A stretch of 64,000 bases of DNA, taken from contig NZ_CP114901.1 in assembly GCF_027497175.1 (NCBI RefSeq), forward strand, positions 6,431,828 to 6,495,827, written 5' to 3'. Both the position numbers and the translations under genes were made by a program. Shown piece after piece: positions 1 through 64,000 of this stretch (position 1 is its first letter; every line of letters begins with the position of its first letter). The DNA comes from Verrucosispora sp. WMMD573 (lineage in GTDB: Bacteria; Actinomycetota; Actinomycetes; Mycobacteriales; Micromonosporaceae). The notes below the pieces were generated by a model. That model did no database searches and was not told the DNA's origin. It was given only the letters and a program-made list of their open reading frames with translations.

Positions 1-1293
1 AAGGTCAACCCGGACATCGTCGCCGCCCGCTCCCGGCTCAAGGATCTGCTGATCTACCAGGGCCTGGAGTGGAACATCCCGGCGGCCGAGCACGCCACCG
101 TCTTCGTGCACCCCGGACGCAACGAGGTCGCCGTGCTCAAGGAGTTCGAGAACTCCTTCGACGGCAGCGTCCGCAGTGCCGGCGACAACACCCCGGCGAA
201 CGAGGCGCTGGCCGTCGCCGGCATCAAGTTCCTCGGCGAGGCGGTACGCAAGCGCCGCGTCGAGGGTGCGCTCTTCCTGGCCAACCACCCGGCCCGGCGG
301 GGCATCGACTCCCCGCACGAGATCCGGGCCTGGCGCGACGCCGACCCGAGCGTCGCCATCGGGATGGAGGGCGCACCGGGCCACCAGGCCGCCGGCCTGC
401 CCCGGGACAGTGGCGGCCGGGCCCGCGGCTACTACGACAACAACCCGTCGGCCAACTCGTTCCCCGGCTACCCGCTGGAGAGCTACCGCACCTGGGGTGG
501 GTTCGACTGGATGACCTCGACGGTCGGCGGGCTCTGGGACAGCCTGCTCGCCGAGGGCCGGGCCTGGTGGATCAGCGCCAACTCCGACTCGCACGTCAAC
601 TACCTGGACACCTCGCAGCGGGGCCCGGGCAGCGACTTCAACCTCAACGGCAGGTACAACGACCCGGTCCACGGACCGGTGATCACCGACGCCGGTGACT
701 ACTGGCCGGGGCAGTACAGCCGCACCCATGTCGGAGCGAGCAGCTTCAACTACCGGGCGGTCATGGACGGTCTGCGCGCCGGCCGGGTCTGGGTCGACCA
801 CGGCGGTCTGATCAAGGGGCTGGACGTCCGCGCCCGCGTCGCCGGTGACCGGCGGGCCAACTCGGGCACGCCGCTCGGCGGGGTGCTGCGGGTCCGGCGT
901 GGCACCGCCGTCGACGTGACCATCGACATCGATCTGGCCGACATCCCGAACTGGTCGCAGTTCGTGCCGGTGCTCGCCCGCGTCGACGTGATCGCCGGCC
1001 GGGTGACCGGCCCGGTGGCCGACCAGGACAGCTTCACCGCCCCGAACACCAAGGTGGTCAAGTCGTTCGACGTCACCGCCAAGACCGGCCGGGTCTCGTT
1101 CAGCTACTCCTTCGGCCGGGTGGATCAGCCGTTCTATCTGCGCATCCGGGGTACCGACGGCAAGCGTAGCCAGCCCGGTCTGATGGGTGCGGGGGTCGAC
1201 CCGTTCGGTCCCGCGTTGGACGTCGCCGGTGCCGCCAACCCGTGGGAGGACCTGTGGTTCTACGCCAACCCGATCTGGGTCCTGCCGAAGTGA
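1..1293 (+). CDS. PHP-domain metal-dependent phosphoesterase, 5' truncated
   Basis: The frame is open from base 1, so the N-terminus lies outside the window; 430 residues are visible. A probable metal-binding Asn-His-Pro is encoded near 281-295 and an Asn-Ser-Asp-Ser-His near 573-593, both typical of the distal part of a PHP (polymerase and histidinol phosphatase) domain. The last 150 or so residues look like a beta-rich accessory domain and end in WFYANPIWVLPK. PHP proteins hydrolyse phosphoesters with two or three metal ions; the substrate cannot be told from this fragment. The stop overlaps the GTG of the next gene by 4 bases, which suggests co-translation. Confidence 0.75.
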   Translation, partial: KVNPDIVAARSRLKDLLIYQGLEWNIPAAEHATVFVHPGRNEVAVLKEFENSFDGSVRSAGDNTPANEALAVAGIKFLGEAVRKRRVEGALFLANHPARRGIDSPHEIRAWRDADPSVAIGMEGAPGHQAAGLPRDSGGRARGYYDNNPSANSFPGYPLESYRTWGGFDWMTSTVGGLWDSLLAEGRAWWISANSDSHVNYLDTSQRGPGSDFNLNGRYNDPVHGPVITDAGDYWPGQYSRTHVGASSFNYRAVMDGLRAGRVWVDHGGLIKGLDVRARVAGDRRANSGTPLGGVLRVRRGTAVDVTIDIDLADIPNWSQFVPVLARVDVIAGRVTGPVADQDSFTAPNTKVVKSFDVTAKTGRVSFSYSFGRVDQPFYLRIRGTDGKRSQPGLMGAGVDPFGPALDVAGAANPWEDLWFYANPIWVLPK

Positions 1294-1796
1294 TCGTCGG
1301 CCTCAGCCTGGGGCACCGCACCCTGCGTGAGGCCGACCACTGGCTCACCGAGCAGGTGACAGGGTTCGGGCCGGATCTGGTCGCCTGCACCCACCTGGTC
1401 GCCGAGCCGTACCCGCATGTGGCGCTCAGTGTGGCCGGCACGGCGGCCGAGCGGCTCGCGGAGCTGGCGGTCGCCCCGCCCGAGCTACGGACCGCAGCGG
1501 CCCGGGCAGCCGGTGAGCACGCCGCCCGCCGCTCCGGCCGCGCGGTGCGCTACCCGGGCGCGGACCGGATGGTCGGCACCCTCACCGTCGCCGAACTGCT
1601 CGCCGCCGGGGCGATCGAGCGGGTGGTGGCGCTGGGCGGGACACCGGTGACCCCGGACGCGCCGGTACACACCAGGGACTTCGTCCGGCCACAGTGGCAG
1701 GACGGCGAGCTGGTCCTGGTCACCATGCCGCACCACGCGGGCGGCCTGGCCCCGTTCGAGGTGCCCGACCCGACGCCCTGCTGCGCCGACCACTGA
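1290..1796 (+). CDS. Unknown protein coupled to the PHP gene
   Basis: 168 residues starting at a GTG inside the stop of the upstream gene (GTGA overlap). An upstream in-frame ATG at 1242 lies inside the PHP gene and is less likely. It begins VIVGLSLGHRTLREADHW and ends PTPCCADH. It has alternating hydrophobic stretches and an Ala/Glu-rich middle, with no signal peptide or membrane segment. I do not recognise the family. The Cys-Cys-Ala-Asp-His tail could bind metal, but that is only a guess. The overlap implies a role related to the PHP protein. It is followed by a strong hairpin. Confidence 0.65.
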   Translation: MIVGLSLGHRTLREADHWLTEQVTGFGPDLVACTHLVAEPYPHVALSVAGTAAERLAELAVAPPELRTAAARAAGEHAARRSGRAVRYPGADRMVGTLTVAELLAAGAIERVVALGGTPVTPDAPVHTRDFVRPQWQDGELVLVTMPHHAGGLAPFEVPDPTPCCADH

Positions 1797-1846
1797 GGTG
1801 ATCCTCCGACCGTGGCGCCCGGCACCGGCGCGACGCGGGAGGGCAA

Positions 1847-1882
1847 CGGGCCGGGTGCGCGTACCGACGCGCACCCGGCCCG
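1847..1882. terminator. Hairpin between convergent genes
   Basis: A perfect 16-bp inverted repeat (1847-1862 with 1867-1882) encloses a 4-base ACCG loop. It lies after the plus-strand unknown gene and just past the stop of the minus-strand small gene, so it could terminate both. There is no U-tract, which is usual for actinobacterial terminators. Confidence 0.7.
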
Positions 1883-1893
1883 CGCGCGGACCG

Positions 1894-2121
1894 TCAGCTA
1901 CGCCGGAAGGCGTAGCGGCGGACCTGGCCGGTCCGCTGGCCGCGTCCGACACCGGAGGTGCCGGTGGCCGGTGGCCCCGCCATGGGGGCGGCCGGTCGCC
2001 CGGCCGGCCGGGTGGGCACCGGCGCGATCGCGACGTCGCCCAGGTTCGCCGGTGTGACGGCGGCGAGTTCCGCCGAGTGGCGGTCGGGACGGGACTTGCC
2101 TGAGCTGCGCTTGGCGGGCAT
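1894..2121 (-). CDS. Small basic protein, unknown
   Basis: 75 residues. The ATG at 2121 is preceded by GAGGAGG about 5 bases upstream, a near-ideal ribosome site, and this is the main support. It starts MPAKRSSGKSRPDRHSAELA, is rich in Arg, Pro, Ala and Gly, and ends RRYAFRRS. It looks disordered, with no membrane segment. I do not recognise the family. It could bind nucleic acid, but this is inference from composition only. It is flanked by the 1847-1882 hairpin. Confidence 0.5.
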   Translation of the reverse strand: MPAKRSSGKSRPDRHSAELAAVTPANLGDVAIAPVPTRPAGRPAAPMAGPPATGTSGVGRGQRTGQVRRYAFRRS

Positions 2122-2517
2122 CTGTGCCTCCTCGCTCGGCCGGCAACCTGCGGACGGTCGGCCGACCAGATGAGGACCGCCACCAGGGCGGTCGGGGACG
2201 GTTCGGACTGCTGCCCGGGACCGGCCACGGAGGACGCCACCGCCGACGGCGGGTGGACACGCGGACGCCCGGGAGCACACGGGTCGCGGCACGACAGCGG
2301 CGAACCCGGCTCAGGTAAGGGGCGTCAGTAGCGCATGCCCGCACGTTATCGGCCGGGCGGGGCCGGTGCATCCGAATTAACGTCACCGGTCCGCGCGAGC
2401 GATCGGGGTGCGCTACGCGACCACCTGATGACCAGCGGTGGGGGGACGACGCGCACCGGACCCATGCCGCGATACCGTCGCAGCACTACAGGTAGACGGC
2501 GGAAGGTGGCGACGAGG
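2122..2517. other. Intergenic region upstream of gnd
   Basis: About 396 bases without a convincing gene. Open frames run through it on both strands but lack family features. It must hold the divergent promoters for the small gene at 1894-2121 and for gnd. The only base-composition shift is a short AT-richer stretch near 2371-2380. I could not assign -35 or -10 boxes. Confidence 0.4.
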
Positions 2518-3963
2518 ATGGCGGATCGGGCTACGGCGCAGATCGGTGTGACGGGACTGGCGGTGATGGGTCGCAACCTGGCCCGCAACCTGGCCCGCAA
2601 CGGGTTCACCGTGGCGTTGCACAACCGCTCGCCGGAGCGGACCCGGTCGCTCGTGGCGGAGCACGGCGACGAGGGCACCTTCGTCCCGACGGAGTCCCTG
2701 GCGGACTTCGTCGCCGCGCTGGAGCGCCCCCGCGCGGTGATCATCATGGTCAAGGCGGGGGGACCCACCGACGCGGTGATCGACGAGTTGGTGCCGCTGC
2801 TGGAAGCGGGCGACATCATCATCGACTGCGGCAACGCGCACTTCGCCGACACCCGTCGCCGGGAGGAGACGCTGCGGGCCAAGGGCCTGCACTTCGTCGG
2901 CACCGGTGTCTCCGGTGGCGAGGAGGGGGCGCTGTGGGGGCCGAGCATCATGCCGGGCGGCTCGGCCGAGTCGTACCGCAAGCTCGGACCGATCTTCGAG
3001 AAGATCGCCGCGCAGGTCGAGGGCGTGCCCTGCTGCCAGCACGTCGGGCCGGACGGTGCCGGGCACTTCGTCAAGATGGTCCACAACGGCATCGAGTACG
3101 CCGACATGCAGCTCATCGCCGAGGCGTACGACCTGCTGCGGGCCGGGCTGGGCGCGGAGCCGGCGGAGATCGCGCAGATCTTCCGGGAGTGGAACTCCGG
3201 CGAGCTGGAGTCCTTCCTGATCGAGATCACCGCCGACGTGCTGGCGCACACCGACGCCGCCACCGGGCGGGCGTTCGTGGACGTGGTGCAGGACCGGGCC
3301 GAGCAGAAGGGCACCGGCCGGTGGACCGTCCAGATCGCCCTCGACCTGGGCATCCCGATCACCGGCATCGCCGAGGCGACCTTCGCCCGGTCGCTGTCGG
3401 GGCACGTGGGTCAGCGCGAGGCCGCGCTGCGGGCCTTCCCCGAGGCCGGCGAGAAGTGGCAGGTCAGCGACCGCGAGGCATTCATCGAGGACGTACGGCG
3501 CGCGCTGCTGGCCTCGAAGATCGTCGCGTACGCCCAGGGCTTCGACCAGATCCGCGCCGGCAGCGCCGAGTACGACTGGGGCATCGACCTGGGCGGCACG
3601 GCGACGATCTGGCGCGGCGGCTGCATCATCCGGGCCCGGTTCCTGGACCGCATCAAGCAGGCGTACGACGAGCAGCCGGAGCTGCCCACCCTGCTGGTCG
3701 CACCGTGGTTCGCCGACACCGTGCGCGACGGCGTGCCGAGCTGGCGGCGGGTGGTGGCCGAGGCGGCCCGGGCGGGCGTACCGGCGCCCGCGTTCGCCTC
3801 GTCGCTGGCGTACTTCGACGCGCTGCGGGCGGACCGGCTGCCGGCCGCACTGATCCAGGGACTGCGCGACAACTTCGGCGCGCACACCTACCGCCGCGTC
3901 GACCGGGACGGCTCGTTCCACACCCTCTGGGCCACCCCCGACCGCGCCGAGGTCGAGGCCTGA
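2518..3963 (+). CDS. gnd: 6-phosphogluconate dehydrogenase, decarboxylating
   Basis: 481 residues. It oxidises 6-phosphogluconate to ribulose 5-phosphate and CO2 in the oxidative pentose phosphate pathway in the cytoplasm. The N-terminal Rossmann domain shows ITGLAVMG-type glycine-rich binding (here GVTGLAVMGRNLARN) followed by HNRSPERT, whose Arg-Ser is expected for NADP+. The catalytic lysine is in FVKMVHNGIEYADM (Lys186). The all-alpha C-terminal domain reaches the expected length for the roughly 480-residue class. I start at the ATG at 2518; frames open further upstream give a non-homologous extension. It is followed by a large hairpin at 3979-4030. Confidence 0.95.
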   Translation: MADRATAQIGVTGLAVMGRNLARNLARNGFTVALHNRSPERTRSLVAEHGDEGTFVPTESLADFVAALERPRAVIIMVKAGGPTDAVIDELVPLLEAGDIIIDCGNAHFADTRRREETLRAKGLHFVGTGVSGGEEGALWGPSIMPGGSAESYRKLGPIFEKIAAQVEGVPCCQHVGPDGAGHFVKMVHNGIEYADMQLIAEAYDLLRAGLGAEPAEIAQIFREWNSGELESFLIEITADVLAHTDAATGRAFVDVVQDRAEQKGTGRWTVQIALDLGIPITGIAEATFARSLSGHVGQREAALRAFPEAGEKWQVSDREAFIEDVRRALLASKIVAYAQGFDQIRAGSAEYDWGIDLGGTATIWRGGCIIRARFLDRIKQAYDEQPELPTLLVAPWFADTVRDGVPSWRRVVAEAARAGVPAPAFASSLAYFDALRADRLPAALIQGLRDNFGAHTYRRVDRDGSFHTLWATPDRAEVEA

Positions 3964-3978
3964 CCCGCAAGCCCCCGA

Positions 3979-4030
3979 AATACGGCATCTCGCGGTATCC
4001 CTCAGCAGGGATACCGCGAGATGCCGTATT
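3979..4030. terminator. 24-bp perfect palindrome, bidirectional terminator candidate
   Basis: 3979-4002 and 4007-4030 are exact reverse complements around a 4-base CAGC loop. The element starts 16 bases after the gnd stop and ends 27 bases before the stop of the convergent small gene. The length and perfection exceed a usual terminator. Bidirectional termination is the simplest role; a mobile palindromic element is possible. Confidence 0.7.
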
Positions 4031-4057
4031 GCTGGGCTACCGGTCGCACCGGTCGCG

Positions 4058-4243
4058 TCAGAAGAAGCGGCGGCGCTTTGCCTGCCGAGGGCGGATCAGG
4101 TCGGCGCCCTTGTTGAGCAGTCGAGTGGCCCGGTTGGGGCCACGGCGGGACTCCAACGTGTGGCTCAGCTTCCGGGCTCCGGCGGCGGCGACCGGTACCG
4201 CGATGGCCATCACCGCCCACTGCCCGATGCGCTTGCGGATCAT
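4058..4243 (-). CDS. Small membrane-associated protein, unknown
   Basis: 61 residues from an ATG preceded by GGAGG about 8 bases upstream. The N-terminus MIRKRIGQWAVMAIAVPVAA is a short basic stretch followed by a hydrophobic segment, then a basic tail ending KRRRFF. It looks like a single-pass or peripheral membrane protein. No family recognised. It lies just downstream of uppS on the same strand, separated by about 90 bases. Confidence 0.55.
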   Translation of the reverse strand: MIRKRIGQWAVMAIAVPVAAAGARKLSHTLESRRGPNRATRLLNKGADLIRPRQAKRRRFF

Positions 4244-4332
4244 ATGGGTTCACCTCCGTCAGTGGCTGCTGCCGGCGGTGATACCCAGTGTGGCCGCCGG
4301 GTATGCGCTCAGGCGGCCGGGAGCACCGACGC

Positions 4333-5169
4333 TCAGCCGGCCGGCACCGTGGCTGTCGAGGTGGTCGGAGCCACCGGGTTGGGCAGTGCGCCACCGAACC
4401 GCCGGTCGCGCTGGGCGTACAACTCGCAGGCGTACCACAGGTGCCGGCGGTCGAAGTCCGGCCAGAGCGTGTCCAGGAAGATCAGCTCGGCGTACGCGCT
4501 CTGCCAGAGCAGGAAGTTCGAGGTCCGCTGCTCGCCGGAGGGTCGCAGGAACAGGTCCACCTCGGGCACCTCAGGGTGATAGAGATACCGCTGGACCGTC
4601 TTCTCGGTGACCTTGGCCGGATCGAGCCGGCCGGCGGCCACCTCCCGGGCGATCGCGGCGGCCGCGTCGGCGATCTCCGCCTGCCCGCCGTAGTTCACGC
4701 AGAACTGAAGGGTCAGCGTCGAGTTGCCGCGGGACATCTCCTCGGCGGTCTGCAACTCGCTGATGACGCTCTTCCACAGCCGCCCGGCCCGACCGGACCA
4801 CACCACCCGCACCCCGAGGTCGACCAGCTGGTCCCGGCGGCGGCGGATGACATCCCGGTTGAAGCCCATCAGGAACCGCACCTCATCGGGTGAGCGTCGC
4901 CAGTTCTCGGTCGAGAAGGCGTACGCCGACAGGTAAGGAATACCCAACTCGATGGCGCCCTCGACGGTGTCGAAGAGGGAGAACTCCCCCGCCTCGTGGC
5001 CCTTGGTGCGCGCCAGGCCGCGTTCCTTGGCCCACCTGCCGTTGCCGTCCATCACCACGGCGACGTGGCGGGGCACCGCCCCCGGTGGCAGCGCCGGCGG
5101 TCGGGCCCCCGACGGATGCGGTGTCGGCGGCACCGGTTCGCGCCGCCCGGCCCTGGACGATCGGATCAC
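4333..5169 (-). CDS. uppS: Polyprenyl diphosphate synthase (cis-prenyltransferase)
   Basis: 278 residues. Condenses isopentenyl diphosphate onto an allylic primer in cis, making the C50/C55 carrier lipid for peptidoglycan and arabinogalactan-type polymers. The signature [14 protein letters not shown] begins near residue 35, with Asp41 as the catalytic metal ligand; [17 protein letters not shown] is the C-terminal IPP-binding motif. The first 34 residues are a Pro/Arg-rich extension. The start ATG overlaps the recO stop by 4 bases. The recO-uppS pairing matches the decaprenyl diphosphate synthase of mycobacteria rather than the short-chain paralogue; chain length is inferred. Confidence 0.92.
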
Positions 5170-6050
5170 TCGCTTCTCTCCCTACTCACGTCCGGTGACG
5201 CCCGGTCGGGCGGCAGCGCCGCACCGGCCGGGGCCACGGTGCCGGCATCGCCGGTCGTTCGCCGCGCGCCGGATGCCGGGGGCATCCCACCCCGGTCGAC
5301 CAGCGGCAGCGAGCGTAGCGCGCGTTCCAGGTGCCACTGCAGGTGCGCCGCGACCAGGCCGCTGCATTCCCGGCGTACCCCGTTCTCGGTGGCGTCGGCG
5401 ACCCGCCAGTCACCCACGGTCAACGCCGACATCAGGTCGATGGTGGCCGGGGCCGGGTGGGCGGCCCCCGGTGGCCGGCAGTCCGGGCAGACCGCGCCCC
5501 CGGCCGGCACCGAGAACGCCCGATGCCGGCCCGGGGTGCCACAGACCGCGCAGGCGGTCAACGCCGGCGCCCAGCCCGCCAACGCCATCCCGCGCAGCAG
5601 ATACGCGTCGAGCACCAGCGTGGTGGCATGCCCACCGTCGGCGAGGGCGCGCAGCGCGCCCAGGGTGAGCTGGAACAGCCGCAACGACGGTTCCCGCTCG
5701 ACCGGGGTCAGCCGCTCGGCGGTCTCGGCTATCGCGCTCGCGGCGGTGTAGCGGGGATAGTCACCGAGAAACCGCTTGCCGTAGAGGTCGATCCCCTCGA
5801 CCTGGCTGACGCTGTGCAGCGAACTGCCCTGCTCCCCCTTGGGGTCGCCGGCCAGCTGCACATCGACGTGGCCGAAGGGCTCCAGCCGGGCACCGAACTT
5901 CGACATGGTCCGGCGTACCCCCCGGGCGACCGCGCGGAGCCGGCCGTGCCGCCGGGTGAGCAGGGTGATGATCCGGTCGGACTCGCCGAGTTTCTGCACA
6001 CGCAGCACCACCGCGTCGTCGCGGTATAGCTGTCGGCGGTACCCGGCCAT
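5166..6050 (-). CDS. recO: DNA repair protein RecO
   Basis: 294 residues. RecO loads RecA onto SSB-coated single-stranded DNA in the RecFOR pathway. The N-terminal OB fold opens [18 protein letters not shown], and the zinc-binding region has CAVCG followed about 20 residues later by CPDC. The C-terminus carries a Pro/Gly/Ala-rich tail beyond the usual 240-260 residues. Its stop overlaps the uppS start, and the gene is divergent from the DUF4097 lipoprotein. It is separated from era by the acyltransferase and lipoprotein genes, an insertion into the usual era-recO order. Confidence 0.9.
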
Positions 6051-6176
6051 CGCGCCATTCTCCCCTCCGGCCGGAAATCAGGTCCGACCCCGGGTCGGAA
6101 TTCAGGGTCCGCTCGGGGTCGCCGTGCCGGCGAACCCGGATGCGCGCGCGGTCGCGCCGGTCGTAGCGTGCTCGGC

Positions 6177-7040
6177 ATGGCTTCGCACCGGACCAGCACC
6201 GTCTCCCGGCCCACCGCCGCGGATCAGCCCACCGCCGTGCGCCGAACCACCGCCCCGCGAGCGAGGGCCGCCCGCCGGGCCGGCGTGGCGGTCGCCGCGA
6301 CCGCCGCCCTCATCGTCCTGGTCGGGTGCGACAACCTGTCGTACCGGCGGCTGGACTTCGACACCACCGAGGCCGCCCGGATCACCGCGATCCAGGTGCT
6401 GCCCGGTGCCGGCGACGTGATGGTCCGGGCGGACGGCGGGGCGGACGAGGTACGCGTCAAGCGCATGGTGCGCTACCAGGGCGGCCAGCCGGACACCAGC
6501 TACGAGATCAAGGGCGGGGAGCTGGTGCTGGACACCTCCTGCGGCCCCCGGTGCAGCGTCTCCTACGAGGTGACGGTCGGTGAGGGGGTGAGCGTGCGGG
6601 GCGAGACCGGCTCCGGGAACGTCGACCTCGGCCGCGTCGGCCAGGTGGATCTCAAGGTCGGCTCCGGCGACGTCCGGGTGGCCGCGGCGACCGACACGGT
6701 GCGGGTGGAGACCGGCTCCGGCAACATCGAGGTGTACGAGGTGACCGCACCCGTGGTGATGCGGGCCTCCTCCGGTGACGTGACGGGCAGCCGCCTCGGC
6801 GACAGCGTGGACGCGGAGACCAAGTCCGGCAACGTCAGCCTCGAACTGGACAAGCCCGCCTCCGTACGGGCGCACGCGTCGAGCGGCAACGTCGACCTGA
6901 TCGTGCCGGAAGGCGCGTACCAGGTCCGGTCGAGGGTCGGCTCCGGTCAGATCGAGCTGGGCGTGACGCCCGACCCGTCCGCCACAACCGTGCTCGACCT
7001 GCGCACCGGCAGCGGCGACATCACCGTCACCTCGCGATGA
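6177..7040 (+). CDS. DUF4097 lipoprotein with beta-solenoid repeats
   Basis: 287 residues from ATG 6177; an in-frame GTG at 6168 is the alternative. A basic N-terminal region is followed by a hydrophobic segment and lipobox LIVLVGC, so it is probably a lipid-anchored exported protein. The rest is a series of short strands with GSGNV, GSGDV or SSGNV turns, the pattern of the DUF4097 putative adhesin family (a right-handed beta-helix). Function is unknown; related proteins are surface-exposed. It overlaps the convergent acyltransferase gene by 14 bases with no terminator between them. Confidence 0.8.
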   Translation: MASHRTSTVSRPTAADQPTAVRRTTAPRARAARRAGVAVAATAALIVLVGCDNLSYRRLDFDTTEAARITAIQVLPGAGDVMVRADGGADEVRVKRMVRYQGGQPDTSYEIKGGELVLDTSCGPRCSVSYEVTVGEGVSVRGETGSGNVDLGRVGQVDLKVGSGDVRVAAATDTVRVETGSGNIEVYEVTAPVVMRASSGDVTGSRLGDSVDAETKSGNVSLELDKPASVRAHASSGNVDLIVPEGAYQVRSRVGSGQIELGVTPDPSATTVLDLRTGSGDITVTSR

Positions 7041-8160
7041 CTTCGCCACCTCGGCCACGCTGTTCCGGGACCGCCGAACGTTCCGCCGCTCCGGGGCTCG
7101 GTTCGTGCTCGTCGCCGACGCGGGACTCCGCATGCCGGCGGACGGGGCGCGACGCCGGGCGACGGCCACCGGGAACCAGCTCTGGCCGACGCCTCGCCGC
7201 CACGTCCTCGACCCAGCCCACCAGTACGGTGACCAGACCCACCAGCAGGAAGACCAGGGCCACCCGGATCGCCAGGCCCAGCGGATCCTGATGCGACCAG
7301 CCGACCACGTCGACCAACGGGGTCAGCGCGACCACGAACGCCATGTGCCACAGGTAGACCGTCAACGCCCGCCGGTTCAGCACGGTGACCGCCCGGCCGA
7401 ACAACGCGCCACGGTCCACCCAGGCCGCGGTCGCCGGTGCCCTACCCAGCGCCACCAGGATGAACGCGGCCGACCAGAACGCGTTGCCGAGCGGAATGTC
7501 GTTGAGGTCGTAGCCACGCGGGCCCGCGTGAGTCAGCACCCAGGCACCACCCATCGCGGCGAGCGCGACCGCCGTCGGCACCAGAATCCAGGCGCTCAGG
7601 CGGCGCAGCATCCCGCTCTGGTGGGCGAAACCCAGCAGCCACGCCCCGAAGTAGAGCCCGAAGTGGCGCAGCACGACCGGCGGGTTCTGATAGATGCCCA
7701 ACTCGATGACCAGCAGCAGGCAGTACGGGGCGAGCAGGGTGGGCAGCGGGAAGCGGCGGAACAGCCACAGCGCGGCCGGCGAGGCGAGAACGAACCAGAG
7801 GTAGTCACGCAGGTACCAGATCGGGCTCAGCGCCAGCGCACCCCAGTAGTTGGCCGGCGGGTCGGCCACCGGAAAGAGCCAGAGCAGCACCGTCGGAGAC
7901 AGCGGCAGCCCGGTGAGCAGCATCGCCGGCACGAAGATCGCGGCGACCACCCACAGCGATGGCAGCAACCGCCGCAGTCGCCGCCCCACCGCCACCGGCC
8001 CGGACCGCAGCAGGGACGCGGCCATCAGCGAACCGGCCAGCGCGAACATCACCGACATCGCCGGGAACAGCAGCGTAAGCGATCCCCAGCCGGTGACGTG
8101 GTACACGACCACCCGCACGATGGCCAGAGCGCGCAGCAGGTCCAGGTATCTGTTTCGCAT
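7027..8160 (-). CDS. Acyltransferase family 3 membrane protein
   Basis: 377 residues with about ten hydrophobic segments. It starts MRNRYLDLLRALAIVRVVVY followed by His, matching the acyltransferase-3 (OafA/YrhL-like) signature RxxDxLRxxAixxVvxxH. Such proteins O-acylate sugars or other acceptors at the membrane; the acceptor here is unknown. After the last helix comes a 60-residue Arg/Pro/Glu-rich cytoplasmic tail. The gene lies between recO and era, where other actinobacteria often have neither this gene nor the DUF4097 lipoprotein, so both may be lineage-specific. Confidence 0.85.
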   Translation of the reverse strand: MRNRYLDLLRALAIVRVVVYHVTGWGSLTLLFPAMSVMFALAGSLMAASLLRSGPVAVGRRLRRLLPSLWVVAAIFVPAMLLTGLPLSPTVLLWLFPVADPPANYWGALALSPIWYLRDYLWFVLASPAALWLFRRFPLPTLLAPYCLLLVIELGIYQNPPVVLRHFGLYFGAWLLGFAHQSGMLRRLSAWILVPTAVALAAMGGAWVLTHAGPRGYDLNDIPLGNAFWSAAFILVALGRAPATAAWVDRGALFGRAVTVLNRRALTVYLWHMAFVVALTPLVDVVGWSHQDPLGLAIRVALVFLLVGLVTVLVGWVEDVAARRRPELVPGGRRPASRPVRRHAESRVGDEHEPSPGAAERSAVPEQRGRGGEVIAR

Positions 8161-8337
8161 CAGCCTGCATCTGTGTCAGGGGGGTCGGAGGCTCTTGCTC
8201 TCCTACCCTCCGCTGCCCGCCGACGAACCGGCCAGAGACCCACTACGTTAGTGAAAATCCCCATCTGCCTGACCGGTCCCGATCAGACGCTCCGGCGCGG
8301 GTCGGGTCGTCCGATCGCACCGCTGAGCCGGATCGGC

Positions 8338-9225
8338 TCAGAACCCGAGCTTGCGCAGCTGCTTGGGGTCGCGCTGCCAGTCCTTGGCCACCCGTACGTG
8401 CAGATCGAGGTAGACCTTCGTGCCCAACAACTCCTCGATCTGCCGCCGCGCGGCGGTGCCGACCCCCTTGAGCCGAGCACCCCGATGCCCGATGATGATC
8501 GCCTTCTGGCTGGGCCGCTCCACGTACACGTCGGCGTAGATCTTGGTCAGCCGGTCCTCCGGGATCATCTCCTCCACCACCACGGCGATGGAGTGCGGCA
8601 ACTCGTCCCGGACACCCTCCAGCGCGGCCTCCCGGATCAGCTCCGCCACCAGCACCTGCTCCGGATCGTCGGTGAGCATGTCGTCCGGGTACAGCTGCGG
8701 CGACTCGGGGAGATAGCGCGTCATCACCTCGACCAGGGTGTCCACCTGGTGTCCGGAGACCGCGCTGACCGGCACGACCTCCGCGAAATCCCCCAACTCA
8801 CTGACGGCGAGCAGCTGCTCGGCCAGTCGCTTGCGATCGACCAGGTCGGTCTTGGTGACCACCGCCAGCACGGTCGCCTTCAGCTCGGCCAGCTCCCCGG
8901 TGATGAACCGGTCGCCCCGGCCGATCGGCTCGTCGGCCGGGATGCAGAGACCGATCACGTCGACCTCGCTCCAGGTCTGCCGCACCAGATCGTTGAGCCG
9001 CTCGCCCAACAGGGTGCGGGGGCGGTGCAGGCCCGGAGTGTCGACCAGCACGAGCTGCGACTCCGGCCGGTGCAGCACCGCCCGGATGACGTGCCGGGTG
9101 GTCTGTGGCTTGTTCGACGTGATCGCGATCTTCTGCCCGACGATGGCATTGGTCAACGTGGACTTGCCGGCGTTGGGCCGCCCGACGAAACACGCGAAAC
9201 CCGCCCGGTAGGAGCGCTCGCTCAT
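8338..9225 (-). CDS. era: GTPase Era
   Basis: 295 residues. Era binds the 3' end of 16S rRNA and assists 30S maturation. The G1 motif GRPNAGKS spans residues 15-22, the switch region has TTRHVIR, G3 is DTPG and G4 is TKTD. The C-terminal KH domain includes IIIGHRGARLKGVG. It is downstream of the ybeY-corC-deaminase-like cluster on the same strand, with 22 bases to the preceding stop. A weak 6-bp inverted repeat (TGAGCC/GGCTCA, 8325-8341) at the stop may contribute to termination. Confidence 0.96.
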   Translation of the reverse strand: MSERSYRAGFACFVGRPNAGKSTLTNAIVGQKIAITSNKPQTTRHVIRAVLHRPESQLVLVDTPGLHRPRTLLGERLNDLVRQTWSEVDVIGLCIPADEPIGRGDRFITGELAELKATVLAVVTKTDLVDRKRLAEQLLAVSELGDFAEVVPVSAVSGHQVDTLVEVMTRYLPESPQLYPDDMLTDDPEQVLVAELIREAALEGVRDELPHSIAVVVEEMIPEDRLTKIYADVYVERPSQKAIIIGHRGARLKGVGTAARRQIEELLGTKVYLDLHVRVAKDWQRDPKQLRKLGF

Positions 9226-9247
9226 GCCCGCACTCCGCCCCGCTCGC

Positions 9248-9625
9248 TCATGCGGTCACCGTGCCGAGCACCGTGCCGTCCGGCCCGGCCACGTGCACCG
9301 GCGCGTCGGCGGCCAGGTCACGCACGGCCGCGTAGCCGGCACCGTCCAACGTGGACGCCTCGGTCACGACCACCGCGGCCTCCAACCGGGTGGCACCCGC
9401 CGCAGCCGCCGAGGCGACCGCCAGTTGCAGCGCGGTGATGGTCAGCGAGGGCAGCGACACGCTGGCCGCCGCATACGTCCGGCCGTCCTGATCCCGGACC
9501 GCGGCACCCTCCACGGCGCCCACCCGGCCCCGGGCACCCCGGGCGAGGATGACCAGCTTGCCGTCCTCGGCGCTCAATTCGGAGCCGGTGGACCGGACGG
9601 CCGGCACGGCGGGTGACTCAGGCAT
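9248..9625 (-). CDS. Cytidine deaminase-like protein without catalytic residues
   Basis: 125 residues from ATG 9625, overlapping the corC stop by 8 bases. Its place between corC and era matches the conserved small protein at this position in other actinobacteria (Rv2365c position in M. tuberculosis), often annotated as cytidine deaminase. The sequence has the alternating pattern of that fold (GRTYAAASVSLPSLTITALQ) but no Cys at all and only one His, so the zinc ligands HAE and PCxxC are absent. It is probably not an active deaminase. A role with Era or ribosome assembly is inferred only from context. Confidence 0.8.
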   Translation of the reverse strand: MPESPAVPAVRSTGSELSAEDGKLVILARGARGRVGAVEGAAVRDQDGRTYAAASVSLPSLTITALQLAVASAAAAGATRLEAAVVVTEASTLDGAGYAAVRDLAADAPVHVAGPDGTVLGTVTA

Positions 9626-11003
9626 CGGCGGGCTGCCTCTCCTCGGATTGGTCGGTGTCGGAACGGGACGCGGTCGGCGGGCCGCCCGGAGCGTCCTTCG
9701 TGTTGGTCGGCTCCACCCGGCGCACCAGCACCGTGTCGATCCGGTTGCGGCGACCCGTGGTGCCCTCGGCGACCAGGCGCAGGCCGGCCACCTCGACCCG
9801 CGCGCCCGGAATCGGCACCCGACCCAGGGCCTGGGCGAGCAGACCACCCACGGTCTCCACCTCGTCGTGCGGCAGCTCGGTGTCGAACAGCTCGCCGAGA
9901 TCCTCGACCGGCAGCCGTGCGGTGACCCGCACCGCACCGTCGGGCAACTGCTCGACAGGTGGGCGCTCGACGTCATACTCGTCGGTGATCTCCCCGACGA
10001 TCTCTTCGAGAATGTCCTCGATGGTGACCAGGCCGCCGGTGCCGCCGTACTCGTCGACCACGATGACCAGGTGGTTGCGGGCGGCCTGCATCTCCGACAG
10101 CAGATCGTCGACGGGCTTGGACTCGGGCACGAAGGTCGCCGGCCGCATCAGCTCGGCCACCGGCAGCTGACGATCCTCGACAGCCCCGCCCTGGGTACGC
10201 CGGATCAGGTCCTTGAGATACAGGATGCCGAGCACGTCGTCCACGCTCTCGCCGATCACCGGAATCCGGGAGAAGCCGGAGCGCAGGAACAGCGCGAGCG
10301 CCTGGGAGAGGTTCTTGCCCGACTCGATCCACACCATCTCGGTACGCGGCACCATCACCTCGCGGACGATGGTGTCGCCGAGCGCGAAGACCGAATGGAT
10401 CATCTGCCGCTCGCCGTGCTCCACCACGCCCCGCTGCTCGGCGAGGTCGACCAGCTCACGCAGCTCGACCTGGGTGGCGAACGGCCCCTCCCGAAAACCA
10501 CGGCCCGGCGTGACCGCGTTACCGATCAGGATCAGCAGGGAGGCCAGCGGGTTGAGCACCCGGCCCAGCCAGCGCACCAGCGGCGCGGCCGAACGGCCCA
10601 CCACGTACGCGTGCTGCCGGCCGAGAGTACGCGGACCCACGCCGACCACGACGAAGCTGACCACGGTCATCGCCCCGGCGGTGACCAGCGCCGCCCGCCA
10701 GCCGGCGCCGAAGGTGTCCACCGCCACCAGCGCCACCAGCGTGGTGGCGGTCAGCTCGGCGAGCAGCCGGAGCAGCAACAGGAGATTGAGATGCCGGACC
10801 ACGTCACCGGCGACCGTCTGAAGGGTGCGCGCGCCCCGGATCCCCTCTCGGGCCAGCTCGGCCGCCCGGGCCGGTGAGACCGCGGCCAGGGCGGCCTCGG
10901 TCATCGCGATCAGGCCGGCAAGCACCACCAGCCCGGCAGCGAACACGAGCAGTTGCAGGTCGGGTAGGCCAGTGGCGGCCGCGGCCAGCGGAGTGTCCAT
11001 CAC
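9618..11003 (-). CDS. CNNM/CorC-family membrane protein with CBS domains
   Basis: 461 residues. Three or four transmembrane helices in the first 170 residues form the DUF21/CNNM domain. Then come two CBS domains ([16 protein letters not shown] and later [20 protein letters not shown]) and a C-terminal CorC/HlyC transporter-associated domain (ADGLVRVTAR-type strand, here [19 protein letters not shown]). The family is linked to Mg2+ or Co2+ efflux; older names call it hemolysin. It overlaps ybeY by 4 bases at its start and the deaminase-like gene at its end. Confidence 0.9.
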
Positions 11004-11473
11004 CGGGAGCGGGCCGACCGCCAGCTCGCCAGCAACCGGGCCTGGAGACCGAACATCTCCCGCTCCTCCTCCGGCTCCGCATGGTCGTAGCCGAGCAGGT
11101 GCAGGACACCGTGCACGGTGAGCAGATGCAGCTCGTCGGCGGTGCGATGCCCGGCGGTGGCGGCCTGCTTCGCCGCCACCTCCGGACAGAGCACGATGTC
11201 GCCGAGCAGTGCGGGCTCACCACCGGCGGCGGCGGTCTCACCCGGCCCGTGGTCGACGCTGCCCTCGTCCATGGGAAAGGCCAGCACGTCGGTCGGACCG
11301 TCGCCGCCCATCCAGCGATGGTTCAGCTCGGTCATGTAGTCGATGTCGACAAGCAGCACGGAAAGCTCGGCGAGCGGGTTGACTCCCATCTCGTCGAGCG
11401 CATGCCGGGCGACGGCGAGCACGGCGTCGGTGTCGACCTCGGCACCGGACTCGTTGGCGATCTCGATGGACAA
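11000..11473 (-). CDS. ybeY: Endoribonuclease YbeY
   Basis: 157 residues. A zinc-dependent single-strand RNase for 16S rRNA 3' maturation and ribosome quality control. The metal site [11 protein letters not shown] gives the H-x3-H-x5-H signature near residue 118, and the upstream segment contains [20 protein letters not shown]. It follows phoH by 15 bases and overlaps corC by 4, giving the classic phoH-ybeY-corC-era order. Confidence 0.95.
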
Positions 11474-11488
11474 CTGTCTTCCCTCGGT

Positions 11489-13603
11489 CTAGCGGCGCCG
11501 GCCGCCGCGGTTGCCCTGGGCGCTGCGCCCGGACACCGCGTGCACGCCCTGCGCCTGCTGGTTCTCGGCGTCCCACCGCGCGTACGCGTCGACGATCTCC
11601 CCGACCAACCGGTGACGCACCACGTCGGCGCTGGACAGCTGCGCGAAGTGCACGTCGTCGACCCCGGCCAGGATGTCCCGGACGACCCGCAGCCCGCTTG
11701 TCGTCCCACCGGGCAGGTCGACCTGGGTGACGTCGCCGGTGACTACGATCTTGGAGCCGAAGCCGAGCCGGGTGAGGAACATCTTCATCTGCTCGGGCGT
11801 GGTGTTCTGCGCCTCGTCGAGAATGATGAACGCGTCGTTGAGCGTGTTGTGCGTGACCAGGAAGTCATCGGTGACATACAGCGAATCCTCCGCCGCCACC
11901 TGGATGCACATCGTCTCCTGGACACCGGCGGGAACGATCGAGTCGATGAAACGCATCGGCCGGCCGCCGCCGCACTCCTCGTACCGCTGGCGCTTACGCG
12001 ACAACCGGAACGGCGGTACGCCCTCCGGCAAGCGGATCTCCACGACATAGGCGTCCGACCGGTGGGCGACCGGTCGACCGTTGGCCAGGCCAGGCTTGCG
12101 GCCCTCGGCCACTCGAACACGCCACGTCGCCACGCCACCGAGTGACTGGACCAGGTGGACGACATCGTCACGCAGTCGGGGAGAGGTCGTCGAGTACTGC
12201 ACCCGGCAGGTACGTCCGGCCTGCCCGCCGTCGGTGTCCAGCAGCCCCTGCAGGACGGCCAGGCGGACATCGACGCTGTTCTGGAGATAGACGGACGGGA
12301 CGAACTTGGTACCTGACTTCGTCCCGTCCAGCCCCAACTCGCGGAGCGCGACCGTCACCGGGTTCGCGACGATCACCCCGCCTAGCTGCCCCTTGGTGTG
12401 CCGGAGCACAAAGTCGTACTCGCTCTTGCGGTGCAGCTCGATGTCGACCAGATCGTCCTCGATCGCCCGGGCGAGCTCGGGGTCCGCCGTGGTGAACCCC
12501 GGCGTCGTCCGGCACGAGATCGACCCGTCACCGAGCAGCAGGCCGAGGACGTACGGATCGAGCGGAACGTCCTGCGGCTCCAACTGCACCGGAGCCACAA
12601 CCGGCAGTTCGTAACGGCGGATGTCACCCCGCCGCTCCTGCCCGATCATCTCCTGGGTCTCCAGCGTGCGCCGGCGACCACGCCGCTTGTCCTCGGGGGT
12701 GGCCACGGTCCAGAGGTGCTCACCGCAGCACAGGGTGGAGGCCCCGTCCTGCGTGGTCACCCGGTAGACCTGCTTGGGCCCTTGCGGGTAGATCCCGATC
12801 ACGGGGGTCGGCATGCCGTTCGAGCCGATCACCAGGTCGCCAACCTGGAGTGAGCCGAACCGCTTGAAGCCCTCCGGGGTCAGCACGCGGGCGTCGTACG
12901 GCTGCGCCCGACCCCTCATATATGCGAGGGGGGCGACCTCGATCGTGCCGGCGGCCATCAGCTTCGGGATGGTCTCCGGGTCGAGCATGTCGTGCAGGGC
13001 GTCGTAGAGCGGGCGCAGGTAGGGGTCGATCTTCTCGTTGAGCGTGCCCGGCAGGAAACCGAGTCGCTCCCCCGCCTCGACCGCCGGCCGGGTCAGGATG
13101 ATCCGGTTGATCTGCTTGGCCTGCAACGACTGCACCGCCTTGGCCATGGCGAGGTAGGTCTTGCCGGTACCCGCCGGGCCGATGCCGAAGACGATGGTGT
13201 GCCCGTCGATCGCGTCGACGTAGCGCTTCTGACCCAGCGTCTTGGGACGGATGGTGCGCCCGCGCCGGGAGAGGATGTTGAGGGTCAGGACCTCGGCGGG
13301 CCGCTCCGTGCCACCCTGTTCGAGCATGCCGACGGTACGCCGGACGGCATCTGTGGTCAGGGTCTCGCCTTTCTCGATGAGTTCGAGCAACTCGCTGAAG
13401 AGCCGCTCGGCGAGGGCGTTGTCGGCGGGAGCGCCGGTGATGGTGATCTCGTTGCCACGCACGTGCACGTCACTGTTCACCGAGCGCTCGACCAGTCGCA
13501 GGATCTCGTCACCCGCGCCGAGCAGGTTGACCATGATCTTCGAATCGGGAACCGTGATCCTGGTCTGCACCCGGGGCGGGCCGGGAGGTGGGGTGCCGGT
13601 CAT
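11489..13603 (-). CDS. PhoH-family ATPase interrupted by an intein
   Basis: 704 residues as translated; removing the intein leaves 350, the normal PhoH length. An N-terminal KH-like region precedes Walker A GPAGTGKT (residues 142-149). The sequence APLAYMRGR is interrupted after Arg232, and [14 protein letters not shown] (Walker B DEAQ) resumes at Thr587. PhoH proteins are P-loop ATPases linked to RNA metabolism, consistent with ybeY next door. Since the intein separates Walker A from Walker B, splicing should be needed for activity. The start is ATG 13603 ([15 protein letters not shown]); longer in-frame versions upstream look non-coding. The SD site is weak. Confidence 0.93.
11846..12907 (-). 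mobile_element. Class 3 intein with LAGLIDADG endonuclease in PhoH
   Basis: 354 residues in frame with PhoH. The first residue is Ala rather than Cys or Ser ([13 protein letters not shown], block A), so splicing cannot start by the standard N-S/N-O shift. Block B is [12 protein letters not shown] with Trp66 two residues after His64. Block F is [11 protein letters not shown] with Cys334. Block G is FLVTHN, and the first C-extein residue is Thr. Trp, Cys and Thr at these positions are the class 3 signature, where the block F Cys is the first nucleophile. Endonuclease motifs are [10 protein letters not shown] (Asp126) and [10 protein letters not shown] (Asp226), both with acidic residues kept, so homing may still be active. 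Confidence 0.93.
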
Positions 13604-13786
13604 AGGTCGGGCCCGAGGGCCCTGCGCCACCTGCTCTCGATCTCGGTGCCGGGCCCGTGGCACGGCGTGTGGACGTTGCCACCATCGTATCGGTTCAACG
13701 GCGGGGACACGCTGCCCATTTCCGCCGCTGTGACGCCCCGGCACCACCGGACAGAGCAGGGCATTCCACCCCGACGTACCGCCCGG

Positions 13787-15175
13787 TCAGACGCGGAAGT
13801 CGAAACCGTCGAAGGTCTCCTGGCGGCGGGTGAACCGGTAGGTCGCCCAGTGCATCCGGACCACCGCGCCGGCGGAGTCACGGGTCAACCGGAGCAGCTC
13901 GCCGTTCTCCCGGCCGGAGGCGGTACGGAACACGTCCGGCTGGCCCGGCACCGGGGCGAACACCGCCGGCGGCTTTCCCGGCGGGTCACCGGCGCCACGG
14001 GCCCGCAGGGCCCCCTCGTGCCACGAGAAGACGTACTCGAAGCCCTCGCCCCACCAGCGGCCGAGCAGCCCGCGCACGTCCGGCGGCGCCGGCTCACCGG
14101 GACGCCACGGGTCGATGTCGGCCGGATCGTGCTCGACTGCGGCGGCGAGCAGCCGGTGCGGCAGTTCCAGCAGCTCGACGGCGGTGCCGGAGGAGCCCAG
14201 CACGGCGGCGCCGAACGCCCCCGGGGTGCCCTCGCCGCCCCGGCGGCCGTACGCCCCGGCGAGGAAGCCGGGCATCGCCCCGTCGTGCCCGACGTGCACC
14301 ACCCGCTCCCCTCGGGGCACCAGAATCAGGCCGAGACCGAACCCGCCGGCCCACACCGCCTCGTCGGTGACCGTCACCGGCCAGCGCATCTCGTCAAGCG
14401 TGGCCGGGGCGAGCACCCGACCCGCCGCGTCCAACGCCGCCGGGTCGGCCAGGAAGGCGGCCCACCGGGCCATGTCGGTGGCCGTGCTCCACAGTTGCGC
14501 GGCAGGGCTCACCGCGCCAAAGTCGGTGGGCGGCTCCGGATGCGCCTCGTCGGAGTACGCGTCGACCAGGTACCCGGTCGCGGCGCGCGGGCCCGGGACG
14601 GTGGTGGTGGCGGTCAGTCCGAGCGGGGTCAGCACCCGCTCGGTCAGCGTCTCCGCCCAGGTGCCGCCGCGTACCTGCCCGACCAGGTGGCCGAGCAGTG
14701 CCATGCCGAGGTTGGAGTAGTGGTAGCGGCGGCCGGTCGGCAGCACCCGCTCGGCCCGGGCCAGCTCGGTGATCAGCTGGTCGGCGTCCGGCGCCCGCAG
14801 CGTGTCCCAGACGTCGCCGTACGGTTCCCGTTGCAGGCCGGCGGTGTGCGACAGCAGCCGGCGTACGGTCAGCTCGCCGTGCGCCGGCAGGTCGAGGTGC
14901 CGGCGCAGCGGGTCGTCGAGGTCGAGCAGCCCGTCGTCGCGGCACTGCATGACCAGCACGGCGGTGAACGTCTTGGTGACCGAGCCGATCCGGAACCGGG
15001 TCTGGTCGTCCAGGGCGGCGGCGTTGCCGGTGCCGCCGGCGGCGCATGTCCACAACGGCCGGTCGGCGCGGTGCACCGCCGCCGAGATCGCGGGCACCCG
15101 GGCCTGCGCCTGGACCTGGCGCACCATCCGGTCCAGGCGATCGGCTGCGGAGGTGCGGCCGGCGGCGGAGGTCAT
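13787..15175 (-). CDS. Serine hydrolase, class C beta-lactamase-like
   Basis: 462 residues. The SxxK nucleophile motif SVTK is at Ser65-Lys68 (FRIGSVTKTF), the YxN motif is in RRYHYSNLGM, and HVGHDGAMPGF may serve as the third-box equivalent. This is the beta-lactamase/DD-peptidase/esterase fold (Pfam Beta-lactamase). No clear signal peptide is seen, so a cytoplasmic esterase or peptidase is likelier than an exported beta-lactamase. The C-terminal 150 residues form a separate beta-rich domain common in this subfamily. It overlaps the HIT gene by 4 bases. Confidence 0.87.
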   Translation of the reverse strand: MTSAAGRTSAADRLDRMVRQVQAQARVPAISAAVHRADRPLWTCAAGGTGNAAALDDQTRFRIGSVTKTFTAVLVMQCRDDGLLDLDDPLRRHLDLPAHGELTVRRLLSHTAGLQREPYGDVWDTLRAPDADQLITELARAERVLPTGRRYHYSNLGMALLGHLVGQVRGGTWAETLTERVLTPLGLTATTTVPGPRAATGYLVDAYSDEAHPEPPTDFGAVSPAAQLWSTATDMARWAAFLADPAALDAAGRVLAPATLDEMRWPVTVTDEAVWAGGFGLGLILVPRGERVVHVGHDGAMPGFLAGAYGRRGGEGTPGAFGAAVLGSSGTAVELLELPHRLLAAAVEHDPADIDPWRPGEPAPPDVRGLLGRWWGEGFEYVFSWHEGALRARGAGDPPGKPPAVFAPVPGQPDVFRTASGRENGELLRLTRDSAGAVVRMHWATYRFTRRQETFDGFDFRV

Positions 15176-15531
15176 CCGAGGTTCCGGGCCAGCATCGGGC
15201 CGAGGGGGGCGCCGCCGAGCACGTGGGCGTGCACGTGGAAGACCTCCTGGCCGCCGTACGCTCCGGTGTTGAACATCAGCCGGAACCCGTCGCCGAGCAG
15301 GCCCTCGTCCTCGGCCACCGCGGCGGCGGTGGCCAGCACCTCGCCGGCCAGCCCCGGATCACCCTGGCCCAGCGTGGCCACGTCGGCGTAGTGCTCCTTC
15401 GGAATGACCAGCACGTGCACCGGTGCCTTCGGGTCGATGTCGCGGAAGGCGAGCGTGGTGGGTGTCTCACGGACCACGGTGGCCGGAATCTCTCCGTCGA
15501 CGATGCGGCAGAACAGACAGTCGCTTCCCAT
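15172..15531 (-). CDS. HIT-family nucleotide hydrolase
   Basis: 119 residues. The histidine triad HVHAHVLGG is near residue 99, and the N-terminus MGSDCLFCRIVDGEIPA has the Cys-x2-Cys typical of Hint-type HIT proteins. These hydrolyse AMP-N or AMP-O bonds of aminoacyl-adenylates and nucleotide conjugates. It follows rsmE by about 45 bases in the same direction and overlaps the serine hydrolase start (ATGA). Confidence 0.93.
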   Translation of the reverse strand: MGSDCLFCRIVDGEIPATVVRETPTTLAFRDIDPKAPVHVLVIPKEHYADVATLGQGDPGLAGEVLATAAAVAEDEGLLGDGFRLMFNTGAYGGQEVFHVHAHVLGGAPLGPMLARNLG

Positions 15532-15576
15532 CCGGGCAGTGTAAGGAAGGGGTCCGCGGCGATGTTCCCGCGACGC

Positions 15577-16311
15577 TCACCACCGCAGCAGGCGGGTGGC
15601 GAGGACCGCCAGGGCAGCCACCCCGGCGGTGGAGGTGCGCAGCACCGAGGAGCCGAGCCGCACCGGTCGGGCACCGGCTTCCTGGAAGGCCGACAACTCG
15701 GCCGGGGTGATGCCACCCTCCGGCCCCACCACCAGCACGATCTCGCCGTGCTCCGGCAGTTCGACGGTGGTCAGCCGGTCCGTCGCCTCCTCGTGCAGCA
15801 CGTACCGGCCCGCCGCCCCGGCGATCCGGCGCGTCACCGATGTGGTGGTCTCGTCCGGTGCCCCCGCCACCACCGGCAGCCACGCCCGCCGGGCCTGCTT
15901 CGTCGCCTCCCGGGTGGTCGCTACCCACCGGCTGCGGGCCCGTACGCCCCGGTCGCCGCGCCACTGCACCACCGAGCGGCCCGCCGCCCAGGGGACTATC
16001 TCGTCCACGCCCGCCTCGGTCATGGCCTGCACGGCCAGCTCACCCCGGTCGCCCTTGGCGATGCCCTGGACCACCACCAGCCGCGGGTTCGCCGCGTCGA
16101 CGTACCCCCGGTCGGTCACGTCGAGGTCGAGGGTGCCCCGGCCGACGGCGCTGACCACGGCGGTGGCCGTGCCGCCTCGCCCGTCGGCGAGCAGCACCTG
16201 CTCGCCGACGCGCAGCCGCTGCACGGTCGCGGCATGGTGGCCCTCGGGGCCGTCCAGCACCATCGAGGCGGCGGTGGGCAGCGACTCGACCAGGAACAGC
16301 GGGGCGGACAC
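15577..16311 (-). CDS. rsmE: 16S rRNA (uracil-1498-N3)-methyltransferase
   Basis: 244 residues. Transfers a methyl group from SAM to U1498 of 16S rRNA. An N-terminal PUA-like domain (APLFLVESLP...) is followed by a SPOUT knot with LVVGPEGGITPAEL and LGSSVLRTSTAGVAAL, the SAM-binding motifs. I place the start at GTG 16311, one base after the dnaJ stop; a longer reading from 16359 would overlap dnaJ and adds unrelated residues. Co-transcribed with hrcA-dnaJ as in many actinobacteria. Confidence 0.93.
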   Translation of the reverse strand: MSAPLFLVESLPTAASMVLDGPEGHHAATVQRLRVGEQVLLADGRGGTATAVVSAVGRGTLDLDVTDRGYVDAANPRLVVVQGIAKGDRGELAVQAMTEAGVDEIVPWAAGRSVVQWRGDRGVRARSRWVATTREATKQARRAWLPVVAGAPDETTTSVTRRIAGAAGRYVLHEEATDRLTTVELPEHGEIVLVVGPEGGITPAELSAFQEAGARPVRLGSSVLRTSTAGVAALAVLATRLLRW

Positions 16312-16312
16312 G

Positions 16313-17458
16313 TCAGGCGTGGCCGTTGAAGGCGTCGCGCATCCGGGAGAAGAAGCCACCCTGCTTGGTCAGCTCGGCGACCTCCTCGCCGCGGGTCTTG
16401 GCGAACTCGCGCAGCATCCGCTCCTGCTCGGCGTCGAGCTTGGTCGGGGTACGCACGTCCAGGTGGACGTAGAGGTCGCCGCGCCCGGCGCCGCGCAGGT
16501 GCGGTACGCCGCGGGCCCGCAGCCGCAGGGTGCTGCCCGGCTGGGTGCCCGGCTTGACGTCGACCGGCTCCTCGCTGTCGAGCGCCTTGATGGTCAGCCG
16601 GGTGCCGAGCGCGGCGGCCGTCATCGGCACGGTGACCCGGCAGTGCAGGTCGTCCCCCTTGCGGGAGAAGACGTCGTGTGGCCGTTCGTGGATCTCCACG
16701 TAGAGGTCCCCGGCGGTGCCGCCGCCCGGGCCGACCTCGCCCTGCTGGGCGAGGCGGATCCGCATGCCGTCCTCCACCCCGGCGGGGATCTTGACGGTCA
16801 GCGAACGGCGGGTGCGCACCCGGCCGTCGCCGGCGCAGGTCGGGCAGGGGCTCGGGATGGTGGTGCCGTAGCCCTGGCAGACCGTGCACGGCCGGGCGGA
16901 GACCACCTGCCCGAGGAAGGTGCGCTGCACCGACTGCACCTCGCCCCGGCCACCGCAGGCCTCGCAGGTGGCCAGGTGGGTGCCGGCGGCGGTGCCGGCG
17001 CCGGAGCAGGTGGTGCAGAGCACGGCGGTGTCGACGGTGATCGGCGCCTCGACGCCGAAGGCGGTCTCCTGAAGGTCCAGCTCCAGGCGCAGGATCGCAT
17101 CGGCGCCCGGGCGGGTGCGCGGACGCGGGCCTCGCCCGGCGCCCGTGGCTCCGCCGAAGAACGCGTCCATGATGTCCTGGAAGCCGACGAAGGGACCGGC
17201 CCCGCCGGGGCCACCCGGACCGCCGGGTCCGCCCCCGCCGGGGGCCAGCGGGTCCCCGCCCAGGTCGACGATCTGCCGTTTCCGATCGTCCGAGAGAACC
17301 TCGTACGCGGCGTTGATGTCCTTGAACTTCTCCTGTGCCTCCGGATCCGGATTCACGTCCGGATGGAACTGGCGCGCCAACTTGCGGTAGGCGCGCTTGA
17401 TCTCGTCATCGGAGGCACCCTTGCTCACGCCGAGAATGCCGTAGTAGTCCCTGGCCAC
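16313..17458 (-). CDS. dnaJ: Molecular chaperone DnaJ (DnaJ2 type)
   Basis: 381 residues. Hsp40 co-chaperone that stimulates DnaK. The J domain ([20 protein letters not shown]...) carries the HPD motif near residue 33. A Gly/Pro-rich linker (repeated GGPGGPGG) and four CxxCxGxG-type zinc repeats ([32 protein letters not shown]) follow, then the C-terminal substrate domain. Downstream of hrcA and the CIRCE operator, so heat induction by HrcA is expected. Confidence 0.95.
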
Positions 17459-17531
17459 TGCGTTCCGTGTCCTCGTGTTCGTCTCGGGTTACGCCGTTCG
17501 GCGGCGGCAGCCTGCCGTCGGCCCTGACTTG

Positions 17532-18554
17532 TCAGTTCTGGGCCAGCAGCTCGCCCACGTAGCGTGCCACGGCCCTCACCGTGGCGATGGTTCCGGGGTA
17601 GTCCATCCGGGTCGGTCCCAGCACGCCCATCCCCCCGACGATTGTCGCGCCCGGGCCGTACCCCGTGCTGACCACGGAGGCCGCCCGTAGGTTGTCGATC
17701 TCGTTCTCGTCGCCGATGCGCACCCGCAGTGTGCTCGGCTCCACCTCGCCAATGAGCTTGAGCAGCACGACCTCCTCCTCAAGCGCTTCGAGGATCGGAC
17801 GCAACGAGCCCTGGAAGTCGAGCAGGCCGCCCCGGGCGAGGTTGGCGGTGCCGGCCAGCGCGAGCCGCTCCTCGTGTCGTTCGACGAGTGTCTCCAGCAG
17901 CACCGTGGACAGGGTGGCCATCGCCGCGCGCAGGTGCGGCACGGAGTCGTCGATGAGCGTCTGCACCAGCGGCGGGGTCTCCGACAGGCGGACACCCACC
18001 AGTTTCTCGTTGACCAGCCGGCGCAGGTCCAGCACGTCGTCGGCGAGGACCGGTGCGGGCAGCTCCACCAGCCGCTGCTCGACCCGGCCGGTGTCGGCGA
18101 TCATCACCAGCATCAGCCGGGTGGTGGAGATCGGCACCAGTTCCAGGTGCCGCACCCGGGACCGGGCCAGGCTCGGGTACTGCACGACGGCGACCTGCCG
18201 GGTCAACTGCGCCAGCAGCCGCACTGTGCGGTGCACCACATCGTCCAGGTCGACGGCGCCGGCCAGGAAGCGCTCGATCGCCCGGCGCTCGGCCGGGCTG
18301 AGCGGCTTGACCCGGCTCAGCCGGTCGACGAACAGTCGGTAGCCACGGTCGGTGGGCACCCGCCCGGCGCTGGTGTGCGGCTGACGGATGTAGCCCTCTT
18401 CCTCCAGCACGGCCATGTCGTTTCGGACCGTGGCCGGCGAGACGCCGAGTTGGTGCCGCTCGACAAGTGACTTGCTGCCGACCGGCTCCTGGGTGGCGAC
18501 GTAGTCCTCGACGATCGCCCGGAGCACGGCGAGCTTCCGGTCGTCCAGACCCAT
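17532..18554 (-). CDS. hrcA: Heat-inducible transcription repressor HrcA
   Basis: 340 residues from ATG 18554, which has AGGAGGTGG six bases upstream; the frame is open further upstream but lacks such a site. The N-terminal winged helix has [20 protein letters not shown] followed by NDM. The rest is the HrcA dimerisation domain, ending in [15 protein letters not shown] near the C-terminus. HrcA binds CIRCE and represses heat-shock genes; GroEL helps it fold. A CIRCE element sits 58-84 bases upstream of the start, so it probably controls its own operon (hrcA-dnaJ-rsmE and perhaps more). Confidence 0.96.
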
Positions 18555-18611
18555 CCTTGCCACCTCCTGTCGCAGGTCAGCCCGCAGCGTCACGGCCGCC
18601 AGAGGAACACT

Positions 18612-18638
18612 CTGGCACTCGACTGTAGCGAGTGCCAG
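18612..18638. promoter_or_regulatory. CIRCE operator (HrcA binding site)
   Basis: CTGGCACTC, nine bases, GAGTGCCAG: a perfect 9-bp inverted repeat in the CIRCE arrangement (consensus TTAGCACTC-N9-GAGTGCTAA; the core GCACTC/GAGTGC is kept). It lies just upstream of hrcA. Confidence 0.95.
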
Positions 18639-18764
18639 TCTACGTCGGCGTCCCCCTCGACGCGATGATCAAGTCGGCACGCCCGTCATCGAACCGATCG
18701 GCGGGTTGACACTCGCCGGTGTCGCTCTGGTGCGCCGTTGCCGCTGGCACCTACCGTGACCTCC

Positions 18765-19361
18765 ATGACTGAACCACCTCGTCCCCCGGACTCCGGCGAC
18801 GAACCCACGACACCACTGTCCGGTTCGCCTGGCCAGGGCGGCTATCCCCCGCCCGGCGGCTATCCCCCTCCCACCGGCGACCAGCCGCCGCCGGCCGGCT
18901 ACCCACCACCCGGCAGCTACCCGCCGCCGGGCGGTTACCCGCCCCCACCCGGAGCCCCCGGTGTCGGCTACCCGACCGGCGGTTACGGCGCTCCTGGCGG
19001 TGGCTACGCCAACAACGAGGACAAGACCTGGGCCCTGATCGCGCACTTCGGCGGCCCGCTCGGCGTGGTCGTCGGCGGCGGGCTCTTCGGCTGGGTGGCG
19101 CCACTGATCGCGATGATGGCCCGCGGGCAGCAGTCCCCGATCGTCCGGGCGCACTCGGTGGCCGCGCTGAACTTCCAGCTCACCTGGGCGGTCGCTGGCG
19201 TGCTGAGCTGGGTGCTCGCCACGATCACCTGCGGCATCCTGTTCTTCGTGCCGATCCTCGTCGCGATCGTGCCGTTGATCTTCGGCATCATCGGCGGGGT
19301 CAAGGCCAACGAGGGCGTGCTCTACCAGTACCCGATGACCTACGCGTTCGTGAAGCGCTGA
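18765..19361 (+). CDS. DUF4870 membrane protein with proline-rich N-terminus
   Basis: 198 residues. Residues 1-85 are disordered with repeats of GGYPPP/AGYPPP; the rest has about three transmembrane segments. NNEDKTWALIAHFGGPLG is the DUF4870 entry motif and VRAHSVAALNFQLTW the central one. Function of the family is unknown. The start is ATG 18765; an upstream ATG at 18738 is possible. Divergent from hrcA and convergent with hemW. Confidence 0.88.
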   Translation: MTEPPRPPDSGDEPTTPLSGSPGQGGYPPPGGYPPPTGDQPPPAGYPPPGSYPPPGGYPPPPGAPGVGYPTGGYGAPGGGYANNEDKTWALIAHFGGPLGVVVGGGLFGWVAPLIAMMARGQQSPIVRAHSVAALNFQLTWAVAGVLSWVLATITCGILFFVPILVAIVPLIFGIIGGVKANEGVLYQYPMTYAFVKR

Positions 19362-19388
19362 GCGCGCCGGCCGGTCTGATGACGGGGA

Positions 19389-20612
19389 TCAGGGCAGCAG
19401 GTCGCGGACCACGGCGTCGGCGAGCAGCCGACCGCGCAGGGTGAGCACGGCGCGGCCGGCGGCGTGGGCGGGCTGGTCGAGCAGCCCCTCGGCCGCCGCC
19501 CGCGCCGCGCCGGCCCGACCGGCGTCGGTCAGCGCGTCCAGCGGCAGGCCCGCGGGCAGCCGCAGCCGGAGCATGACGTCCTCCATGTGCGCCTCGTCGC
19601 CGGTGAGCACCTCCCGGGCCTGCCCGGGTGACGCTTCGGCGGCGAGGCGTTGCGCGTACGCGGCGGGATGTTTGACGTTCCACCAGCGCACCCCGCCGAC
19701 ATGGCTGTGCGCTCCCGGCCCGAGGCCCCACCAGTCACCGCCGGTCCAGTAGAGCAGGTTGTGCCGGCAGCGCGCGGCCGGTGTGCGGGCCCAGTTGGAG
19801 ACCTCGTACCAGGAGAAGCCGGCCGCACCGAGGGCGGACTCGGCGGCCAGGTAACGGTCCGCGGCGACGTCCTCGTCCGGGTACGGCAGTTCACCACGGC
19901 GCATCCGGGCGGCCAGCCGGGTGCCGTCCTCGACGATCAGGGCGTACGCGCTGACATGGTCCACGCCAGCGGCGATCACCTGGTCCAGCGAGGCGGCGAA
20001 GTCATCGGCCCGCTCCCCCGGTGTCCCGTAGATCAGGTCGAGATTGACGTGGTCGAAGCCGGCGTCGCGGGCCTCCAGCGCGGCGGCGGTGGCCCGACCG
20101 GCGTGGTGCCGGCGGTCGAGCACGGCGAGCACCCCGGGCGCGGCCGACTGCATGCCCAGCGAGATCCGGGTGTACCCGGCGGCACGCAACTCCTTCAGCG
20201 AGGTGGGCGTCACCGACTCCGGGTTGGCCTCGGTGGTCACCTCCGCGTCGGCGGCCAACCCCCAGGTCCGGTCGATCGCGTCGAGGATCCGGGCCAGGTC
20301 GTCGGCGGGCAGCAGGGTGGGGGTGCCGCCGCCGACGAAGACCGTGTCCACCCGTGCCGGTGGGGCCTCGCCCAGCACCCGGGCGGCGAGCGTCAGTTCC
20401 GCCAGCACGGTGTCGGCGTAGCTCTCCCGGCTCGCGCCGCCGCCCAGTTCGTCGGCGGTGTACGTGTTGAAGTCGCAGTAGCCGCAGCGGCTCGCGCAGA
20501 AGGGCACATGCACGTAGACCCCGAAACCCCGGGCGCCCACTGAGGCACGGGCGGACGCGGGCAGCGACCCGTCGGCGGGGACGGGCTCGCCTGCTGGAAG
20601 AACGCCGGGCAT
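19389..20612 (-). CDS. hemW: Radical SAM heme chaperone HemW
   Basis: 407 residues from ATG 20612 (GTG 20618 is an alternative, adding two residues). The 4Fe-4S motif is CASRCGYC in VYVHVPFCASRCGYCDF, and GGGTPTLLP is the SAM-binding glycine stretch. HemW binds heme and delivers it to respiratory proteins; it is often misannotated as oxygen-independent coproporphyrinogen oxidase (HemN). The gene lies between lepA and hrcA in most actinobacteria, as here. The 5' end faces the enoyl-CoA hydratase gene, with only 20 bases between the start codons, so the promoters overlap. Confidence 0.93.
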   Translation of the reverse strand: MPGVLPAGEPVPADGSLPASARASVGARGFGVYVHVPFCASRCGYCDFNTYTADELGGGASRESYADTVLAELTLAARVLGEAPPARVDTVFVGGGTPTLLPADDLARILDAIDRTWGLAADAEVTTEANPESVTPTSLKELRAAGYTRISLGMQSAAPGVLAVLDRRHHAGRATAAALEARDAGFDHVNLDLIYGTPGERADDFAASLDQVIAAGVDHVSAYALIVEDGTRLAARMRRGELPYPDEDVAADRYLAAESALGAAGFSWYEVSNWARTPAARCRHNLLYWTGGDWWGLGPGAHSHVGGVRWWNVKHPAAYAQRLAAEASPGQAREVLTGDEAHMEDVMLRLRLPAGLPLDALTDAGRAGAARAAAEGLLDQPAHAAGRAVLTLRGRLLADAVVRDLLP

Positions 20613-20632
20613 GGCCACTAGTGTGCCCTGGC

Positions 20633-21421
20633 ATGACCTCTCCCGACGCGCTCGTGCGGGTCGCCACGGCCCGCGGGGTGACCACGCTCACGCTGGACAG
20701 TCCGCACAACCGCAACGCGCTCTCCACACCGTTGATGACCGAACTGCTGGCGGGGCTGGCCGCCGCGGTCGCCGACGACGCGGTCCGGGTGATCGTGCTC
20801 GACCACAGCGGACCGGTCTTCTGCTCCGGCGCCGACCTGAAGGAGACCGCGGCGGCGTACGCCAGCGGCACGGTGCCCGCCAGGATGCTGGGTGACGTGC
20901 TCGCGGCGGTCTGGGAGTGCCCGAAGCCGGTGCTGGCGAGGGTGGCCGGCCCGGCCCGGGCCGGCGGACTGGGCCTGATCGCGGCGGCCGACCTGGCGGT
21001 CTGCGCGGCCGAGGCCACGTTCGCCTTCACCGAGGTGCGGATCGGGGTGATCCCGGCGGTGATCTCCGCGACGGTGCTGCCCCGCCTAACCACCCGGGCG
21101 GCGGCCGAGCTGTACCTGACCGGCGACACCTTCGACGGCCGGCGGGCCGCCGAGATCGGCCTGGTCACCGCCGCGGTGCCGGCCGAGGAGCTGGATGCCG
21201 AGGTGCGGCGGTACTGCGACTCGCTGGTCCGTGGGGCCCCGGCGGCGCTGGCCGGCGCGAAGCGCCTGCTGCGCCGGCCGGCCGCCGTCGACCTGCGGGC
21301 CGACCTGGCCGAGCTGGCCGAGCTGTCCACCGGGTACTTCCTGTCGGCGGACGGGATCGAGGGGGTCACCGCGTTCCGGGAGAAGCGCCAGCCGCGCTGG
21401 GTGACGGAACTCGGTGGGTGA
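20633..21421 (+). CDS. Enoyl-CoA hydratase/isomerase family protein
   Basis: 262 residues. Crotonase fold: SGADLKETAAAYASG near residue 66 forms the first part of the oxyanion hole, RAGGLGLIAAADLAV the second, and EVRIGVIPAVIS continues the active site. The usual catalytic Glu pair is not clear: the region after AGP is ARAGGLGL. It probably acts on an acyl-CoA in fatty-acid or amino-acid breakdown; the substrate is unknown. ATG 20633 is chosen over the GTG at 20621. Confidence 0.9.
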   Translation: MTSPDALVRVATARGVTTLTLDSPHNRNALSTPLMTELLAGLAAAVADDAVRVIVLDHSGPVFCSGADLKETAAAYASGTVPARMLGDVLAAVWECPKPVLARVAGPARAGGLGLIAAADLAVCAAEATFAFTEVRIGVIPAVISATVLPRLTTRAAAELYLTGDTFDGRRAAEIGLVTAAVPAEELDAEVRRYCDSLVRGAPAALAGAKRLLRRPAAVDLRADLAELAELSTGYFLSADGIEGVTAFREKRQPRWVTELGG

Positions 21422-21545
21422 GGTACGGCCGGGACGGGGAACCTCGGGTTACGCGGGGGTGCCACAGGAGGTGGGAACCGGTCGGACGACCCGAACGGGT
21501 CGATGAGGGACGTACGCTTGGCGGACCTTGACGCAGGAGGTGCGG

Positions 21546-22499
21546 GTGCGAACTCGGGCTGTCGCGACGGGCTTCGTGGTCCTCGTCCTGATCGCCGCGA
21601 TCGGGATGATCGTGGTGCTGAGGCAGGCCGGTGAGGGGCTCCGGCTGCCGTTGGCCGGCCGGGCCTGCACGGTGCAGGCCGACGGCAAGGTGACGCTCGA
21701 CTCGCAGCAGATGGCGAATGCGGCGACCATCGCGGCGATCGGCGTGCAGCGCGACATGCCGGAGCGGGCGGTGGTGGTGGCGCTGGCCACCGCGTACCAG
21801 GAGTCCGGGTTGCGCAACCTGACCGGCGGCGACCGCGACTCCGTGGGGCTGTTCCAGCAGCGACCGAGCCAGGGTTGGGGCACGCCGACACAGATCCGCG
21901 ACCCCCGGTACGCGGCGGGGAAGTTCTACGCGGCGCTGAAGAAGGTGCGCGGCTGGGAGGACATGCGGGTCACCGACGCCGCGCAGAAGGTGCAGCGCTC
22001 GGCCTTCCCGGAGGCGTACGAGAAGTGGGCCGACGAGTCGCAGGTGCTCAGCCGGGCGCTGCTCGGCCACGCCACCACGGCGGTCACCTGCGCGGTGGGC
22101 GGTGATCCGGTGCTGCGCGGCGCCGCCGCCATTGCCGCGCTGACCGAGGGACTGGCGCTCGACTGGGGTCTGCGAGCCTTCACCTCCGACGACGACCGGC
22201 AGACGGGCAGGGGCTACTTCAGCTCCGCCGTCGACAGCTACGGCAACCCGACTCTGCTGAAGGTGGGGATCAACGACTTCGAGCGGAGCCCCGCCGGCAG
22301 CCTGATGACCTCCGCCGAGGGCGTGCGGGCCGGCTGGCGGTACACGCACTGGCTGGTCTCCCACGCGAAGGAGCACGGGGTGAAGCGGGTGACCTACGAC
22401 GGCCGGGAGTGGACCGCCAAGCGCGGTGACTGGAAGCGCCTGCCGGACAGCGACCGGGGTGACACGGAGGTCCTCGCCGAGGTCCACGCCGACGTCTGA
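21546..22499 (+). CDS. Exported membrane-anchored protein, unknown
   Basis: 317 residues from GTG 21546, preceded by AGGAGG with five-base spacing; a TTG at 21528 is less likely. The N-terminal segment AVATGFVVLVLIAAIGMIVV is a signal anchor. The exported part contains ATAYQESGLRN and DSVGLFQQRPSQGWG, which resemble a lysozyme-like (SLT) fold around a Glu, followed by DPRYAAGKFYAALKKV. Proteins of this kind are common and uncharacterised in actinobacteria. A muralytic role is an inference. It follows the enoyl-CoA hydratase by 124 bases. Confidence 0.75.
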   Translation: MRTRAVATGFVVLVLIAAIGMIVVLRQAGEGLRLPLAGRACTVQADGKVTLDSQQMANAATIAAIGVQRDMPERAVVVALATAYQESGLRNLTGGDRDSVGLFQQRPSQGWGTPTQIRDPRYAAGKFYAALKKVRGWEDMRVTDAAQKVQRSAFPEAYEKWADESQVLSRALLGHATTAVTCAVGGDPVLRGAAAIAALTEGLALDWGLRAFTSDDDRQTGRGYFSSAVDSYGNPTLLKVGINDFERSPAGSLMTSAEGVRAGWRYTHWLVSHAKEHGVKRVTYDGREWTAKRGDWKRLPDSDRGDTEVLAEVHADV

Positions 22500-22712
22500 C
22501 CTGTCGCTCTTACTCGCAGTCACCGCAAGATCCGGCATTTCGGTACGTAAAGCCGCGTCTCGCCACGTTGGGTGACATGCGGTAGTCGTTCAACCGCCTT
22601 CAGTCGCCGTACCTGTGGAAAGGTCGCGGGGTGCCCCCCGAGCCGTCTGGACCCGCGTTACGATCGGCGGCCTGTGCCAGAAATGGTTTCACCTCTTGGG
22701 GAGGGGTACTAC

Positions 22713-23618
22713 GTGGCGTTCGACTACGGCGACCGGACCGGCTACGAACCGATCAGTGACGTCGACCGCAAGGAGTTCCACGAGCAGGGCTTTCTCCTGC
22801 TGCGCAACGTCCTGACCGAGGATCACCGGGCCGCTCTCGAGGCCGCGGTCGACCGGGTGTACGAGGAGGAGAAGGCCAAGGGCAGCACCACCAAGGACGG
22901 CACCCTGCACCTGCTGGGCTTCCTTGAGCGTGACGAGCTCTTCGGCGAGCTGCTCACCCACCCGATCGCGTTCCCCTACATGTGGGGCCTGGCGGGTTGG
23001 AACATCTACACCCACCACAACCACCTCGACGTCACGCCGCCGGCGTCGGAGCCCGAGAAGCCGTACTGGGGTTGGCACCAGGACGGGTACCGGCAGAACT
23101 CCGACCCGGAGACGATGGACCCGAACCTGCCCCGGCCGATGTTCTCGCTGAAGGTCGCCTACGTGCTCTCCGACCTGTCGGAGAAGGGACGGGGCGCGAC
23201 GAAGGTGATCCCCGGCAGCCACCTGTGGAACTCGCTGCCGCGCCCGGCGGACCTGAGCGTGCACAACCCGGACCCCGAGGGCACGGTCGAGATCACCGCC
23301 AACCCGGGTGACGCCTTCATCTTCGACCGCCGCCAGTGGCACTCCCGGTCGACAAACCTGTCGAACATCACCCGCAAGATGCTGTTCGTCGGTTACACCT
23401 ACCGGTGGATCCGCCCGCTCGACGAGCTGCACCCCGACAAGGACGGCGAGTGGTACCGCAACCGCACGCCGGTGCAGCGCCAGTTGCTCGGGGAGGGCAC
23501 CCACACGGCCAACTACTGGGGCATCAACTGGGACGGCTACATCGACGACGAGATCCCGCTGCGCAAGGAGCTCAAGCAGCGCGGTCTGCTCAACCGCAAC
23601 ATCCCCTGGCTCCGCTGA
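22713..23618 (+). CDS. Phytanoyl-CoA dioxygenase-family oxygenase
   Basis: 301 residues from GTG 22713, which has GGGGAGGGG seven bases upstream; an ATG at 22683 is an alternative. Non-heme Fe(II)/2-oxoglutarate fold: the first iron ligands are in WGWHQDGYRQN (HxD), the distal His in DRRQWHSRSTN, and KVIPGSHLW lies between. Members hydroxylate varied small molecules, including ectoine and natural products. The substrate is not evident. It has its own terminator and no biosynthetic neighbours. Confidence 0.88.
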   Translation: MAFDYGDRTGYEPISDVDRKEFHEQGFLLLRNVLTEDHRAALEAAVDRVYEEEKAKGSTTKDGTLHLLGFLERDELFGELLTHPIAFPYMWGLAGWNIYTHHNHLDVTPPASEPEKPYWGWHQDGYRQNSDPETMDPNLPRPMFSLKVAYVLSDLSEKGRGATKVIPGSHLWNSLPRPADLSVHNPDPEGTVEITANPGDAFIFDRRQWHSRSTNLSNITRKMLFVGYTYRWIRPLDELHPDKDGEWYRNRTPVQRQLLGEGTHTANYWGINWDGYIDDEIPLRKELKQRGLLNRNIPWLR

Positions 23619-23630
23619 CCGGAGCGTGAC

Positions 23631-23673
23631 GACAGGCCCCGTGGGCACGCCTGGACGTGCCACGGGGCCTGTC
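23631..23673 (+). terminator. Terminator after the dioxygenase gene
   Basis: Arms GACAGGCCCCGTGGGCACG and CGTGCCACGGGGCCTGTC pair over about 18 bp with one bulged G and a short loop, 12 bases after the stop codon. It could also serve the convergent MOSC gene. Confidence 0.8.
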
Positions 23674-23703
23674 GCGTCGTCTCGGGACAGACCTGCCGGT
23701 CGG

Positions 23704-24354
23704 TCAGCCGGCCGGTTCACCGAGGCGGCGACGCGCCTTGTCGCGAATCGGCTCGGGCAGCTCGTCGGCGTTCAGCAACCGGGGCAGCAGCGCCGGCTCC
23801 ACGGTCAGCGCCCGGAACACCTCGCCGATGGTCACCCCGTGCGCCGGCCGGTGCACGATCTCGATCGGGTCGCCGACGCCCACCGCGCCCTCGCGCACCA
23901 CCCGCAGGTACGCGCCGGGCGTGGCACGGGCGGTGAACCGCTTGATCAGATCCGGTACGCCCCAGAAGCCGGCAAAGGTGGTGCACGGCGTACGCGGCGT
24001 GGTCACTTGGAGCAGCGCCTCGCCGACTGCCCACTGCTCGCCGATCACGGCACCGGTCAGGTCGACCGCGTACGTGGTGAGGTTCTCGCCGAAGCAGCCG
24101 GGCCGGATGGTGCGCCCGAGGTCCGCCTCCCACCAGGCCGCGTCCTCCCCCGCGTACGCGTAGACAGCCTGGTCCGGACCACCGTGGTGGGCCCGTTCGC
24201 CGATGAAGTCGCCGGCCACGCCGTCGGTGCGAAAGAGCACCGGGGCCTCCGCCGGCCGTTTGTCGATGCCGCTGCGCCCGCTCGGGTCGCCGGCCCACGC
24301 CGCCTCGGTGACGATGCCGACGTTTACCGAGGCCACCCTGCCTGTCATGATCAC
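23704..24354 (-). CDS. MOSC-domain protein
   Basis: 216 residues. It starts MIMTGRVASVNVGIVTEAAW and contains the MOSC core with RPGCFGENLTTYAVDL and TTPRTPCTTFAG, including the conserved Cys of YiiM/MOSC sulfur-carrier domains. MOSC proteins move sulfur or bind molybdenum cofactor-like ligands; YiiM-type members confer resistance to hydroxylated purines. It is monocistronic between two hairpins. Confidence 0.88.
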   Translation of the reverse strand: MIMTGRVASVNVGIVTEAAWAGDPSGRSGIDKRPAEAPVLFRTDGVAGDFIGERAHHGGPDQAVYAYAGEDAAWWEADLGRTIRPGCFGENLTTYAVDLTGAVIGEQWAVGEALLQVTTPRTPCTTFAGFWGVPDLIKRFTARATPGAYLRVVREGAVGVGDPIEIVHRPAHGVTIGEVFRALTVEPALLPRLLNADELPEPIRDKARRRLGEPAG

Positions 24355-24438
24355 ATCCTACGGGAGCGGCCTCGGCACGCCACCGCCCGCTGGTCAGGTC
24401 GCCAGCGGCACGGACACGAGGATCGGGCGTACGAATGC

Positions 24439-24473
24439 GAAAGGCGCCCGACCTCGACGGTCGGGCGCCTTTC
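24439..24473 (-). terminator. Terminator after the GlsB gene
   Basis: A perfect 15-bp stem (GAAAGGCGCCCGACC with its reverse complement) and a 5-base loop, 13 bases past the stop of the minus-strand GlsB gene. On the minus strand the stem ends CGCCTTTC, a short U-rich end. Confidence 0.85.
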
Positions 24474-24486
24474 GGCGGTTCAGCTG

Positions 24487-24774
24487 TTACCGGTGGGTGA
24501 CACCCCGGCGGTTACGGCCCACGCCGGCGACCAGCGCCACCGCGACGGCGGCCAGCAGCACCTGGAGCATCAGCTCCCGCCAGTCGATACCGGCGGTCTC
24601 GGCGAAGCCGGACGCACGGGCGATCACGGTGCCGAGCAGCGCCGCGCCGACACCGATGAGCATGTGCAGCCAGATCGGCATGTTCTGCCGGCCCGGCACC
24701 ACCAGTCGGCCAAGCGCACCGACGATCAGACCAACGATCAGGGCGGTGATGATGCCCCAGACGGTGAGCTCCAT
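24487..24774 (-). CDS. GlsB/YeaQ/YmgE family membrane protein
   Basis: 95 residues with three hydrophobic segments. The glycine-rich GLIVGALGRLVVPGRQNMP and the later HMLIGVGAALLGTVIA are family hallmarks (transglycosylase-associated protein Pfam family). Implicated in envelope or acid stress in other bacteria; mechanism unknown. It is a single gene with its own terminator. Confidence 0.92.
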   Translation of the reverse strand: MELTVWGIITALIVGLIVGALGRLVVPGRQNMPIWLHMLIGVGAALLGTVIARASGFAETAGIDWRELMLQVLLAAVAVALVAGVGRNRRGVTHR

Positions 24775-24919
24775 GGTCGCTCTCCTTCACGAAAGACGTT
24801 CAACGTTTGTGGTGTTCCTGTCGTGACCGCCTAATGCCCGACCATGGAAGATCCCAAACCGGCTTTTCTGACCGAGAGCTCGCGACCACCCCGAAAGATC
24901 GCGACCACCCCGGAAGGCA

Positions 24920-26794
24920 TCACTTCTTGCCGCTCGCCTTGCCGTCCGAGTCGGAGGAGAGCGCAGCGATGAACGCCTCCTGCGGGACCTCCACCCGGCC
25001 CACCATCTTCATCCGCTTCTTGCCCTCCTTCTGCTTCTCCAGCAGCTTGCGCTTACGGCTGATGTCACCGCCGTAGCACTTGGCTAGCACGTCCTTGCGG
25101 ATGGCGCGGATCGTCTCCCGAGCGATCACCCGGCTGCCGATGGCCGCCTGGATCGGCACCTCGAACTGCTGGCGCGGGATGAGGTTGCGCAGCTTCGCCG
25201 CGATGGTGGTGCCGTAGGTGTACGCCTTCTCCTTGTGCACGATGGCGCTGAACGCGTCCACCGGCTCGCCGTGCAGCAGGATGTCGACCTTGACCAGGTC
25301 GGACGCCTGCTCACCCGAGGGCTCGTAGTCCAGCGACGCGTAGCCCTTGGTACGGCTCTTCAACTGGTCGAAGAAATCGAAGATGATCTCAGCGAGGGGC
25401 AGCGTGTAACGCAGTTCCACCCGGTCGGCGGAGAGGTAGTCCATGCCCAGGAGGCTGCCGCGCCGGCTCTGACACAGCTCCATCACCGCACCGACGTAGT
25501 CGTTGGGGGTGAGCACCGTGGCCCGCACGGTCGGCTCGTACACCTCGGCGATCTTGCCGGTCGGGTACTCGCTGGGGTTGGTGACCACGACCTCGTCGCC
25601 GTCCTCCTGGATGGCCCGATAGACCACGTTCGGCGCGGTCGAGATGAGGTCGAGGTTGAACTCCCGCTCCAACCGCTCCCGGATGATCTCCAGGTGCAGC
25701 AGGCCGAGAAAGCCGCAGCGGAAACCGAACCCGAGCGCACCGGAGGTCTCCGGCTCGTAGGTCAACGCGGCGTCGTTGAGCTTGAGCTTGTCCAGCGCGT
25801 CCCGCAACGCGGGGTAGTCCGACCCGTCGATCGGATACAGGCCGGAGTAGACCATCGGCTTCGGGTCCTTGTAACCACCGAGCGCCTCGGCCGCCGGCCG
25901 CCCGTTGATGGTGACCGTGTCACCGACCCGGGACTGCCGGACGTCCTTCACCCCGGTGATCAGGTAGCCGACCTCACCGACGCCGAGCGCGTCGGCCTTG
26001 ACCATCTCCGGCGAGATGACCCCGATCTCCAGCAGCTCGTGGGTGGCGCCGGTGGACATCATCTTGATCCGGTCCCGGGCACTGATCCGCCCATCGACCA
26101 CCCGCACGTAGGTGACCACGCCCCGGTAGACGTCGTACACCGAGTCGAAGATCATGGCACGGGCCGGAGCATCGGCGTCGCCGACCGGCGGGGTGAACTG
26201 CCGGACGATCTCGTCGAGCAGGTACGGCACCCCCTCACCGGTCTTGCCGGAGACCCTGATGCAGTCCGCGGGGTCGCCGCCGATCAGGTGCGCCAGTTCC
26301 TCGGCGTACTTCTCCGGCTGGGCCGCCGGCAGATCGATCTTGTTGAGCACCGGGATGATGTGCAGGTCGTTCTCGAGCGCGAGGTAGAGGTTCGCCAGCG
26401 TCTGCGCCTCGATGCCCTGGGCCGCGTCGACCAACAGGATCGCACCCTCGCACGCCGCCAACGACCGGGACACCTCGTAGGTGAAGTCGACGTGACCGGG
26501 CGTGTCGATCATGTTGAGCACGGCCTGCTCGCCGGCCCGCTCGCCCTCGGCGATGGTCCACGGCATCCGGACCGCCTGGCTCTTGATGGTGATGCCACGC
26601 TCGCGCTCGATGTCCATCCGGTCGAGGTACTGAGCGCGCATCTGCCGCGGGTCGACCACGCCGGTGAGCTGCAACATCCGGTCGGCCAGGGTCGACTTTC
26701 CGTGGTCGATGTGGGCGATGATGCAGAAGTTCCTGATCCGCCCCGGGTCGGTGGCACCAGGAGCGTTCGCGCCGGGATCGAGCGTCGGTGGCAC
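24920..26794 (-). CDS. lepA: Elongation factor 4 (LepA)
   Basis: 624 residues. Ribosome-bound GTPase that aids initiation or back-translocation. The G domain begins [20 protein letters not shown] (G1 AHIDHGKST), with DTPGHVDF (G3) and NKID (G4). EF-G-like domains follow, and the LepA-specific C-terminal domain contains [20 protein letters not shown] and [20 protein letters not shown]. About 20 N-terminal residues are a Gly/Pro-rich extension. DUF4240 lies upstream on the same strand. Just past its stop, 24882-24915 holds a 15-base direct repeat (one mismatch) of unknown role. Confidence 0.96.
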
Positions 26795-26888
26795 AGCGGT
26801 CCGTTCTGGTCGGCTGACGTGAGCGGGCCGGCACGCGCCGGCCCCCTCTATGCTCCCATGTCCCCGGCGGGCATCGGCCGGGCGTCCG

Positions 26889-27422
26889 TCACTCCTGCGG
26901 CGGCTCGACGAAGAGGGCGGCGAGCCGGGGCAGTCGGCGGCGGGCCTCCTCCTCGTCGTCGAAGTCCCAGAAGTCGTTCAGGTCGGGCTGCGGCGTCGGC
27001 GCGCGCTCCCCCGGCAGGTCGGCCGCGGTGGCCCTGCGGTACGCGTCCCACGGCACCGCGAGCATGTCCTCGCACTCGAACTCCTCGCCGCTGAGCGAGG
27101 CGGACCGGATCTGCGGCAGCTCCGCCAGCGAGTCCGGATCAGCGACCACCCGGGCGAACACCTCCCGGCCCTGCGTCATCAGCCAACCCCGGAAGTACTC
27201 GAACCCGTCGTCGGAGGCACCGCCGTTGATCAGGTACGCGGCGCCCCACAGGTCGACCCGGTAGGACGCGGTGAGGACCCGCTGCTGGTGGTGGGCGTAC
27301 CCGACGATCTCCTCGGGGTCGCGGGCGGCGAGCAGCGCGACGGCCCGGGCGGCGATGGCGGCCGGCTCTCCCCCGCCGGTACGGGCGCGGTCGATCAACT
27401 GCCAGAAGTCGTCGGTCCTCAT
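26889..27422 (-). CDS. DUF4240 protein
   Basis: 177 residues. It starts [20 protein letters not shown] and contains [20 protein letters not shown] and [15 protein letters not shown], the features of DUF4240. Function is unknown; the domain is common in actinobacteria and near WGR-like proteins. The start ATG 27422 is divergent from the phosphotransferase gene, 88 bases away. Downstream is lepA after 94 bases. Confidence 0.88.
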
Positions 27423-27509
27423 GGTTCGGCAGTCTGGCAGACGCCGCCCCGGGTGCCCGGATCCGCGCCGGAGGTCGCCGCCCGACCGGCCACCGGGCAG
27501 CATGGTCCG

Positions 27510-28490
27510 GTGAGTTCCGCCTTCCCGCCCGCGTACCACGCGACCGCGCAGCGGCCCGAGTGGTCGGCCCTGCCGGCGCGGCTGCGGGCCGCTGTGGCCA
27601 CCCGGCTCGGCGCCCCGGTGGTCCGGGTCACGACCGCCGGTGCCGGCTTCACCCGGGGGTTCGCCGCGCTGCTGCGCACCGACGACGGGCGTCGCGCGTT
27701 CGTCAAGGCCGCACCGCACGCCGAGCAGCCACACCTGGTCGACTGGTACGCCCGGGAAGCCGCGATCCTGCACCGGCTGCCGGCCGGGCTGCCGGTGCCC
27801 CGCCCGCACTGGACGCTGTGGGAGGCGGGCTGGTACGTCCTGTGCCTCGACGCCGTCGACGGGCACACTCCTCGGTTGCCCTGGGAGCAGGTCGAACTGA
27901 GCGCCACCCTCACCGCCTTCGCCGACGTCGCCGCGGCGCTCGCCGATCCACCTGCCGAGTTGACCGCCCTCGGCCCGCCCCGCCTCGCCGACCTGGCCCG
28001 CGACGACATCCTCTGGTGGGGCGAGGTCGCCGCAGGTCGGGAACCGGTGCCGCCACTGCCCGCCCCGGCCCGGGGACGGCTGGCCGAACTGGTCACCCTG
28101 GAGTCGCGCCTGCCCGGATACGCCGCCGCCGCGACCGGGTTGACCCACGGCGACCTGCGGGTCGACAACGTGCTGATCGACACCGTCGGTGCCGCCTGGT
28201 TCTGCGACTGGTCGTGGCTGTGCCAGGGGCCGGCCTGGTTCGACCTGGTCACCCTGCTGATCACCGGGTACGCCGGCGGGCTGGACGTCGATTCGCTCTT
28301 CGCCGCCCATCCGGCCGCGGCCGGCGCGCCCGACGACGCGCTGGACGTCGCGCTGGCCGCCCTGGCCGGGTACCACCTCACCGCCTCGACGTCGCCACCA
28401 CCTACCGCGTCGATCCACCTGCCCGCACACCACCGCTGGACCGGCGAGCAGGCCATCCGCTGGCTGTCCCACCGCCAAGACTGGACCTGA
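27510..28490 (+). CDS. Aminoglycoside phosphotransferase (APH)-family kinase
   Basis: 326 residues from GTG 27510 (VSSAFPPAYHATAQRPEW). Protein-kinase-like fold: GAGFTRGFAALL corresponds to the nucleotide loop, AFVKAAPH carries the ATP lysine, THGDLRVDNVLID is the Brenner motif with catalytic Asp and Asn, and CDWSW replaces the DFD/DWE metal motif. Such enzymes phosphorylate small molecules such as antibiotics, choline or sugars. The substrate cannot be deduced. It is single-copy and followed by a palindrome plus a G-rich tract. Confidence 0.87.
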   Translation: MSSAFPPAYHATAQRPEWSALPARLRAAVATRLGAPVVRVTTAGAGFTRGFAALLRTDDGRRAFVKAAPHAEQPHLVDWYAREAAILHRLPAGLPVPRPHWTLWEAGWYVLCLDAVDGHTPRLPWEQVELSATLTAFADVAAALADPPAELTALGPPRLADLARDDILWWGEVAAGREPVPPLPAPARGRLAELVTLESRLPGYAAAATGLTHGDLRVDNVLIDTVGAAWFCDWSWLCQGPAWFDLVTLLITGYAGGLDVDSLFAAHPAAAGAPDDALDVALAALAGYHLTASTSPPPTASIHLPAHHRWTGEQAIRWLSHRQDWT

Positions 28491-28516
28491 CCACACCCGC
28501 CGCCCGCACCCACACC

Positions 28517-28577
28517 GTTGATCATGAGGTTGGCGGCAGTTTGAAGATCAACGATTGCCGCTAACCTCATGATCAAC
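28517..28577. repeat. GATCATG palindrome between the kinase gene and rpsT
   Basis: Arms 28517-28538 and 28556-28577 match as reverse complements over 22 bp with one G-T difference. They begin GTTGATCATGAGGTT, and the loop is 17 bases. It starts 27 bases after the kinase stop, so it can act as a terminator. A similar GATCATG palindrome lies at 61262-61332. Confidence 0.8.
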
Positions 28578-28583
28578 CAGGAC

Positions 28584-28618
28584 GGGTGGGGGGTGGGTGG
28601 GTGGGGGTGGGCGGGAGG
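28584..28618 (+). repeat. G-quadruplex-like G tract upstream of rpsT
   Basis: Runs of three or more G separated by single bases (GGGTGGGGGGTGGGTGGG and onward) over 35 bases, on the coding strand for rpsT. It satisfies the G3+N1-7 motif several times over. The role is unknown; it could lie in the promoter or the 5' UTR. Confidence 0.8.
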
Positions 28619-28731
28619 TTGTTTTGGTCCGCCGGAACTGGACCTGGTAGCCTGGCTCTTCGCGCAGCGATGACGCATGCTCGTCGCGCGCACAAGCTGA
28701 CCAACCCGAGCTATCAAGACGAGGCTGTCGC

Positions 28732-28998
28732 GTGGCGAACATCAAGTCCCAGATCAAGCGCAACCGGCAGAACGAGAAGCGCCGGCTGCGTAACAAGTCG
28801 GTCAAGTCGTCGCTGAAGACCGCCATCCGCAAGTTCCACGAGGCCGCTGAGGCCGGTGACGTCGAGAAGGCCAACGCCCTCATGCAGGACGCCTCGCGCA
28901 AGCTGGACAAGGCGGCCAGCAAGGGCGTCATCCACGGCAACCAGGCCGCGAACCGCAAGTCCGCGATCGCCAAGCGCGTCGCGTCGCTCGCCGCCTGA
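28732..28998 (+). CDS. rpsT: 30S ribosomal protein S20
   Basis: 88 residues from a GTG start ([20 protein letters not shown]). The helical basic protein binds 16S rRNA at the base of the 30S body. Full length, with the expected [13 protein letters not shown] and [13 protein letters not shown]. Transcribed opposite to holA as in other actinobacteria. The GTG start is notable because S20 synthesis in E. coli is limited by a weak start codon (UUG). Confidence 0.97.
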
Positions 28999-29016
28999 GC
29001 CAGCGCTCAGACCTGA

Positions 29017-29049
29017 CGGAAGCCCCGGGGCGGTGCCTCGGGGCTTCCG
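29017..29049 (+). terminator. rpsT terminator
   Basis: The stem CGGAAGCCCCG pairs with CGGGGCTTCCG (11 bp) around a GGGCGGTGCCT loop, 18 bases after the rpsT stop. Confidence 0.85.
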
Positions 29050-29101
29050 CACGTCCATCAGCCCGGCGTTGATCCGCTTCCGGTCCGACCGGGCGCCCTG
29101 A

Positions 29102-29662
29102 TCAGGAACCGGGTTCGGTGGTTTCCGGCCGAGTCCCGAAGTCACTCCGTTTCGCCGCCTCCTCGCCGCGCCCCGCCGCCGCTGCGTCCCGGCCCGTGCC
29201 GTCCGGCACCCGGTCGGACCGACCGCCGACGGCACGCGGTGTCGGCCGCGCCGCGCCAGGGCCCACTACCTCCGTCGGTTCGGACCGCACCACGACGCCG
29301 GGCACACTGTGCCGCAGCCAGTCGACCCGCGCCCGCCCGACCACCGGCTCCATCTGCTGGCGAAACCGGTCCCGCTCCTGCTCGGGTACGGCCGCGGCGG
29401 AGCGCACCACCGCGGCGGCCACCAGGTCGTTGAGCTTGACCATCACGGCCACCGTGGCCGGCAGCACGAGCATCGCCCACCAGGTCACCAGTTCGGCGAG
29501 CGCGAGCAGCGCCGCCAGCGCGATCGTCCCCTCGAAGAAGATGAAGCAGAGGACCCCACCCGGATTCACGAACCGCAGACCGAGCGCCCGCGCGTAGAAC
29601 GGACGGTACCGCTCCTCGTCGGCCGGGATCGTGGCCCACGAGCCACGGAGGGCTCCGCTCAC
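29102..29662 (-). CDS. Small membrane protein coupled to holA, unknown
   Basis: 186 residues from GTG 29662, overlapping the holA stop by 4 bases. Two adjacent hydrophobic segments lie around residues 33-75 (GVLCFIFFEGTIALAALLAL and WWAMLVLPATVAVMVKL). The C-terminal 70 residues are Arg/Pro/Gly-rich and probably disordered. No family recognised. The overlap implies co-translation with holA, though a functional link is not obvious. Confidence 0.7.
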   Translation of the reverse strand: MSGALRGSWATIPADEERYRPFYARALGLRFVNPGGVLCFIFFEGTIALAALLALAELVTWWAMLVLPATVAVMVKLNDLVAAAVVRSAAAVPEQERDRFRQQMEPVVGRARVDWLRHSVPGVVVRSEPTEVVGPGAARPTPRAVGGRSDRVPDGTGRDAAAAGRGEEAAKRSDFGTRPETTEPGS

Positions 29663-30639
29663 CTGGCGCCGCCCTGCCGAGCGGCCGCCACCGAGAAGAC
29701 CGCCTTCTCCAGCGCGTACGCCCGGTCGTCGGAGCCGCCCTTGACCGCCGCGTTGCACTCGGCCGCCGCTCGCATGGCCAGGACCAGCCCGTCGGGGGTC
29801 CAGCCTCGGGCCTGCCGTTGGGCCCGTTCGACCTTCCACGGCGGCATGCCGAGGCTGCTGGCCAGTTGGTACGGACTGCCCCGGCCGGCCGAGGCGACCC
29901 GGGCGACCGTACGGATGCCGTCGGCGAGGGCGTCGGCGATCGGCACCGGATCCACTCCCACGTGCAACGCCCAGCGCAGCGCCTCCAGGGCACCCGGGAG
30001 GTCACCGACCATCGTGGCGTCAGCCACCGTGAACCCGCTGACCTCCACCCGGCCCCGGTAGTAGCGCGCCACCGTATCGGCGCCGATCCGGCCGTCGGTG
30101 TCGGCGATGAGTTGGGAACAGGCTGCCGCGAGTTCACGCAGGTCGTTGCCGACGGCGGCGATCAGCGCCTCGGCGGCGTCGTCGGTACACCGTCCACCGG
30201 CCCGACGGATCTCGTCGCGGACGAAGGCCACCCGATCGCGGTGGCCCTTGAGCTTCGCGGCCGGCACGACCCGGGCGCCGGCCGACTTCAGGCCGTCGGC
30301 GAACGCCTTGCCCTTCGCGCCCCCGAGGTGCGCCACCACGAGTTGCACCTCCGGGTCGGGGTTCTTCGCGTACGCCAACAGGGCGGCGACCAGATCCTTG
30401 CGGGCGTCCTGACCGGATCGGAGCACCAGCACGCGACGCCCGCCGAACAGCGACGGACTGAGCATCTCGTCGATCTCACCGACGGTGAGCTGACTGGCCT
30501 GGTATTCGCGCACGTCGACGGCGGGGTCGGCGGCGCGGGCGGCGGCAACGGTTTCGGTCACCGCGCGCGTGGCGAGCAGCTCCTCGTCGCCGAGGACGAG
30601 GACAATAGGAGCGGCACTGGCGGCGGTCACGCCGCCCAT
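29659..30639 (-). CDS. holA: DNA polymerase III subunit delta
   Basis: 326 residues. Delta opens the beta clamp as part of the clamp loader. It starts MGGVTAASAAPIVLVLGDEE; GTG 30630 is an alternative start, and the frame runs further upstream without support. The family features ELLATRAV, SLFGGRRVLVLRSG, LIAAVGNDLRELAAAC and the C-terminal RQARGWTPDGLVLAMRAAAE are visible. Downstream of comEC, as in M. tuberculosis and Streptomyces. Confidence 0.93.
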   Translation of the reverse strand: MGGVTAASAAPIVLVLGDEELLATRAVTETVAAARAADPAVDVREYQASQLTVGEIDEMLSPSLFGGRRVLVLRSGQDARKDLVAALLAYAKNPDPEVQLVVAHLGGAKGKAFADGLKSAGARVVPAAKLKGHRDRVAFVRDEIRRAGGRCTDDAAEALIAAVGNDLRELAAACSQLIADTDGRIGADTVARYYRGRVEVSGFTVADATMVGDLPGALEALRWALHVGVDPVPIADALADGIRTVARVASAGRGSPYQLASSLGMPPWKVERAQRQARGWTPDGLVLAMRAAAECNAAVKGGSDDRAYALEKAVFSVAAARQGGAR

Positions 30640-30763
30640 ATTCGCACGCGCGGCCCTCCGGTCCAGCCTGCTCGTCATTACTCTGCCGGCAGACCCCGCA
30701 CTCAACGCAAATCCAGACATACGCCTTATCTTTGGCTTTTCACGGTAAATTGCCGTTGATTCA

Positions 30764-33184
30764 TCACCGTGGACGGACCCGGTCGACGCCAGCGCTCACC
30801 ACCGCCAGCCCTCGGGGCGACCGCACCACCGCCACGTCACCTCCGACGTCGGTACGCAGCACCCGCGCCCCACCCCGGGCCAGCCGGGCCAGCACCGCCT
30901 CGTTGGGATGGCCGTAGCTGTTCTCCGCGCCGACCGGCACCAGCGCCACCGCCGGCCGCACCGCGTCCAGAAAGGCCGGATCCTGGTACGCGCTGCCGTG
31001 GTGGGCGACCTTCAGCACGTCGGCCCGCAGCCCGTCCGGTGGCAGCCGCTCCCGCAGCGCACGCTGCTCCTCGACCTCGGCGTCGCCGGTCAGCAGGACC
31101 CGCACCCGGTCGACCGTGGCGAGCGCCACCAGTGAGTTGTTGTTCGGGTCCGAGCGGGTTCCGCGCATCGGGTACGGCGGGCCGAGCACGGTCAGATCGA
31201 CCGCGCCGGCCCGATAGCGCCAGCCCGCCGGTGCGGCGACCACTGGCGTGCCGTGTGCTGCGGCGGTGCTGCGCACCAGGTCCCGGCCGGCCACCGGCTC
31301 CGGCCACTGCGGAACCAGCACCGTGTCCACCGGCCTTCCCCGGAAGATCCCGGCCACCCCGCCGGTATGGTCCACGTGGTAGTGGCTGACCACCAGCAGC
31401 GACACCCGACGCACGCCGAGCCGGCGCAGGCAGGCGTCCACCGCCGCCGGATCCGGGCCGGTGTCCACCACGACCGCCCGGCCCGCCGCCACCGGCAGCA
31501 GCACCGCGTCACCCTGACCCACCGCACAGGCCGTGACGACCCAACCATCCGGCGGCCAACCCGGCGCGATCACCCGCACCGGCAGGGCACCCAGCACGAC
31601 CGCGACGAGGCAGACCACCACCAGGCGGCGTACCAGCGGCCGTCGGAAGGCGACCAGCAACGCCACGGTCAGCATCGCCAGCAGCAGCGCCCCGGACACC
31701 CCGCCGGGCCAGGGCAGGTTGCCCGCCGGCAGCCGGGCACCGTACCGGGCGACCAGCACCAGCCACCAGGCCGGCCAGTGGGCCAGCCAGGCCAGAGCCT
31801 CCGCGCCGCCCGACCAGATCGGCGAGACGATCGCCGCCGCCACGCCGAGCACCGTCGCCGGAGCGATCGCCGGCACCGCGAGCAGGTTCGCCGGCACCGC
31901 GACCACGCTGACCGTGCCCGTCAGCCCGGCGATCACCGGCGAACAGGCGAGTTGCGCGGCGGCCGGCACCGCGAGCGCCTCGGCCGCACCCGGCGGTACA
32001 CCCCGCCGACGCAGACCGTCCCGCCAACCCGGTGCGAGCAGCAGCAGCCCGCCGGTGGCCAGCACGGACAGCGCGAAACCGGCGTCCCCGGCCAGATCCG
32101 GGTCGACCAGCACCAGCATCGCCACGGCGGCGGCGAGCGCCGGCACCGCCGCCCGGGATCGGCCGACGGCCAGCGCGGCGAGCCCGATAGCGCCCATGGT
32201 GGCCGCGCGTACCACGCTCGGCGACGGCCGAACCAGGATGACGAAGCCCACCAGGGCCAGCCCGCAGAGGCCGACGGCGAGGGTGGGACCGGCTCGGGCC
32301 CAGCGGGCCAGCAGCAGCACCGCGCCCACCACTATCGCGACGTTCGATCCGGAGACAGCATTCAAGTGGGTCATTCCGGTGGCCCGGAAATCCTCCTCCA
32401 CAGTGTCGGGCAGCCGGCTGGTGTCCCCGACGACCAGGCCGGGCAGCAGGCCACCGGGATCGTCCGGCAAGGGTGCGCACGCCTGCTGGAGGCCGGCGCG
32501 GAGGCGGCCGGCCGCGCGTTGCAACGCCGAGGGGGAACCCAGTCGAACCGGTGCGCCGACGGCCATCAGGACCGCCCCGGTGAGGTCGCCGCCGCGCGGC
32601 TCGGCCAGGCGTCCCTCCGCAGTGAGCCGTTGCCCGGGCAGCAGCCCTCGCCAAGCCGGATCATCGGCGAGCACCAGCACCCGCGCCGGCACGGCGAGCC
32701 TTTGGCCCTGCGGCCCGGTCAGGGTCACCAGTCTGGCCGGCACCAGCAGGGTCGGTGGACGACCCACGATGCCGCCGCGCACCGGCCTGGGATCGTCGCG
32801 GACGACCAGTTCGGCGGTGATCCGTGCCCGTTCGTCCACCAGGGCACGCAGCGGGCCCGCGTCCCGAACGGTCAGCCGCGCCGAGGTGGCCGCCCCGCCA
32901 CAGACCACACCGAGCAGGATCGCCACCACGACCCAGCCGTGGCGGCGCACGGTCGGGCCGGGTCGCCCGACGAAGCCGAGCAGATGCAGTGTCGCCACCC
33001 CGGCGAGACCGACCGCGACGGCGGCCAGCAGCAGCGTCCGGCGGGCATCGAGATGCAGCCCCATCAACGCGGTGAGCCAGGCCCCCACCGCCAGCCCTGC
33101 CAGGCGGAGATCGGGTGCGGTTTCGCCGGTCGCGACACCGGGGAGGCCGGCCGGCGGCGCGACCGGGGCAGTCGACGCCCTCAC
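30764..33184 (-). CDS. comEC: ComEC/Rec2 DNA-uptake channel protein
   Basis: 806 residues. N-terminal hydrophobic segments with a DUF4131/OB-like region, then the Competence domain with about ten transmembrane helices (MTHLNAVSGSNVAIVVGAVL). A C-terminal metallo-beta-lactamase domain carries VDTGPDP and SHYHVDHTGG with metal ligands intact, plus KVAHHGSAYQDP. ComEC imports single-stranded DNA. Complete and paired with comEA, though natural competence in this group is mostly unproven. ATGA overlap with comEA. Confidence 0.93.
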   Translation of the reverse strand: MRASTAPVAPPAGLPGVATGETAPDLRLAGLAVGAWLTALMGLHLDARRTLLLAAVAVGLAGVATLHLLGFVGRPGPTVRRHGWVVVAILLGVVCGGAATSARLTVRDAGPLRALVDERARITAELVVRDDPRPVRGGIVGRPPTLLVPARLVTLTGPQGQRLAVPARVLVLADDPAWRGLLPGQRLTAEGRLAEPRGGDLTGAVLMAVGAPVRLGSPSALQRAAGRLRAGLQQACAPLPDDPGGLLPGLVVGDTSRLPDTVEEDFRATGMTHLNAVSGSNVAIVVGAVLLLARWARAGPTLAVGLCGLALVGFVILVRPSPSVVRAATMGAIGLAALAVGRSRAAVPALAAAVAMLVLVDPDLAGDAGFALSVLATGGLLLLAPGWRDGLRRRGVPPGAAEALAVPAAAQLACSPVIAGLTGTVSVVAVPANLLAVPAIAPATVLGVAAAIVSPIWSGGAEALAWLAHWPAWWLVLVARYGARLPAGNLPWPGGVSGALLLAMLTVALLVAFRRPLVRRLVVVCLVAVVLGALPVRVIAPGWPPDGWVVTACAVGQGDAVLLPVAAGRAVVVDTGPDPAAVDACLRRLGVRRVSLLVVSHYHVDHTGGVAGIFRGRPVDTVLVPQWPEPVAGRDLVRSTAAAHGTPVVAAPAGWRYRAGAVDLTVLGPPYPMRGTRSDPNNNSLVALATVDRVRVLLTGDAEVEEQRALRERLPPDGLRADVLKVAHHGSAYQDPAFLDAVRPAVALVPVGAENSYGHPNEAVLARLARGGARVLRTDVGGDVAVVRSPRGLAVVSAGVDRVRPR

Positions 33185-34338
33185 ACCGTCACCAGGTCCT
33201 TGAGCTGCTCGTACCGGGCATCGCCGATCCCGGTCACCTGACGCAGGTCGCCGACGGACCGGAAGCCGCCGTGCTGGTCGCGATACTCGACGATCCGCTG
33301 GGCGAGCACCGGCCCCACCCCGGGCAGGGTTTCGAGCTGTGCCGACGTCGCGGTGTTCAGGTTGACCCGCCCGACCGTGCCCGGCCCGCCATCCGGTGCC
33401 GGGCCGGCTCCGGACCCGGCACCCACCGCCGCGCCCGGAGGTGCCGGCACACCGACCAGGATCAACTCGCCGTCGCTGATCCGACGGGCCGGATTCAGCA
33501 TCGCCACGTCCACCCCGGGCAACGCGCCTCCGGCGGCGTGCAGCGCGTCGGCCACCCGAGCGCCGGCCGCCAACCGCACCAACCCGGGCCGTCGGACCTT
33601 GCCGGCGACGGCGACCACCAACTCACCTGTCGACTCCGTCTCCGGCTTCGCCGGTTCGTCGCCGGCCACGACGGACGGGTCCGACGTCACGGCGGCGCCG
33701 GTCTCGGCGACGACCGGCTCCAGCTCGGGACGGGACTGCCAGGCCCAGATGGCCGCAACCAGCACCACAAGGACGGCGACGGCGGCGAGCGCCCGCACCC
33801 CCCGCCGCCCCGGATCGAAGGCACCCGGCCCGGGGAGGCGCTTCGGCGACGTCTCGTCGGCCGTCCGCCCCTGCCCGAAGCCGACCGGTCCATCCTCGCT
33901 GAACCGAACCGGACCATCAGCCCAGGCCGGCACGCCGCCGCGACCCGGACCACCGGCCCGAGCCGTTTCGCCGTCGCGACCCGGACCACCGTCCCAGGCC
34001 GGCACGCCGTCGCGACCCGGACCACCGGCCCGAGCCGACCCGCCGCCGCGAACCGGACCAGTGTCAGGGACCCGGTCGGCGGCCTGCACCGGCAGCAGCA
34101 CGGTCGGCCACTCGGTGACCGGCCGCGACGCCCCGCCGAGCGGAGGCAGTTCGACGGACGGGGACAGGTCCACGGGCGGAGGCAGGTCGGCGGGCGGAGG
34201 CCACCCGGTGAGGGCCGGCGTCCGCTCGCCGCCTGGCATCGGCGGTACGGCGGCCTCCGCCGGCAGGTCCAGCGCGCCGGGCATCAGTTGCCACAGACGC
34301 CGCCGGACCACCATCGCCTCGTCTTCGTCCTTCGACAC
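33181..34338 (-). CDS. comEA: ComEA-like DNA-binding protein
   Basis: 385 residues. A long charged and Gly/Arg-rich cytoplasmic region (1-180) is followed by one transmembrane segment near VRALAAVAVLVVLVAAIWAW. Then comes an SLBB-like domain (GELVVAVAGKVRRPGLVRL) and a C-terminal helix-hairpin-helix pair (NLNTATSAQLETLPGVGP). ComEA binds double-stranded DNA for ComEC. The N-terminal part is much longer than in Bacillus and contains a 12-residue repeat encoded by 36-bp tandem units at 33921-34064. Confidence 0.9.
   Translation of the reverse strand: MSKDEDEAMVVRRRLWQLMPGALDLPAEAAVPPMPGGERTPALTGWPPPADLPPPVDLSPSVELPPLGGASRPVTEWPTVLLPVQAADRVPDTGPVRGGGSARAGGPGRDGVPAWDGGPGRDGETARAGGPGRGGVPAWADGPVRFSEDGPVGFGQGRTADETSPKRLPGPGAFDPGRRGVRALAAVAVLVVLVAAIWAWQSRPELEPVVAETGAAVTSDPSVVAGDEPAKPETESTGELVVAVAGKVRRPGLVRLAAGARVADALHAAGGALPGVDVAMLNPARRISDGELILVGVPAPPGAAVGAGSGAGPAPDGGPGTVGRVNLNTATSAQLETLPGVGPVLAQRIVEYRDQHGGFRSVGDLRQVTGIGDARYEQLKDLVTV
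33921..34064. repeat. Four 36-bp tandem repeats within comEA
   Basis: Units at 33921-33956, 33957-33992, 33993-34028 and 34029-34064. Units 1 and 3 begin CCCAGGCCGGCACGCCG; units 2 and 4 begin CCCGAGCCG. All share a CGCGACCCGGACCACC-like end, degraded in unit 4. Each encodes 12 residues, so length changes stay in frame. The alternating ABAB pattern suggests duplication of a 72-bp pair. Confidence 0.8.
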
Positions 34339-34550
34339 GCCGCGAGGTTAGGGCGGCCAGGCCCGGTCGAGCGCGCCACGCCGGTCGGCCTGTGGACAGC
34401 CTGAGGCTCTGTGGACAGCGCCCTGATCATGCACCGGGTCTGCTATGACCGCCGCCGTGCCGGCCCGCCGCCCGTCGAACCCGAGCCCTCGCAGGGACCG
34501 GCCACGCGGCGGAGCCGACACGTGCCGCGCGGTTCCCCGCCGCGCCTGGT

Positions 34551-35333
34551 TCAGTCGGTGCGCGCCTGCGGGTCCAGACCGAGAACGGCGCGCCCGCCGT
34601 CGACCGGCAGAGTCACCCCGTTGACGAAGCCGGCCGCGGGCGAGAGCAGGTACGCCACCGCCTCCGCCACGTCCTGCGGCTGCCCGATCCGGCCCACCGG
34701 GTGCAGCCGGGAGAGCTCCGCCTCGATCCGCCGCGCCTGGTCCGGCTCGGTGTCGGTGAGGTCCGTGAGGAACGCCTCGTGTCGTTCGGTGGCCACCGAA
34801 CCGAGGGCGATCGCGTTGGCTCGGATGCCGTGCCGGCCGTACTCGACGGCCAGCGCCCGGGTCAGCCCCTCCACCGCCGCCTTCGCCGTGGCGTACGGCA
34901 GGCAGCCCGGCACCGGCCGGCTCGCCTGGTGGGACGAGATGTTCACCACGACGCCAGGGGTGCCGGCGGCGAGGAAGCGGCGTACCGCGGTCGCGGCACC
35001 GACCACCGCGGGACGCAGGTTACGGGTGATCAGGTCGACGACCTCGCCGACCGGCGCGTCGTGCACCGAGGCGTCGCGGAACACGGCGGCGTTGTTCACC
35101 CAACCGGTGAGCCGGCCGAAGCGCTCCGCCAGGTCCGCGGCCCGCCCGGCGACGCCCTCGTCACCGGCGTCACCGACCACCGCCGCGAGTCGGTCGGCGC
35201 GGGCATGCTCCGCCACCCAGGACAACGCCCCCGGATCGCGCTCGATCACCACGACCGCTCCACCGTCGGCGAGCAACCGCTCCACGATGCCCCGCCCGAC
35301 CCCGCGCCCCCCACCGGTCACCACACAGGACAT
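34551..35333 (-). CDS. Short-chain dehydrogenase/reductase
   Basis: 260 residues from ATG 35333, with GGGGGAGG upstream; the upstream ATG at 35360 is a weaker choice. Rossmann motif TGGGRGVGRG near residue 6, NNAAVF (NNAG equivalent), NISSHQ with the catalytic Ser, and YATAK with the Tyr and Lys. Acidic ERDPG after the second strand suggests NAD preference. Substrate unknown. It sits between degV and comEA, where related genomes differ, so it may be a lineage-specific insertion. Confidence 0.92.
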   Translation of the reverse strand: MSCVVTGGGRGVGRGIVERLLADGGAVVVIERDPGALSWVAEHARADRLAAVVGDAGDEGVAGRAADLAERFGRLTGWVNNAAVFRDASVHDAPVGEVVDLITRNLRPAVVGAATAVRRFLAAGTPGVVVNISSHQASRPVPGCLPYATAKAAVEGLTRALAVEYGRHGIRANAIALGSVATERHEAFLTDLTDTEPDQARRIEAELSRLHPVGRIGQPQDVAEAVAYLLSPAAGFVNGVTLPVDGGRAVLGLDPQARTD

Positions 35334-35402
35334 CCGCCTTACCTCCCCCGGCCCGGCCATGGGATCAATCCTCGCCCACCGCTGCCACCAACGGCGGGCA
35401 GG

Positions 35403-36263
35403 TCAGTCGGCGGTGTCCGGCCCACGGTGGACCACCACACAGGCCAGACCGGGTCCGACGTGCACCGCGACGGCAGCACCGGCCTCGGACACGTACGCCG
35501 CATGCAGCCGGTCGCCGAGCCGAACGGTAAGTGTGTCGAGGAGTTCCTCGGCCCGCTGCGGCGCGTCGAGGTGGTGGACGGCCAGGTCCACCGGCCCGTC
35601 GCCGGCTGCCTCGACGGCGAGGTCCGCCAGCCGCGCCATGCCCCGGCTGGCGGTGCGGACCTTGTCCCGCAGCACGATGCGCCCCTCGGGCATGTGCAGG
35701 ATGGGCTTGACCGACAGTGCGGTGCCGAGCAACGCCTCCGCCGCGTTGATCCGCCCGCCACGACGAAGGAACTCCAGCGTGTCCACGTAGAAGTGGATGC
35801 TGGTGCGATCGACGGCGGCTGCTGCCGCAGCCCGTACGCCGGACAGGTCGGCACCGCGCGCGGCGGCCCGGGCCGCCGCGATGGCCGGGAAACCGAGACC
35901 CATCCCGCAGGAGCGGCTGTCGACCACGCTGACCCGGCCGCCCAGTTCCGCGGCGGCCAACTCGGCGGCCTCGACCGTGCCGGAGAGCCCGGCCGACAGG
36001 TGCACCGAGACGATGCCCTCCGCCCCGGCCGCCAGCAGTTCCCGGTACGTGCGGCCGAACTGCTCGGGCGACGGGCGGGAGGTGCTCACCGACACCCGCC
36101 GCGCGCGCAGCGCCCGGGTGGCGTCCGCGGGGAAGGTCTCGACGCCCTCCAGCCCTTCCACGCCGGCCAGCACGACGGTCAGCGGCACCACGGTCAGCGC
36201 GTGCTTCCGCAGCAGCTCGGGTGGAAGGTAGGCGGTGGAGTCGGTGACGACCGCGACTGGCAT
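35403..36263 (-). CDS. DegV-family fatty-acid-binding protein
   Basis: 286 residues from MPVAVVTDSTAYLPPELL (VTDSTA motif). SRPSPEQF and HLSAGLSGTVEAA match the fatty-acid phosphate-binding residues of DegV/FakB proteins. YVDTLEFLRRGGRIN is the second signature. FakB presents fatty acids to the kinase FakA in firmicutes; its role in actinobacteria is unclear. Same strand as the histidine phosphatase, 48 bases apart. Confidence 0.93.
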   Translation of the reverse strand: MPVAVVTDSTAYLPPELLRKHALTVVPLTVVLAGVEGLEGVETFPADATRALRARRVSVSTSRPSPEQFGRTYRELLAAGAEGIVSVHLSAGLSGTVEAAELAAAELGGRVSVVDSRSCGMGLGFPAIAAARAAARGADLSGVRAAAAAAVDRTSIHFYVDTLEFLRRGGRINAAEALLGTALSVKPILHMPEGRIVLRDKVRTASRGMARLADLAVEAAGDGPVDLAVHHLDAPQRAEELLDTLTVRLGDRLHAAYVSEAGAAVAVHVGPGLACVVVHRGPDTAD

Positions 36264-36311
36264 GCGGGCACCGTAGCGGATCAAGCTGGACGGTTGCCTG
36301 ACCGCGCCCGC

Positions 36312-36977
36312 TCAGACCGGCTCGGCGGAGACCGGAACACCTGTCGCGGCGGTGCCTGTCGAAACGGTGGAGGCCTCCATCGGGCCGACGTTGTGGGCGC
36401 GCAGGTGCCACCCGCGCTCGACGTCGTGACGCAGTTCCGTCCAGTGGCAGTTGCGCAGCGAGCCGACGGCACGCAGCACGGCGTGCTCCCAGCCGAGCAG
36501 GTGGCCGCAGCCCTGACGGGCGGCGCCGCCGTGGGTGGCGATCACCACGGTGCCCCCGGGCAGTTGGTCGGCGGCCTCCTGCAACGCGGTGCCGATGCGT
36601 TTGCCCAACTCGTCCAACGGTTCGATGTCCGCTCCCGGGTCGGGGTCCCCGGCCCGCCAGCGGGCGTACTCTGCGGGGAACCGCTCCGCCACCTCGGCCA
36701 GCAGCAGCCCCTGCCAGCTGCCGAAGTCCCGCTCCCGCAGGCGGGCGTCGGAGCGTACCGGCAGGCCGGTGAGCGCGGACAGCGCGGCGGCGGTGTCCGC
36801 GGCGCGGCTCAGGTCGCTGGCGACCAGGGCATCCGGGCGCAGCGCGGCCAGCAGCGGCGCGGCCCTGCGCGCCTGTTCCCGGCCGAGGTCGTTCAGCGGT
36901 ACGTCGGTCTGTCCCTGCACCCTGCTGGCGGCGTTCCAGTCGGTGTTGCCGTGCCGCCAGATGATCAGCCTGGTCAC
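36312..36977 (-). CDS. Histidine phosphatase (phosphoglycerate mutase-like)
   Basis: 221 residues from GTG 36977 (VTRLIIWRHGNTDWN), overlapping the rsfS stop by 4 bases. The RHG motif gives the catalytic histidine, with RERDFGSWQG the acid residue region and ATHGGAAR the second histidine. The corresponding M. tuberculosis gene next to rsfS encodes a glucosyl-3-phosphoglycerate phosphatase; the same role in methylglucose polysaccharide synthesis is possible here but not shown. Confidence 0.9.
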   Translation of the reverse strand: MTRLIIWRHGNTDWNAASRVQGQTDVPLNDLGREQARRAAPLLAALRPDALVASDLSRAADTAAALSALTGLPVRSDARLRERDFGSWQGLLLAEVAERFPAEYARWRAGDPDPGADIEPLDELGKRIGTALQEAADQLPGGTVVIATHGGAARQGCGHLLGWEHAVLRAVGSLRNCHWTELRHDVERGWHLRAHNVGPMEASTVSTGTAATGVPVSAEPV

Positions 36978-37378
36978 TCGCCCGATCCGGCGGCGGCCTC
37001 TGCGCTGGCGAGGTCCCGGTCGACGAACGGAATGGTCGGGCAGTCCTTCCAGAGCCGGTCGAGGGCGTAGAACTCGCGCTCCTCGGTGTGCTGCACGTGC
37101 ACCACGACATCGACGTAGTCGAGCAGCACCCAACGACCGCCGCGCTCGCCCTCCCGACGCACCGGCTTCGCCTTCTCCGGCAGGTCGAGCAGGGCCTCCT
37201 CGATGGCGTCGACGATGGCCAGCACCTGGCGCTCGTTCGGGGCCGCGGCGAGCAGGAACGCGTCGGTGATGGCGAGTTGGTCGCCCACGTCGATGATGAC
37301 GATGTCCTGAGCCTTCTTGTCGGCCGCCGCCTGGGCGGCGACGATCGCCAGCTCGTGAGCGCGTTCGGAAACTGTCAC
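36974..37378 (-). CDS. rsfS: Ribosomal silencing factor RsfS
   Basis: 134 residues from GTG 37378 with AAGGAG upstream. The family features QDIVIIDVGDQLAITDAF, ERQVLAIVDAIEE and GRWVLLDYVDVVVHVQ are present. RsfS binds L14 on the 50S subunit and blocks subunit joining in starvation. About 100 bases after nadD on the same strand, the near-universal nadD-rsfS order. Confidence 0.95.
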   Translation of the reverse strand: MTVSERAHELAIVAAQAAADKKAQDIVIIDVGDQLAITDAFLLAAAPNERQVLAIVDAIEEALLDLPEKAKPVRREGERGGRWVLLDYVDVVVHVQHTEEREFYALDRLWKDCPTIPFVDRDLASAEAAAGSGE

Positions 37379-37477
37379 CGTTCTCCTTCGATCAACCGTG
37401 CGAGGCTTCCAGCCTCTCACACGGCCCGGATTCCCGACTCGCCAGTTTCAGCCGGAAAACGGCATGAAGCGGTCGAA

Positions 37478-38074
37478 TCACTCCCTATACAGGCACCGTT
37501 TCGCGATGTACTGCACCACACCGTCCGGCACCAGATACCAGACCGGCTCCCCCCGGGCGACCCGCGCCCGGCAGTCGGTGGATGAGATCGCCATGGCCGG
37601 CACCTGCACCAGGCTGACCGTGTCGGCGGGCAGGTGCGCGGCGGTCAGCTGGAAACCCGGCCGGGTGACCCCGACGAAGTGAGCCAGCTCGAAGATTTCG
37701 TCGAGGTCCTTCCAGCTCAGGATCCGCTCCAGCGCGTCCGCGCCGGTGATGAAGAACAGCTGCGCCTTCGCACCGTACTGGGCACGCAGGTCACGCAGGG
37801 TGTCGACGGTGTAGGTGGGCCCGCCCCGGTCGATGTCGACCCGGCTGACCTGGAACCGGGGATTGGACGCCGTGGCGATCACGGTCATCAGGTAACGATC
37901 CTCGGCCGAGCTGACCGGGACGTCGGCCTTCTGCCAGGGCTGCCCGGTCGGTACGAAGATCACTTCGTCGAGGCCGAACCGGTCCGCCACCTCGCTCGCG
38001 GCCACGAGGTGCCCGTGATGGATCGGATCGAACGTCCCGCCCATGATGCCGATCCGCCGGATGTCTTCCTCCAC
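37478..38074 (-). CDS. nadD: Nicotinate-nucleotide adenylyltransferase
   Basis: 198 residues. Makes deamido-NAD from nicotinate mononucleotide and [18 protein letters not shown] is the nucleotidyl-transferase (T/H)xGH motif near residue 12, and [12 protein letters not shown] the C-terminal ISSTxxR motif. First gene of the nadD-rsfS-phosphatase-degV group. Confidence 0.96.
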
Positions 38075-38147
38075 CCCATGATCCTAGGGCGTGCACGACC
38101 ATGGCCGGGCCGGGCCGTCACCCTCCGGACCGGCCCGGCCACGGTCG

Positions 38148-40661
38148 TCACGCGCTCGTGGCGGCTACCGCCGTGCGCGCCACCAGGGCGCGGCGCAGGT
38201 CGTCGTCGGCGTCGGTGACCACCCGACGCAGCCCCGGCGTGAGGTCCTCGCGGGCCAGCAACGCCGCGGCCGCCTCCCGGGTGGGCTGGGACACCGCGTG
38301 GCGGGGGTAGGCAAGCTTGGCGACCTCATCAGCCACCCAGGGCGTACGCAGCCGCGCGGCGGCCGGCATGTCGGCGAAGTAGCTGGCCACGTAGGTGCTG
38401 GTCAGGTCGGCCTGCTCGGGCTGCCAGAAGCCCTCCGCCGTCGCCTCGACCAGCCGATTCGACAGTTCCGTGTTCGACACGATGATCTTCCATGCGGCCT
38501 GCTTGGCAGCGGGATCGGGCAGGGCGGCCCGGCACCGGGCGGCCCGCTCGGCACCGGTGGCGCTCGGGTCGGCTGCCGCCTCGGCCTCGATCTCGGCCAC
38601 ACCGGCGGCACCGAGCACCACCAACCGGCCGAGCAGCGCCCACCGCAGTTCGGTGTCCACGGCCAACCCGGTGGGCACGGCCCGGCCGGCCAGCCATCCG
38701 GTGAGCAGCTCGGCATCGGTGCTCGCGGCGATCAGCCCCCGGGCGGCGGCCAGTTGCAACGACTCTCCCGGGGTGGCGCCGTCGAGCAACCGCCGGCAGG
38801 ACTCCGCGACCCGGGCCAGAGCGGACCGTCGGGCCAGCGGATCGAGATAGCGGTCGATAAGCCTGCGACTCATCGTCAGCACGTCCTCGACGATGATCAC
38901 TTCTGTCTCGGTGGGCAGTGCCGCGACGATCAGGTCGACCAGACCGGTGACCGGCCGTTCCCCGTCGGTCGCCGCGTCCAGCGCCTCACCCCACAGCAGG
39001 GCCCGGGCCAGCGGGTCGTGCAGACGGGGCAGCAGCAGCGGCACCGCATCGGCCGACGCGGGGTCGAGGCGGATCTTGGCGAAGGTCAGGTCGCCGTCGT
39101 TGGGCAGCAGAACCGCAGCCGCCGGCTCCCCGGCCAACCCGACGAGCCGGGTACGGCCGTCGTCGCTCTTCGGTTCGAGGTCGACCTCGAACCGCTCGGC
39201 GGTGCCATCCACGGCGTACCGGCCCACGCCGATGCGGTGTGGGCGCAGCACCGGGTGCGTCGACGGCGCGGTCTGGGCGATCACGACCTCGTCGTACCGG
39301 CCGTCGGCGTCCAGCGCCACCTCGGCCCGCAGCGTGTTGACCTGCGCGGTCCGCAGCCAGGACTCCGCCCAGTCGGTCAGTTCCCGCCCACTGCTGGCGG
39401 CCAGGCTATCGAGCAGGTCGGCGAGGGTGGCGTTGCCAAAGCGGTGCCGGCTGAAATGATCGTTGAGGCCGGCCAGGAACGCCTCGTCACCGAGCCACGC
39501 CACCAGCTGCCGCAGCACACTGGCCCCCTTGGCGTACGAGATGCCGTCGAAGTTGAGCAGCCCCTCGGCGGCGTCGATGACCCGCTCGGGTGCCACCGGA
39601 TGGGTGGAGGGGCGCTGGTCGGCGGCGTATCCCCACGCCTTGCGGCGCAACGCGAAAGTCGTCCAGGCCCGGTCGAACCGGGTCGCCTCGGCGGTGACCC
39701 GGGTGCCCAGATATTCCGCGAACGATTCGTTCAGCCACAGATCGTCCCACCAACGCATGGTGACCAGGTCGCCGAACCACATGTGCGCCATCTCGTGGGC
39801 GATCGTGGTGGCGCGCAGCTCGCGCTCGCTGTCGGTGACCGCCGAGCGGAACACGTAGTCGTCGCGGAAGGTGACCAGGCCCGGATTCTCCATGGCACCG
39901 GCGTTGAACTCGGGCACGAACGCCTGGTCGTACTTGCCGAACGGGTAGCGCTCGTCGAACAGCTGGTGGAACCGGTCGAGGCACTGCTTCGTGACGGTGA
40001 AGATCTCCGCCGCGTCGGCGTCGAGGTGCTCGGCGAGCGAACGCCGGCAGTACACACCCAGCGGAATCCCGTCGTGGGTGTCCCGGCGTACGTGCCAGGG
40101 GCCGGCGATCAGAGTGAAGAAGTACGTCGCGATCGGCAGGGTGGGAGCGAACTCCCAGCGACCCGGCCCCGGGTTGGCCGCGAGTTCCGCGTTGGCCGCC
40201 ACTGTCCAGTGCTCCGGCGCGCTCACCGACAACGTGACCGGCGCCTTCAGGTCCGGCTGGTCGAAGGCGGCGAAGACCCGCTGCACATCGTCCAGGAACG
40301 ACATGACGTACAGGTAGGTCTCACCGTCGGCGGGGTCGACGAAGCGGTGCATCCCCTCGCCGGTGTTCGTGTACGCCATCTCGCTTTCGACGGTCAGCGT
40401 GTTCTGCGTCGCCAGGCCGGTCAGCGGCAGGCGGTTGTCGTCAAGCGTCGCGGGATCGAGATCGGTGTCGTTGAGGCGTACCGCCAGCAGTTTCGCCGGC
40501 TTGACCTCGGCGAAGGTGTCGGGGCCGGTGGCCCGGAACCGGATCGTGACGTGCGATCGGAAGCGTTCACCGCCCCCGGTGAGGTCGAGATCCACCTGGT
40601 AGGACTCGACGGTGATCGACGCGCCACGCGCGGTCGCCTCTGCACGGCTCAGGCTCGGCAT
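38148..40661 (-). CDS. pepN: Aminopeptidase N (M1 family)
   Basis: 837 residues from MPSLSRAEATARGASI; the frame extends 14 residues further to 40703. GAMENPGLVTFRD is the GxMEN exopeptidase motif and HEMAHMWFGD the zinc site, followed 18 residues later by the Glu in NESFAEYLG. The C-terminal helical ERAP1-like domain completes the roughly 850-residue actinobacterial form. Cytosolic; removes N-terminal residues from peptides. Divergent from the DUF397 gene. Confidence 0.95.
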   Translation of the reverse strand: MPSLSRAEATARGASITVESYQVDLDLTGGGERFRSHVTIRFRATGPDTFAEVKPAKLLAVRLNDTDLDPATLDDNRLPLTGLATQNTLTVESEMAYTNTGEGMHRFVDPADGETYLYVMSFLDDVQRVFAAFDQPDLKAPVTLSVSAPEHWTVAANAELAANPGPGRWEFAPTLPIATYFFTLIAGPWHVRRDTHDGIPLGVYCRRSLAEHLDADAAEIFTVTKQCLDRFHQLFDERYPFGKYDQAFVPEFNAGAMENPGLVTFRDDYVFRSAVTDSERELRATTIAHEMAHMWFGDLVTMRWWDDLWLNESFAEYLGTRVTAEATRFDRAWTTFALRRKAWGYAADQRPSTHPVAPERVIDAAEGLLNFDGISYAKGASVLRQLVAWLGDEAFLAGLNDHFSRHRFGNATLADLLDSLAASSGRELTDWAESWLRTAQVNTLRAEVALDADGRYDEVVIAQTAPSTHPVLRPHRIGVGRYAVDGTAERFEVDLEPKSDDGRTRLVGLAGEPAAAVLLPNDGDLTFAKIRLDPASADAVPLLLPRLHDPLARALLWGEALDAATDGERPVTGLVDLIVAALPTETEVIIVEDVLTMSRRLIDRYLDPLARRSALARVAESCRRLLDGATPGESLQLAAARGLIAASTDAELLTGWLAGRAVPTGLAVDTELRWALLGRLVVLGAAGVAEIEAEAAADPSATGAERAARCRAALPDPAAKQAAWKIIVSNTELSNRLVEATAEGFWQPEQADLTSTYVASYFADMPAAARLRTPWVADEVAKLAYPRHAVSQPTREAAAALLAREDLTPGLRRVVTDADDDLRRALVARTAVAATSA

Positions 40662-40729
40662 CCGCTTATCCTGCCCGATGAGGGAACGAACCGGCTTCCC
40701 CATTTCCCCTGGTACTGGAGGACGGGACC

Positions 40730-40948
40730 ATGACAGCGCACCCCAAGGGTGACTTCGACCTCTCCCGGGCGGTCTGGCAACGGGCCGAGGGCGACACCTC
40801 GGAGGCCGCAGTGGAGGTCGCCTTCGTCGACGATCTCATCGGCATGCGCAACTCCGCCGAGCCGGACGGCCCGGTGCTGGTGTTCACCCAGGCCGAGTGG
40901 GACGCCTTCGTCGCGGGTGCCCAGGACGGCGAGTTCGATCTGGACTGA
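40730..40948 (+). CDS. DUF397 protein
   Basis: 72 residues with GGAGG upstream of ATG 40730. FDLSRAVWQRAEGDTSEAAVEVAF, taken as separate pieces DLSRAVWQ and VEVAFVDDLIGMRNS, plus VLVFTQAEWDAF and a GEFDL end, matches DUF397. These proteins normally sit beside an XRE-family regulator and act like antitoxin or anti-sigma partners (BldB-like pairs in Streptomyces). No such regulator is adjacent here. Confidence 0.88.
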   Translation: MTAHPKGDFDLSRAVWQRAEGDTSEAAVEVAFVDDLIGMRNSAEPDGPVLVFTQAEWDAFVAGAQDGEFDLD

Positions 40949-41019
40949 GCGGGATGCGGTGCCCCGGAGACGTTCACGGGACGCCGCCGGCACCGACGAT
41001 GACCGGCGGCGTCCCCGAC

Positions 41020-41397
41020 CTAGTCACCGTCGCCCCAGCCGAGGCCACCCGGACCGGGCGCGTGATGAAAACCGGCGTGGCCGGCGACATCGACACACCG
41101 TTCGGCGTCCGGCCCGAGGGCACCACAGAACAGCCGCTCCGCACGGTGCCAGGCATCGGCCGGCGACAACGCGCACGCACCGATCGCCAGCTCGGGCCGG
41201 AGCACGCTCAACGCCTCGGCGTACCCGACGGCCACCTCACGGGCGGTGACGAGATCGGCAGCGGTGAAGCCGAGATGCACGGTGAAGTGGCGGTCGGGCC
41301 GGGCCTGGCGGCGTGGCGGCCCCACCAGCGGTGGTCGGTCCCTGCCGGCCGCCCCGGCTGGCCACCGTCGCCAGTACGCCGCACGGTTGTTTCGCAT
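41020..41397 (-). CDS. Hypothetical protein
   Basis: 125 residues from ATG 41397 with GGGGAGG a few bases upstream. A basic N-terminus (MRNNRAAYWRRWPAG) leads to DRHFTVHLGFTAADLVTARE and a His/Gly-rich tail (AGHAGFHHAPGPGG) that could bind metal. It contains Cys pairs near ERLFCGALGPDAERCVD. No family recognised. It lies between the DUF397 gene and the P450 gene, convergent with the former. Confidence 0.55.
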   Translation of the reverse strand: MRNNRAAYWRRWPAGAAGRDRPPLVGPPRRQARPDRHFTVHLGFTAADLVTAREVAVGYAEALSVLRPELAIGACALSPADAWHRAERLFCGALGPDAERCVDVAGHAGFHHAPGPGGLGWGDGD

Positions 41398-41673
41398 CCA
41401 TCCTCCCCGTGGCCTGCCGAACCCCTGACCGACGACGCAACCAGCGACCCGGCCCGGCGGCCGGATCAACCGCCGGGGCAGGTCGACGACGCCGCCGTAT
41501 TCAGCTAACCAGGCTTCCCCGAGCCTGGGAGGGGCCAGCAGCTCCGCTACCGGACCGGCCCGGCCGCGCTGCCGCCCGTTGATGCGGTTGCGCCGCCCTG
41601 ACCTGGGTAGTCACCATCCGCGAGGATCGAGTGGCCGGTCGGCGACGGCCGCGCCCCGGCAGCAGGGGACCCG

Positions 41674-42921
41674 ATGGCGACCATTCCGACGGACCGCAGC
41701 CCGGACAGCACTCTGGCCTTCCTGCGGGCCGGCTACCGGTTCGTCAGTCAACGGTGCGAGCGGCACGGCACCGACATCTTCCAGACCCGCCTGCTGCTGG
41801 AGCCGACGATCTGTCTGCGCGGCCGGGCCGCCGCCGAACTCTTCTACGACGCCGACCGGTTCGTGCGGGCGGGCGCCATGCCGGGCCGGGGTCAACGGAC
41901 GCTGACCGGCCGGGGCGGCGTCCAGGGTCTCGACGGCGACGCCCACCACGACCGCAAGGCCATGTTCATGTCGCTGATGACGCCGACCGCAGTGCGGCGG
42001 CTCGGGCAACTCTTCGTCGACGAGTGGCAGGCCCGGCTGCCCGCCTGGGAACTGGCCGGGACGGTGACCCTGCACACCGAGGTCGCATCGATGCTGACCC
42101 GAGCGGTCTGCGCCTGGGCCGGGGTGCCACTGGCCGCCGGCGAGCTGGACCGGCGCACCGCCGACCTACAGGCCATGATCGACAGCGCCGCCGCGCTCGG
42201 TCCGAAGCACTGGCGTGGTCGGCTGGGCCGGCTGCGCGGCGAGCACTGGGCCGGCGATCTCGTCGAGCGGGTACGCGGCGGGTCGCTGTCCCCGCCCGAC
42301 GGCACCGCCCTGCGCGTGATCGCCGAGCACCGCGACGGCGCGGGGCATCGGCTGCCCCGCCGCGTCGCCGCGGTGGAACTGCTGAACGTGCTGCGCCCGA
42401 CCGTCGCGGTGACCCGGTTCGTGGTCTTCGCCGCGCTGGCCCTGCACGACCATCCCGCCTGGCGGCAACGGGTACGCGACGATGACGAGGCCGCCGGGAA
42501 GTTCGTGCAGGAGGTACGCCGCTACTACCCGTTCTTCCCGGTGACCGTGGCCCGGGTCCGGCGGGACTTCGACTGGCAGGGCTACCACTTCCCGCAGGGC
42601 CGCCGGGTGCTGCTGGATCTCTACGGCACCGATCATCACCCCGAGCTGTGGCCGGAGCCGGAGCGGTTCCGGCCGGAGCGTTTCGCCGGCTGGCCGGGTG
42701 ACCCGTTCACATTCATACCGCAGGGCGGCGGAGGTCATCTCACCGGACACCGCTGCGCCGGAGAGTGGATCACCATCGAGTTGATGAAGCGTGCGGTGGC
42801 GCTGCTGACCGAGGTCGTCCGCTACGACGTACCACCGCAGGATCTCGCGGTGGACCTGAGCCGGATGCCGGCACTGCCCGGCAGCGGCTTCGTGGTCAGC
42901 GCCGTGCGGCGCGTCCGCTGA
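41674..42921 (+). CDS. Cytochrome P450, CYP152-like fatty-acid peroxygenase
   Basis: 415 residues. Heme ligand Cys361 in GGGGHLTGHRCAGEW and ExxR at Glu280-Arg283 (EVRRYYPFFPVTVARVR). In place of the acid-alcohol pair of the I helix there is Arg241-Pro242 (NVLRPTVAVTRF). This Arg-Pro, the RYYPFFP stretch and the heme-loop sequence are traits of CYP152 (P450-BSbeta, SPalpha, OleTJE), which use H2O2 to hydroxylate or decarboxylate fatty acids without a redox partner. No ferredoxin or reductase is nearby. Subclass is inferred. Followed by a bidirectional hairpin. Confidence 0.9.
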   Translation: MATIPTDRSPDSTLAFLRAGYRFVSQRCERHGTDIFQTRLLLEPTICLRGRAAAELFYDADRFVRAGAMPGRGQRTLTGRGGVQGLDGDAHHDRKAMFMSLMTPTAVRRLGQLFVDEWQARLPAWELAGTVTLHTEVASMLTRAVCAWAGVPLAAGELDRRTADLQAMIDSAAALGPKHWRGRLGRLRGEHWAGDLVERVRGGSLSPPDGTALRVIAEHRDGAGHRLPRRVAAVELLNVLRPTVAVTRFVVFAALALHDHPAWRQRVRDDDEAAGKFVQEVRRYYPFFPVTVARVRRDFDWQGYHFPQGRRVLLDLYGTDHHPELWPEPERFRPERFAGWPGDPFTFIPQGGGGHLTGHRCAGEWITIELMKRAVALLTEVVRYDVPPQDLAVDLSRMPALPGSGFVVSAVRRVR

Positions 42922-42997
42922 GCCCGCCGGCCGCGGCCTGCCCGGGCTGACGCCGGGCGCGGCCGTTACCCCGGCAGAGACCGCGAGACGGGCGGAA

Positions 42998-43043
42998 GGC
43001 AAGGGCTCCTCCGATCGGGTACGCCCGAGGAGGAGCCCTTGCC
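42998..43043. terminator. Bidirectional terminator between P450 and DUF3618
   Basis: A perfect 15-bp outer stem (GGCAAGGGCTCCTCC and its complement) continues into an inner TCGGG/CCCGA stem with a TACG loop. It lies between convergent genes. Confidence 0.88.
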
Positions 43044-43114
43044 TACGTCACGCCGATGTCGCGTCCGGTGCGTACGACGGACCGGCGCGAGCAGCCGCTG
43101 GGTTCGTTGACCGG

Positions 43115-43765
43115 TCAGTGCCGTACCTGGTCCCGGGAGTGCTGCGCCCGGTGCTTCACGTCGTGGGCCGCGGACCGGGTGTCATCGGTCACCGCCTGCG
43201 CGGCGTCCTGCGCGCTGGCCTTCACCGACTCGGCTGCCTGCTGCGCCGGCTCGCGCAGTTCCTCCTTCACCTCGCTGGCCACCCGGCCCAGCGTCTCGGT
43301 CACCGCCGAGCCGTGCTCACCGGCCTTCTCCCGGGCCTGGGTGGCCAACCGCTGCTCACGCTGAGTCGGGGGAACGAGCGAGGACACGAGCATGCCGACG
43401 CCGAAGGCGATGAGGCCGGCGGCCAGCGGGTTCCCCTCGGACTTGCGCCTGATGACCTGCGGGGCGCGATGTGCCGCGTCGCCGACGGCCGAGGTGGCCG
43501 AATGCGCGGCGTCGCCCATCGCAGCGGCCGTCGCGGCGGCACGATCGCCGGCCGAGTGGGCACCCTGGCTGGTCTGATGGCCGAGGTCGGATGCGGTTCC
43601 CATTACCTTGTCCCTCACATTCTGCAGCGTGCTACGCACCCGCTGCTTACGGTCGTCGACGATGCGGCCCGGGCTGACCTTGTACGCCAGGGCGTCCACG
43701 TCGGAACTGAGGTTGTCGCGGGTGGCTTCGATCTCCCGGCGGATCTGGACGGGGTCGGTGCTCAT
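43115..43765 (-). CDS. DUF3618 protein
   Basis: 216 residues. It starts MSTDPVQIRREIEATRDNLS, the DUF3618 entry motif. Ala/His/Glu-rich amphipathic helices follow, with one transmembrane segment (PLAAGLIAFGVGMLVSSLV) near the middle and a long coiled C-terminal part with repeated EAAQ/VKASAQDAA patterns. Function unknown; such proteins occur with Phage_holin_3_6-type partners. Overlaps the preceding gene by 4 bases. Last gene of a three-gene operon. Confidence 0.88.
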   Translation of the reverse strand: MSTDPVQIRREIEATRDNLSSDVDALAYKVSPGRIVDDRKQRVRSTLQNVRDKVMGTASDLGHQTSQGAHSAGDRAAATAAAMGDAAHSATSAVGDAAHRAPQVIRRKSEGNPLAAGLIAFGVGMLVSSLVPPTQREQRLATQAREKAGEHGSAVTETLGRVASEVKEELREPAQQAAESVKASAQDAAQAVTDDTRSAAHDVKHRAQHSRDQVRH

Positions 43766-44217
43766 CGGGTCACTCCCTCCGGGTGTGGCTTGAGCGCGTC
43801 GGGGATGCGCTGCACGCTGTCGTTGGTCTGCTTGAGCCCACGGATGCGCTCCGCGTTCCGTCGGCCCATCGTGTAGAGAACTGCCGCGATCGCCGCCCAG
43901 ATGACGGCCACGATCAGTCCCGCCCAGCCGGCGTCCATCACGTTGGACAGGCCGCCCCAGAGGGCGAGGGAGAGGAACAGGGCGACCATGTACGCGCCGA
44001 AGCCGGCACCGCCGAATAGGCCAGCGGCCTTGCCCGCCTTCTTCCCCTCCTGCCGGATCTCGGCCTTCGCCAGCTCCACCTCCTGCCGCATCAGCGTCGA
44101 CAGGTCGCTGGTGACCTGGCGCATCAGCTCGCCGATGGAGCTATCCCGGACCTCGTCTGCGGAGGGCGGGTGATGGTTCCGGGCGTCCGCCGCGGAACTC
44201 TGCGTAGGCGTGGTCAT
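43762..44217 (-). CDS. Phage-holin-superfamily protein (holin_3_6 / DUF1469-like)
   Basis: 151 residues with GGGAGG eight bases upstream of the ATG. SIGELMRQVTSDLSTLMRQE followed by VELAKAEIRQEGKK is the family signature. Two transmembrane helices follow (YMVALFLSLALWGGL and GLIVAVIWAAIAAVLY). Despite the name these are chromosomal envelope proteins, not lysis proteins. It overlaps the DUF3618 gene. Confidence 0.88.
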   Translation of the reverse strand: MTTPTQSSAADARNHHPPSADEVRDSSIGELMRQVTSDLSTLMRQEVELAKAEIRQEGKKAGKAAGLFGGAGFGAYMVALFLSLALWGGLSNVMDAGWAGLIVAVIWAAIAAVLYTMGRRNAERIRGLKQTNDSVQRIPDALKPHPEGVTR

Positions 44218-44248
44218 GCCGTCGCCTCCCTTCGGATGACTCGGGTCC

Positions 44249-45007
44249 TCACCGGCGGCTAGTTCCGCTGGACGGCACGCCCGGCAGCGGATCGGTCCGG
44301 TCCACCGGGGGCAGCGGCGCGCCCGTTGCGGAGTGACCCTCGCCGATCGGCCGGACGTCGGCGGGCTGCGTACGCGGGTCGAGGCTTTCTCCGGCGGACA
44401 CTCCCGTCGGCCCGACGGGCGGCGGGGCCTGCGTCGGCAGGGCCACCGTCCGGTCGGGGTCGCCGTACGGGTCGTGCGTGGCGGTGTGGCCGGAACTGTC
44501 GTCGCCATTCGCGGAGAGGTTGCGGGTAAGCCGGCCAGCCACCGCTCCGAGCAGGGCCGCGCCGACCAGGAAGGTGCCGGGGTTGCGGCGCGCGTAGTCG
44601 CGTACCTCGGTGAGCAGGTCGCCGGGTTGGCGCTGCTCCAGCCAACCGGCGACACCGTGCACCCGGTCGGAGGCCTGCCGGGCGAGTTCGCTCACCGGGC
44701 CGGCCTGGCCACCGTTGTCGGCCATCGAACGCATCTCGTCGGCCAGCGAGCGAAGGCCACCGGCGGCGCGTCGCTGTTGCTCACCGGCTTGACCGGCGAG
44801 TTGTGTACGAGCCTCGCCGTACAGGTCGCGGGCTTGGCGGGCGGTCTCCCGGCCAACCTCCCGGCCCTGCTCGCGGGCAGTCTCGGCCACCGCTCCGCCG
44901 GCGTGAGCGGCATCCGAACCCACCTGGCGGGCCTGTTCACGGACGCCGCTGCCGTTCGGCGAATCGGGCTCGTGGGTCCTGGGGGTCGATGACAGGTCGT
45001 AGGTCAT
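44249..45007 (-). CDS. Apolipoprotein-like helical envelope protein, unknown
   Basis: 252 residues from MTYDLSSTPRTHEPDSPNGS with GGAAGG upstream. Residues 25-110 form Ala/Glu/Arg-rich helices with heptad-like repeats (AREQGREVGRETARQARDLY). A hydrophobic segment follows (NPGTFLVGAALLGAVAGRL), then a disordered Pro/Asp tail. First gene of the operon with the holin-like and DUF3618 genes, 31 bases ahead of the former. Probably an envelope-stress component, by analogy with similar actinobacterial clusters. Confidence 0.75.
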   Translation of the reverse strand: MTYDLSSTPRTHEPDSPNGSGVREQARQVGSDAAHAGGAVAETAREQGREVGRETARQARDLYGEARTQLAGQAGEQQRRAAGGLRSLADEMRSMADNGGQAGPVSELARQASDRVHGVAGWLEQRQPGDLLTEVRDYARRNPGTFLVGAALLGAVAGRLTRNLSANGDDSSGHTATHDPYGDPDRTVALPTQAPPPVGPTGVSAGESLDPRTQPADVRPIGEGHSATGAPLPPVDRTDPLPGVPSSGTSRR

Positions 45008-45168
45008 GATGTCCTTCCGCTGCGGGATCATCGCAGGTGTCGGGGGTACGGCGAACGATGTCGCCGCTGTCCCTGATTGACCTACCCCGCCATCGGCCGC
45101 CCATGCTCGATCGGAGAATTCCCTGCGGATCGGGCTCGACCGCCCGTTCGACCTCCCCTGAGCAGGGC

Positions 45169-45621
45169 TCAGGCCGGAACCGGCAGCCGCTTGGCGAGGC
45201 AGGGCCGATACGGTCCGCCACCGGGCTCACCGTCGCCGGGAAGCGACTCGTACCCGCAGGCCCGGAAGAACGCCACCGCCGCTGGCAGGTGCGGCCCGGT
45301 CTCCACCCGAACGAGAGAGTGCCCCCGCTGGTACGCCAACTCCTCCAGCGCGGCGACCAGTTGGCGGGCGACACCGCGACGCCGGTAGGCGGGACGCACG
45401 TACAGATGCTCCAACTCGCCGGTGTCGTCGTCGCGGACCCGGATCCCGCCGTACGCCACCGCCCGGCCGGCAAGCACGGCCGTCAGCCAGCAGGCGTCAC
45501 CGTGCGTACCGATGTCCCGCCCGGCGGCACCGCCCGCAAGCTCACGCAGCTCGCGCTGCTCGGCCGCGGCAAGCGCGGCGACCTCCGGATCCGCCAGCGG
45601 GCGGGACTGGATCAGCATCAC
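45169..45621 (-). CDS. GNAT-family N-acetyltransferase
   Basis: 150 residues. LEHLYVRPAYRRRGVARQLV is the acetyl-CoA pyrophosphate-binding motif A (R/QxxGxG/A). VETGPHLPAAVAFFRACGYE forms motif B. Substrate unknown. It lies 67 bases downstream of obgE in the same direction, where many actinobacteria have proBA instead. Confidence 0.9.
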   Translation of the reverse strand: MMLIQSRPLADPEVAALAAAEQRELRELAGGAAGRDIGTHGDACWLTAVLAGRAVAYGGIRVRDDDTGELEHLYVRPAYRRRGVARQLVAALEELAYQRGHSLVRVETGPHLPAAVAFFRACGYESLPGDGEPGGGPYRPCLAKRLPVPA

Positions 45622-45688
45622 TCCACGCTAGGGCGACGAAATTTCGCGAGGGTTTCCAGCAGTCGTCCCCATTTCGGAGCGCACCGAG

Positions 45689-47140
45689 CTATTCGGCGTC
45701 ATCTCCGTCAGCGGGCACCGGCTCGACCTCGTCGGCCGGTCGCTGCCGGCGTGCCTTACGGGCCGCCAGCCGCTCGGCGGCACTGACCCGGGTCGATTTC
45801 TCCTCCAGCCGGACGTCACGGCCCCGGGCGCCCGGGACGAACTCGGCGCCGGCGTAGAGGGTGGGCTGCCAGTCGAACTCCCGTTCGCCGATGCGAACCA
45901 GGTCACCTGGCTGGGCCCCCGCCTTGGCCAACTGCTCCTCGACGCCGAGACGCGCCAGCCGGTCGGCGAGGTAGCCGACCGCCTCGTCGTTGTCGAAGTT
46001 CGTCTGACGCACCCAACGCTGGGGACGGACACCGCGCACGGTGTACGAGCCGTCGTCCTCGGCCTCGATGGTGAAACCGGCGTCGTCGACCGCCTTCGGC
46101 CGGATCACGATCCGCGTCGGTTCGGCCGGTGGTGCCGCCGCTCGCGACTGCTCCACCAGTTCCGCCATCGCGTACGTGAGTTCCTTGAGCCCTTCCCTCG
46201 TGGCCGCGGAGACTTCGAAGACCCGCAGGCCACGCGCCGCCAGGTCGGGTCGGACGATCTCGGCGAGGTCGCGGCCGTCCGGCACGTCGACCTTGTTCAG
46301 CGCGACCAGGCGGGGCCGGTCGGCCAACCCGCCGTACTCGGCCAACTCCGCCTCGATGGTGTCGATGTCGGCCAACGGGTCGCGCCCCGGCTCCAGGGTG
46401 GCGGTGTCGATGACGTGCACCAGCACGGCGCAGCGCTCGACGTGCCGAAGGAACTCCAGCCCCAGACCCTTGCCGGTGGCCGCCCCGGGGATCAGCCCGG
46501 GCACGTCGGCGACGGTGAAGGTGTGGTTGTCGAGCCGAACCACGCCGAGGTTCGGTACCAGCGTGGTGAACGGATAGTCGGCGATCTTGGGTTTGGCTGC
46601 GGAGATCACCGAGATCAGCGACGACTTACCGGCCGACGGGAAGCCCACCAGACCGACGTCGGCCACGCTCTTCAGCTCCAGCACCACGTCCAGGTGCTCG
46701 CCGGGCTCGCCCAGCTCTGCGAAGCCGGGTGCCTTGCGGCGCGCGTTGGCCAGCGAGGCGTTGCCCCGGCCGCCACGCCCGCCCCGGGCCACCTCGAAGG
46801 TGGTGCCGGCGCCAACCATGTCGGCCAGCACGGTGCCGTCGCTGGTCTGTACCACCGTGCCGTCGGGCACCTTGAGCACCAGGTCGGCACCGTTGCCGCC
46901 GTCCCGGTTGGATCCCGCGCCGCCCCGCCCGTTCTCCGCCTTCACGTGCGGCCGGAAGTGAAAGTCGAGCAGCGTGTGCACCTGCGGGTCGACCACCAGG
47001 GAGACGCTGCCACCGTGCCCGCCGTTGCCCCCATCCGGGCCGCCGAACGGCTTGAACTTCTCCCGGTGGATCGAGACACAGCCGTGCCCGCCGTCGCCGG
47101 CCTGCAAATGCAGGACGACCCGGTCAACGAACGTCGTCAC
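45689..47140 (-). CDS. obgE: GTPase ObgE
   Basis: 483 residues. Ribosome-assembly and stringent-response GTPase. The Gly-rich Obg fold occupies 1-158 ([20 protein letters not shown]), G1 is GFPSAGKSS, and [14 protein letters not shown] is the switch. DVPGLIPGA and NKVD follow. The C-terminal OCT domain (360-430) contains [20 protein letters not shown]. Downstream of rplU-rpmA but separated from them by a terminator-like hairpin. Confidence 0.97.
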
Positions 47141-47185
47141 GACGTAATCCTTCCAGCAGGGCTCGGCCCTGCGCGAGAAAAGGCG

Positions 47186-47219
47186 AAGCGGGCCGGGACA
47201 TCAGGTCCACGGCCCGCTT
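47186..47219 (-). terminator. Terminator between rpmA and obgE
   Basis: A 10-bp stem AAGCGGGCCG/CGGCCCGCTT with a 14-base loop. On the minus strand it begins 11 bases past the rpmA stop and runs into CGCCTTTTC, a short T-run, so it looks like a true intrinsic terminator or attenuator ahead of obgE. Confidence 0.8.
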
Positions 47220-47230
47220 ACGCCGGACAG

Positions 47231-47485
47231 CTACTGCTGCGGCACGATGCTGACGGTCTTGCGACCGCGCCTGGTGCCGAACTGGACCGCACCGGCGGCC
47301 AGCGCGAAGAGCGTGTCGTCTCCGCCACGGCCGACCAGGTCACCGGGGTGGAACTTGGTGCCACGCTGACGAATGAGGATCTCACCCGCGCTGACGACCT
47401 GACCACCGAAGCGCTTCACGCCGAGTCGCTGGGCCGCGGAGTCACGACCGTTACGCGAGCTGGACGCACCCTTTTTGTGAGCCAT
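47231..47485 (-). CDS. rpmA: 50S ribosomal protein L27
   Basis: 84 residues. [20 protein letters not shown] at the N-terminus, followed by [21 protein letters not shown]27 reaches the peptidyl-transferase centre. No N-terminal cleavage extension as in firmicutes. It follows rplU by 11 bases. Confidence 0.98.
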
Positions 47486-47496
47486 TGGAGGACGAC

Positions 47497-47811
47497 CTAC
47501 TTCCCGCTGGAGATGCCGGTCACCTTGACCTGGGTCAACGGCTGGCGGTGACCCTGGCGCTTGTGGTAGCCGGTCTTGTTCTTGAACTTGTGGATCCGGA
47601 TCTTCGGGCCCTTGGTGTGTGCGGCGATCTCGCCGGACACCTCGACCTGAGCGAGCTTCGCCGCGTCGGTCACCAAGTCGTCACCGTCGACGAGGAGCAC
47701 CGCGGCGAGCTTCACCGCGTCACCGGGAGCACCGGTGAGCTTCTCGACCTCGATCACGTCGCCTTCGGCGACCTTGTACTGCTTGCCGCCGGTCTTGACG
47801 ATCGCGTACAT
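47497..47811 (-). CDS. rplU: 50S ribosomal protein L21
   Basis: 104 residues from ATG 47811. [20 protein letters not shown] at the start; [20 protein letters not shown] in the rRNA-binding loop. Binds 23S rRNA with L20. First gene of rplU-rpmA. The 188 bases upstream, before the lipoprotein stop, probably hold its promoter and 5' leader; I could not identify a defined leader structure. Confidence 0.97.
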
Positions 47812-47999
47812 CGGAGGCGCACTCCCTGTCGTTGAGGCTGCTAGCGTCTTTCCCACCGTTGCCGGTCGGTCGTCCCCACGGCGGCTCGCCGGGCAGCAGA
47901 AGCACGGCGGCGCGGGCACGCGGGAACTCGGCACACCAAAGTGCGCCGCAGGCTAGCGTACGCCATGGTCGGGCCGGGACCCAAACCGGGCCGGGCCGG

Positions 48000-48515
48000 T
48001 CAGCGGGCGCAGAGCCGGTCGAGGCGCTGCTGCAACCGGTCGAGCGCGGTCCCCTCGAGCGCCTCAATGTCGGTGCCGAGCCGGCCGACCTCGGTCGACA
48101 ACTCTGTCAGCAGCTCCTTGAGCCGCTGGTCGTCCGCGCGTGCTGCCTGTGCCCTGAGCGCCTTCTCCCAGTCGCTGAGGGCCGCCTCGGCCCGCCGGCC
48201 GGCCGCCTGCGCGTCGGCGCTGTCACCCGCACCGGTAGCCGTGGCCATCGCGGCGAGCTGCTCGACGTACTTTTTCCCCGCGTCGCCGCTGGCCTGTTGG
48301 GCGGCGGCACAGACCTCTGGGGCGTTTCCGCCTGCCGCCCCGGGGGCGGGGGTCGCCGCCGACGGTTCCAGGGTCGGCGTCGCCGGGTCGGTGGTGACCT
48401 CGACGCGCGTCGAGGCCGAGGCGGACGGCTCGCCCGCGTCGGGCCGCTCGGTCGAGCAGGCAGCGCCGACGAGCAGCACGGCAGTGGCCACGGTGACGGC
48501 GAGCGGTCGGCGCAT
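48000..48515 (-). CDS. Lipoprotein, unknown
   Basis: 171 residues from ATG 48515 with GGAGGAGGAG upstream. Signal peptide and lipobox: MRRPLAVTVATAVLLVGAAC, with lipidation at Cys20. A Ser/Thr/Pro-rich linker leads into a helical domain of about 100 residues (QLAAMATATGAGDSADAQAA, LKELLTELSTEVGRLGTDIE). No family recognised. It lies between rne and rplU, which are adjacent in many relatives. Confidence 0.8.
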   Translation of the reverse strand: MRRPLAVTVATAVLLVGAACSTERPDAGEPSASASTRVEVTTDPATPTLEPSAATPAPGAAGGNAPEVCAAAQQASGDAGKKYVEQLAAMATATGAGDSADAQAAGRRAEAALSDWEKALRAQAARADDQRLKELLTELSTEVGRLGTDIEALEGTALDRLQQRLDRLCAR

Positions 48516-48712
48516 CGTCTCCTCCTCCGGCGGTCGCGTCCACCCGCCGTGCGACTGAGGGCACGGGAACGGGCCAGTCAGCCCGGACCGGGCGCGGGGG
48601 CCGCCCGTCGACCATACGGGACGGTCCCGCCCGGCGGACATCACCACCGGACGGGACCGGTCGGGCCGTCGTCTGCCCGGCACCTGGCCGAGCGCGCCCA
48701 CCGAACGTCGCG

Positions 48713-51700
48713 TCAGGGTCGGGTACGGCGACGCGCGCCGCCACGACGAGAACGACGCCGACCGGTGCCGCCCTCCTCCTCGTCGGTCTCGCCGACCGCA
48801 TCCGGGTCGTCCGGGGCGGCGAGCCGTGCCGCCTCGCCCTGCTGGCTGTCGGCGACGTCCGTCGCGGCCGGGGTGTCCGTCTCGTAACGCGAGAGGTCGT
48901 AGCCCATCGTGTCGTGGAAGTCGGCGTCGGCGGTGCTCGTCGTGTCGGTCTCGGTGACCTCCACCACGGTCCGCTCCGCCGAGGCGGCGCTCTTACGCGC
49001 GCGGCGCCGGGACGAAGCAGTCGGCTGCTCGGTGGCCGGCGCACTCGCCGAGGCAACCGCCTTGACCTTGTCCCCGCCACCGGAGCGTGCCTTCTCCGGC
49101 ACCGGTTCGGTGTGAATGATCAAACCCCGACCCTTGCAGCACTCACAGGTCTCGCTGAACGCCTCCAGCAGTCCGGCGCCGATCCGCTTCCGGGTCATCT
49201 GCACCAGGCCCAGCGAGGTGATTTCCGTGACCTGGTGTTTGGTGCGGTCCCGCCCCAGGCACTCGGTCAGCCGGCGCAGCACCAGCTCGCGGTTCGACTC
49301 CAGCACCATGTCGATGAAGTCGATCACCACGATGCCGCCGATGTCCCGCAGCCGCAGCTGCCGGACGATCTCCTCGGCCGCCTCCAGGTTGTTGCGGGTG
49401 ACCGTCTCCTCCAGGTTGCCCCCGGCACCTGTGTACTTGCCGGTGTTCACGTCGACCACCGTCATCGCCTCGGTCCGGTCGATCACCAGGTGCCCGCCGG
49501 AGGGCAGGAAGACCTTGCGGTCGAGCCCCTTGAGGATCTGCTCGTCGATGCGGTACTCGGCGAAGATGTCAGTGGTGCCGATGTGCCGGCGCAACCGGGC
49601 GACCAGGTCCGGCGACACGTGCGACAGGTACGACTCGACCATGTCGTACGCCTCGTCGCCCTCCATGACCAGCTCGCGGAAATCCTCGTTGAACAGGTCG
49701 CGAACCACTCTGATCACGAGATCGGGCTCCTGATAGAGAAGCACCGGCGCGCCGCCCTCGGCAGCCTTGGCCTGGATGTCCTCCCACTGCGCCTGGAGCC
49801 GCTTGACGTCCCGGGCCAGTTCGTCCTCACTGGCGCCCTCGGCCGCGGTCCGGACGATCACCCCGGCACCTTCGGGCACGAGCTTCTTCAGCACGTCACG
49901 CAGCCGCTTGCGCTCGGTGTCCGGCAGCTTGCGGCTGATCCCGGAGGCGTTGCCGCCGGGCACGTAGACCAGGTGCCGGCCGGAGAGCGCGATATGGCTG
50001 GTCAACCGGGCGCCCTTGTGCCCGATCGGATCCTTGGTGACCTGGACCAGCACCGAATCACCGGACCTGAGCGCCTGCTCGATCGAGCGGGCCCTGCCCT
50101 CCAGGCCGGTGGTGTCCCAGTTGACCTCGCCGGCGTACAGGACCGCGTTGCGGCCACGGCCGATGTCGACGAACGCCGCCTCCATGCTCGGCAGCACGTT
50201 CTGCACCTTGCCGAGGTAGACGTTTCCGGCCATCGTGCCGGCGGAACTACGGGTGACGTAGTGCTCGACCAGGACGCCGTCCTCCAGCACGGCGATCTGG
50301 GTCCGGTCCCCACGCTGGCGTACGGCCATCACCCGGTCGACCGCCTCGCGGCGGGCCAGGAACTCCGACTCGCTGAGGATCGGCGGGCGGGTACGGCGCT
50401 GCTCGCGGCCGTCGCGACGGCGCTGCCGCTTGGCCTCCAGCCGGGTCGAGCCGGAGACGCCCTGCACCTCGTCGACCGTTCGGCGGGGCTCCCTGATCTT
50501 CACCACGGTGGGCACACCGTCGTCGGCGGCACCGTCGGTGTCACCGGCCCCCCGGCGACGCCGCCGCCGACGCCGACGGGTCATCCCGTCGCCATCGGCC
50601 TCGTCGCCCTCCTCGGACTCGGCCTCGGTCTCCGACTCGGCCGGCTCGGCCTGAACGGGCTCCGCGGCCTCGCCCTCCTCGGCCTCCTCGCCGTCGTCGA
50701 CGCCGCCCTTGCCCCGGCCCCGGCCCCGGCGACCGCGACGGCGGCGACGCCGGCCGCCGGCGGTCTCCTCGTCGTCGTCCTCCTCGGCGGCCTCCTCGGT
50801 CGCCACGGTGGGTTCCTCCTCGGTCTCGGCCTCCGCCACCGGCTCGGTCTCCCGCCGGCCCCGACGACGCCGCCGGGACGGCTCGGCCGGTTCCTCTGCC
50901 GGCTCCGCTTCGGTGGGCTGCGCGGCGGCAGCCCGGGCGGCGAGCACCTCTTCCGGCGCCATGAACAGCACCGTCGGTGCGGTGAGCGCGGCCTTGCGAC
51001 GGCGGGAGCGGCCTTCGGGTTCGGCCGGCACAGCGTCCGGGCCCACCGGCTCCGTGGTCTCGGCCGACTCGGCCACCTGCTCCGAATCGGCGGCGCCCTC
51101 GGCTGGCAGCGCGGCGGAACCGAAGTCGGTGCCGGCCGCCGGTGCGAGACCGGCGTCGGCGGCGGGCTGCGTCGACTCGGCCTGGGCGGACGGCTCGATC
51201 ACGGCGTCGGACGGTGGCTCGGCGGGCGCGGGCGCGGACTTCCGGCGACGGGTACGCGTCACCTTGACCGGCGGCACCACGTCGCTGTCGGTGGGCTCCG
51301 CCTCGGCCACGGTCAGCGGCTCCTCGACCGCCTTCTGCCCGGTGGTCGCCTTACGGCGGCGTCGCGGCGTCTTCGCGGCCGGGTCGAGGTCCCCCGAAAC
51401 CGGGGCGAACACCTCGGCCTGGGGAGCCTCTCCGCTGCCTATCGCTGCGGCGCCGGACGCCTCGACCGGCGCGTCGGTCTGCTCCGGCTGGCTGACCGAG
51501 GTGGCCCGACGTCGGGTGGTCCGACGTCGCGGGGTCGGCTCGGCGTCGGTCGCGCCACCCAGGTCGGCGGTGCCGCTCACGGCACCGGCGATCTCCTCCG
51601 GCGGGTCGGCGACCGGACCGGATTCGGTCGCGTCCTGCGGCGGACGCGACGACCCGGTCGCCTCAGCGGTGCTGCTCTCGGCGCTCTCGTCGGCCGGATC

Positions 51701-51742
51701 GATGCCGGCGCGTTCGCTGCCCTCGGGCTCGTTCTCGAGCAT
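48713..51742 (-). CDS. rne: Ribonuclease E/G
   Basis: 1009 residues from ATG 51742 (MLENEPEGSERAG). The first 480 or so residues are disordered, with acidic and Arg-rich (RRRRRGRR-like) stretches. The catalytic core has an S1 domain (VYLGKVQNVLPSMEAAFVDI), an active-site Asp in IVVIDFIDMVLESNRE, and the zinc-link CECCKGRG near residue 860. A C-terminal disordered tail follows. Endonuclease that starts mRNA decay and processes rRNA. The leader has TTCCCCGGGCGC repeated at 51763-51774 and 51813-51824. Confidence 0.95.
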   Translation of the reverse strand: MLENEPEGSERAGIDPADESAESSTAEATGSSRPPQDATESGPVADPPEEIAGAVSGTADLGGATDAEPTPRRRTTRRRATSVSQPEQTDAPVEASGAAAIGSGEAPQAEVFAPVSGDLDPAAKTPRRRRKATTGQKAVEEPLTVAEAEPTDSDVVPPVKVTRTRRRKSAPAPAEPPSDAVIEPSAQAESTQPAADAGLAPAAGTDFGSAALPAEGAADSEQVAESAETTEPVGPDAVPAEPEGRSRRRKAALTAPTVLFMAPEEVLAARAAAAQPTEAEPAEEPAEPSRRRRRGRRETEPVAEAETEEEPTVATEEAAEEDDDEETAGGRRRRRRGRRGRGRGKGGVDDGEEAEEGEAAEPVQAEPAESETEAESEEGDEADGDGMTRRRRRRRRRGAGDTDGAADDGVPTVVKIREPRRTVDEVQGVSGSTRLEAKRQRRRDGREQRRTRPPILSESEFLARREAVDRVMAVRQRGDRTQIAVLEDGVLVEHYVTRSSAGTMAGNVYLGKVQNVLPSMEAAFVDIGRGRNAVLYAGEVNWDTTGLEGRARSIEQALRSGDSVLVQVTKDPIGHKGARLTSHIALSGRHLVYVPGGNASGISRKLPDTERKRLRDVLKKLVPEGAGVIVRTAAEGASEDELARDVKRLQAQWEDIQAKAAEGGAPVLLYQEPDLVIRVVRDLFNEDFRELVMEGDEAYDMVESYLSHVSPDLVARLRRHIGTTDIFAEYRIDEQILKGLDRKVFLPSGGHLVIDRTEAMTVVDVNTGKYTGAGGNLEETVTRNNLEAAEEIVRQLRLRDIGGIVVIDFIDMVLESNRELVLRRLTECLGRDRTKHQVTEITSLGLVQMTRKRIGAGLLEAFSETCECCKGRGLIIHTEPVPEKARSGGGDKVKAVASASAPATEQPTASSRRRARKSAASAERTVVEVTETDTTSTADADFHDTMGYDLSRYETDTPAATDVADSQQGEAARLAAPDDPDAVGETDEEEGGTGRRRSRRGGARRRTRP

Positions 51743-51872
51743 GGACGTTCTCCAGTTCTGGCTTCCCCGGGCGCGGGTGAGCGCTGCCACGCAGGGTTGC
51801 CGCAAAAGGTGTTTCCCCGGGCGCACGGGGTGCGCGCCGGCGAAGTCTGCCTGCCTGGACGCCGACCGTCGG

Positions 51873-52649
51873 TCAGCGCCCGCCGATGGTTGCCCCGTCG
51901 CGGTCCGCGTCCAGCGGATCCACGATCGCGCCCTGCGCGGTCAGCGTGCCCTGAGCCAGCCGGATCACCTTCGGGGCCACCGGCGGCTCCAGGCCGGCCA
52001 CCACGCGGAAGCCGGAAAGGACGTCATCGGGCCGTACGGACGGGGTGACCTGCCGCACGACCAGTTCGAGTATCGCACACGGTACGGCCGGGTCCTCGGA
52101 AGGCGTCGCCGATGCGGCAATCACATCGATGCCGACAACTGCGGAGCGTGCGTCGAAGGTGCGTCGCCCCTGCTTGGTCATCCGCTCGACCAGCACCTCG
52201 TCGGCGGCGGTGAAGACGGCCACCGCCTTGGCCAGCACGTCGGGATCCACCTGCGGCAACTCGATCCGCCAGCGAGACGCCTCGATCCGGTCGGGCAGGC
52301 TCGCGCCGCTGGCCACCACGACGTCGAGCACGTCGAGGCCGGGCGAGAGCGCCGCGTCCAGCGCCAACCGCAACTGCTCCGGATCGACCGGCTCACGCAG
52401 GCCGATCTCCAGATATTCGGCCTCGCTCGCCACCCCGGTCGGCGCCGCGCTGGCGTACGAGATCTTCGGGTGCGGGGTGAAACCCTGGGAGAAGGCGACC
52501 GGTACACCGGCCCGGCGCAGCGCCCGCTCAAAGGCCCGGGCGAAGTCCCGGTGCGAGGTGAACCGCAGCGGGCCACGCTTGGCGTACCGGATCCGGACGC
52601 GCTGGACGACCGGTGCCTGGCCCCCCTCGGGCTGTGGTTTCCTACTGAT
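51873..52649 (-). CDS. TIGR03936/DUF2344 radical-SAM-associated protein with non-canonical start
   Basis: 258 residues if initiated at the ATC at 52647-52649. Conserved family sequence (RIRYAKRGPLRFTSHRDFAR, FSQGFTPHPKISYASAA) is encoded at about 52436-52600. This lies upstream of the first canonical start, GTG 52433, and starting there would delete it. Between the in-frame TAA of the upstream gene and 52433 there is no ATG, GTG or TTG. AGGAG lies 7 bases before the ATC. Partner of the TIGR03960 radical SAM protein; function unknown, with tRNA or RNA modification suspected. Alternatives: an ATC start, a CTG start, or a sequence error of ATG to ATC. Confidence 0.88.
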   Translation of the reverse strand: MSRKPQPEGGQAPVVQRVRIRYAKRGPLRFTSHRDFARAFERALRRAGVPVAFSQGFTPHPKISYASAAPTGVASEAEYLEIGLREPVDPEQLRLALDAALSPGLDVLDVVVASGASLPDRIEASRWRIELPQVDPDVLAKAVAVFTAADEVLVERMTKQGRRTFDARSAVVGIDVIAASATPSEDPAVPCAILELVVRQVTPSVRPDDVLSGFRVVAGLEPPVAPKVIRLAQGTLTAQGAIVDPLDADRDGATIGGR

Positions 52650-52691
52650 CGTCGTGCTCCTCGGTGTCGGGCCCCACCCGTGGCGCCGCGG

Positions 52692-54677
52692 TTACTGCTG
52701 GGCGCCGGCGGACAGCTTCAGGCCGTTGACCGGGGTCAACGGGAGCAGCTTCCGGCCGGTCGGGCCGATCTGGATCTCGGTGTCCATCGCCGGGCAGACG
52801 CCGCAGTCGAAGCAGGGCGTCCACCGGCAGTCATCCTGCTCGTACTCGCTGAGCGAGTCCTGCCAGTCCTGCCAGAGCCAGTCCTTGTCCAGGCCGGAGT
52901 CCAGATGGTCCCAGGGCAGGACCTCCAGCTCGTCGCGCTCCCGGGTGGTGTACCAGTCGAGGTCCACCCCGAGATCGGGCAGCACCTCAGCCGCCGCGTC
53001 CACCCAGCGCTGGTACGAGAAGTGTTCGCTCCAGCCGTCGAACCGTCCGCCCTTCTCCCAGACCCGGCGGATCACCGCGCCGATCCGGCGGTCGCCTCGG
53101 GACAGCAGGCCCTCGATCAGCGAGGGCTCGCCGTCGTGGTAGCGGTAACCGATCGCCCGACCCAACGAGCGATCAGCGTTGATGGCCTGCTTGAGCAGCC
53201 TCAGCCGGTGATCGATGACCTCCGGCCGCTGCATGGCCGCCCACTGGAACGGGGTGTGCGGCTTGGGCACGAACCCGCCGATCGAGACGGTGCACCGGAT
53301 GTCCTTGGAACCGGTGGCGGCACGACCGGCCCGGATGACCTCATGCGCCATGTCGGCGATCTCCAGGACGTCGTCGTCCGTCTCGGTCGGCAGACCGCAC
53401 ATGAAGTACAGCTTCACCTGCCGCCAACCGTTCGTGTACGCGGTGACGACGGTGCGGATCAGGTCGTCCTTCGACACCATCTTGTTGATCACCTTGCGGA
53501 TCCGCTCCGACCCGCCCTCGGGAGCGAAGGTCAGACCGGTCCGTCGGCCGTTGCGGGACAGCTCCTGCGCCAACTCGATGTTGAACGCGTCCACCCGGGT
53601 GGACGGCAACGAGAGCGAGACGTTGGTGCCCTGGTACTGCTCGGCCAGGCCGGAGCACATGTCACCGATCTCGGAGTGGTCGGCCGACGACAGCGACAAC
53701 AGGCCCACCTCGTGGAAGCCGGAGAACTCCAGCCCCTGCTGCACCATCTGCCCCACCGTGGTGATCGAACGCTCGCGCACCGGCCGGGTGATCATGCCGG
53801 CCTGACAGAACCGGCAGCCCCGGGTGCAGCCGCGGAAGATCTCCACCGCATACCGCTCGTGCACCGTCTCGGCCAGCGGGACGAGCGGCTTCTTCGGGTA
53901 CGGCCAGGCGTCCAGGTCCATCGTCGTGCGCTTGTGCACCCGGAACGGCACGTCCGCCCGGTTCGGCACGACCCGCTGGATCCGGCCGTCCGGCAGGTAG
54001 TCCACGTCGTAGAAACGCGGCACGTAGACGCTCTCGGTACGCGCCAGCCGCAGCAGCAGCTCGTCCCGGCCGCCGGGACCGCCCTCGGCCTTCCACTCCC
54101 GGACGATCCCGGTGATCTCCAGTACCGCCTCCTCGCCGTCGCCGAGCACGGCGGCGTCGACGAAGTCGGCGATGGGCTCCGGATTGAACGCGGCGTGCCC
54201 ACCCGCCACGATCACCGGATCGGCGTCGGTGCGGTCGGCGGCGAGCAGCGGGATGCCGGCCAGGTCGATCGCGGTGAGCAGGTTGGTGTAGCCCAGCTCG
54301 GTGGCGAACGACACTCCGAACAGGTCGAAGTCGCGAACCGGGCGGTGGGCGTCGACGGTGAACTGCGGCACGCCGTGGGCGCGCATCAGCTTCTCCAGAT
54401 CCGGCCAGACCGCGTACGTCCGTTCGGCGAGGGTGTCCGGCTGCTCGTTGAGCACCTCGTAGAGGATCTGCACGCCCTGGTTGGGCAGCCCCACCTCGTA
54501 CGCGTCCGGATACATCAGCGCCCACCGTACGGTCGCCGCGTCCCACTCCTTGACCACCGCGCCCAGCTCGCCACCGACGTACTGGATGGGCTTGGTCACC
54601 TGGGGCAGCAGCGGCTCCAGCCGGGGCCAGACGGAGTTGGCCGCGACGGGACGCGAAGTCGGGGACGGGACGCTCAT
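52692..54677 (-). CDS. TIGR03960 B12-binding-domain radical SAM protein
   Basis: 661 residues from MSVPSPTSRPVAANSV (frame open to 54704). A B12-binding-like N-terminal region (MYPDAYEVGLPNQGVQILYE) precedes the radical SAM domain with RGCTRGCRFCQAG (CxxxCxxC). A C-terminal region ends in CFDCGVCPAMD, a second Cys cluster. It is adjacent to its TIGR03936 partner, 42 bases apart on the same strand; in some bacteria the two are fused. Upstream of rne-rplU-rpmA as in other actinobacteria and firmicutes. Confidence 0.92.
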   Translation of the reverse strand: MSVPSPTSRPVAANSVWPRLEPLLPQVTKPIQYVGGELGAVVKEWDAATVRWALMYPDAYEVGLPNQGVQILYEVLNEQPDTLAERTYAVWPDLEKLMRAHGVPQFTVDAHRPVRDFDLFGVSFATELGYTNLLTAIDLAGIPLLAADRTDADPVIVAGGHAAFNPEPIADFVDAAVLGDGEEAVLEITGIVREWKAEGGPGGRDELLLRLARTESVYVPRFYDVDYLPDGRIQRVVPNRADVPFRVHKRTTMDLDAWPYPKKPLVPLAETVHERYAVEIFRGCTRGCRFCQAGMITRPVRERSITTVGQMVQQGLEFSGFHEVGLLSLSSADHSEIGDMCSGLAEQYQGTNVSLSLPSTRVDAFNIELAQELSRNGRRTGLTFAPEGGSERIRKVINKMVSKDDLIRTVVTAYTNGWRQVKLYFMCGLPTETDDDVLEIADMAHEVIRAGRAATGSKDIRCTVSIGGFVPKPHTPFQWAAMQRPEVIDHRLRLLKQAINADRSLGRAIGYRYHDGEPSLIEGLLSRGDRRIGAVIRRVWEKGGRFDGWSEHFSYQRWVDAAAEVLPDLGVDLDWYTTRERDELEVLPWDHLDSGLDKDWLWQDWQDSLSEYEQDDCRWTPCFDCGVCPAMDTEIQIGPTGRKLLPLTPVNGLKLSAGAQQ

Positions 54678-54737
54678 GATGCCCAAGGGTACGCGGTGCT
54701 CCACCGCCAGCCGCGCCGACGGGGCGAGCGCAACCGG

Positions 54738-55409
54738 TCAGGTTGTCGTACTCCGACGTGACCGCCCCCGCCGGACACCCTCGCTCGTCACCGCGTGGAA
54801 GAAAATCATGACACCGATGCCGACCAGTCCGATGACCGGGCTGACGAACCAGCCCAGCGCCCCACCGATGAGATAGAGCGCCATGCCGACCACCGGCCGG
54901 ATCCGCTGACTGGACACGAACGCCCGGTCGATCCCCTCTCTGAGCAACATCGGGTGCCGACGGAGGTAGGCGAAGAAGGCGAGCCAGGGTGCGGACATCG
55001 CGGCGGCGACGAGGGCATAGAGCAGCACGGCGACCCGGCGGTCACGGTCGGTGCCGGCGTGCGCGAAGGCCTCGGCGAGTACCGAGGTCGGAAACGGAAT
55101 GATCACCACGCCGAGCAGTAGCCACAGGTTGATCCAGTTGAGGCCGAGCGTGGTTCCGCGGATGAGGCGCAGCAGGGTGTGGTGGTTGAGCCAGAGCACG
55201 CCGACGTACCCGAAGGAGAGCAGGAAGGCCAGGTACGCCGCAGCCTGTTCGAACAGGGCGTGGAGCAGTTCTCCCGGCGCATGGTCGGGAACCTGGAGTT
55301 CGATCACCAGAAGAGTGATCACGATGGCGAAGACCCCGTCGCTGAATCCGGTCATCCGACCGATCTCGCTGACCCGCGGCGCACCGGACATCGTCGCTGA
55401 CTCGGGCAT
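54738..55409 (-). CDS. TMEM175-family potassium channel protein (DUF1211)
   Basis: 223 residues with six hydrophobic segments. FSDGVFAIVITLLVIELQVP near residue 22 matches the TMEM175 pore signature (FSDxVFAIxxTLL), and WLNHHTLLRLI follows helix 3. Bacterial members form tetrameric K+ leak channels. One six-helix repeat, as usual in bacteria. Start MPESATMSGAPRVSEIG; the second Met at 55391 is possible. Confidence 0.9.
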   Translation of the reverse strand: MPESATMSGAPRVSEIGRMTGFSDGVFAIVITLLVIELQVPDHAPGELLHALFEQAAAYLAFLLSFGYVGVLWLNHHTLLRLIRGTTLGLNWINLWLLLGVVIIPFPTSVLAEAFAHAGTDRDRRVAVLLYALVAAAMSAPWLAFFAYLRRHPMLLREGIDRAFVSSQRIRPVVGMALYLIGGALGWFVSPVIGLVGIGVMIFFHAVTSEGVRRGRSRRSTTT

Positions 55410-55556
55410 AGGCCGAGACTAAGGGTCCCCATTCGGCCACCATCGGTAAACGGCGCCTACCGGCGGAGCCGCTCGCACCGGCCTTGCCTCATCCCGAGTC
55501 GGTCCCGGTGGCACACCGGTACTAACCTCGGACCGGCGCGAGAGGAGATTGCCGCG

Positions 55557-56924
55557 ATGCCGGAGCCGCAGCCGGGAGCCGACCGGCCGGTCGACGGGAG
55601 CCGTCCGGATCAACACCGGGACGGGGAGCCGGCGGTCACCCACGAACTGCCCACCGACCCGACCACCGCCGACGACCAGTCGGCCAGGCCAGACGAGGCT
55701 GAGCCGACCGGGAACGGGCTGGCCGACACCGAGCCGACCGACGCACCGCCCACCAAGGTCGGCCTGCCCACCAAGGTTGGCCCCCCGACCGACGCAGGGG
55801 CCACCGAAGCCGTCTCCGACGACGACCAGCCGTCGGTGGCGCAGGTCGGTCCGCAGGGCACCCGGGTGCTGCCCGAGTCTGCGCCGGAGGCGGCCGCCCC
55901 GCGCTGGAGCGGCTCGGCTCCGGTACCCCCGTCCGCACCGCGCCGACGCGGCTGGGGCGAGTCGGCGGAACCCACCCCGCCGCCGGCGACGCCGGTGCCG
56001 CAGCCGGAGCACCAGACACCTGTCGACCCGTGGGCCGGCGTCGACACCAGCGGCTGGGACCTTCCCTCGACCGACTTTCCCGCCCTGCCACCGACGCTGT
56101 CCTACCCGAGTCCGCCGCCGACCCGGCCGTACTCCGGGCCCCCGGTGTCCCCGGCACCGGTCTCGCCCCATCCGCCGCCGGCGGTCGCGCCACAGCCACA
56201 ACCCCCGCCGGTCGCGCCACAGCAGCCGCAACCACCCGGGCCCTACCCGCCCATCCCGGCCGGCCCACCGGCACCGTCGCGTGGTCGGCGGGGCAGGAAG
56301 AAGTCCAAGGTTGGACCGGTCGCACCCCCACCGGGTTGGCAGCCGCCCTCGGGGTACGTCCCGGTGCCGGTCCGCAAACGTCGCCGCTGGCCCTGGTTGC
56401 TGCTGCTGACCCTCGCGTGCTGCTGCGGCTGCCCGGCCTACTACGGCATGCCGATGGCCAGCCAGTACCCGGCGAAGGCCGCGTTGCCGCAGCAGGTGGC
56501 CGACCTGCGGCTGCGGGAGGACCCGCGCAGCACCCGCGACGCCCGCCAGCTGGAGACCCAGATGCGCCAGTCGCACTGGCTCGCCGAGGACACCTTCGCC
56601 GGGATCTACCACACGAGCAACGGCAAGCGGGTGACCGTCTTCGGCGGCACCGGTTTCCGGTTCGCCCCGTCGGCGGACGCCGACGCCGAGATCGAACGCC
56701 TCACCGACCAGTACGCCCTCGGCGACATGCAGATCATGGAGACCGGTGTCCGGGGTCGCCACGAACGTTGCGCGGTGGGACGCACCGACGGGCTCGGCGC
56801 GGTGGTGTGCACCTCGGTCGACCACGGCAGCATCACCACGGGTGTCTTCACCGGGCTCTCCGTGGACGACAGCTCCCGACTGCTGGCCACCCTACGGGAC
56901 CAGATCGTCACCGCGGACGGCTGA
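55557..56924 (+). CDS. Proline-rich single-pass membrane protein, unknown
   Basis: 455 residues from ATG 55557 with AGAGGAG about 10 bases upstream. Residues 1-275 are Pro/Thr/Asp-rich and disordered, including near-repeats PPTKVGLPTKVGPPTDAG. A basic RKRRRWPWLLLLTLACCCGC marks one membrane segment with a Cys cluster. The exported domain of about 150 residues contains two Cys (RHERCAVGRT, AVVCTSV) that may form a disulfide. No family recognised. Convergent with plsC. Confidence 0.72.
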   Translation: MPEPQPGADRPVDGSRPDQHRDGEPAVTHELPTDPTTADDQSARPDEAEPTGNGLADTEPTDAPPTKVGLPTKVGPPTDAGATEAVSDDDQPSVAQVGPQGTRVLPESAPEAAAPRWSGSAPVPPSAPRRRGWGESAEPTPPPATPVPQPEHQTPVDPWAGVDTSGWDLPSTDFPALPPTLSYPSPPPTRPYSGPPVSPAPVSPHPPPAVAPQPQPPPVAPQQPQPPGPYPPIPAGPPAPSRGRRGRKKSKVGPVAPPPGWQPPSGYVPVPVRKRRRWPWLLLLTLACCCGCPAYYGMPMASQYPAKAALPQQVADLRLREDPRSTRDARQLETQMRQSHWLAEDTFAGIYHTSNGKRVTVFGGTGFRFAPSADADAEIERLTDQYALGDMQIMETGVRGRHERCAVGRTDGLGAVVCTSVDHGSITTGVFTGLSVDDSSRLLATLRDQIVTADG

Positions 56925-56968
56925 TCGGATCGACGACGGCACGCCGTGGGCGCACCCGGCGGGACGGC

Positions 56969-57667
56969 TCAGCGGGCGTCGGTCTCCCCGGTGACCGGCG
57001 GATGGGCCCGCGGCGGCGCGTAGCGGGAGACGTACTCCTGACCGGTGAGCTTCTGGATCTCACCCATCATCTCGTCGGTCATCTGCCGCAGCGACAGCCG
57101 GTCGTCCGGCCGGCCGGTGAAGTCGAGCGGCTTGCCGAACTTGATGGTGATCTTGCCCGTGAAGGGGCGCGGCACCCGGGCACCGATCGGCTGCACCTTC
57201 TCGGTGCCGATCATGCCCACCGGAATGATCGGCACACCGGCCGCGATGGCGAGCCGGACCGCACCGGTGCGCCCCCGGTACAGTCGCCCGTCCGGCGAAC
57301 GGGTGCCCTCCGGGTATACCACCACCAGGTCGCCGCCCTTGAGCGCCGGAATGGCGGCGTCGAACGCGGCGAGCGCGGCGCGCCCGCCGGCCCGCTCCAC
57401 CGGAATCGCACCGAGACCGGTGAGGACGAACTTGGAGAAGCGGCCCTTGACGCCGGTGCCGGTGAAATACTCGGACTTCGCCCAGAACGCCAGGTGCCGG
57501 GGTACCACCGTGCCGAGGAACAGTTCGTCGGCCACCGACAGGTGGTTGCCGGCGAAGATCGCGCCGCCCTTGTCCGGGATGTGCTCCAGCCCCTCCACCG
57601 TCGGACGGAACGCCAGCCGCATCGCGGGCCCCACGGTGAGCTTGCCGATGGTGTAGAGCAGCGGCAC
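56969..57667 (-). CDS. 1-acylglycerol-3-phosphate acyltransferase (PlsC-like)
   Basis: 232 residues. The HxxxxD motif is in AGNHLSVADE and the phosphate-binding motif is VVVYPEGTRSPDG; GRTGAVRLAIAAGVPIIPVG follows. Converts lysophosphatidate to phosphatidate at the membrane. Actinobacteria carry several paralogues, so the exact acceptor is uncertain. Monocistronic, 150 bases from the ileS stop. Confidence 0.92.
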   Translation of the reverse strand: MPLLYTIGKLTVGPAMRLAFRPTVEGLEHIPDKGGAIFAGNHLSVADELFLGTVVPRHLAFWAKSEYFTGTGVKGRFSKFVLTGLGAIPVERAGGRAALAAFDAAIPALKGGDLVVVYPEGTRSPDGRLYRGRTGAVRLAIAAGVPIIPVGMIGTEKVQPIGARVPRPFTGKITIKFGKPLDFTGRPDDRLSLRQMTDEMMGEIQKLTGQEYVSRYAPPRAHPPVTGETDAR

Positions 57668-57780
57668 TGGTCCTCCGGCGGATCGAGTGAGGTAAGAGGC
57701 GGTGTCACCGTAGCGGACCGCCCCACGACAGCATGCGTGAGGTCGGGCTGGTCCGCTGGCTGAGTACGGGTCGCCGGGAA

Positions 57781-57810
57781 GAGGCCCCTCCGGCCGGAAG
57801 GGGCCCCTCC
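57781..57810 (-). terminator. Possible ileS terminator
   Basis: An imperfect GC-rich inverted repeat (GAGGCCCCTCCGG with CCGGAAGGGGCCCCTC, bulged) begins 8 bases past the ileS stop. The structure is plausible but weaker than the other hairpins in the window. Confidence 0.45.
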
Positions 57811-57817
57811 GGGCAAC

Positions 57818-60800
57818 TCAGACGCGACGAACGACCACCGTCACCGGCACGCCCTCGCCGACCTCACCGGCGAAGCCGTCGACCCCGTCGGCGAAGTCGA
57901 TGCTGTCGGCGAGCACCTCCCGGGTCACGAAGTCCCGGTACCCGGCCACCGCAACCCGTACCTCGTCGGCGCCCGACGCGGTCACCGCGATCCGGTCGGA
58001 CACGTCGAGGTCGGCGTCGCGGCGGGCCTGCTGCACCACCCGGACGAAGTCCCGGGCCACCCCCTCGGCGGCCAGTTCGGCGGTGACCGTGGTGTCCAGC
58101 ACCACCACCCCCTCGCCGCCGGGCAGTGGCGCCGAATGCTCCGCGTCGGCGGCGACCAGCCGCAGCTCGTACTCGCCCTCGGCCAGGGTGACTCCGGCGG
58201 CCACCGGAGCGCCGTCGACCAGCTCCCACTCCCCCGCCTTGACCGCCTTGATCACCTGCTGCACCTGCTTGCCGACCCGCGGCCCGAGCGCCCGCGGCAC
58301 CACCGTCAACACCTGCTGGCAGTACGCCGACACCGCATCGGTGAAGTCGACCTCCTTGACGTTGACCTCGTCGGCCACCAGGTCCGCGAAGGGCCCCAGC
58401 TGCCCGGCCGCCGGGCTGGCCACGGTCAGTTTCGCCAGCGGCAGCCGCACCCGCAGCCCCTTGGCCTTGCGCAGCGACAGCGTCGCCGAGGCCACCGCCC
58501 GTACCGCGTCCATCGCGGCCACCAGTTCATGGTCGGCCGGGAACTCCTCGGCCACCGGCCAGTCGGTCAGGTGCACCGACCGCTCGCCGGTCAGCCCGCG
58601 CCAGATCTCCTCAGCGGTGAGCGGCGCCAGCGGCGCCACCACCCGGCAGAGCGTCTCCAGCACGGTCCACAGCGTGTCGAACGCGTCCGCGTCGCCCGCC
58701 CAGAAACGGTCCCGGGAGCGACGCACGTACCAGTTGGTCAGCGCGTCCAGGTAGGACCGCACGGTGGCGCAGGCACCCGAGATGTCGTACGCGTCCATCT
58801 GCGCGCCGGCCGTCGACACCAGCTCGTTCGTCTTCGCCAGCACGTACCGGTCGAGCACGTTCGTCGAGTCGGTGCGGCGACGCGCCTGATACCCGTCCGC
58901 GTTGGCGTAGAGCGAGAAGAAGTACCAGACGTTCCACAGCGGCAGCAGCACCTGCCGGACGGCGTCACGCACGCTCGACTCGGTGACCGGCATGTCCCCG
59001 CCACGCAGCACCGGCGAGGACATCAGCATCCAGCGCATCGCGTCCGAGCCGTACGAGTCGAAGACGTGGTAGACGTCCGGGTAGTTGCGCAGGCTCTTGG
59101 ACATCTTGCGCCCGTCGGAGCCGAGCAGGATGCCGTGGCTGAGGCAGTTGCGGAACGCCGGCCTGTCGAACAGCGCGGTGGCCAGCACGTGTATCGTGTA
59201 GAACCAGCCGCGGGTCTGCCCGATGTACTCGACGATGAAGTCGCCCGGGTAGTGGTGCTCGAACCACTCACGGTTCTCGAACGGATAGTGCACCTGCGCG
59301 AACGGCATCGAGCCGGACTCGAACCAGCAGTCCAGCACCTCCGGCACCCGACGCATCATCGACCGACCGGTCGGATCGTCCGGGTTGGGGCGGACCAGCT
59401 CGTCCACCACCGGCCGGTGCAGGTCGCTCAGGCGTACCCCGAAGTCCCGTTCGATTTCGGCCAGCGACCCGTACACGTCCACCCGTGGGTAGTTCGGATC
59501 GTCGGACTTCCACACCGGGATGGGCGAGCCCCAGAACCGGTTGCGGCTGATCGACCAGTCGCGGGCGTTGGCCAGCCACTTGCCGAAGGAGCCGTCCTTG
59601 ATGTGCCCCGGCGTCCAGTTGATCTGCTGGTTCAGCTCGACCATCCGGTCCTTGAACCGGGTCACCGCCACGAACCAGGACGACACCGCCTTGTAGACCA
59701 GCGGCGTGTCGCAGCGCCAGCAGTGCGGGTACGAGTGGGTGTAGGTGTCCTGCTTGAGCACCACCCCCCGCTCCCTGAGCTGGCGGATCACCGGCTTGTT
59801 GACGTCGAAGACCTGCTCGCCCTGGAAGGGCGGCACCAGCGCGGTGAAGCGGGTGTGATCGTCTACGGTGACGATGGTCGGGATGCCGGCGGCGTTGCAC
59901 ACGTTCTGGTCGTCCTCGCCGAAGGCGGGTGCCAGGTGCACGATCCCGGTGCCGTCCTCGGTGGTCACGAACTCCCCCCCGAGCACCTGGTACGCGTTCG
60001 GCCCGGCCTGCTCGACGAGGAAGTCGAACAACGGGGTGTAGCGGCGGCCGACCAGGTCCGCGCCGCGCACCGTGCCGACCTGCTGGTACCCGTCGAGCTC
60101 CTTGGCGTACGCGCCGAGCCGAGCCGAGCCCACCAGGTGACGAACGCCGTCGCGCTCCAGCACCGCGTACTCGATGTCCGGGCCGACGGCCAGGGCCAGG
60201 TTCGACGGCAGGGTCCACGGCGTGGTGGTCCAGACGCCCAACCGCACCGGCCCCCGGAGCAGTTCCGGCGCCGCGTCGTCGGCGGTCAGCTCGAACCACA
60301 CCGTCAGCGTCGGGTCGTGTCGGTCGCGGTAGACGTCGTCCATCCGGGTCTCGGTGTTCGACAGCGGCGTCTCGCACCGCCAGCAGTACGCCAACACCCG
60401 GAAGCCCTCGTAGACCAGGCCCTTGTCGTGCAGGGTCTTGAAGGCCCACATGACGCTTTCCATGTAGTCCAGGTCGAGGGTCTTGTAGTCGTTGGTGAAG
60501 TCGACCCATCGGGCCTGGCGGGTGACGTACCGCTCCCAGTCCTGGGTGAACTCCAGCACCGAGCTGCGGCAGGCGTCGTTGAACCGGGCCACACCGAGGT
60601 CGAGGATCTCCGCCTTGCTGGTGATGCCGAGCTGCTTCTCGGCTACCACCTCGGCGGGAAGGCCGTGGCAGTCCCAACCGAAGCGCCGCTCCACCCGCCG
60701 GCCGCGCATGGTCTGGTAACGCGGCACCACGTCCTTGACGTACCCGGTGAACAGGTGGCCGTAGTGCGGCAGCCCGTTGGCGAACGGCGGGCCGTCGTAG

Positions 60801-60964
60801 AAGACGTACTCGTTCTTCCCCTGGTCGCCGGCCGGGCGGGCATCCACGGACGCCTCGAAGGTCTTGTCGGCCGTCCAGTGCTCCAGGACCCGGCGCTCGA
60901 CCGCGGGCAGGTCCGGGCTCGCCGGTACGCCGCCGGCGGTCGGGTCGTGCAACGGATAGGCCAT
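57818..60964 (-). CDS. ileS: Isoleucine-tRNA ligase
   Basis: 1048 residues from ATG 60964 ([16 protein letters not shown]). Class I synthetase: HYGH in [12 protein letters not shown] is the HIGH motif, and [13 protein letters not shown] contains KMSKS. The editing domain lies between, and the anticodon-binding domain ends the protein. The length matches the roughly 1040-residue eukaryote-like type common in actinobacteria. An open frame extends to 61066 but runs into the T-box leader and has no coding support. Expression is probably set by tRNA-Ile charging through that leader. Confidence 0.96.
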
Positions 60965-61197
60965 CGGGGGTCGCTCTCCTCGCTGACGCTCACTGTCGTG
61001 GGTCTGCGAGGACGAGCCTTGCCGGTACGCCGTCACCGGCGCCCCGGGCCAAGCCCGCGGTACCACCCCGCTTGGCGGTCAGGTTCGACCGCCCGCTCGT
61101 TGGTCGGCGATAACGGGCCGCCCCGTCCGGTTCTACTGAGCCGGTCACCCGGCCGTTCTTCCGGAAGCTCCCCGGTGATGGCCGGATCATCGCCCTA
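60965..61197 (-). promoter_or_regulatory. T-box riboswitch for ileS, translational type
   Basis: Reading the minus strand: Stem I contains GATCCGGCCATCACCGGGGA with the Ile specifier ATC (plus 61177-61179). Then GGAAGAACGG follows, and the T-box GGTGGTACCGCGG is at 61055-61067. Downstream, TCCTCGC (61006-61012) is the exact complement of GCGAGGA (60977-60983), which overlaps the ileS ribosome site. So an anti-SD helix can form when tRNA is charged, and the T-box/uncharged tRNA pairing would disrupt it. This matches known actinobacterial ileS T-boxes, which control translation start, not termination. The 5' end is approximate. Confidence 0.93.
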
Positions 61198-61202
61198 CCC
61201 AC

Positions 61203-61236
61203 CCATGATACCCACCCCACCCCCACCCCTCCCCCC
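61203..61236 (-). repeat. G-quadruplex-like tract upstream of the ileS leader
   Basis: On the minus strand, runs GGGGGG, GGGG, GGGGG, GGGG and GGG are separated by one or two bases, ending in TATCATGGG just before the T-box. It resembles the tract at 28584-28618. Confidence 0.78.
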
Positions 61237-61244
61237 AATAACCT

Positions 61245-61343
61245 CCACCCCTCAGCCACCGCGATCATGCAGTTGTGGCACCTGCCAAAACATGCCATCC
61301 AGCGCAATCCGGCAACCACAACTGCATGATCGGCCAGGGGTGG
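61245..61343. repeat. GATCATG palindrome between phoD and ileS
   Basis: Inner arms CGATCATGCAGTTGTGG (61262-61278) and its exact complement (61316-61332) are separated by 37 bases. An outer CCACCCCT/AGGGGTGG pair lies at 61245-61252 and 61336-61343. It starts directly after the phoD stop on the minus strand, so it may terminate phoD. The related palindrome at 28517-28577 shares GATCATG and the GTT edge. Confidence 0.8.
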
Positions 61344-61344
61344 A

Positions 61345-62895
61345 TCAGGGGGCGGGGAGGGTGGTGGTCCAGAGGGAACGTCCAGCGCGGTCGCGGAGGT
61401 GGACGGTGAGGGCTCGGGTGTCGGCGTCGATCTGGACCTCGCCGAAGTGTTGGAAGCCCTCTGCCGGGGAGGTGTTGGCCCGCGGCGGGGCGTTGACGAA
61501 GACGGCCTTCGGCCCGAAGGTGCCGTCCAGCGCGTTGGGGCCGAAGGCACCGGCGTGCGCCGGCCCGGAGACGAACTCCCAGAACGGGGTGAAATCGGCG
61601 ACCGCCGCCCGCGCCGGGTCGTAGTGGTGCGCGGCGGTGTAGTGCACGTCCGCGGTGAGGAAGACGATCCCGGTCACCCCCGCCCGGTGGGCCGCGCCGA
61701 GCACCTGCGCGAACTCCAACTCCCGCCCGGCGGGAGCGCCCGGGTCACCCTGCGCCACCCCCTCCTGCGCGCCCGCGCCGTCGGGCACCACCAGCCCCAG
61801 CGGCAGGTCGATGGCGATGACCTTCCAGGCAGCCCGGGACCGGGTCAGTTCCCGGATCAGCCAGGCCCGCTGCTCGGCGCCGAGCAGGCCACGCTTCGGA
61901 TCGGCGTAGGTGTTGCCGTCGTTGGGGTCCTTGTAGGTCCGCATGTCCAGCACAAAGAGATCCAGCAACGGGCCGTACGGCAGCCGTCGGTAGCGCGGCC
62001 CGTCCGACGGCGTGGGCAGCCACTCGTCGAAGGCCCGCCGGGCCCGCGCGGCGAGCACATCCACCCGACGCTCGGTGTAGCGGCTGTCGGTCAGCACCTC
62101 GCCCGGATACCAGTTGTTCGTCACCTCATGGTCGTCCCACTGGTTGACCTGGGGCACCTCCGCGACGAACGCCCGCAGGTGCTCGTCGAGCAGGTTGTAC
62201 GCGAACTGGCCACGGAATTCGGCAAGCGACTCGGCAACCTTGAGCTTCTCCGGCACGACCAGATTGCGCCACACCCGCCCGTCGGGCAGCGTCACCGTCT
62301 CGGCGAGCGGATTGTCGGCGTACACCGTGTCACCGCTGCACAGGAAGAAGTCCGGTCGGCGCTCCCGCATCGCCCGGAAGATCTCCATCCCGCCGAAGTC
62401 CGGTGCGATGCCCCAGCCCTGACCGGCGATGTCCCCGGTCCAGACGAACCGCACGTCGCGCCGCTGGTGCGGCATCGGGGCGGTGGTCAGCGAGCCGGTC
62501 AGCGGCGCGCTGGCCAGGCCCGGCCGGTCCAGGCTCTCCACCCGCACCCGGTAGTGCAGCCGCTCGGCGCCGGGCAGCCCGCGTAGCCGCACCCTGCCGG
62601 TGAAGTCGGTCTCCGGGGTCAGCACCGGCCCACGTACCCGACGGGCACCCCGCAGGTCGGGCCGGCGGGACACCTCCACCATCATCCGCCCCGGGCGGTC
62701 GGCCCGGGTCCAGAGCACCGTCGAGTCCGCCGTGGCGGCTCCGCTCTGCACTCCGTGTGTCAGCATCGGCCGCCCGGCGGGCCGCCAGGCCGGCCCGGCG
62801 AGCGCGCCCGGTCCACCCAACAGCACACCACCGGCCACCCCGGTGCCGGCGAGCAGGCCGGCCCGCAGCAGGGTACGTCGGTCGAGTTCGGTCAT
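61345..62895 (-). CDS. PhoD-family alkaline phosphatase/phosphodiesterase, Tat-exported
   Basis: 516 residues from ATG 62895 with AGGAGGAAAG directly upstream. The Tat signal is DRRTLLRAGLLAGTGVAGGV. An N-terminal Fn3-like domain (RMMVEVSRRPDLRGARRV) leads to the catalytic domain with GDIAGQGWG, SGDTVYADNP, WDDHEVTNNW and TADVHYTAAHHY, the Fe/Ca ligands of PhoD. Exported phosphatase for phosphate scavenging. I saw no clear Pho box upstream. Confidence 0.92.
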   Translation of the reverse strand: MTELDRRTLLRAGLLAGTGVAGGVLLGGPGALAGPAWRPAGRPMLTHGVQSGAATADSTVLWTRADRPGRMMVEVSRRPDLRGARRVRGPVLTPETDFTGRVRLRGLPGAERLHYRVRVESLDRPGLASAPLTGSLTTAPMPHQRRDVRFVWTGDIAGQGWGIAPDFGGMEIFRAMRERRPDFFLCSGDTVYADNPLAETVTLPDGRVWRNLVVPEKLKVAESLAEFRGQFAYNLLDEHLRAFVAEVPQVNQWDDHEVTNNWYPGEVLTDSRYTERRVDVLAARARRAFDEWLPTPSDGPRYRRLPYGPLLDLFVLDMRTYKDPNDGNTYADPKRGLLGAEQRAWLIRELTRSRAAWKVIAIDLPLGLVVPDGAGAQEGVAQGDPGAPAGRELEFAQVLGAAHRAGVTGIVFLTADVHYTAAHHYDPARAAVADFTPFWEFVSGPAHAGAFGPNALDGTFGPKAVFVNAPPRANTSPAEGFQHFGEVQIDADTRALTVHLRDRAGRSLWTTTLPAP

Positions 62896-63011
62896 CTTTC
62901 CTCCTGATTGAGGGGTCTGACCGCTTCGGTCTACCGGGCGGACGTGGCCGTCGGCGTCTGTCCGGGTGACCGTCGCCGGAACGGTGCATGACCGGCGTCA
63001 CATGCCCCATT

Positions 63012-63039
63012 TGTCACGCGACGGGCCGGGCGATCCGTC
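63012..63039 (+). promoter_or_regulatory. Putative ECF41-type promoter
   Basis: TGTCACG at 63012-63018 and CGTC at 63036-63039 with 17 bases between them fit the ECF41 promoter pattern (TGTCACA and CGTC). It lies 37 bases ahead of the AhpD-like gene, which is coupled to an ECF41-type sigma gene. Autoregulation is therefore likely. Confidence 0.65.
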
Positions 63040-63075
63040 GTGGTGGTGTCAGACCGAACTATCGGGGAGGTTGTC

Positions 63076-63516
63076 ATGCAGCGGATCAACGTGGCCGAGG
63101 TGGCGCCGGAGGCGTTCGGCACCGTGCTGGGGCTGGAGAAGTACGTCCGGGCCAACGTCGACCACACCGTGTTGGAGTTGGTGAAACTGCGCGCGTCGAT
63201 GCTGAACGGCTGCACGTACTGCGTCGACATGCACAGCCGGGAGGCGCTCGGCGCCGGCGAGTCGAGCCGACGACTGTTCGCGGTGGCCGCCTGGCGAGAG
63301 GCGCCCTTCTTCGACGAGCGGGAACGCGCCGCGCTCGCGTTGACCGACGCGGTCACCCGGCTCGGCGAACACGGTGTGCCCGACGACGTCTGGGACGCCG
63401 CGTCGAAGGTGTGGTCGGAGAAGGCCCTCGCCGACCTGGTTCTGGCGATTGCCACAATCAACGTGTGGAACCGGATCGCGGTGACCTTCCGCAACGAGCT
63501 GCCGACGGACGTGTGA
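63076..63516 (+). CDS. Carboxymuconolactone decarboxylase/AhpD-like protein
   Basis: 146 residues from ATG 63076 with GGGGAGG upstream. LRASMLNGCTYCVDMHSREA has the CxxC-x3-H active site of AhpD-like alkylhydroperoxidases, and LVLAIATINVWNRIAV completes the helical fold. It probably reduces peroxides or carries a disulfide. Its GTG-TGA end overlaps the start of the sigma factor gene. This pairing is the known neighbourhood of ECF41 sigma factors. Confidence 0.93.
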   Translation: MQRINVAEVAPEAFGTVLGLEKYVRANVDHTVLELVKLRASMLNGCTYCVDMHSREALGAGESSRRLFAVAAWREAPFFDERERAALALTDAVTRLGEHGVPDDVWDAASKVWSEKALADLVLAIATINVWNRIAVTFRNELPTDV

Positions 63517-64000
63517 GTCCGGTCGACGCGGCGGAGGCGGCCGGTGCGCTCGACGCGCACCGGCCGATGCTACTCGGGCTGGCCTACCGGTTGTTGGGTA
63601 GCCGCCACGACGCCGAGGACGTCCTCCAGGAGGCTTACCTGCGCTGGTTACGGGTCGACCGCGCCGAGGTGAGCGAGCCGCGTCGCTACCTGTCCCGGGT
63701 GGTGACCCACCTGTCGATGGACCGGCTACGGGCCCGGCAGGCCGCCCGCGAGACGTACGTCGGGTCATGGTTGCCGGAGCCGGTGCCCACCGCGCCGTCG
63801 CCGTTCGGGCCGCTGGAGCGCGCCGAGTTGCGCGACTCGCTCTCCACCGCGCTGCTGCACCTGCTGGAGCGGCTCACCCCGCCGGAGCGCGCCGTCTATG
63901 TGCTGCACACCGCCTTCGAGCTGCCCTACGCCGAGATCGCCGAGGTGCTGGAGCGCTCCGCCGAGGACTGCCGACAGCTGCACCACCGGGCGAGCGTCCG
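63513..64000 (+). CDS. ECF sigma factor, ECF41/SigJ type, 3' truncated
   Basis: About 162 residues visible from GTG 63513, overlapping the upstream stop by 4 bases. Sigma2: MLLGLAYRLLGSRHDAEDVL with DAEDVLQEAYLRW. The linker carries SWLPEP, typical of ECF41. Sigma4: LERLTPPERAVYVLHTAFEL and YAEIAEVLERSAEDCRQLHH. ECF41 proteins end in a SnoaL-like extension that sets activity in place of an anti-sigma factor; that part lies beyond base 64000. Confidence 0.92.
   Translation, partial: MSPVDAAEAAGALDAHRPMLLGLAYRLLGSRHDAEDVLQEAYLRWLRVDRAEVSEPRRYLSRVVTHLSMDRLRARQAARETYVGSWLPEPVPTAPSPFGPLERAELRDSLSTALLHLLERLTPPERAVYVLHTAFELPYAEIAEVLERSAEDCRQLHHRASV

Follow-up and report, generated by a model that had tools for sequence, protein, structure and literature searches.

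Class 3 inteins are described by a Trp at position 12 of block B (B:12), a Cys at F:4, a Thr at G:5, a Ser or Thr at +1 and the absence of a nucleophile at position 1 (PMC5222942, PMC6195587, PMC7664689), with the +1 Ser/Thr given as a class feature separate from the T of the Trp–Cys–Thr (WCT) triplet (PMC5222942, PMC6195587). For the PhoH protein, class 3 inteins have been published from M. fortuitum (PhoHi, OBK00716) and M. xenopi (PhoHi, EID13626) (PMC6195587), and an M. smegmatis PhoH intein has also been described (PMC7360933). Here we analyze the phoH locus within a 64,000-nucleotide stretch of the Verrucosispora sp. WMMD573 chromosome, hereafter the window. Since PhoH class 3 inteins are already in print for mycobacteria, the window intein joins a known family; no Micromonospora PhoH intein was found in print in the open-licence library searched.

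RESULTS

Intein insertion between the Walker motifs of PhoH

The phoH gene of the window matches the PhoH domain (PF02562, E 3.5e-89) in two stretches, with a LAGLIDADG_3 match between the two halves (Table 1). The insertion point follows residue 232 of the 704-residue precursor, between Walker A and Walker B, and the spliced PhoH product is expected to be 350 residues long. The first-pass annotation had named PhoH as the host, split between its ATPase motifs and next to ybeY, and had found an Asp in both LAGLIDADG motifs; these assignments are borne out by the positions of the Walker motifs, by the PF02130 gene directly downstream, and by Asp127 and Asp226, which align with PI-SceI. Its intein boundaries proved exact to the base, running from A1 to H353-N354 with Thr at +1. 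It had also proposed a comparison with intein-free PhoH, and excision of the intein in silico indeed leaves ...MRGR-TLNDAF..., the junction of the empty phoH alleles.

Table 1. Features of the phoH locus. Coordinates are window positions, except in the last row, where they refer to contig C1 of the same genome.
Feature	Coordinates	Strand	Basis or remark
phoH precursor	11489..13603	-	704 aa, ATG at 13603; relatives align from same start
N-extein	12908..13603	-	PhoH residues 1-232, C-terminal end ...APLAYMRGR
Walker A GPAGTGKT	13157..13180	-	precursor residues 142-149
Predicted class 3 intein, 354 aa, A1 to N354	11846..12907	-	junctions, alignments, relatives
Trp66 (B:12, W of WCT)	12710..12712	-	68/68 distinct copies
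LAGLIDADG homing endonuclease domain, intein residues about 106-299 (approximate limits)	12011..12592	-	PF14528, PI-SceI alignment
Asp127, LAGLIDADG motif 1 LGLLLGDG	12527..12529	-	PI-SceI alignment
Asp226, LAGLIDADG motif 2 LQGLLDTDG	12230..12232	-	PI-SceI alignment
Cys334 (F:4, C of WCT), predicted first nucleophile	11906..11908	-	68/68 distinct copies
Thr352-His353-Asn354 (G:5 to G:7), with Thr352 as T of WCT	11846..11854	-	definition of PMC5222942
C-extein	11489..11845	-	first residue is the +1 Thr
Walker B FIILDEAQ	11807..11830	-	precursor residues 592-599
ybeY, endoribonuclease, next gene downstream of phoH	11000..11473	-	PF02130
CNNM/CBS/CorC_HlyC protein, overlapping ybeY	9618..11003	-	Pfam
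Other LAGLIDADG_3 matches, contig C1	1433839-1435638, 1492231, 3012764, 3037786-3040338, 3375034		

An in-frame GTG at 13747, upstream of the phoH ATG, is a possible alternative start. Beyond the CNNM/CBS/CorC gene lies a short stretch with no Pfam match, followed by an Era-like GTPase with a KH domain. Directly upstream of phoH is a beta-lactamase-family gene (PF00144, window 13787-15175, minus strand), beyond which HIT and RNA-methyltransferase (PF04452) genes are found. Elsewhere in the genome, seven more LAGLIDADG_3 matches fall in five long open frames of 915-1768 residues, so that this genome probably holds several other inteins.

Both PhoH halves were recovered in 114 of 118 loci, the other four being a PhoH paralogue, a weak match, a viral contig and filler. 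Setting aside L001 and L003, which are other pieces of the window's own genome, 112 loci remain: 89 carry an insert after MRGR and 23 have zero bases between the halves. As many species were sampled from two collections, the 89 occupied loci amount to 68 distinct copies. MRGR closes the N-extein at every occupied locus (89/89), followed by TLND in 86, TIND in two and PLND in one, and the residues A1, His64, Trp66, Cys334, Thr352, His353 and Asn354 are invariant in all 68 distinct copies. The same element at the same junction, without a stop in 38 of 151 genus genomes, together with identical splicing residues throughout these copies, rules out chance.

The single PLND locus, L072 (genome G152), has Pro at +1 (THN-PLND) and hence no nucleophile there, with the other splicing residues kept; normal splicing of this copy looks impossible. 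P0047, probably from the same genome, shares this Pro. One intein-bearing phoH, L081 (genome G249), contains an in-frame TGA; no stop occurs from one extein end to the other, so this codon lies outside the intein.

Class 3 assignment

The window intein combines Ala1, Trp66, Cys334, Thr352 and Thr(+1), and His64 occupies block B position 10, two residues before Trp66. The first-pass annotation had called the intein class 3 from its WCT signature, and that call is supported by the sequence, the register of its residues, the fold of the model and the relatives. The residues it listed, Ala1, Trp66, Cys334, the terminal His-Asn and the Thr at +1, are all present; it took the T of WCT to be the +1 Thr, which did not stand, that residue being Thr352. 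The class 3 call itself stands, because both Thr352 and the +1 Thr are present.

In alignment with class 3 structures, Trp66, His64 and Cys334 are in register, block F weakly so. Searched against PDB sequences, the N-terminal part of the intein finds 6riz (E 6.1e-13), with Trp66 placed on its engineered Trp, and the C-terminal end lines up with the engineered Cys and the THN of the same entry, with a second-domain score near zero when taken alone (scores of 0.0 and -1.2 for the C-terminal splicing part). Because of this weak C-terminal match, blocks F and G are placed by their conservation among relatives and by the model. An 18-row profile also finds MchDnaB1 and DnaBi1 among the PDB sequences. 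The predicted model adopts a Hint fold close to the class 3 structures; block G falls in a segment of the precursor model, residues 571-587, where pLDDT is below 50. The intein modelled alone had a mean pLDDT of 52.6 and was not used. The best structural and sequence relatives include 6bs8 (DnaBi1), an intein shown to be class 3. Most rows of a second structure-search list are one domain, and families missing there may still be related.

The signature extends well beyond the loci collected here. Among the best 120 of 5748 database relatives, the block B Trp and His are present in 120/120 and the Cys and Thr in 119/120, the single exception, P0012, having a broken C-terminal end. Position 1 is Ser in 14 of these best 120 and Ala in 68/68 distinct loci. 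The +1 residue is Thr in 114, Ser in five and Pro in one of the same 120, and Thr in 67 and Pro in one of the 68 distinct copies. In addition, all 27 hand-picked viral and other relatives keep the WCT triplet. On this comparative evidence, class 3 membership of the window intein holds.

Occupied and empty sites in relatives

The empty insertion sites that the first-pass annotation had suggested looking for in relatives are abundant. Across the genus sample, the intein is present in an open frame in 38 of 151 genomes, and the site is empty and seamless in the other 113. Ninety-six of the empty genomes match a degenerate empty-junction pattern exactly, as does none of the 38 occupied ones; each of the remaining 17 is also seamlessly empty and shows small residue changes following the junction. 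The order sample holds a PhoH intein in at least 42 of 298 genomes, 40 as full-span matches and two as partial matches that are shortened inteins at the site. At phylum level, 15 of 396 genomes give a full-length match at E < 1e-100; 14 of the 15 lie in PhoH at the same junction (G000, G012 and 12 of 13 others) and the fifteenth is cut short. The nearest named inteins, from M. lutea and Verrucosispora sediminis, are 96% identical to that of the window, and viral contigs gave one distant relative only, at 26% identity.

Residues +1 to +4 are changed in 18 of the 113 empty genus genomes and in none of the 38 occupied ones (Fisher p 0.007). These altered empty alleles (L159-L175 and L100) read TLSD, TLNE, TLNS, SLNS or SLND, and some of them might resist the endonuclease or be poorly suited to splicing. 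We considered whether they amount to shown resistance and keep them as a lead only, since 13 of the 18 form one clade, the tree needs only five changes, and TLNE occurs in an occupied copy outside the genus (L134), so that TLNE is no general bar to the intein; two other occupied copies outside the genus have TIND. By simple arithmetic, with about 75% of genomes empty, the chance that five or six origins all fall in empty alleles is about 0.2.

The homing endonuclease domain

Within Micromonospora the endonuclease part of the intein has a median dN/dS of 0.209, compared with 0.105 in the splicing part and 0.094 in the exteins. Both catalytic Asp residues are kept in 35 of 38 distinct Micromonospora copies; over all 68 copies a catalytic Asp is lost in six (L024, L028, L029, L083, L084 and L092). 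Some of the six also have long branches or a shortened domain, and the splicing residues are retained in every one of them. The dN/dS values and the Asp losses indicate that the endonuclease is for the most part held under selection and has decayed repeatedly, the pattern expected from the homing cycle. L083 and L084 have inteins of 295 and 305 residues with the endonuclease partly deleted, beside the full-length sisters L078 and L079; judged by their sequences, these two are mini-inteins in the making.

The window copy is alone among the 68 in missing three residues just after G228 (DTDGG), which are present in 67/67 others, and in a 121-row protein alignment it is the sole row with zero residues at this site. 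M. lutea (L005), for instance, reads PVV there. The deletion may mean that the window's endonuclease is failing.

Intein and host-gene trees

Occupancy differs between close hosts, as in M. haikouensis, where L019 is occupied and L095 is empty. On the host-gene tree at least 14 occupancy changes are needed, all forced by well-supported branches, a count that is not from a fair sample because the tree took 29 of the 113 empty genomes, 12 hand-picked and 17 failing the pattern. Occupancy is nevertheless clustered on this tree (14 changes vs a shuffled mean of 22.1, with 0/500 shuffles as low), which indicates that it is also inherited vertically to some extent.

The host-gene tree is rejected by the intein data (lnL difference 329), and the intein tree by the host-gene data (394); L024, L028 and L029, which have lost an endonuclease Asp, were left out of these tests and of the control that follows. 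As a control, PhoH exteins and ybeY/corC were compared, and each of these host gene sets likewise rejects the tree of the other (AU p 0.017 and 1e-4), though far less strongly, so that recombination at the locus explains part of the conflict. By comparison, the lnL differences of the control are 35 and 82, and those with the intein tree 257 and 164, and the host gene sets share 19 of 32 splits vs 8 and 12 with the intein tree. The inteins of a second genus of the family group in a separate clade, and a tree constrained to unite the family is rejected (AU p 1e-4). Furthermore, Isoptericola, which lies outside the family, has inteins 75% and exteins 78% identical to those of the window, and Micromonospora sp. 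HM5-17 has an intein 75% and an extein 91% identical. Horizontal transfer is the natural reading of these patterns. As to a co-conversion footprint, the rare codons GCA TAT ATG AGG flank the window intein, and this candidate was dropped because near-kin empty alleles also carry AGG and GCA.

DISCUSSION

Our analysis supports, with a probability of about 0.92, a class 3 intein of full length that carries a LAGLIDADG homing endonuclease and occupies a fixed PhoH site across Actinomycetota, predicted to splice, to home and to persist both horizontally and vertically. By analogy with class 3 biochemistry, Cys334 would attack the Arg(-1)/Ala1 bond to form the branched thioester of this class, the N-extein would then move to Thr(+1), and Asn354 would cyclise with the help of His353. 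An acyl shift would finally join ...MRGR-TLNDAF..., releasing a 350-residue PhoH and the free 354-residue intein. Before splicing the precursor should lack ATPase activity, because Walker A and Walker B are separated. The endonuclease would cut empty phoH alleles and thereby spread the intein by homing, and persistence would come from horizontal spread into empty sites plus vertical inheritance rather than from a benefit needed by all hosts. The patchy occupancy, the tree conflict and the losses of Asp with splicing residues kept would fit such a homing parasite.

Other readings of the splicing residues and of the state of this copy were weighed against this one. In a class 2 route the +1 Thr would attack the N-terminal junction directly and Cys334 would not be the first nucleophile; class 2 inteins likewise have no position-1 nucleophile (PMC5222942), and Ala1 fits both classes. 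The invariance of the triplet and of the block B His in all 68 copies, together with the proven class 3 intein DnaBi1 (6bs8) among the best relatives, makes this route extremely improbable. That the intein is defunct, with splicing lost or the endonuclease dead in the window copy and the element kept by drift, is suggested by the unique three-residue deletion after motif 2, by the catalytic Asp losses in 6/68 copies and by the Pro at +1 in the relative L072. We consider it very unlikely all the same, given that the window frame is open with every splicing residue intact, that dN/dS in the splicing part is low across the genus, and that PhoH is intact on both sides and would need splicing to be useful.

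A regulated splicing switch acting on PhoH/YbeY, for example a redox switch through Cys61 (block B position 7) and Cys334, deserves separate consideration, as the first-pass annotation had suggested that splicing could act as a switch on RNA quality control. The E. coli PhoH-family protein YbeZ is encoded beside YbeY and interacts with it in a two-hybrid assay, in a report that calls its function unknown (PMC5101352), and the class 3 intein DnaBi1 of M. smegmatis stops splicing on oxidation through a Cys48-Cys118 disulfide (PMC6195587). Cys61, a possible redox partner of Cys334, is kept in 59/68 copies, and slow splicing would limit PhoH if the precursor is inactive with its Walker motifs parted. 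The suggestion nevertheless found no support: the intein is missing from 113/151 genus genomes, so that no genus-wide need for it exists, and in DnaBi1 the redox residue Cys48 sits in the stretch from block A to block B rather than at block B position 7. That position is Ser or Thr in 9/68 PhoH copies, and its Cys (CxxH), tried as a PhoH-specific mark, was set aside because it also occurs in 4/13 viral inteins; no PhoH-specific sensor was found in the comparison of the 68 PhoH copies with these 13 viral inteins. A switch therefore appears about as improbable as a defunct intein, and we retain the splicing and homing class 3 element as our reading.

The find itself is ordinary, and its value lies in the system, a common, fast-turning-over class 3 intein in cultured soil actinomycetes. 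With close empty alleles beside occupied ones, experiments can address homing and loss of the intein, decay of its endonuclease and a possible resistance of target sites. A more tentative proposal, which we regard as doubtful, is that a single site within one genus displays the whole homing cycle: intact inteins, inteins that have lost a catalytic Asp and retain their splicing residues, susceptible empty alleles and changed empty alleles, with the window copy starting to decay. If so, the three-residue loss would have been caught as decay begins.

PI-SceI is a class 1 intein with class 1 chemistry and resides in a host protein other than PhoH. Both LAGLIDADG motifs of the window intein align with it (E 8.6e-6, and 2.1e-9 with a profile). 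Full-length relatives are found in phages, where the inteins of the Phrappuccino terminase, the Bixzunavirus helicase and jumbo-phage SNF2/DnaB helicases are 36-43% identical and share the same triplet and an endonuclease; by annotation these class 3-type inteins sit in other host proteins, unlike the window intein in PhoH. Among the 40 listed of 714 phage records, one is labelled PhoH. This protein of phage GX15bay (L157; MK557849.1, CDS 1526-4348), considered as a phage PhoH donor, has no PhoH domain by Pfam; its intein is about 37-38% identical to that of the window, and the label was probably borrowed from the intein.

The DnaB inteins of M. smegmatis (DnaBi1) and M. chimaera (DnaB1; 6bs8, 6riy, 6rix) share the WCT triplet, the block B His and the Hint fold with the window intein, and DnaBi1 also has Ala at position 1. 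They differ from it as mini-inteins in DnaB with Ser at +1, and at block B position 7, where the window intein has Cys, DnaBi1 carries an Asp. As the class 3 structures compared here (6bs8, 6rix, 6riy) are all mini-inteins, the PhoH system offers full-length members of the class. The mycobacterial PhoH inteins reside in the same host protein, those of M. fortuitum and M. xenopi with a published class 3 signature. The mycobacterial copy L090, whose named Mycolicibacterium relatives make up many of the best 120 database matches out of 5748, is about 60% identical to the window intein, has Ser instead of Cys at block B position 7, and is inserted at the same MRGR-TLND junction.
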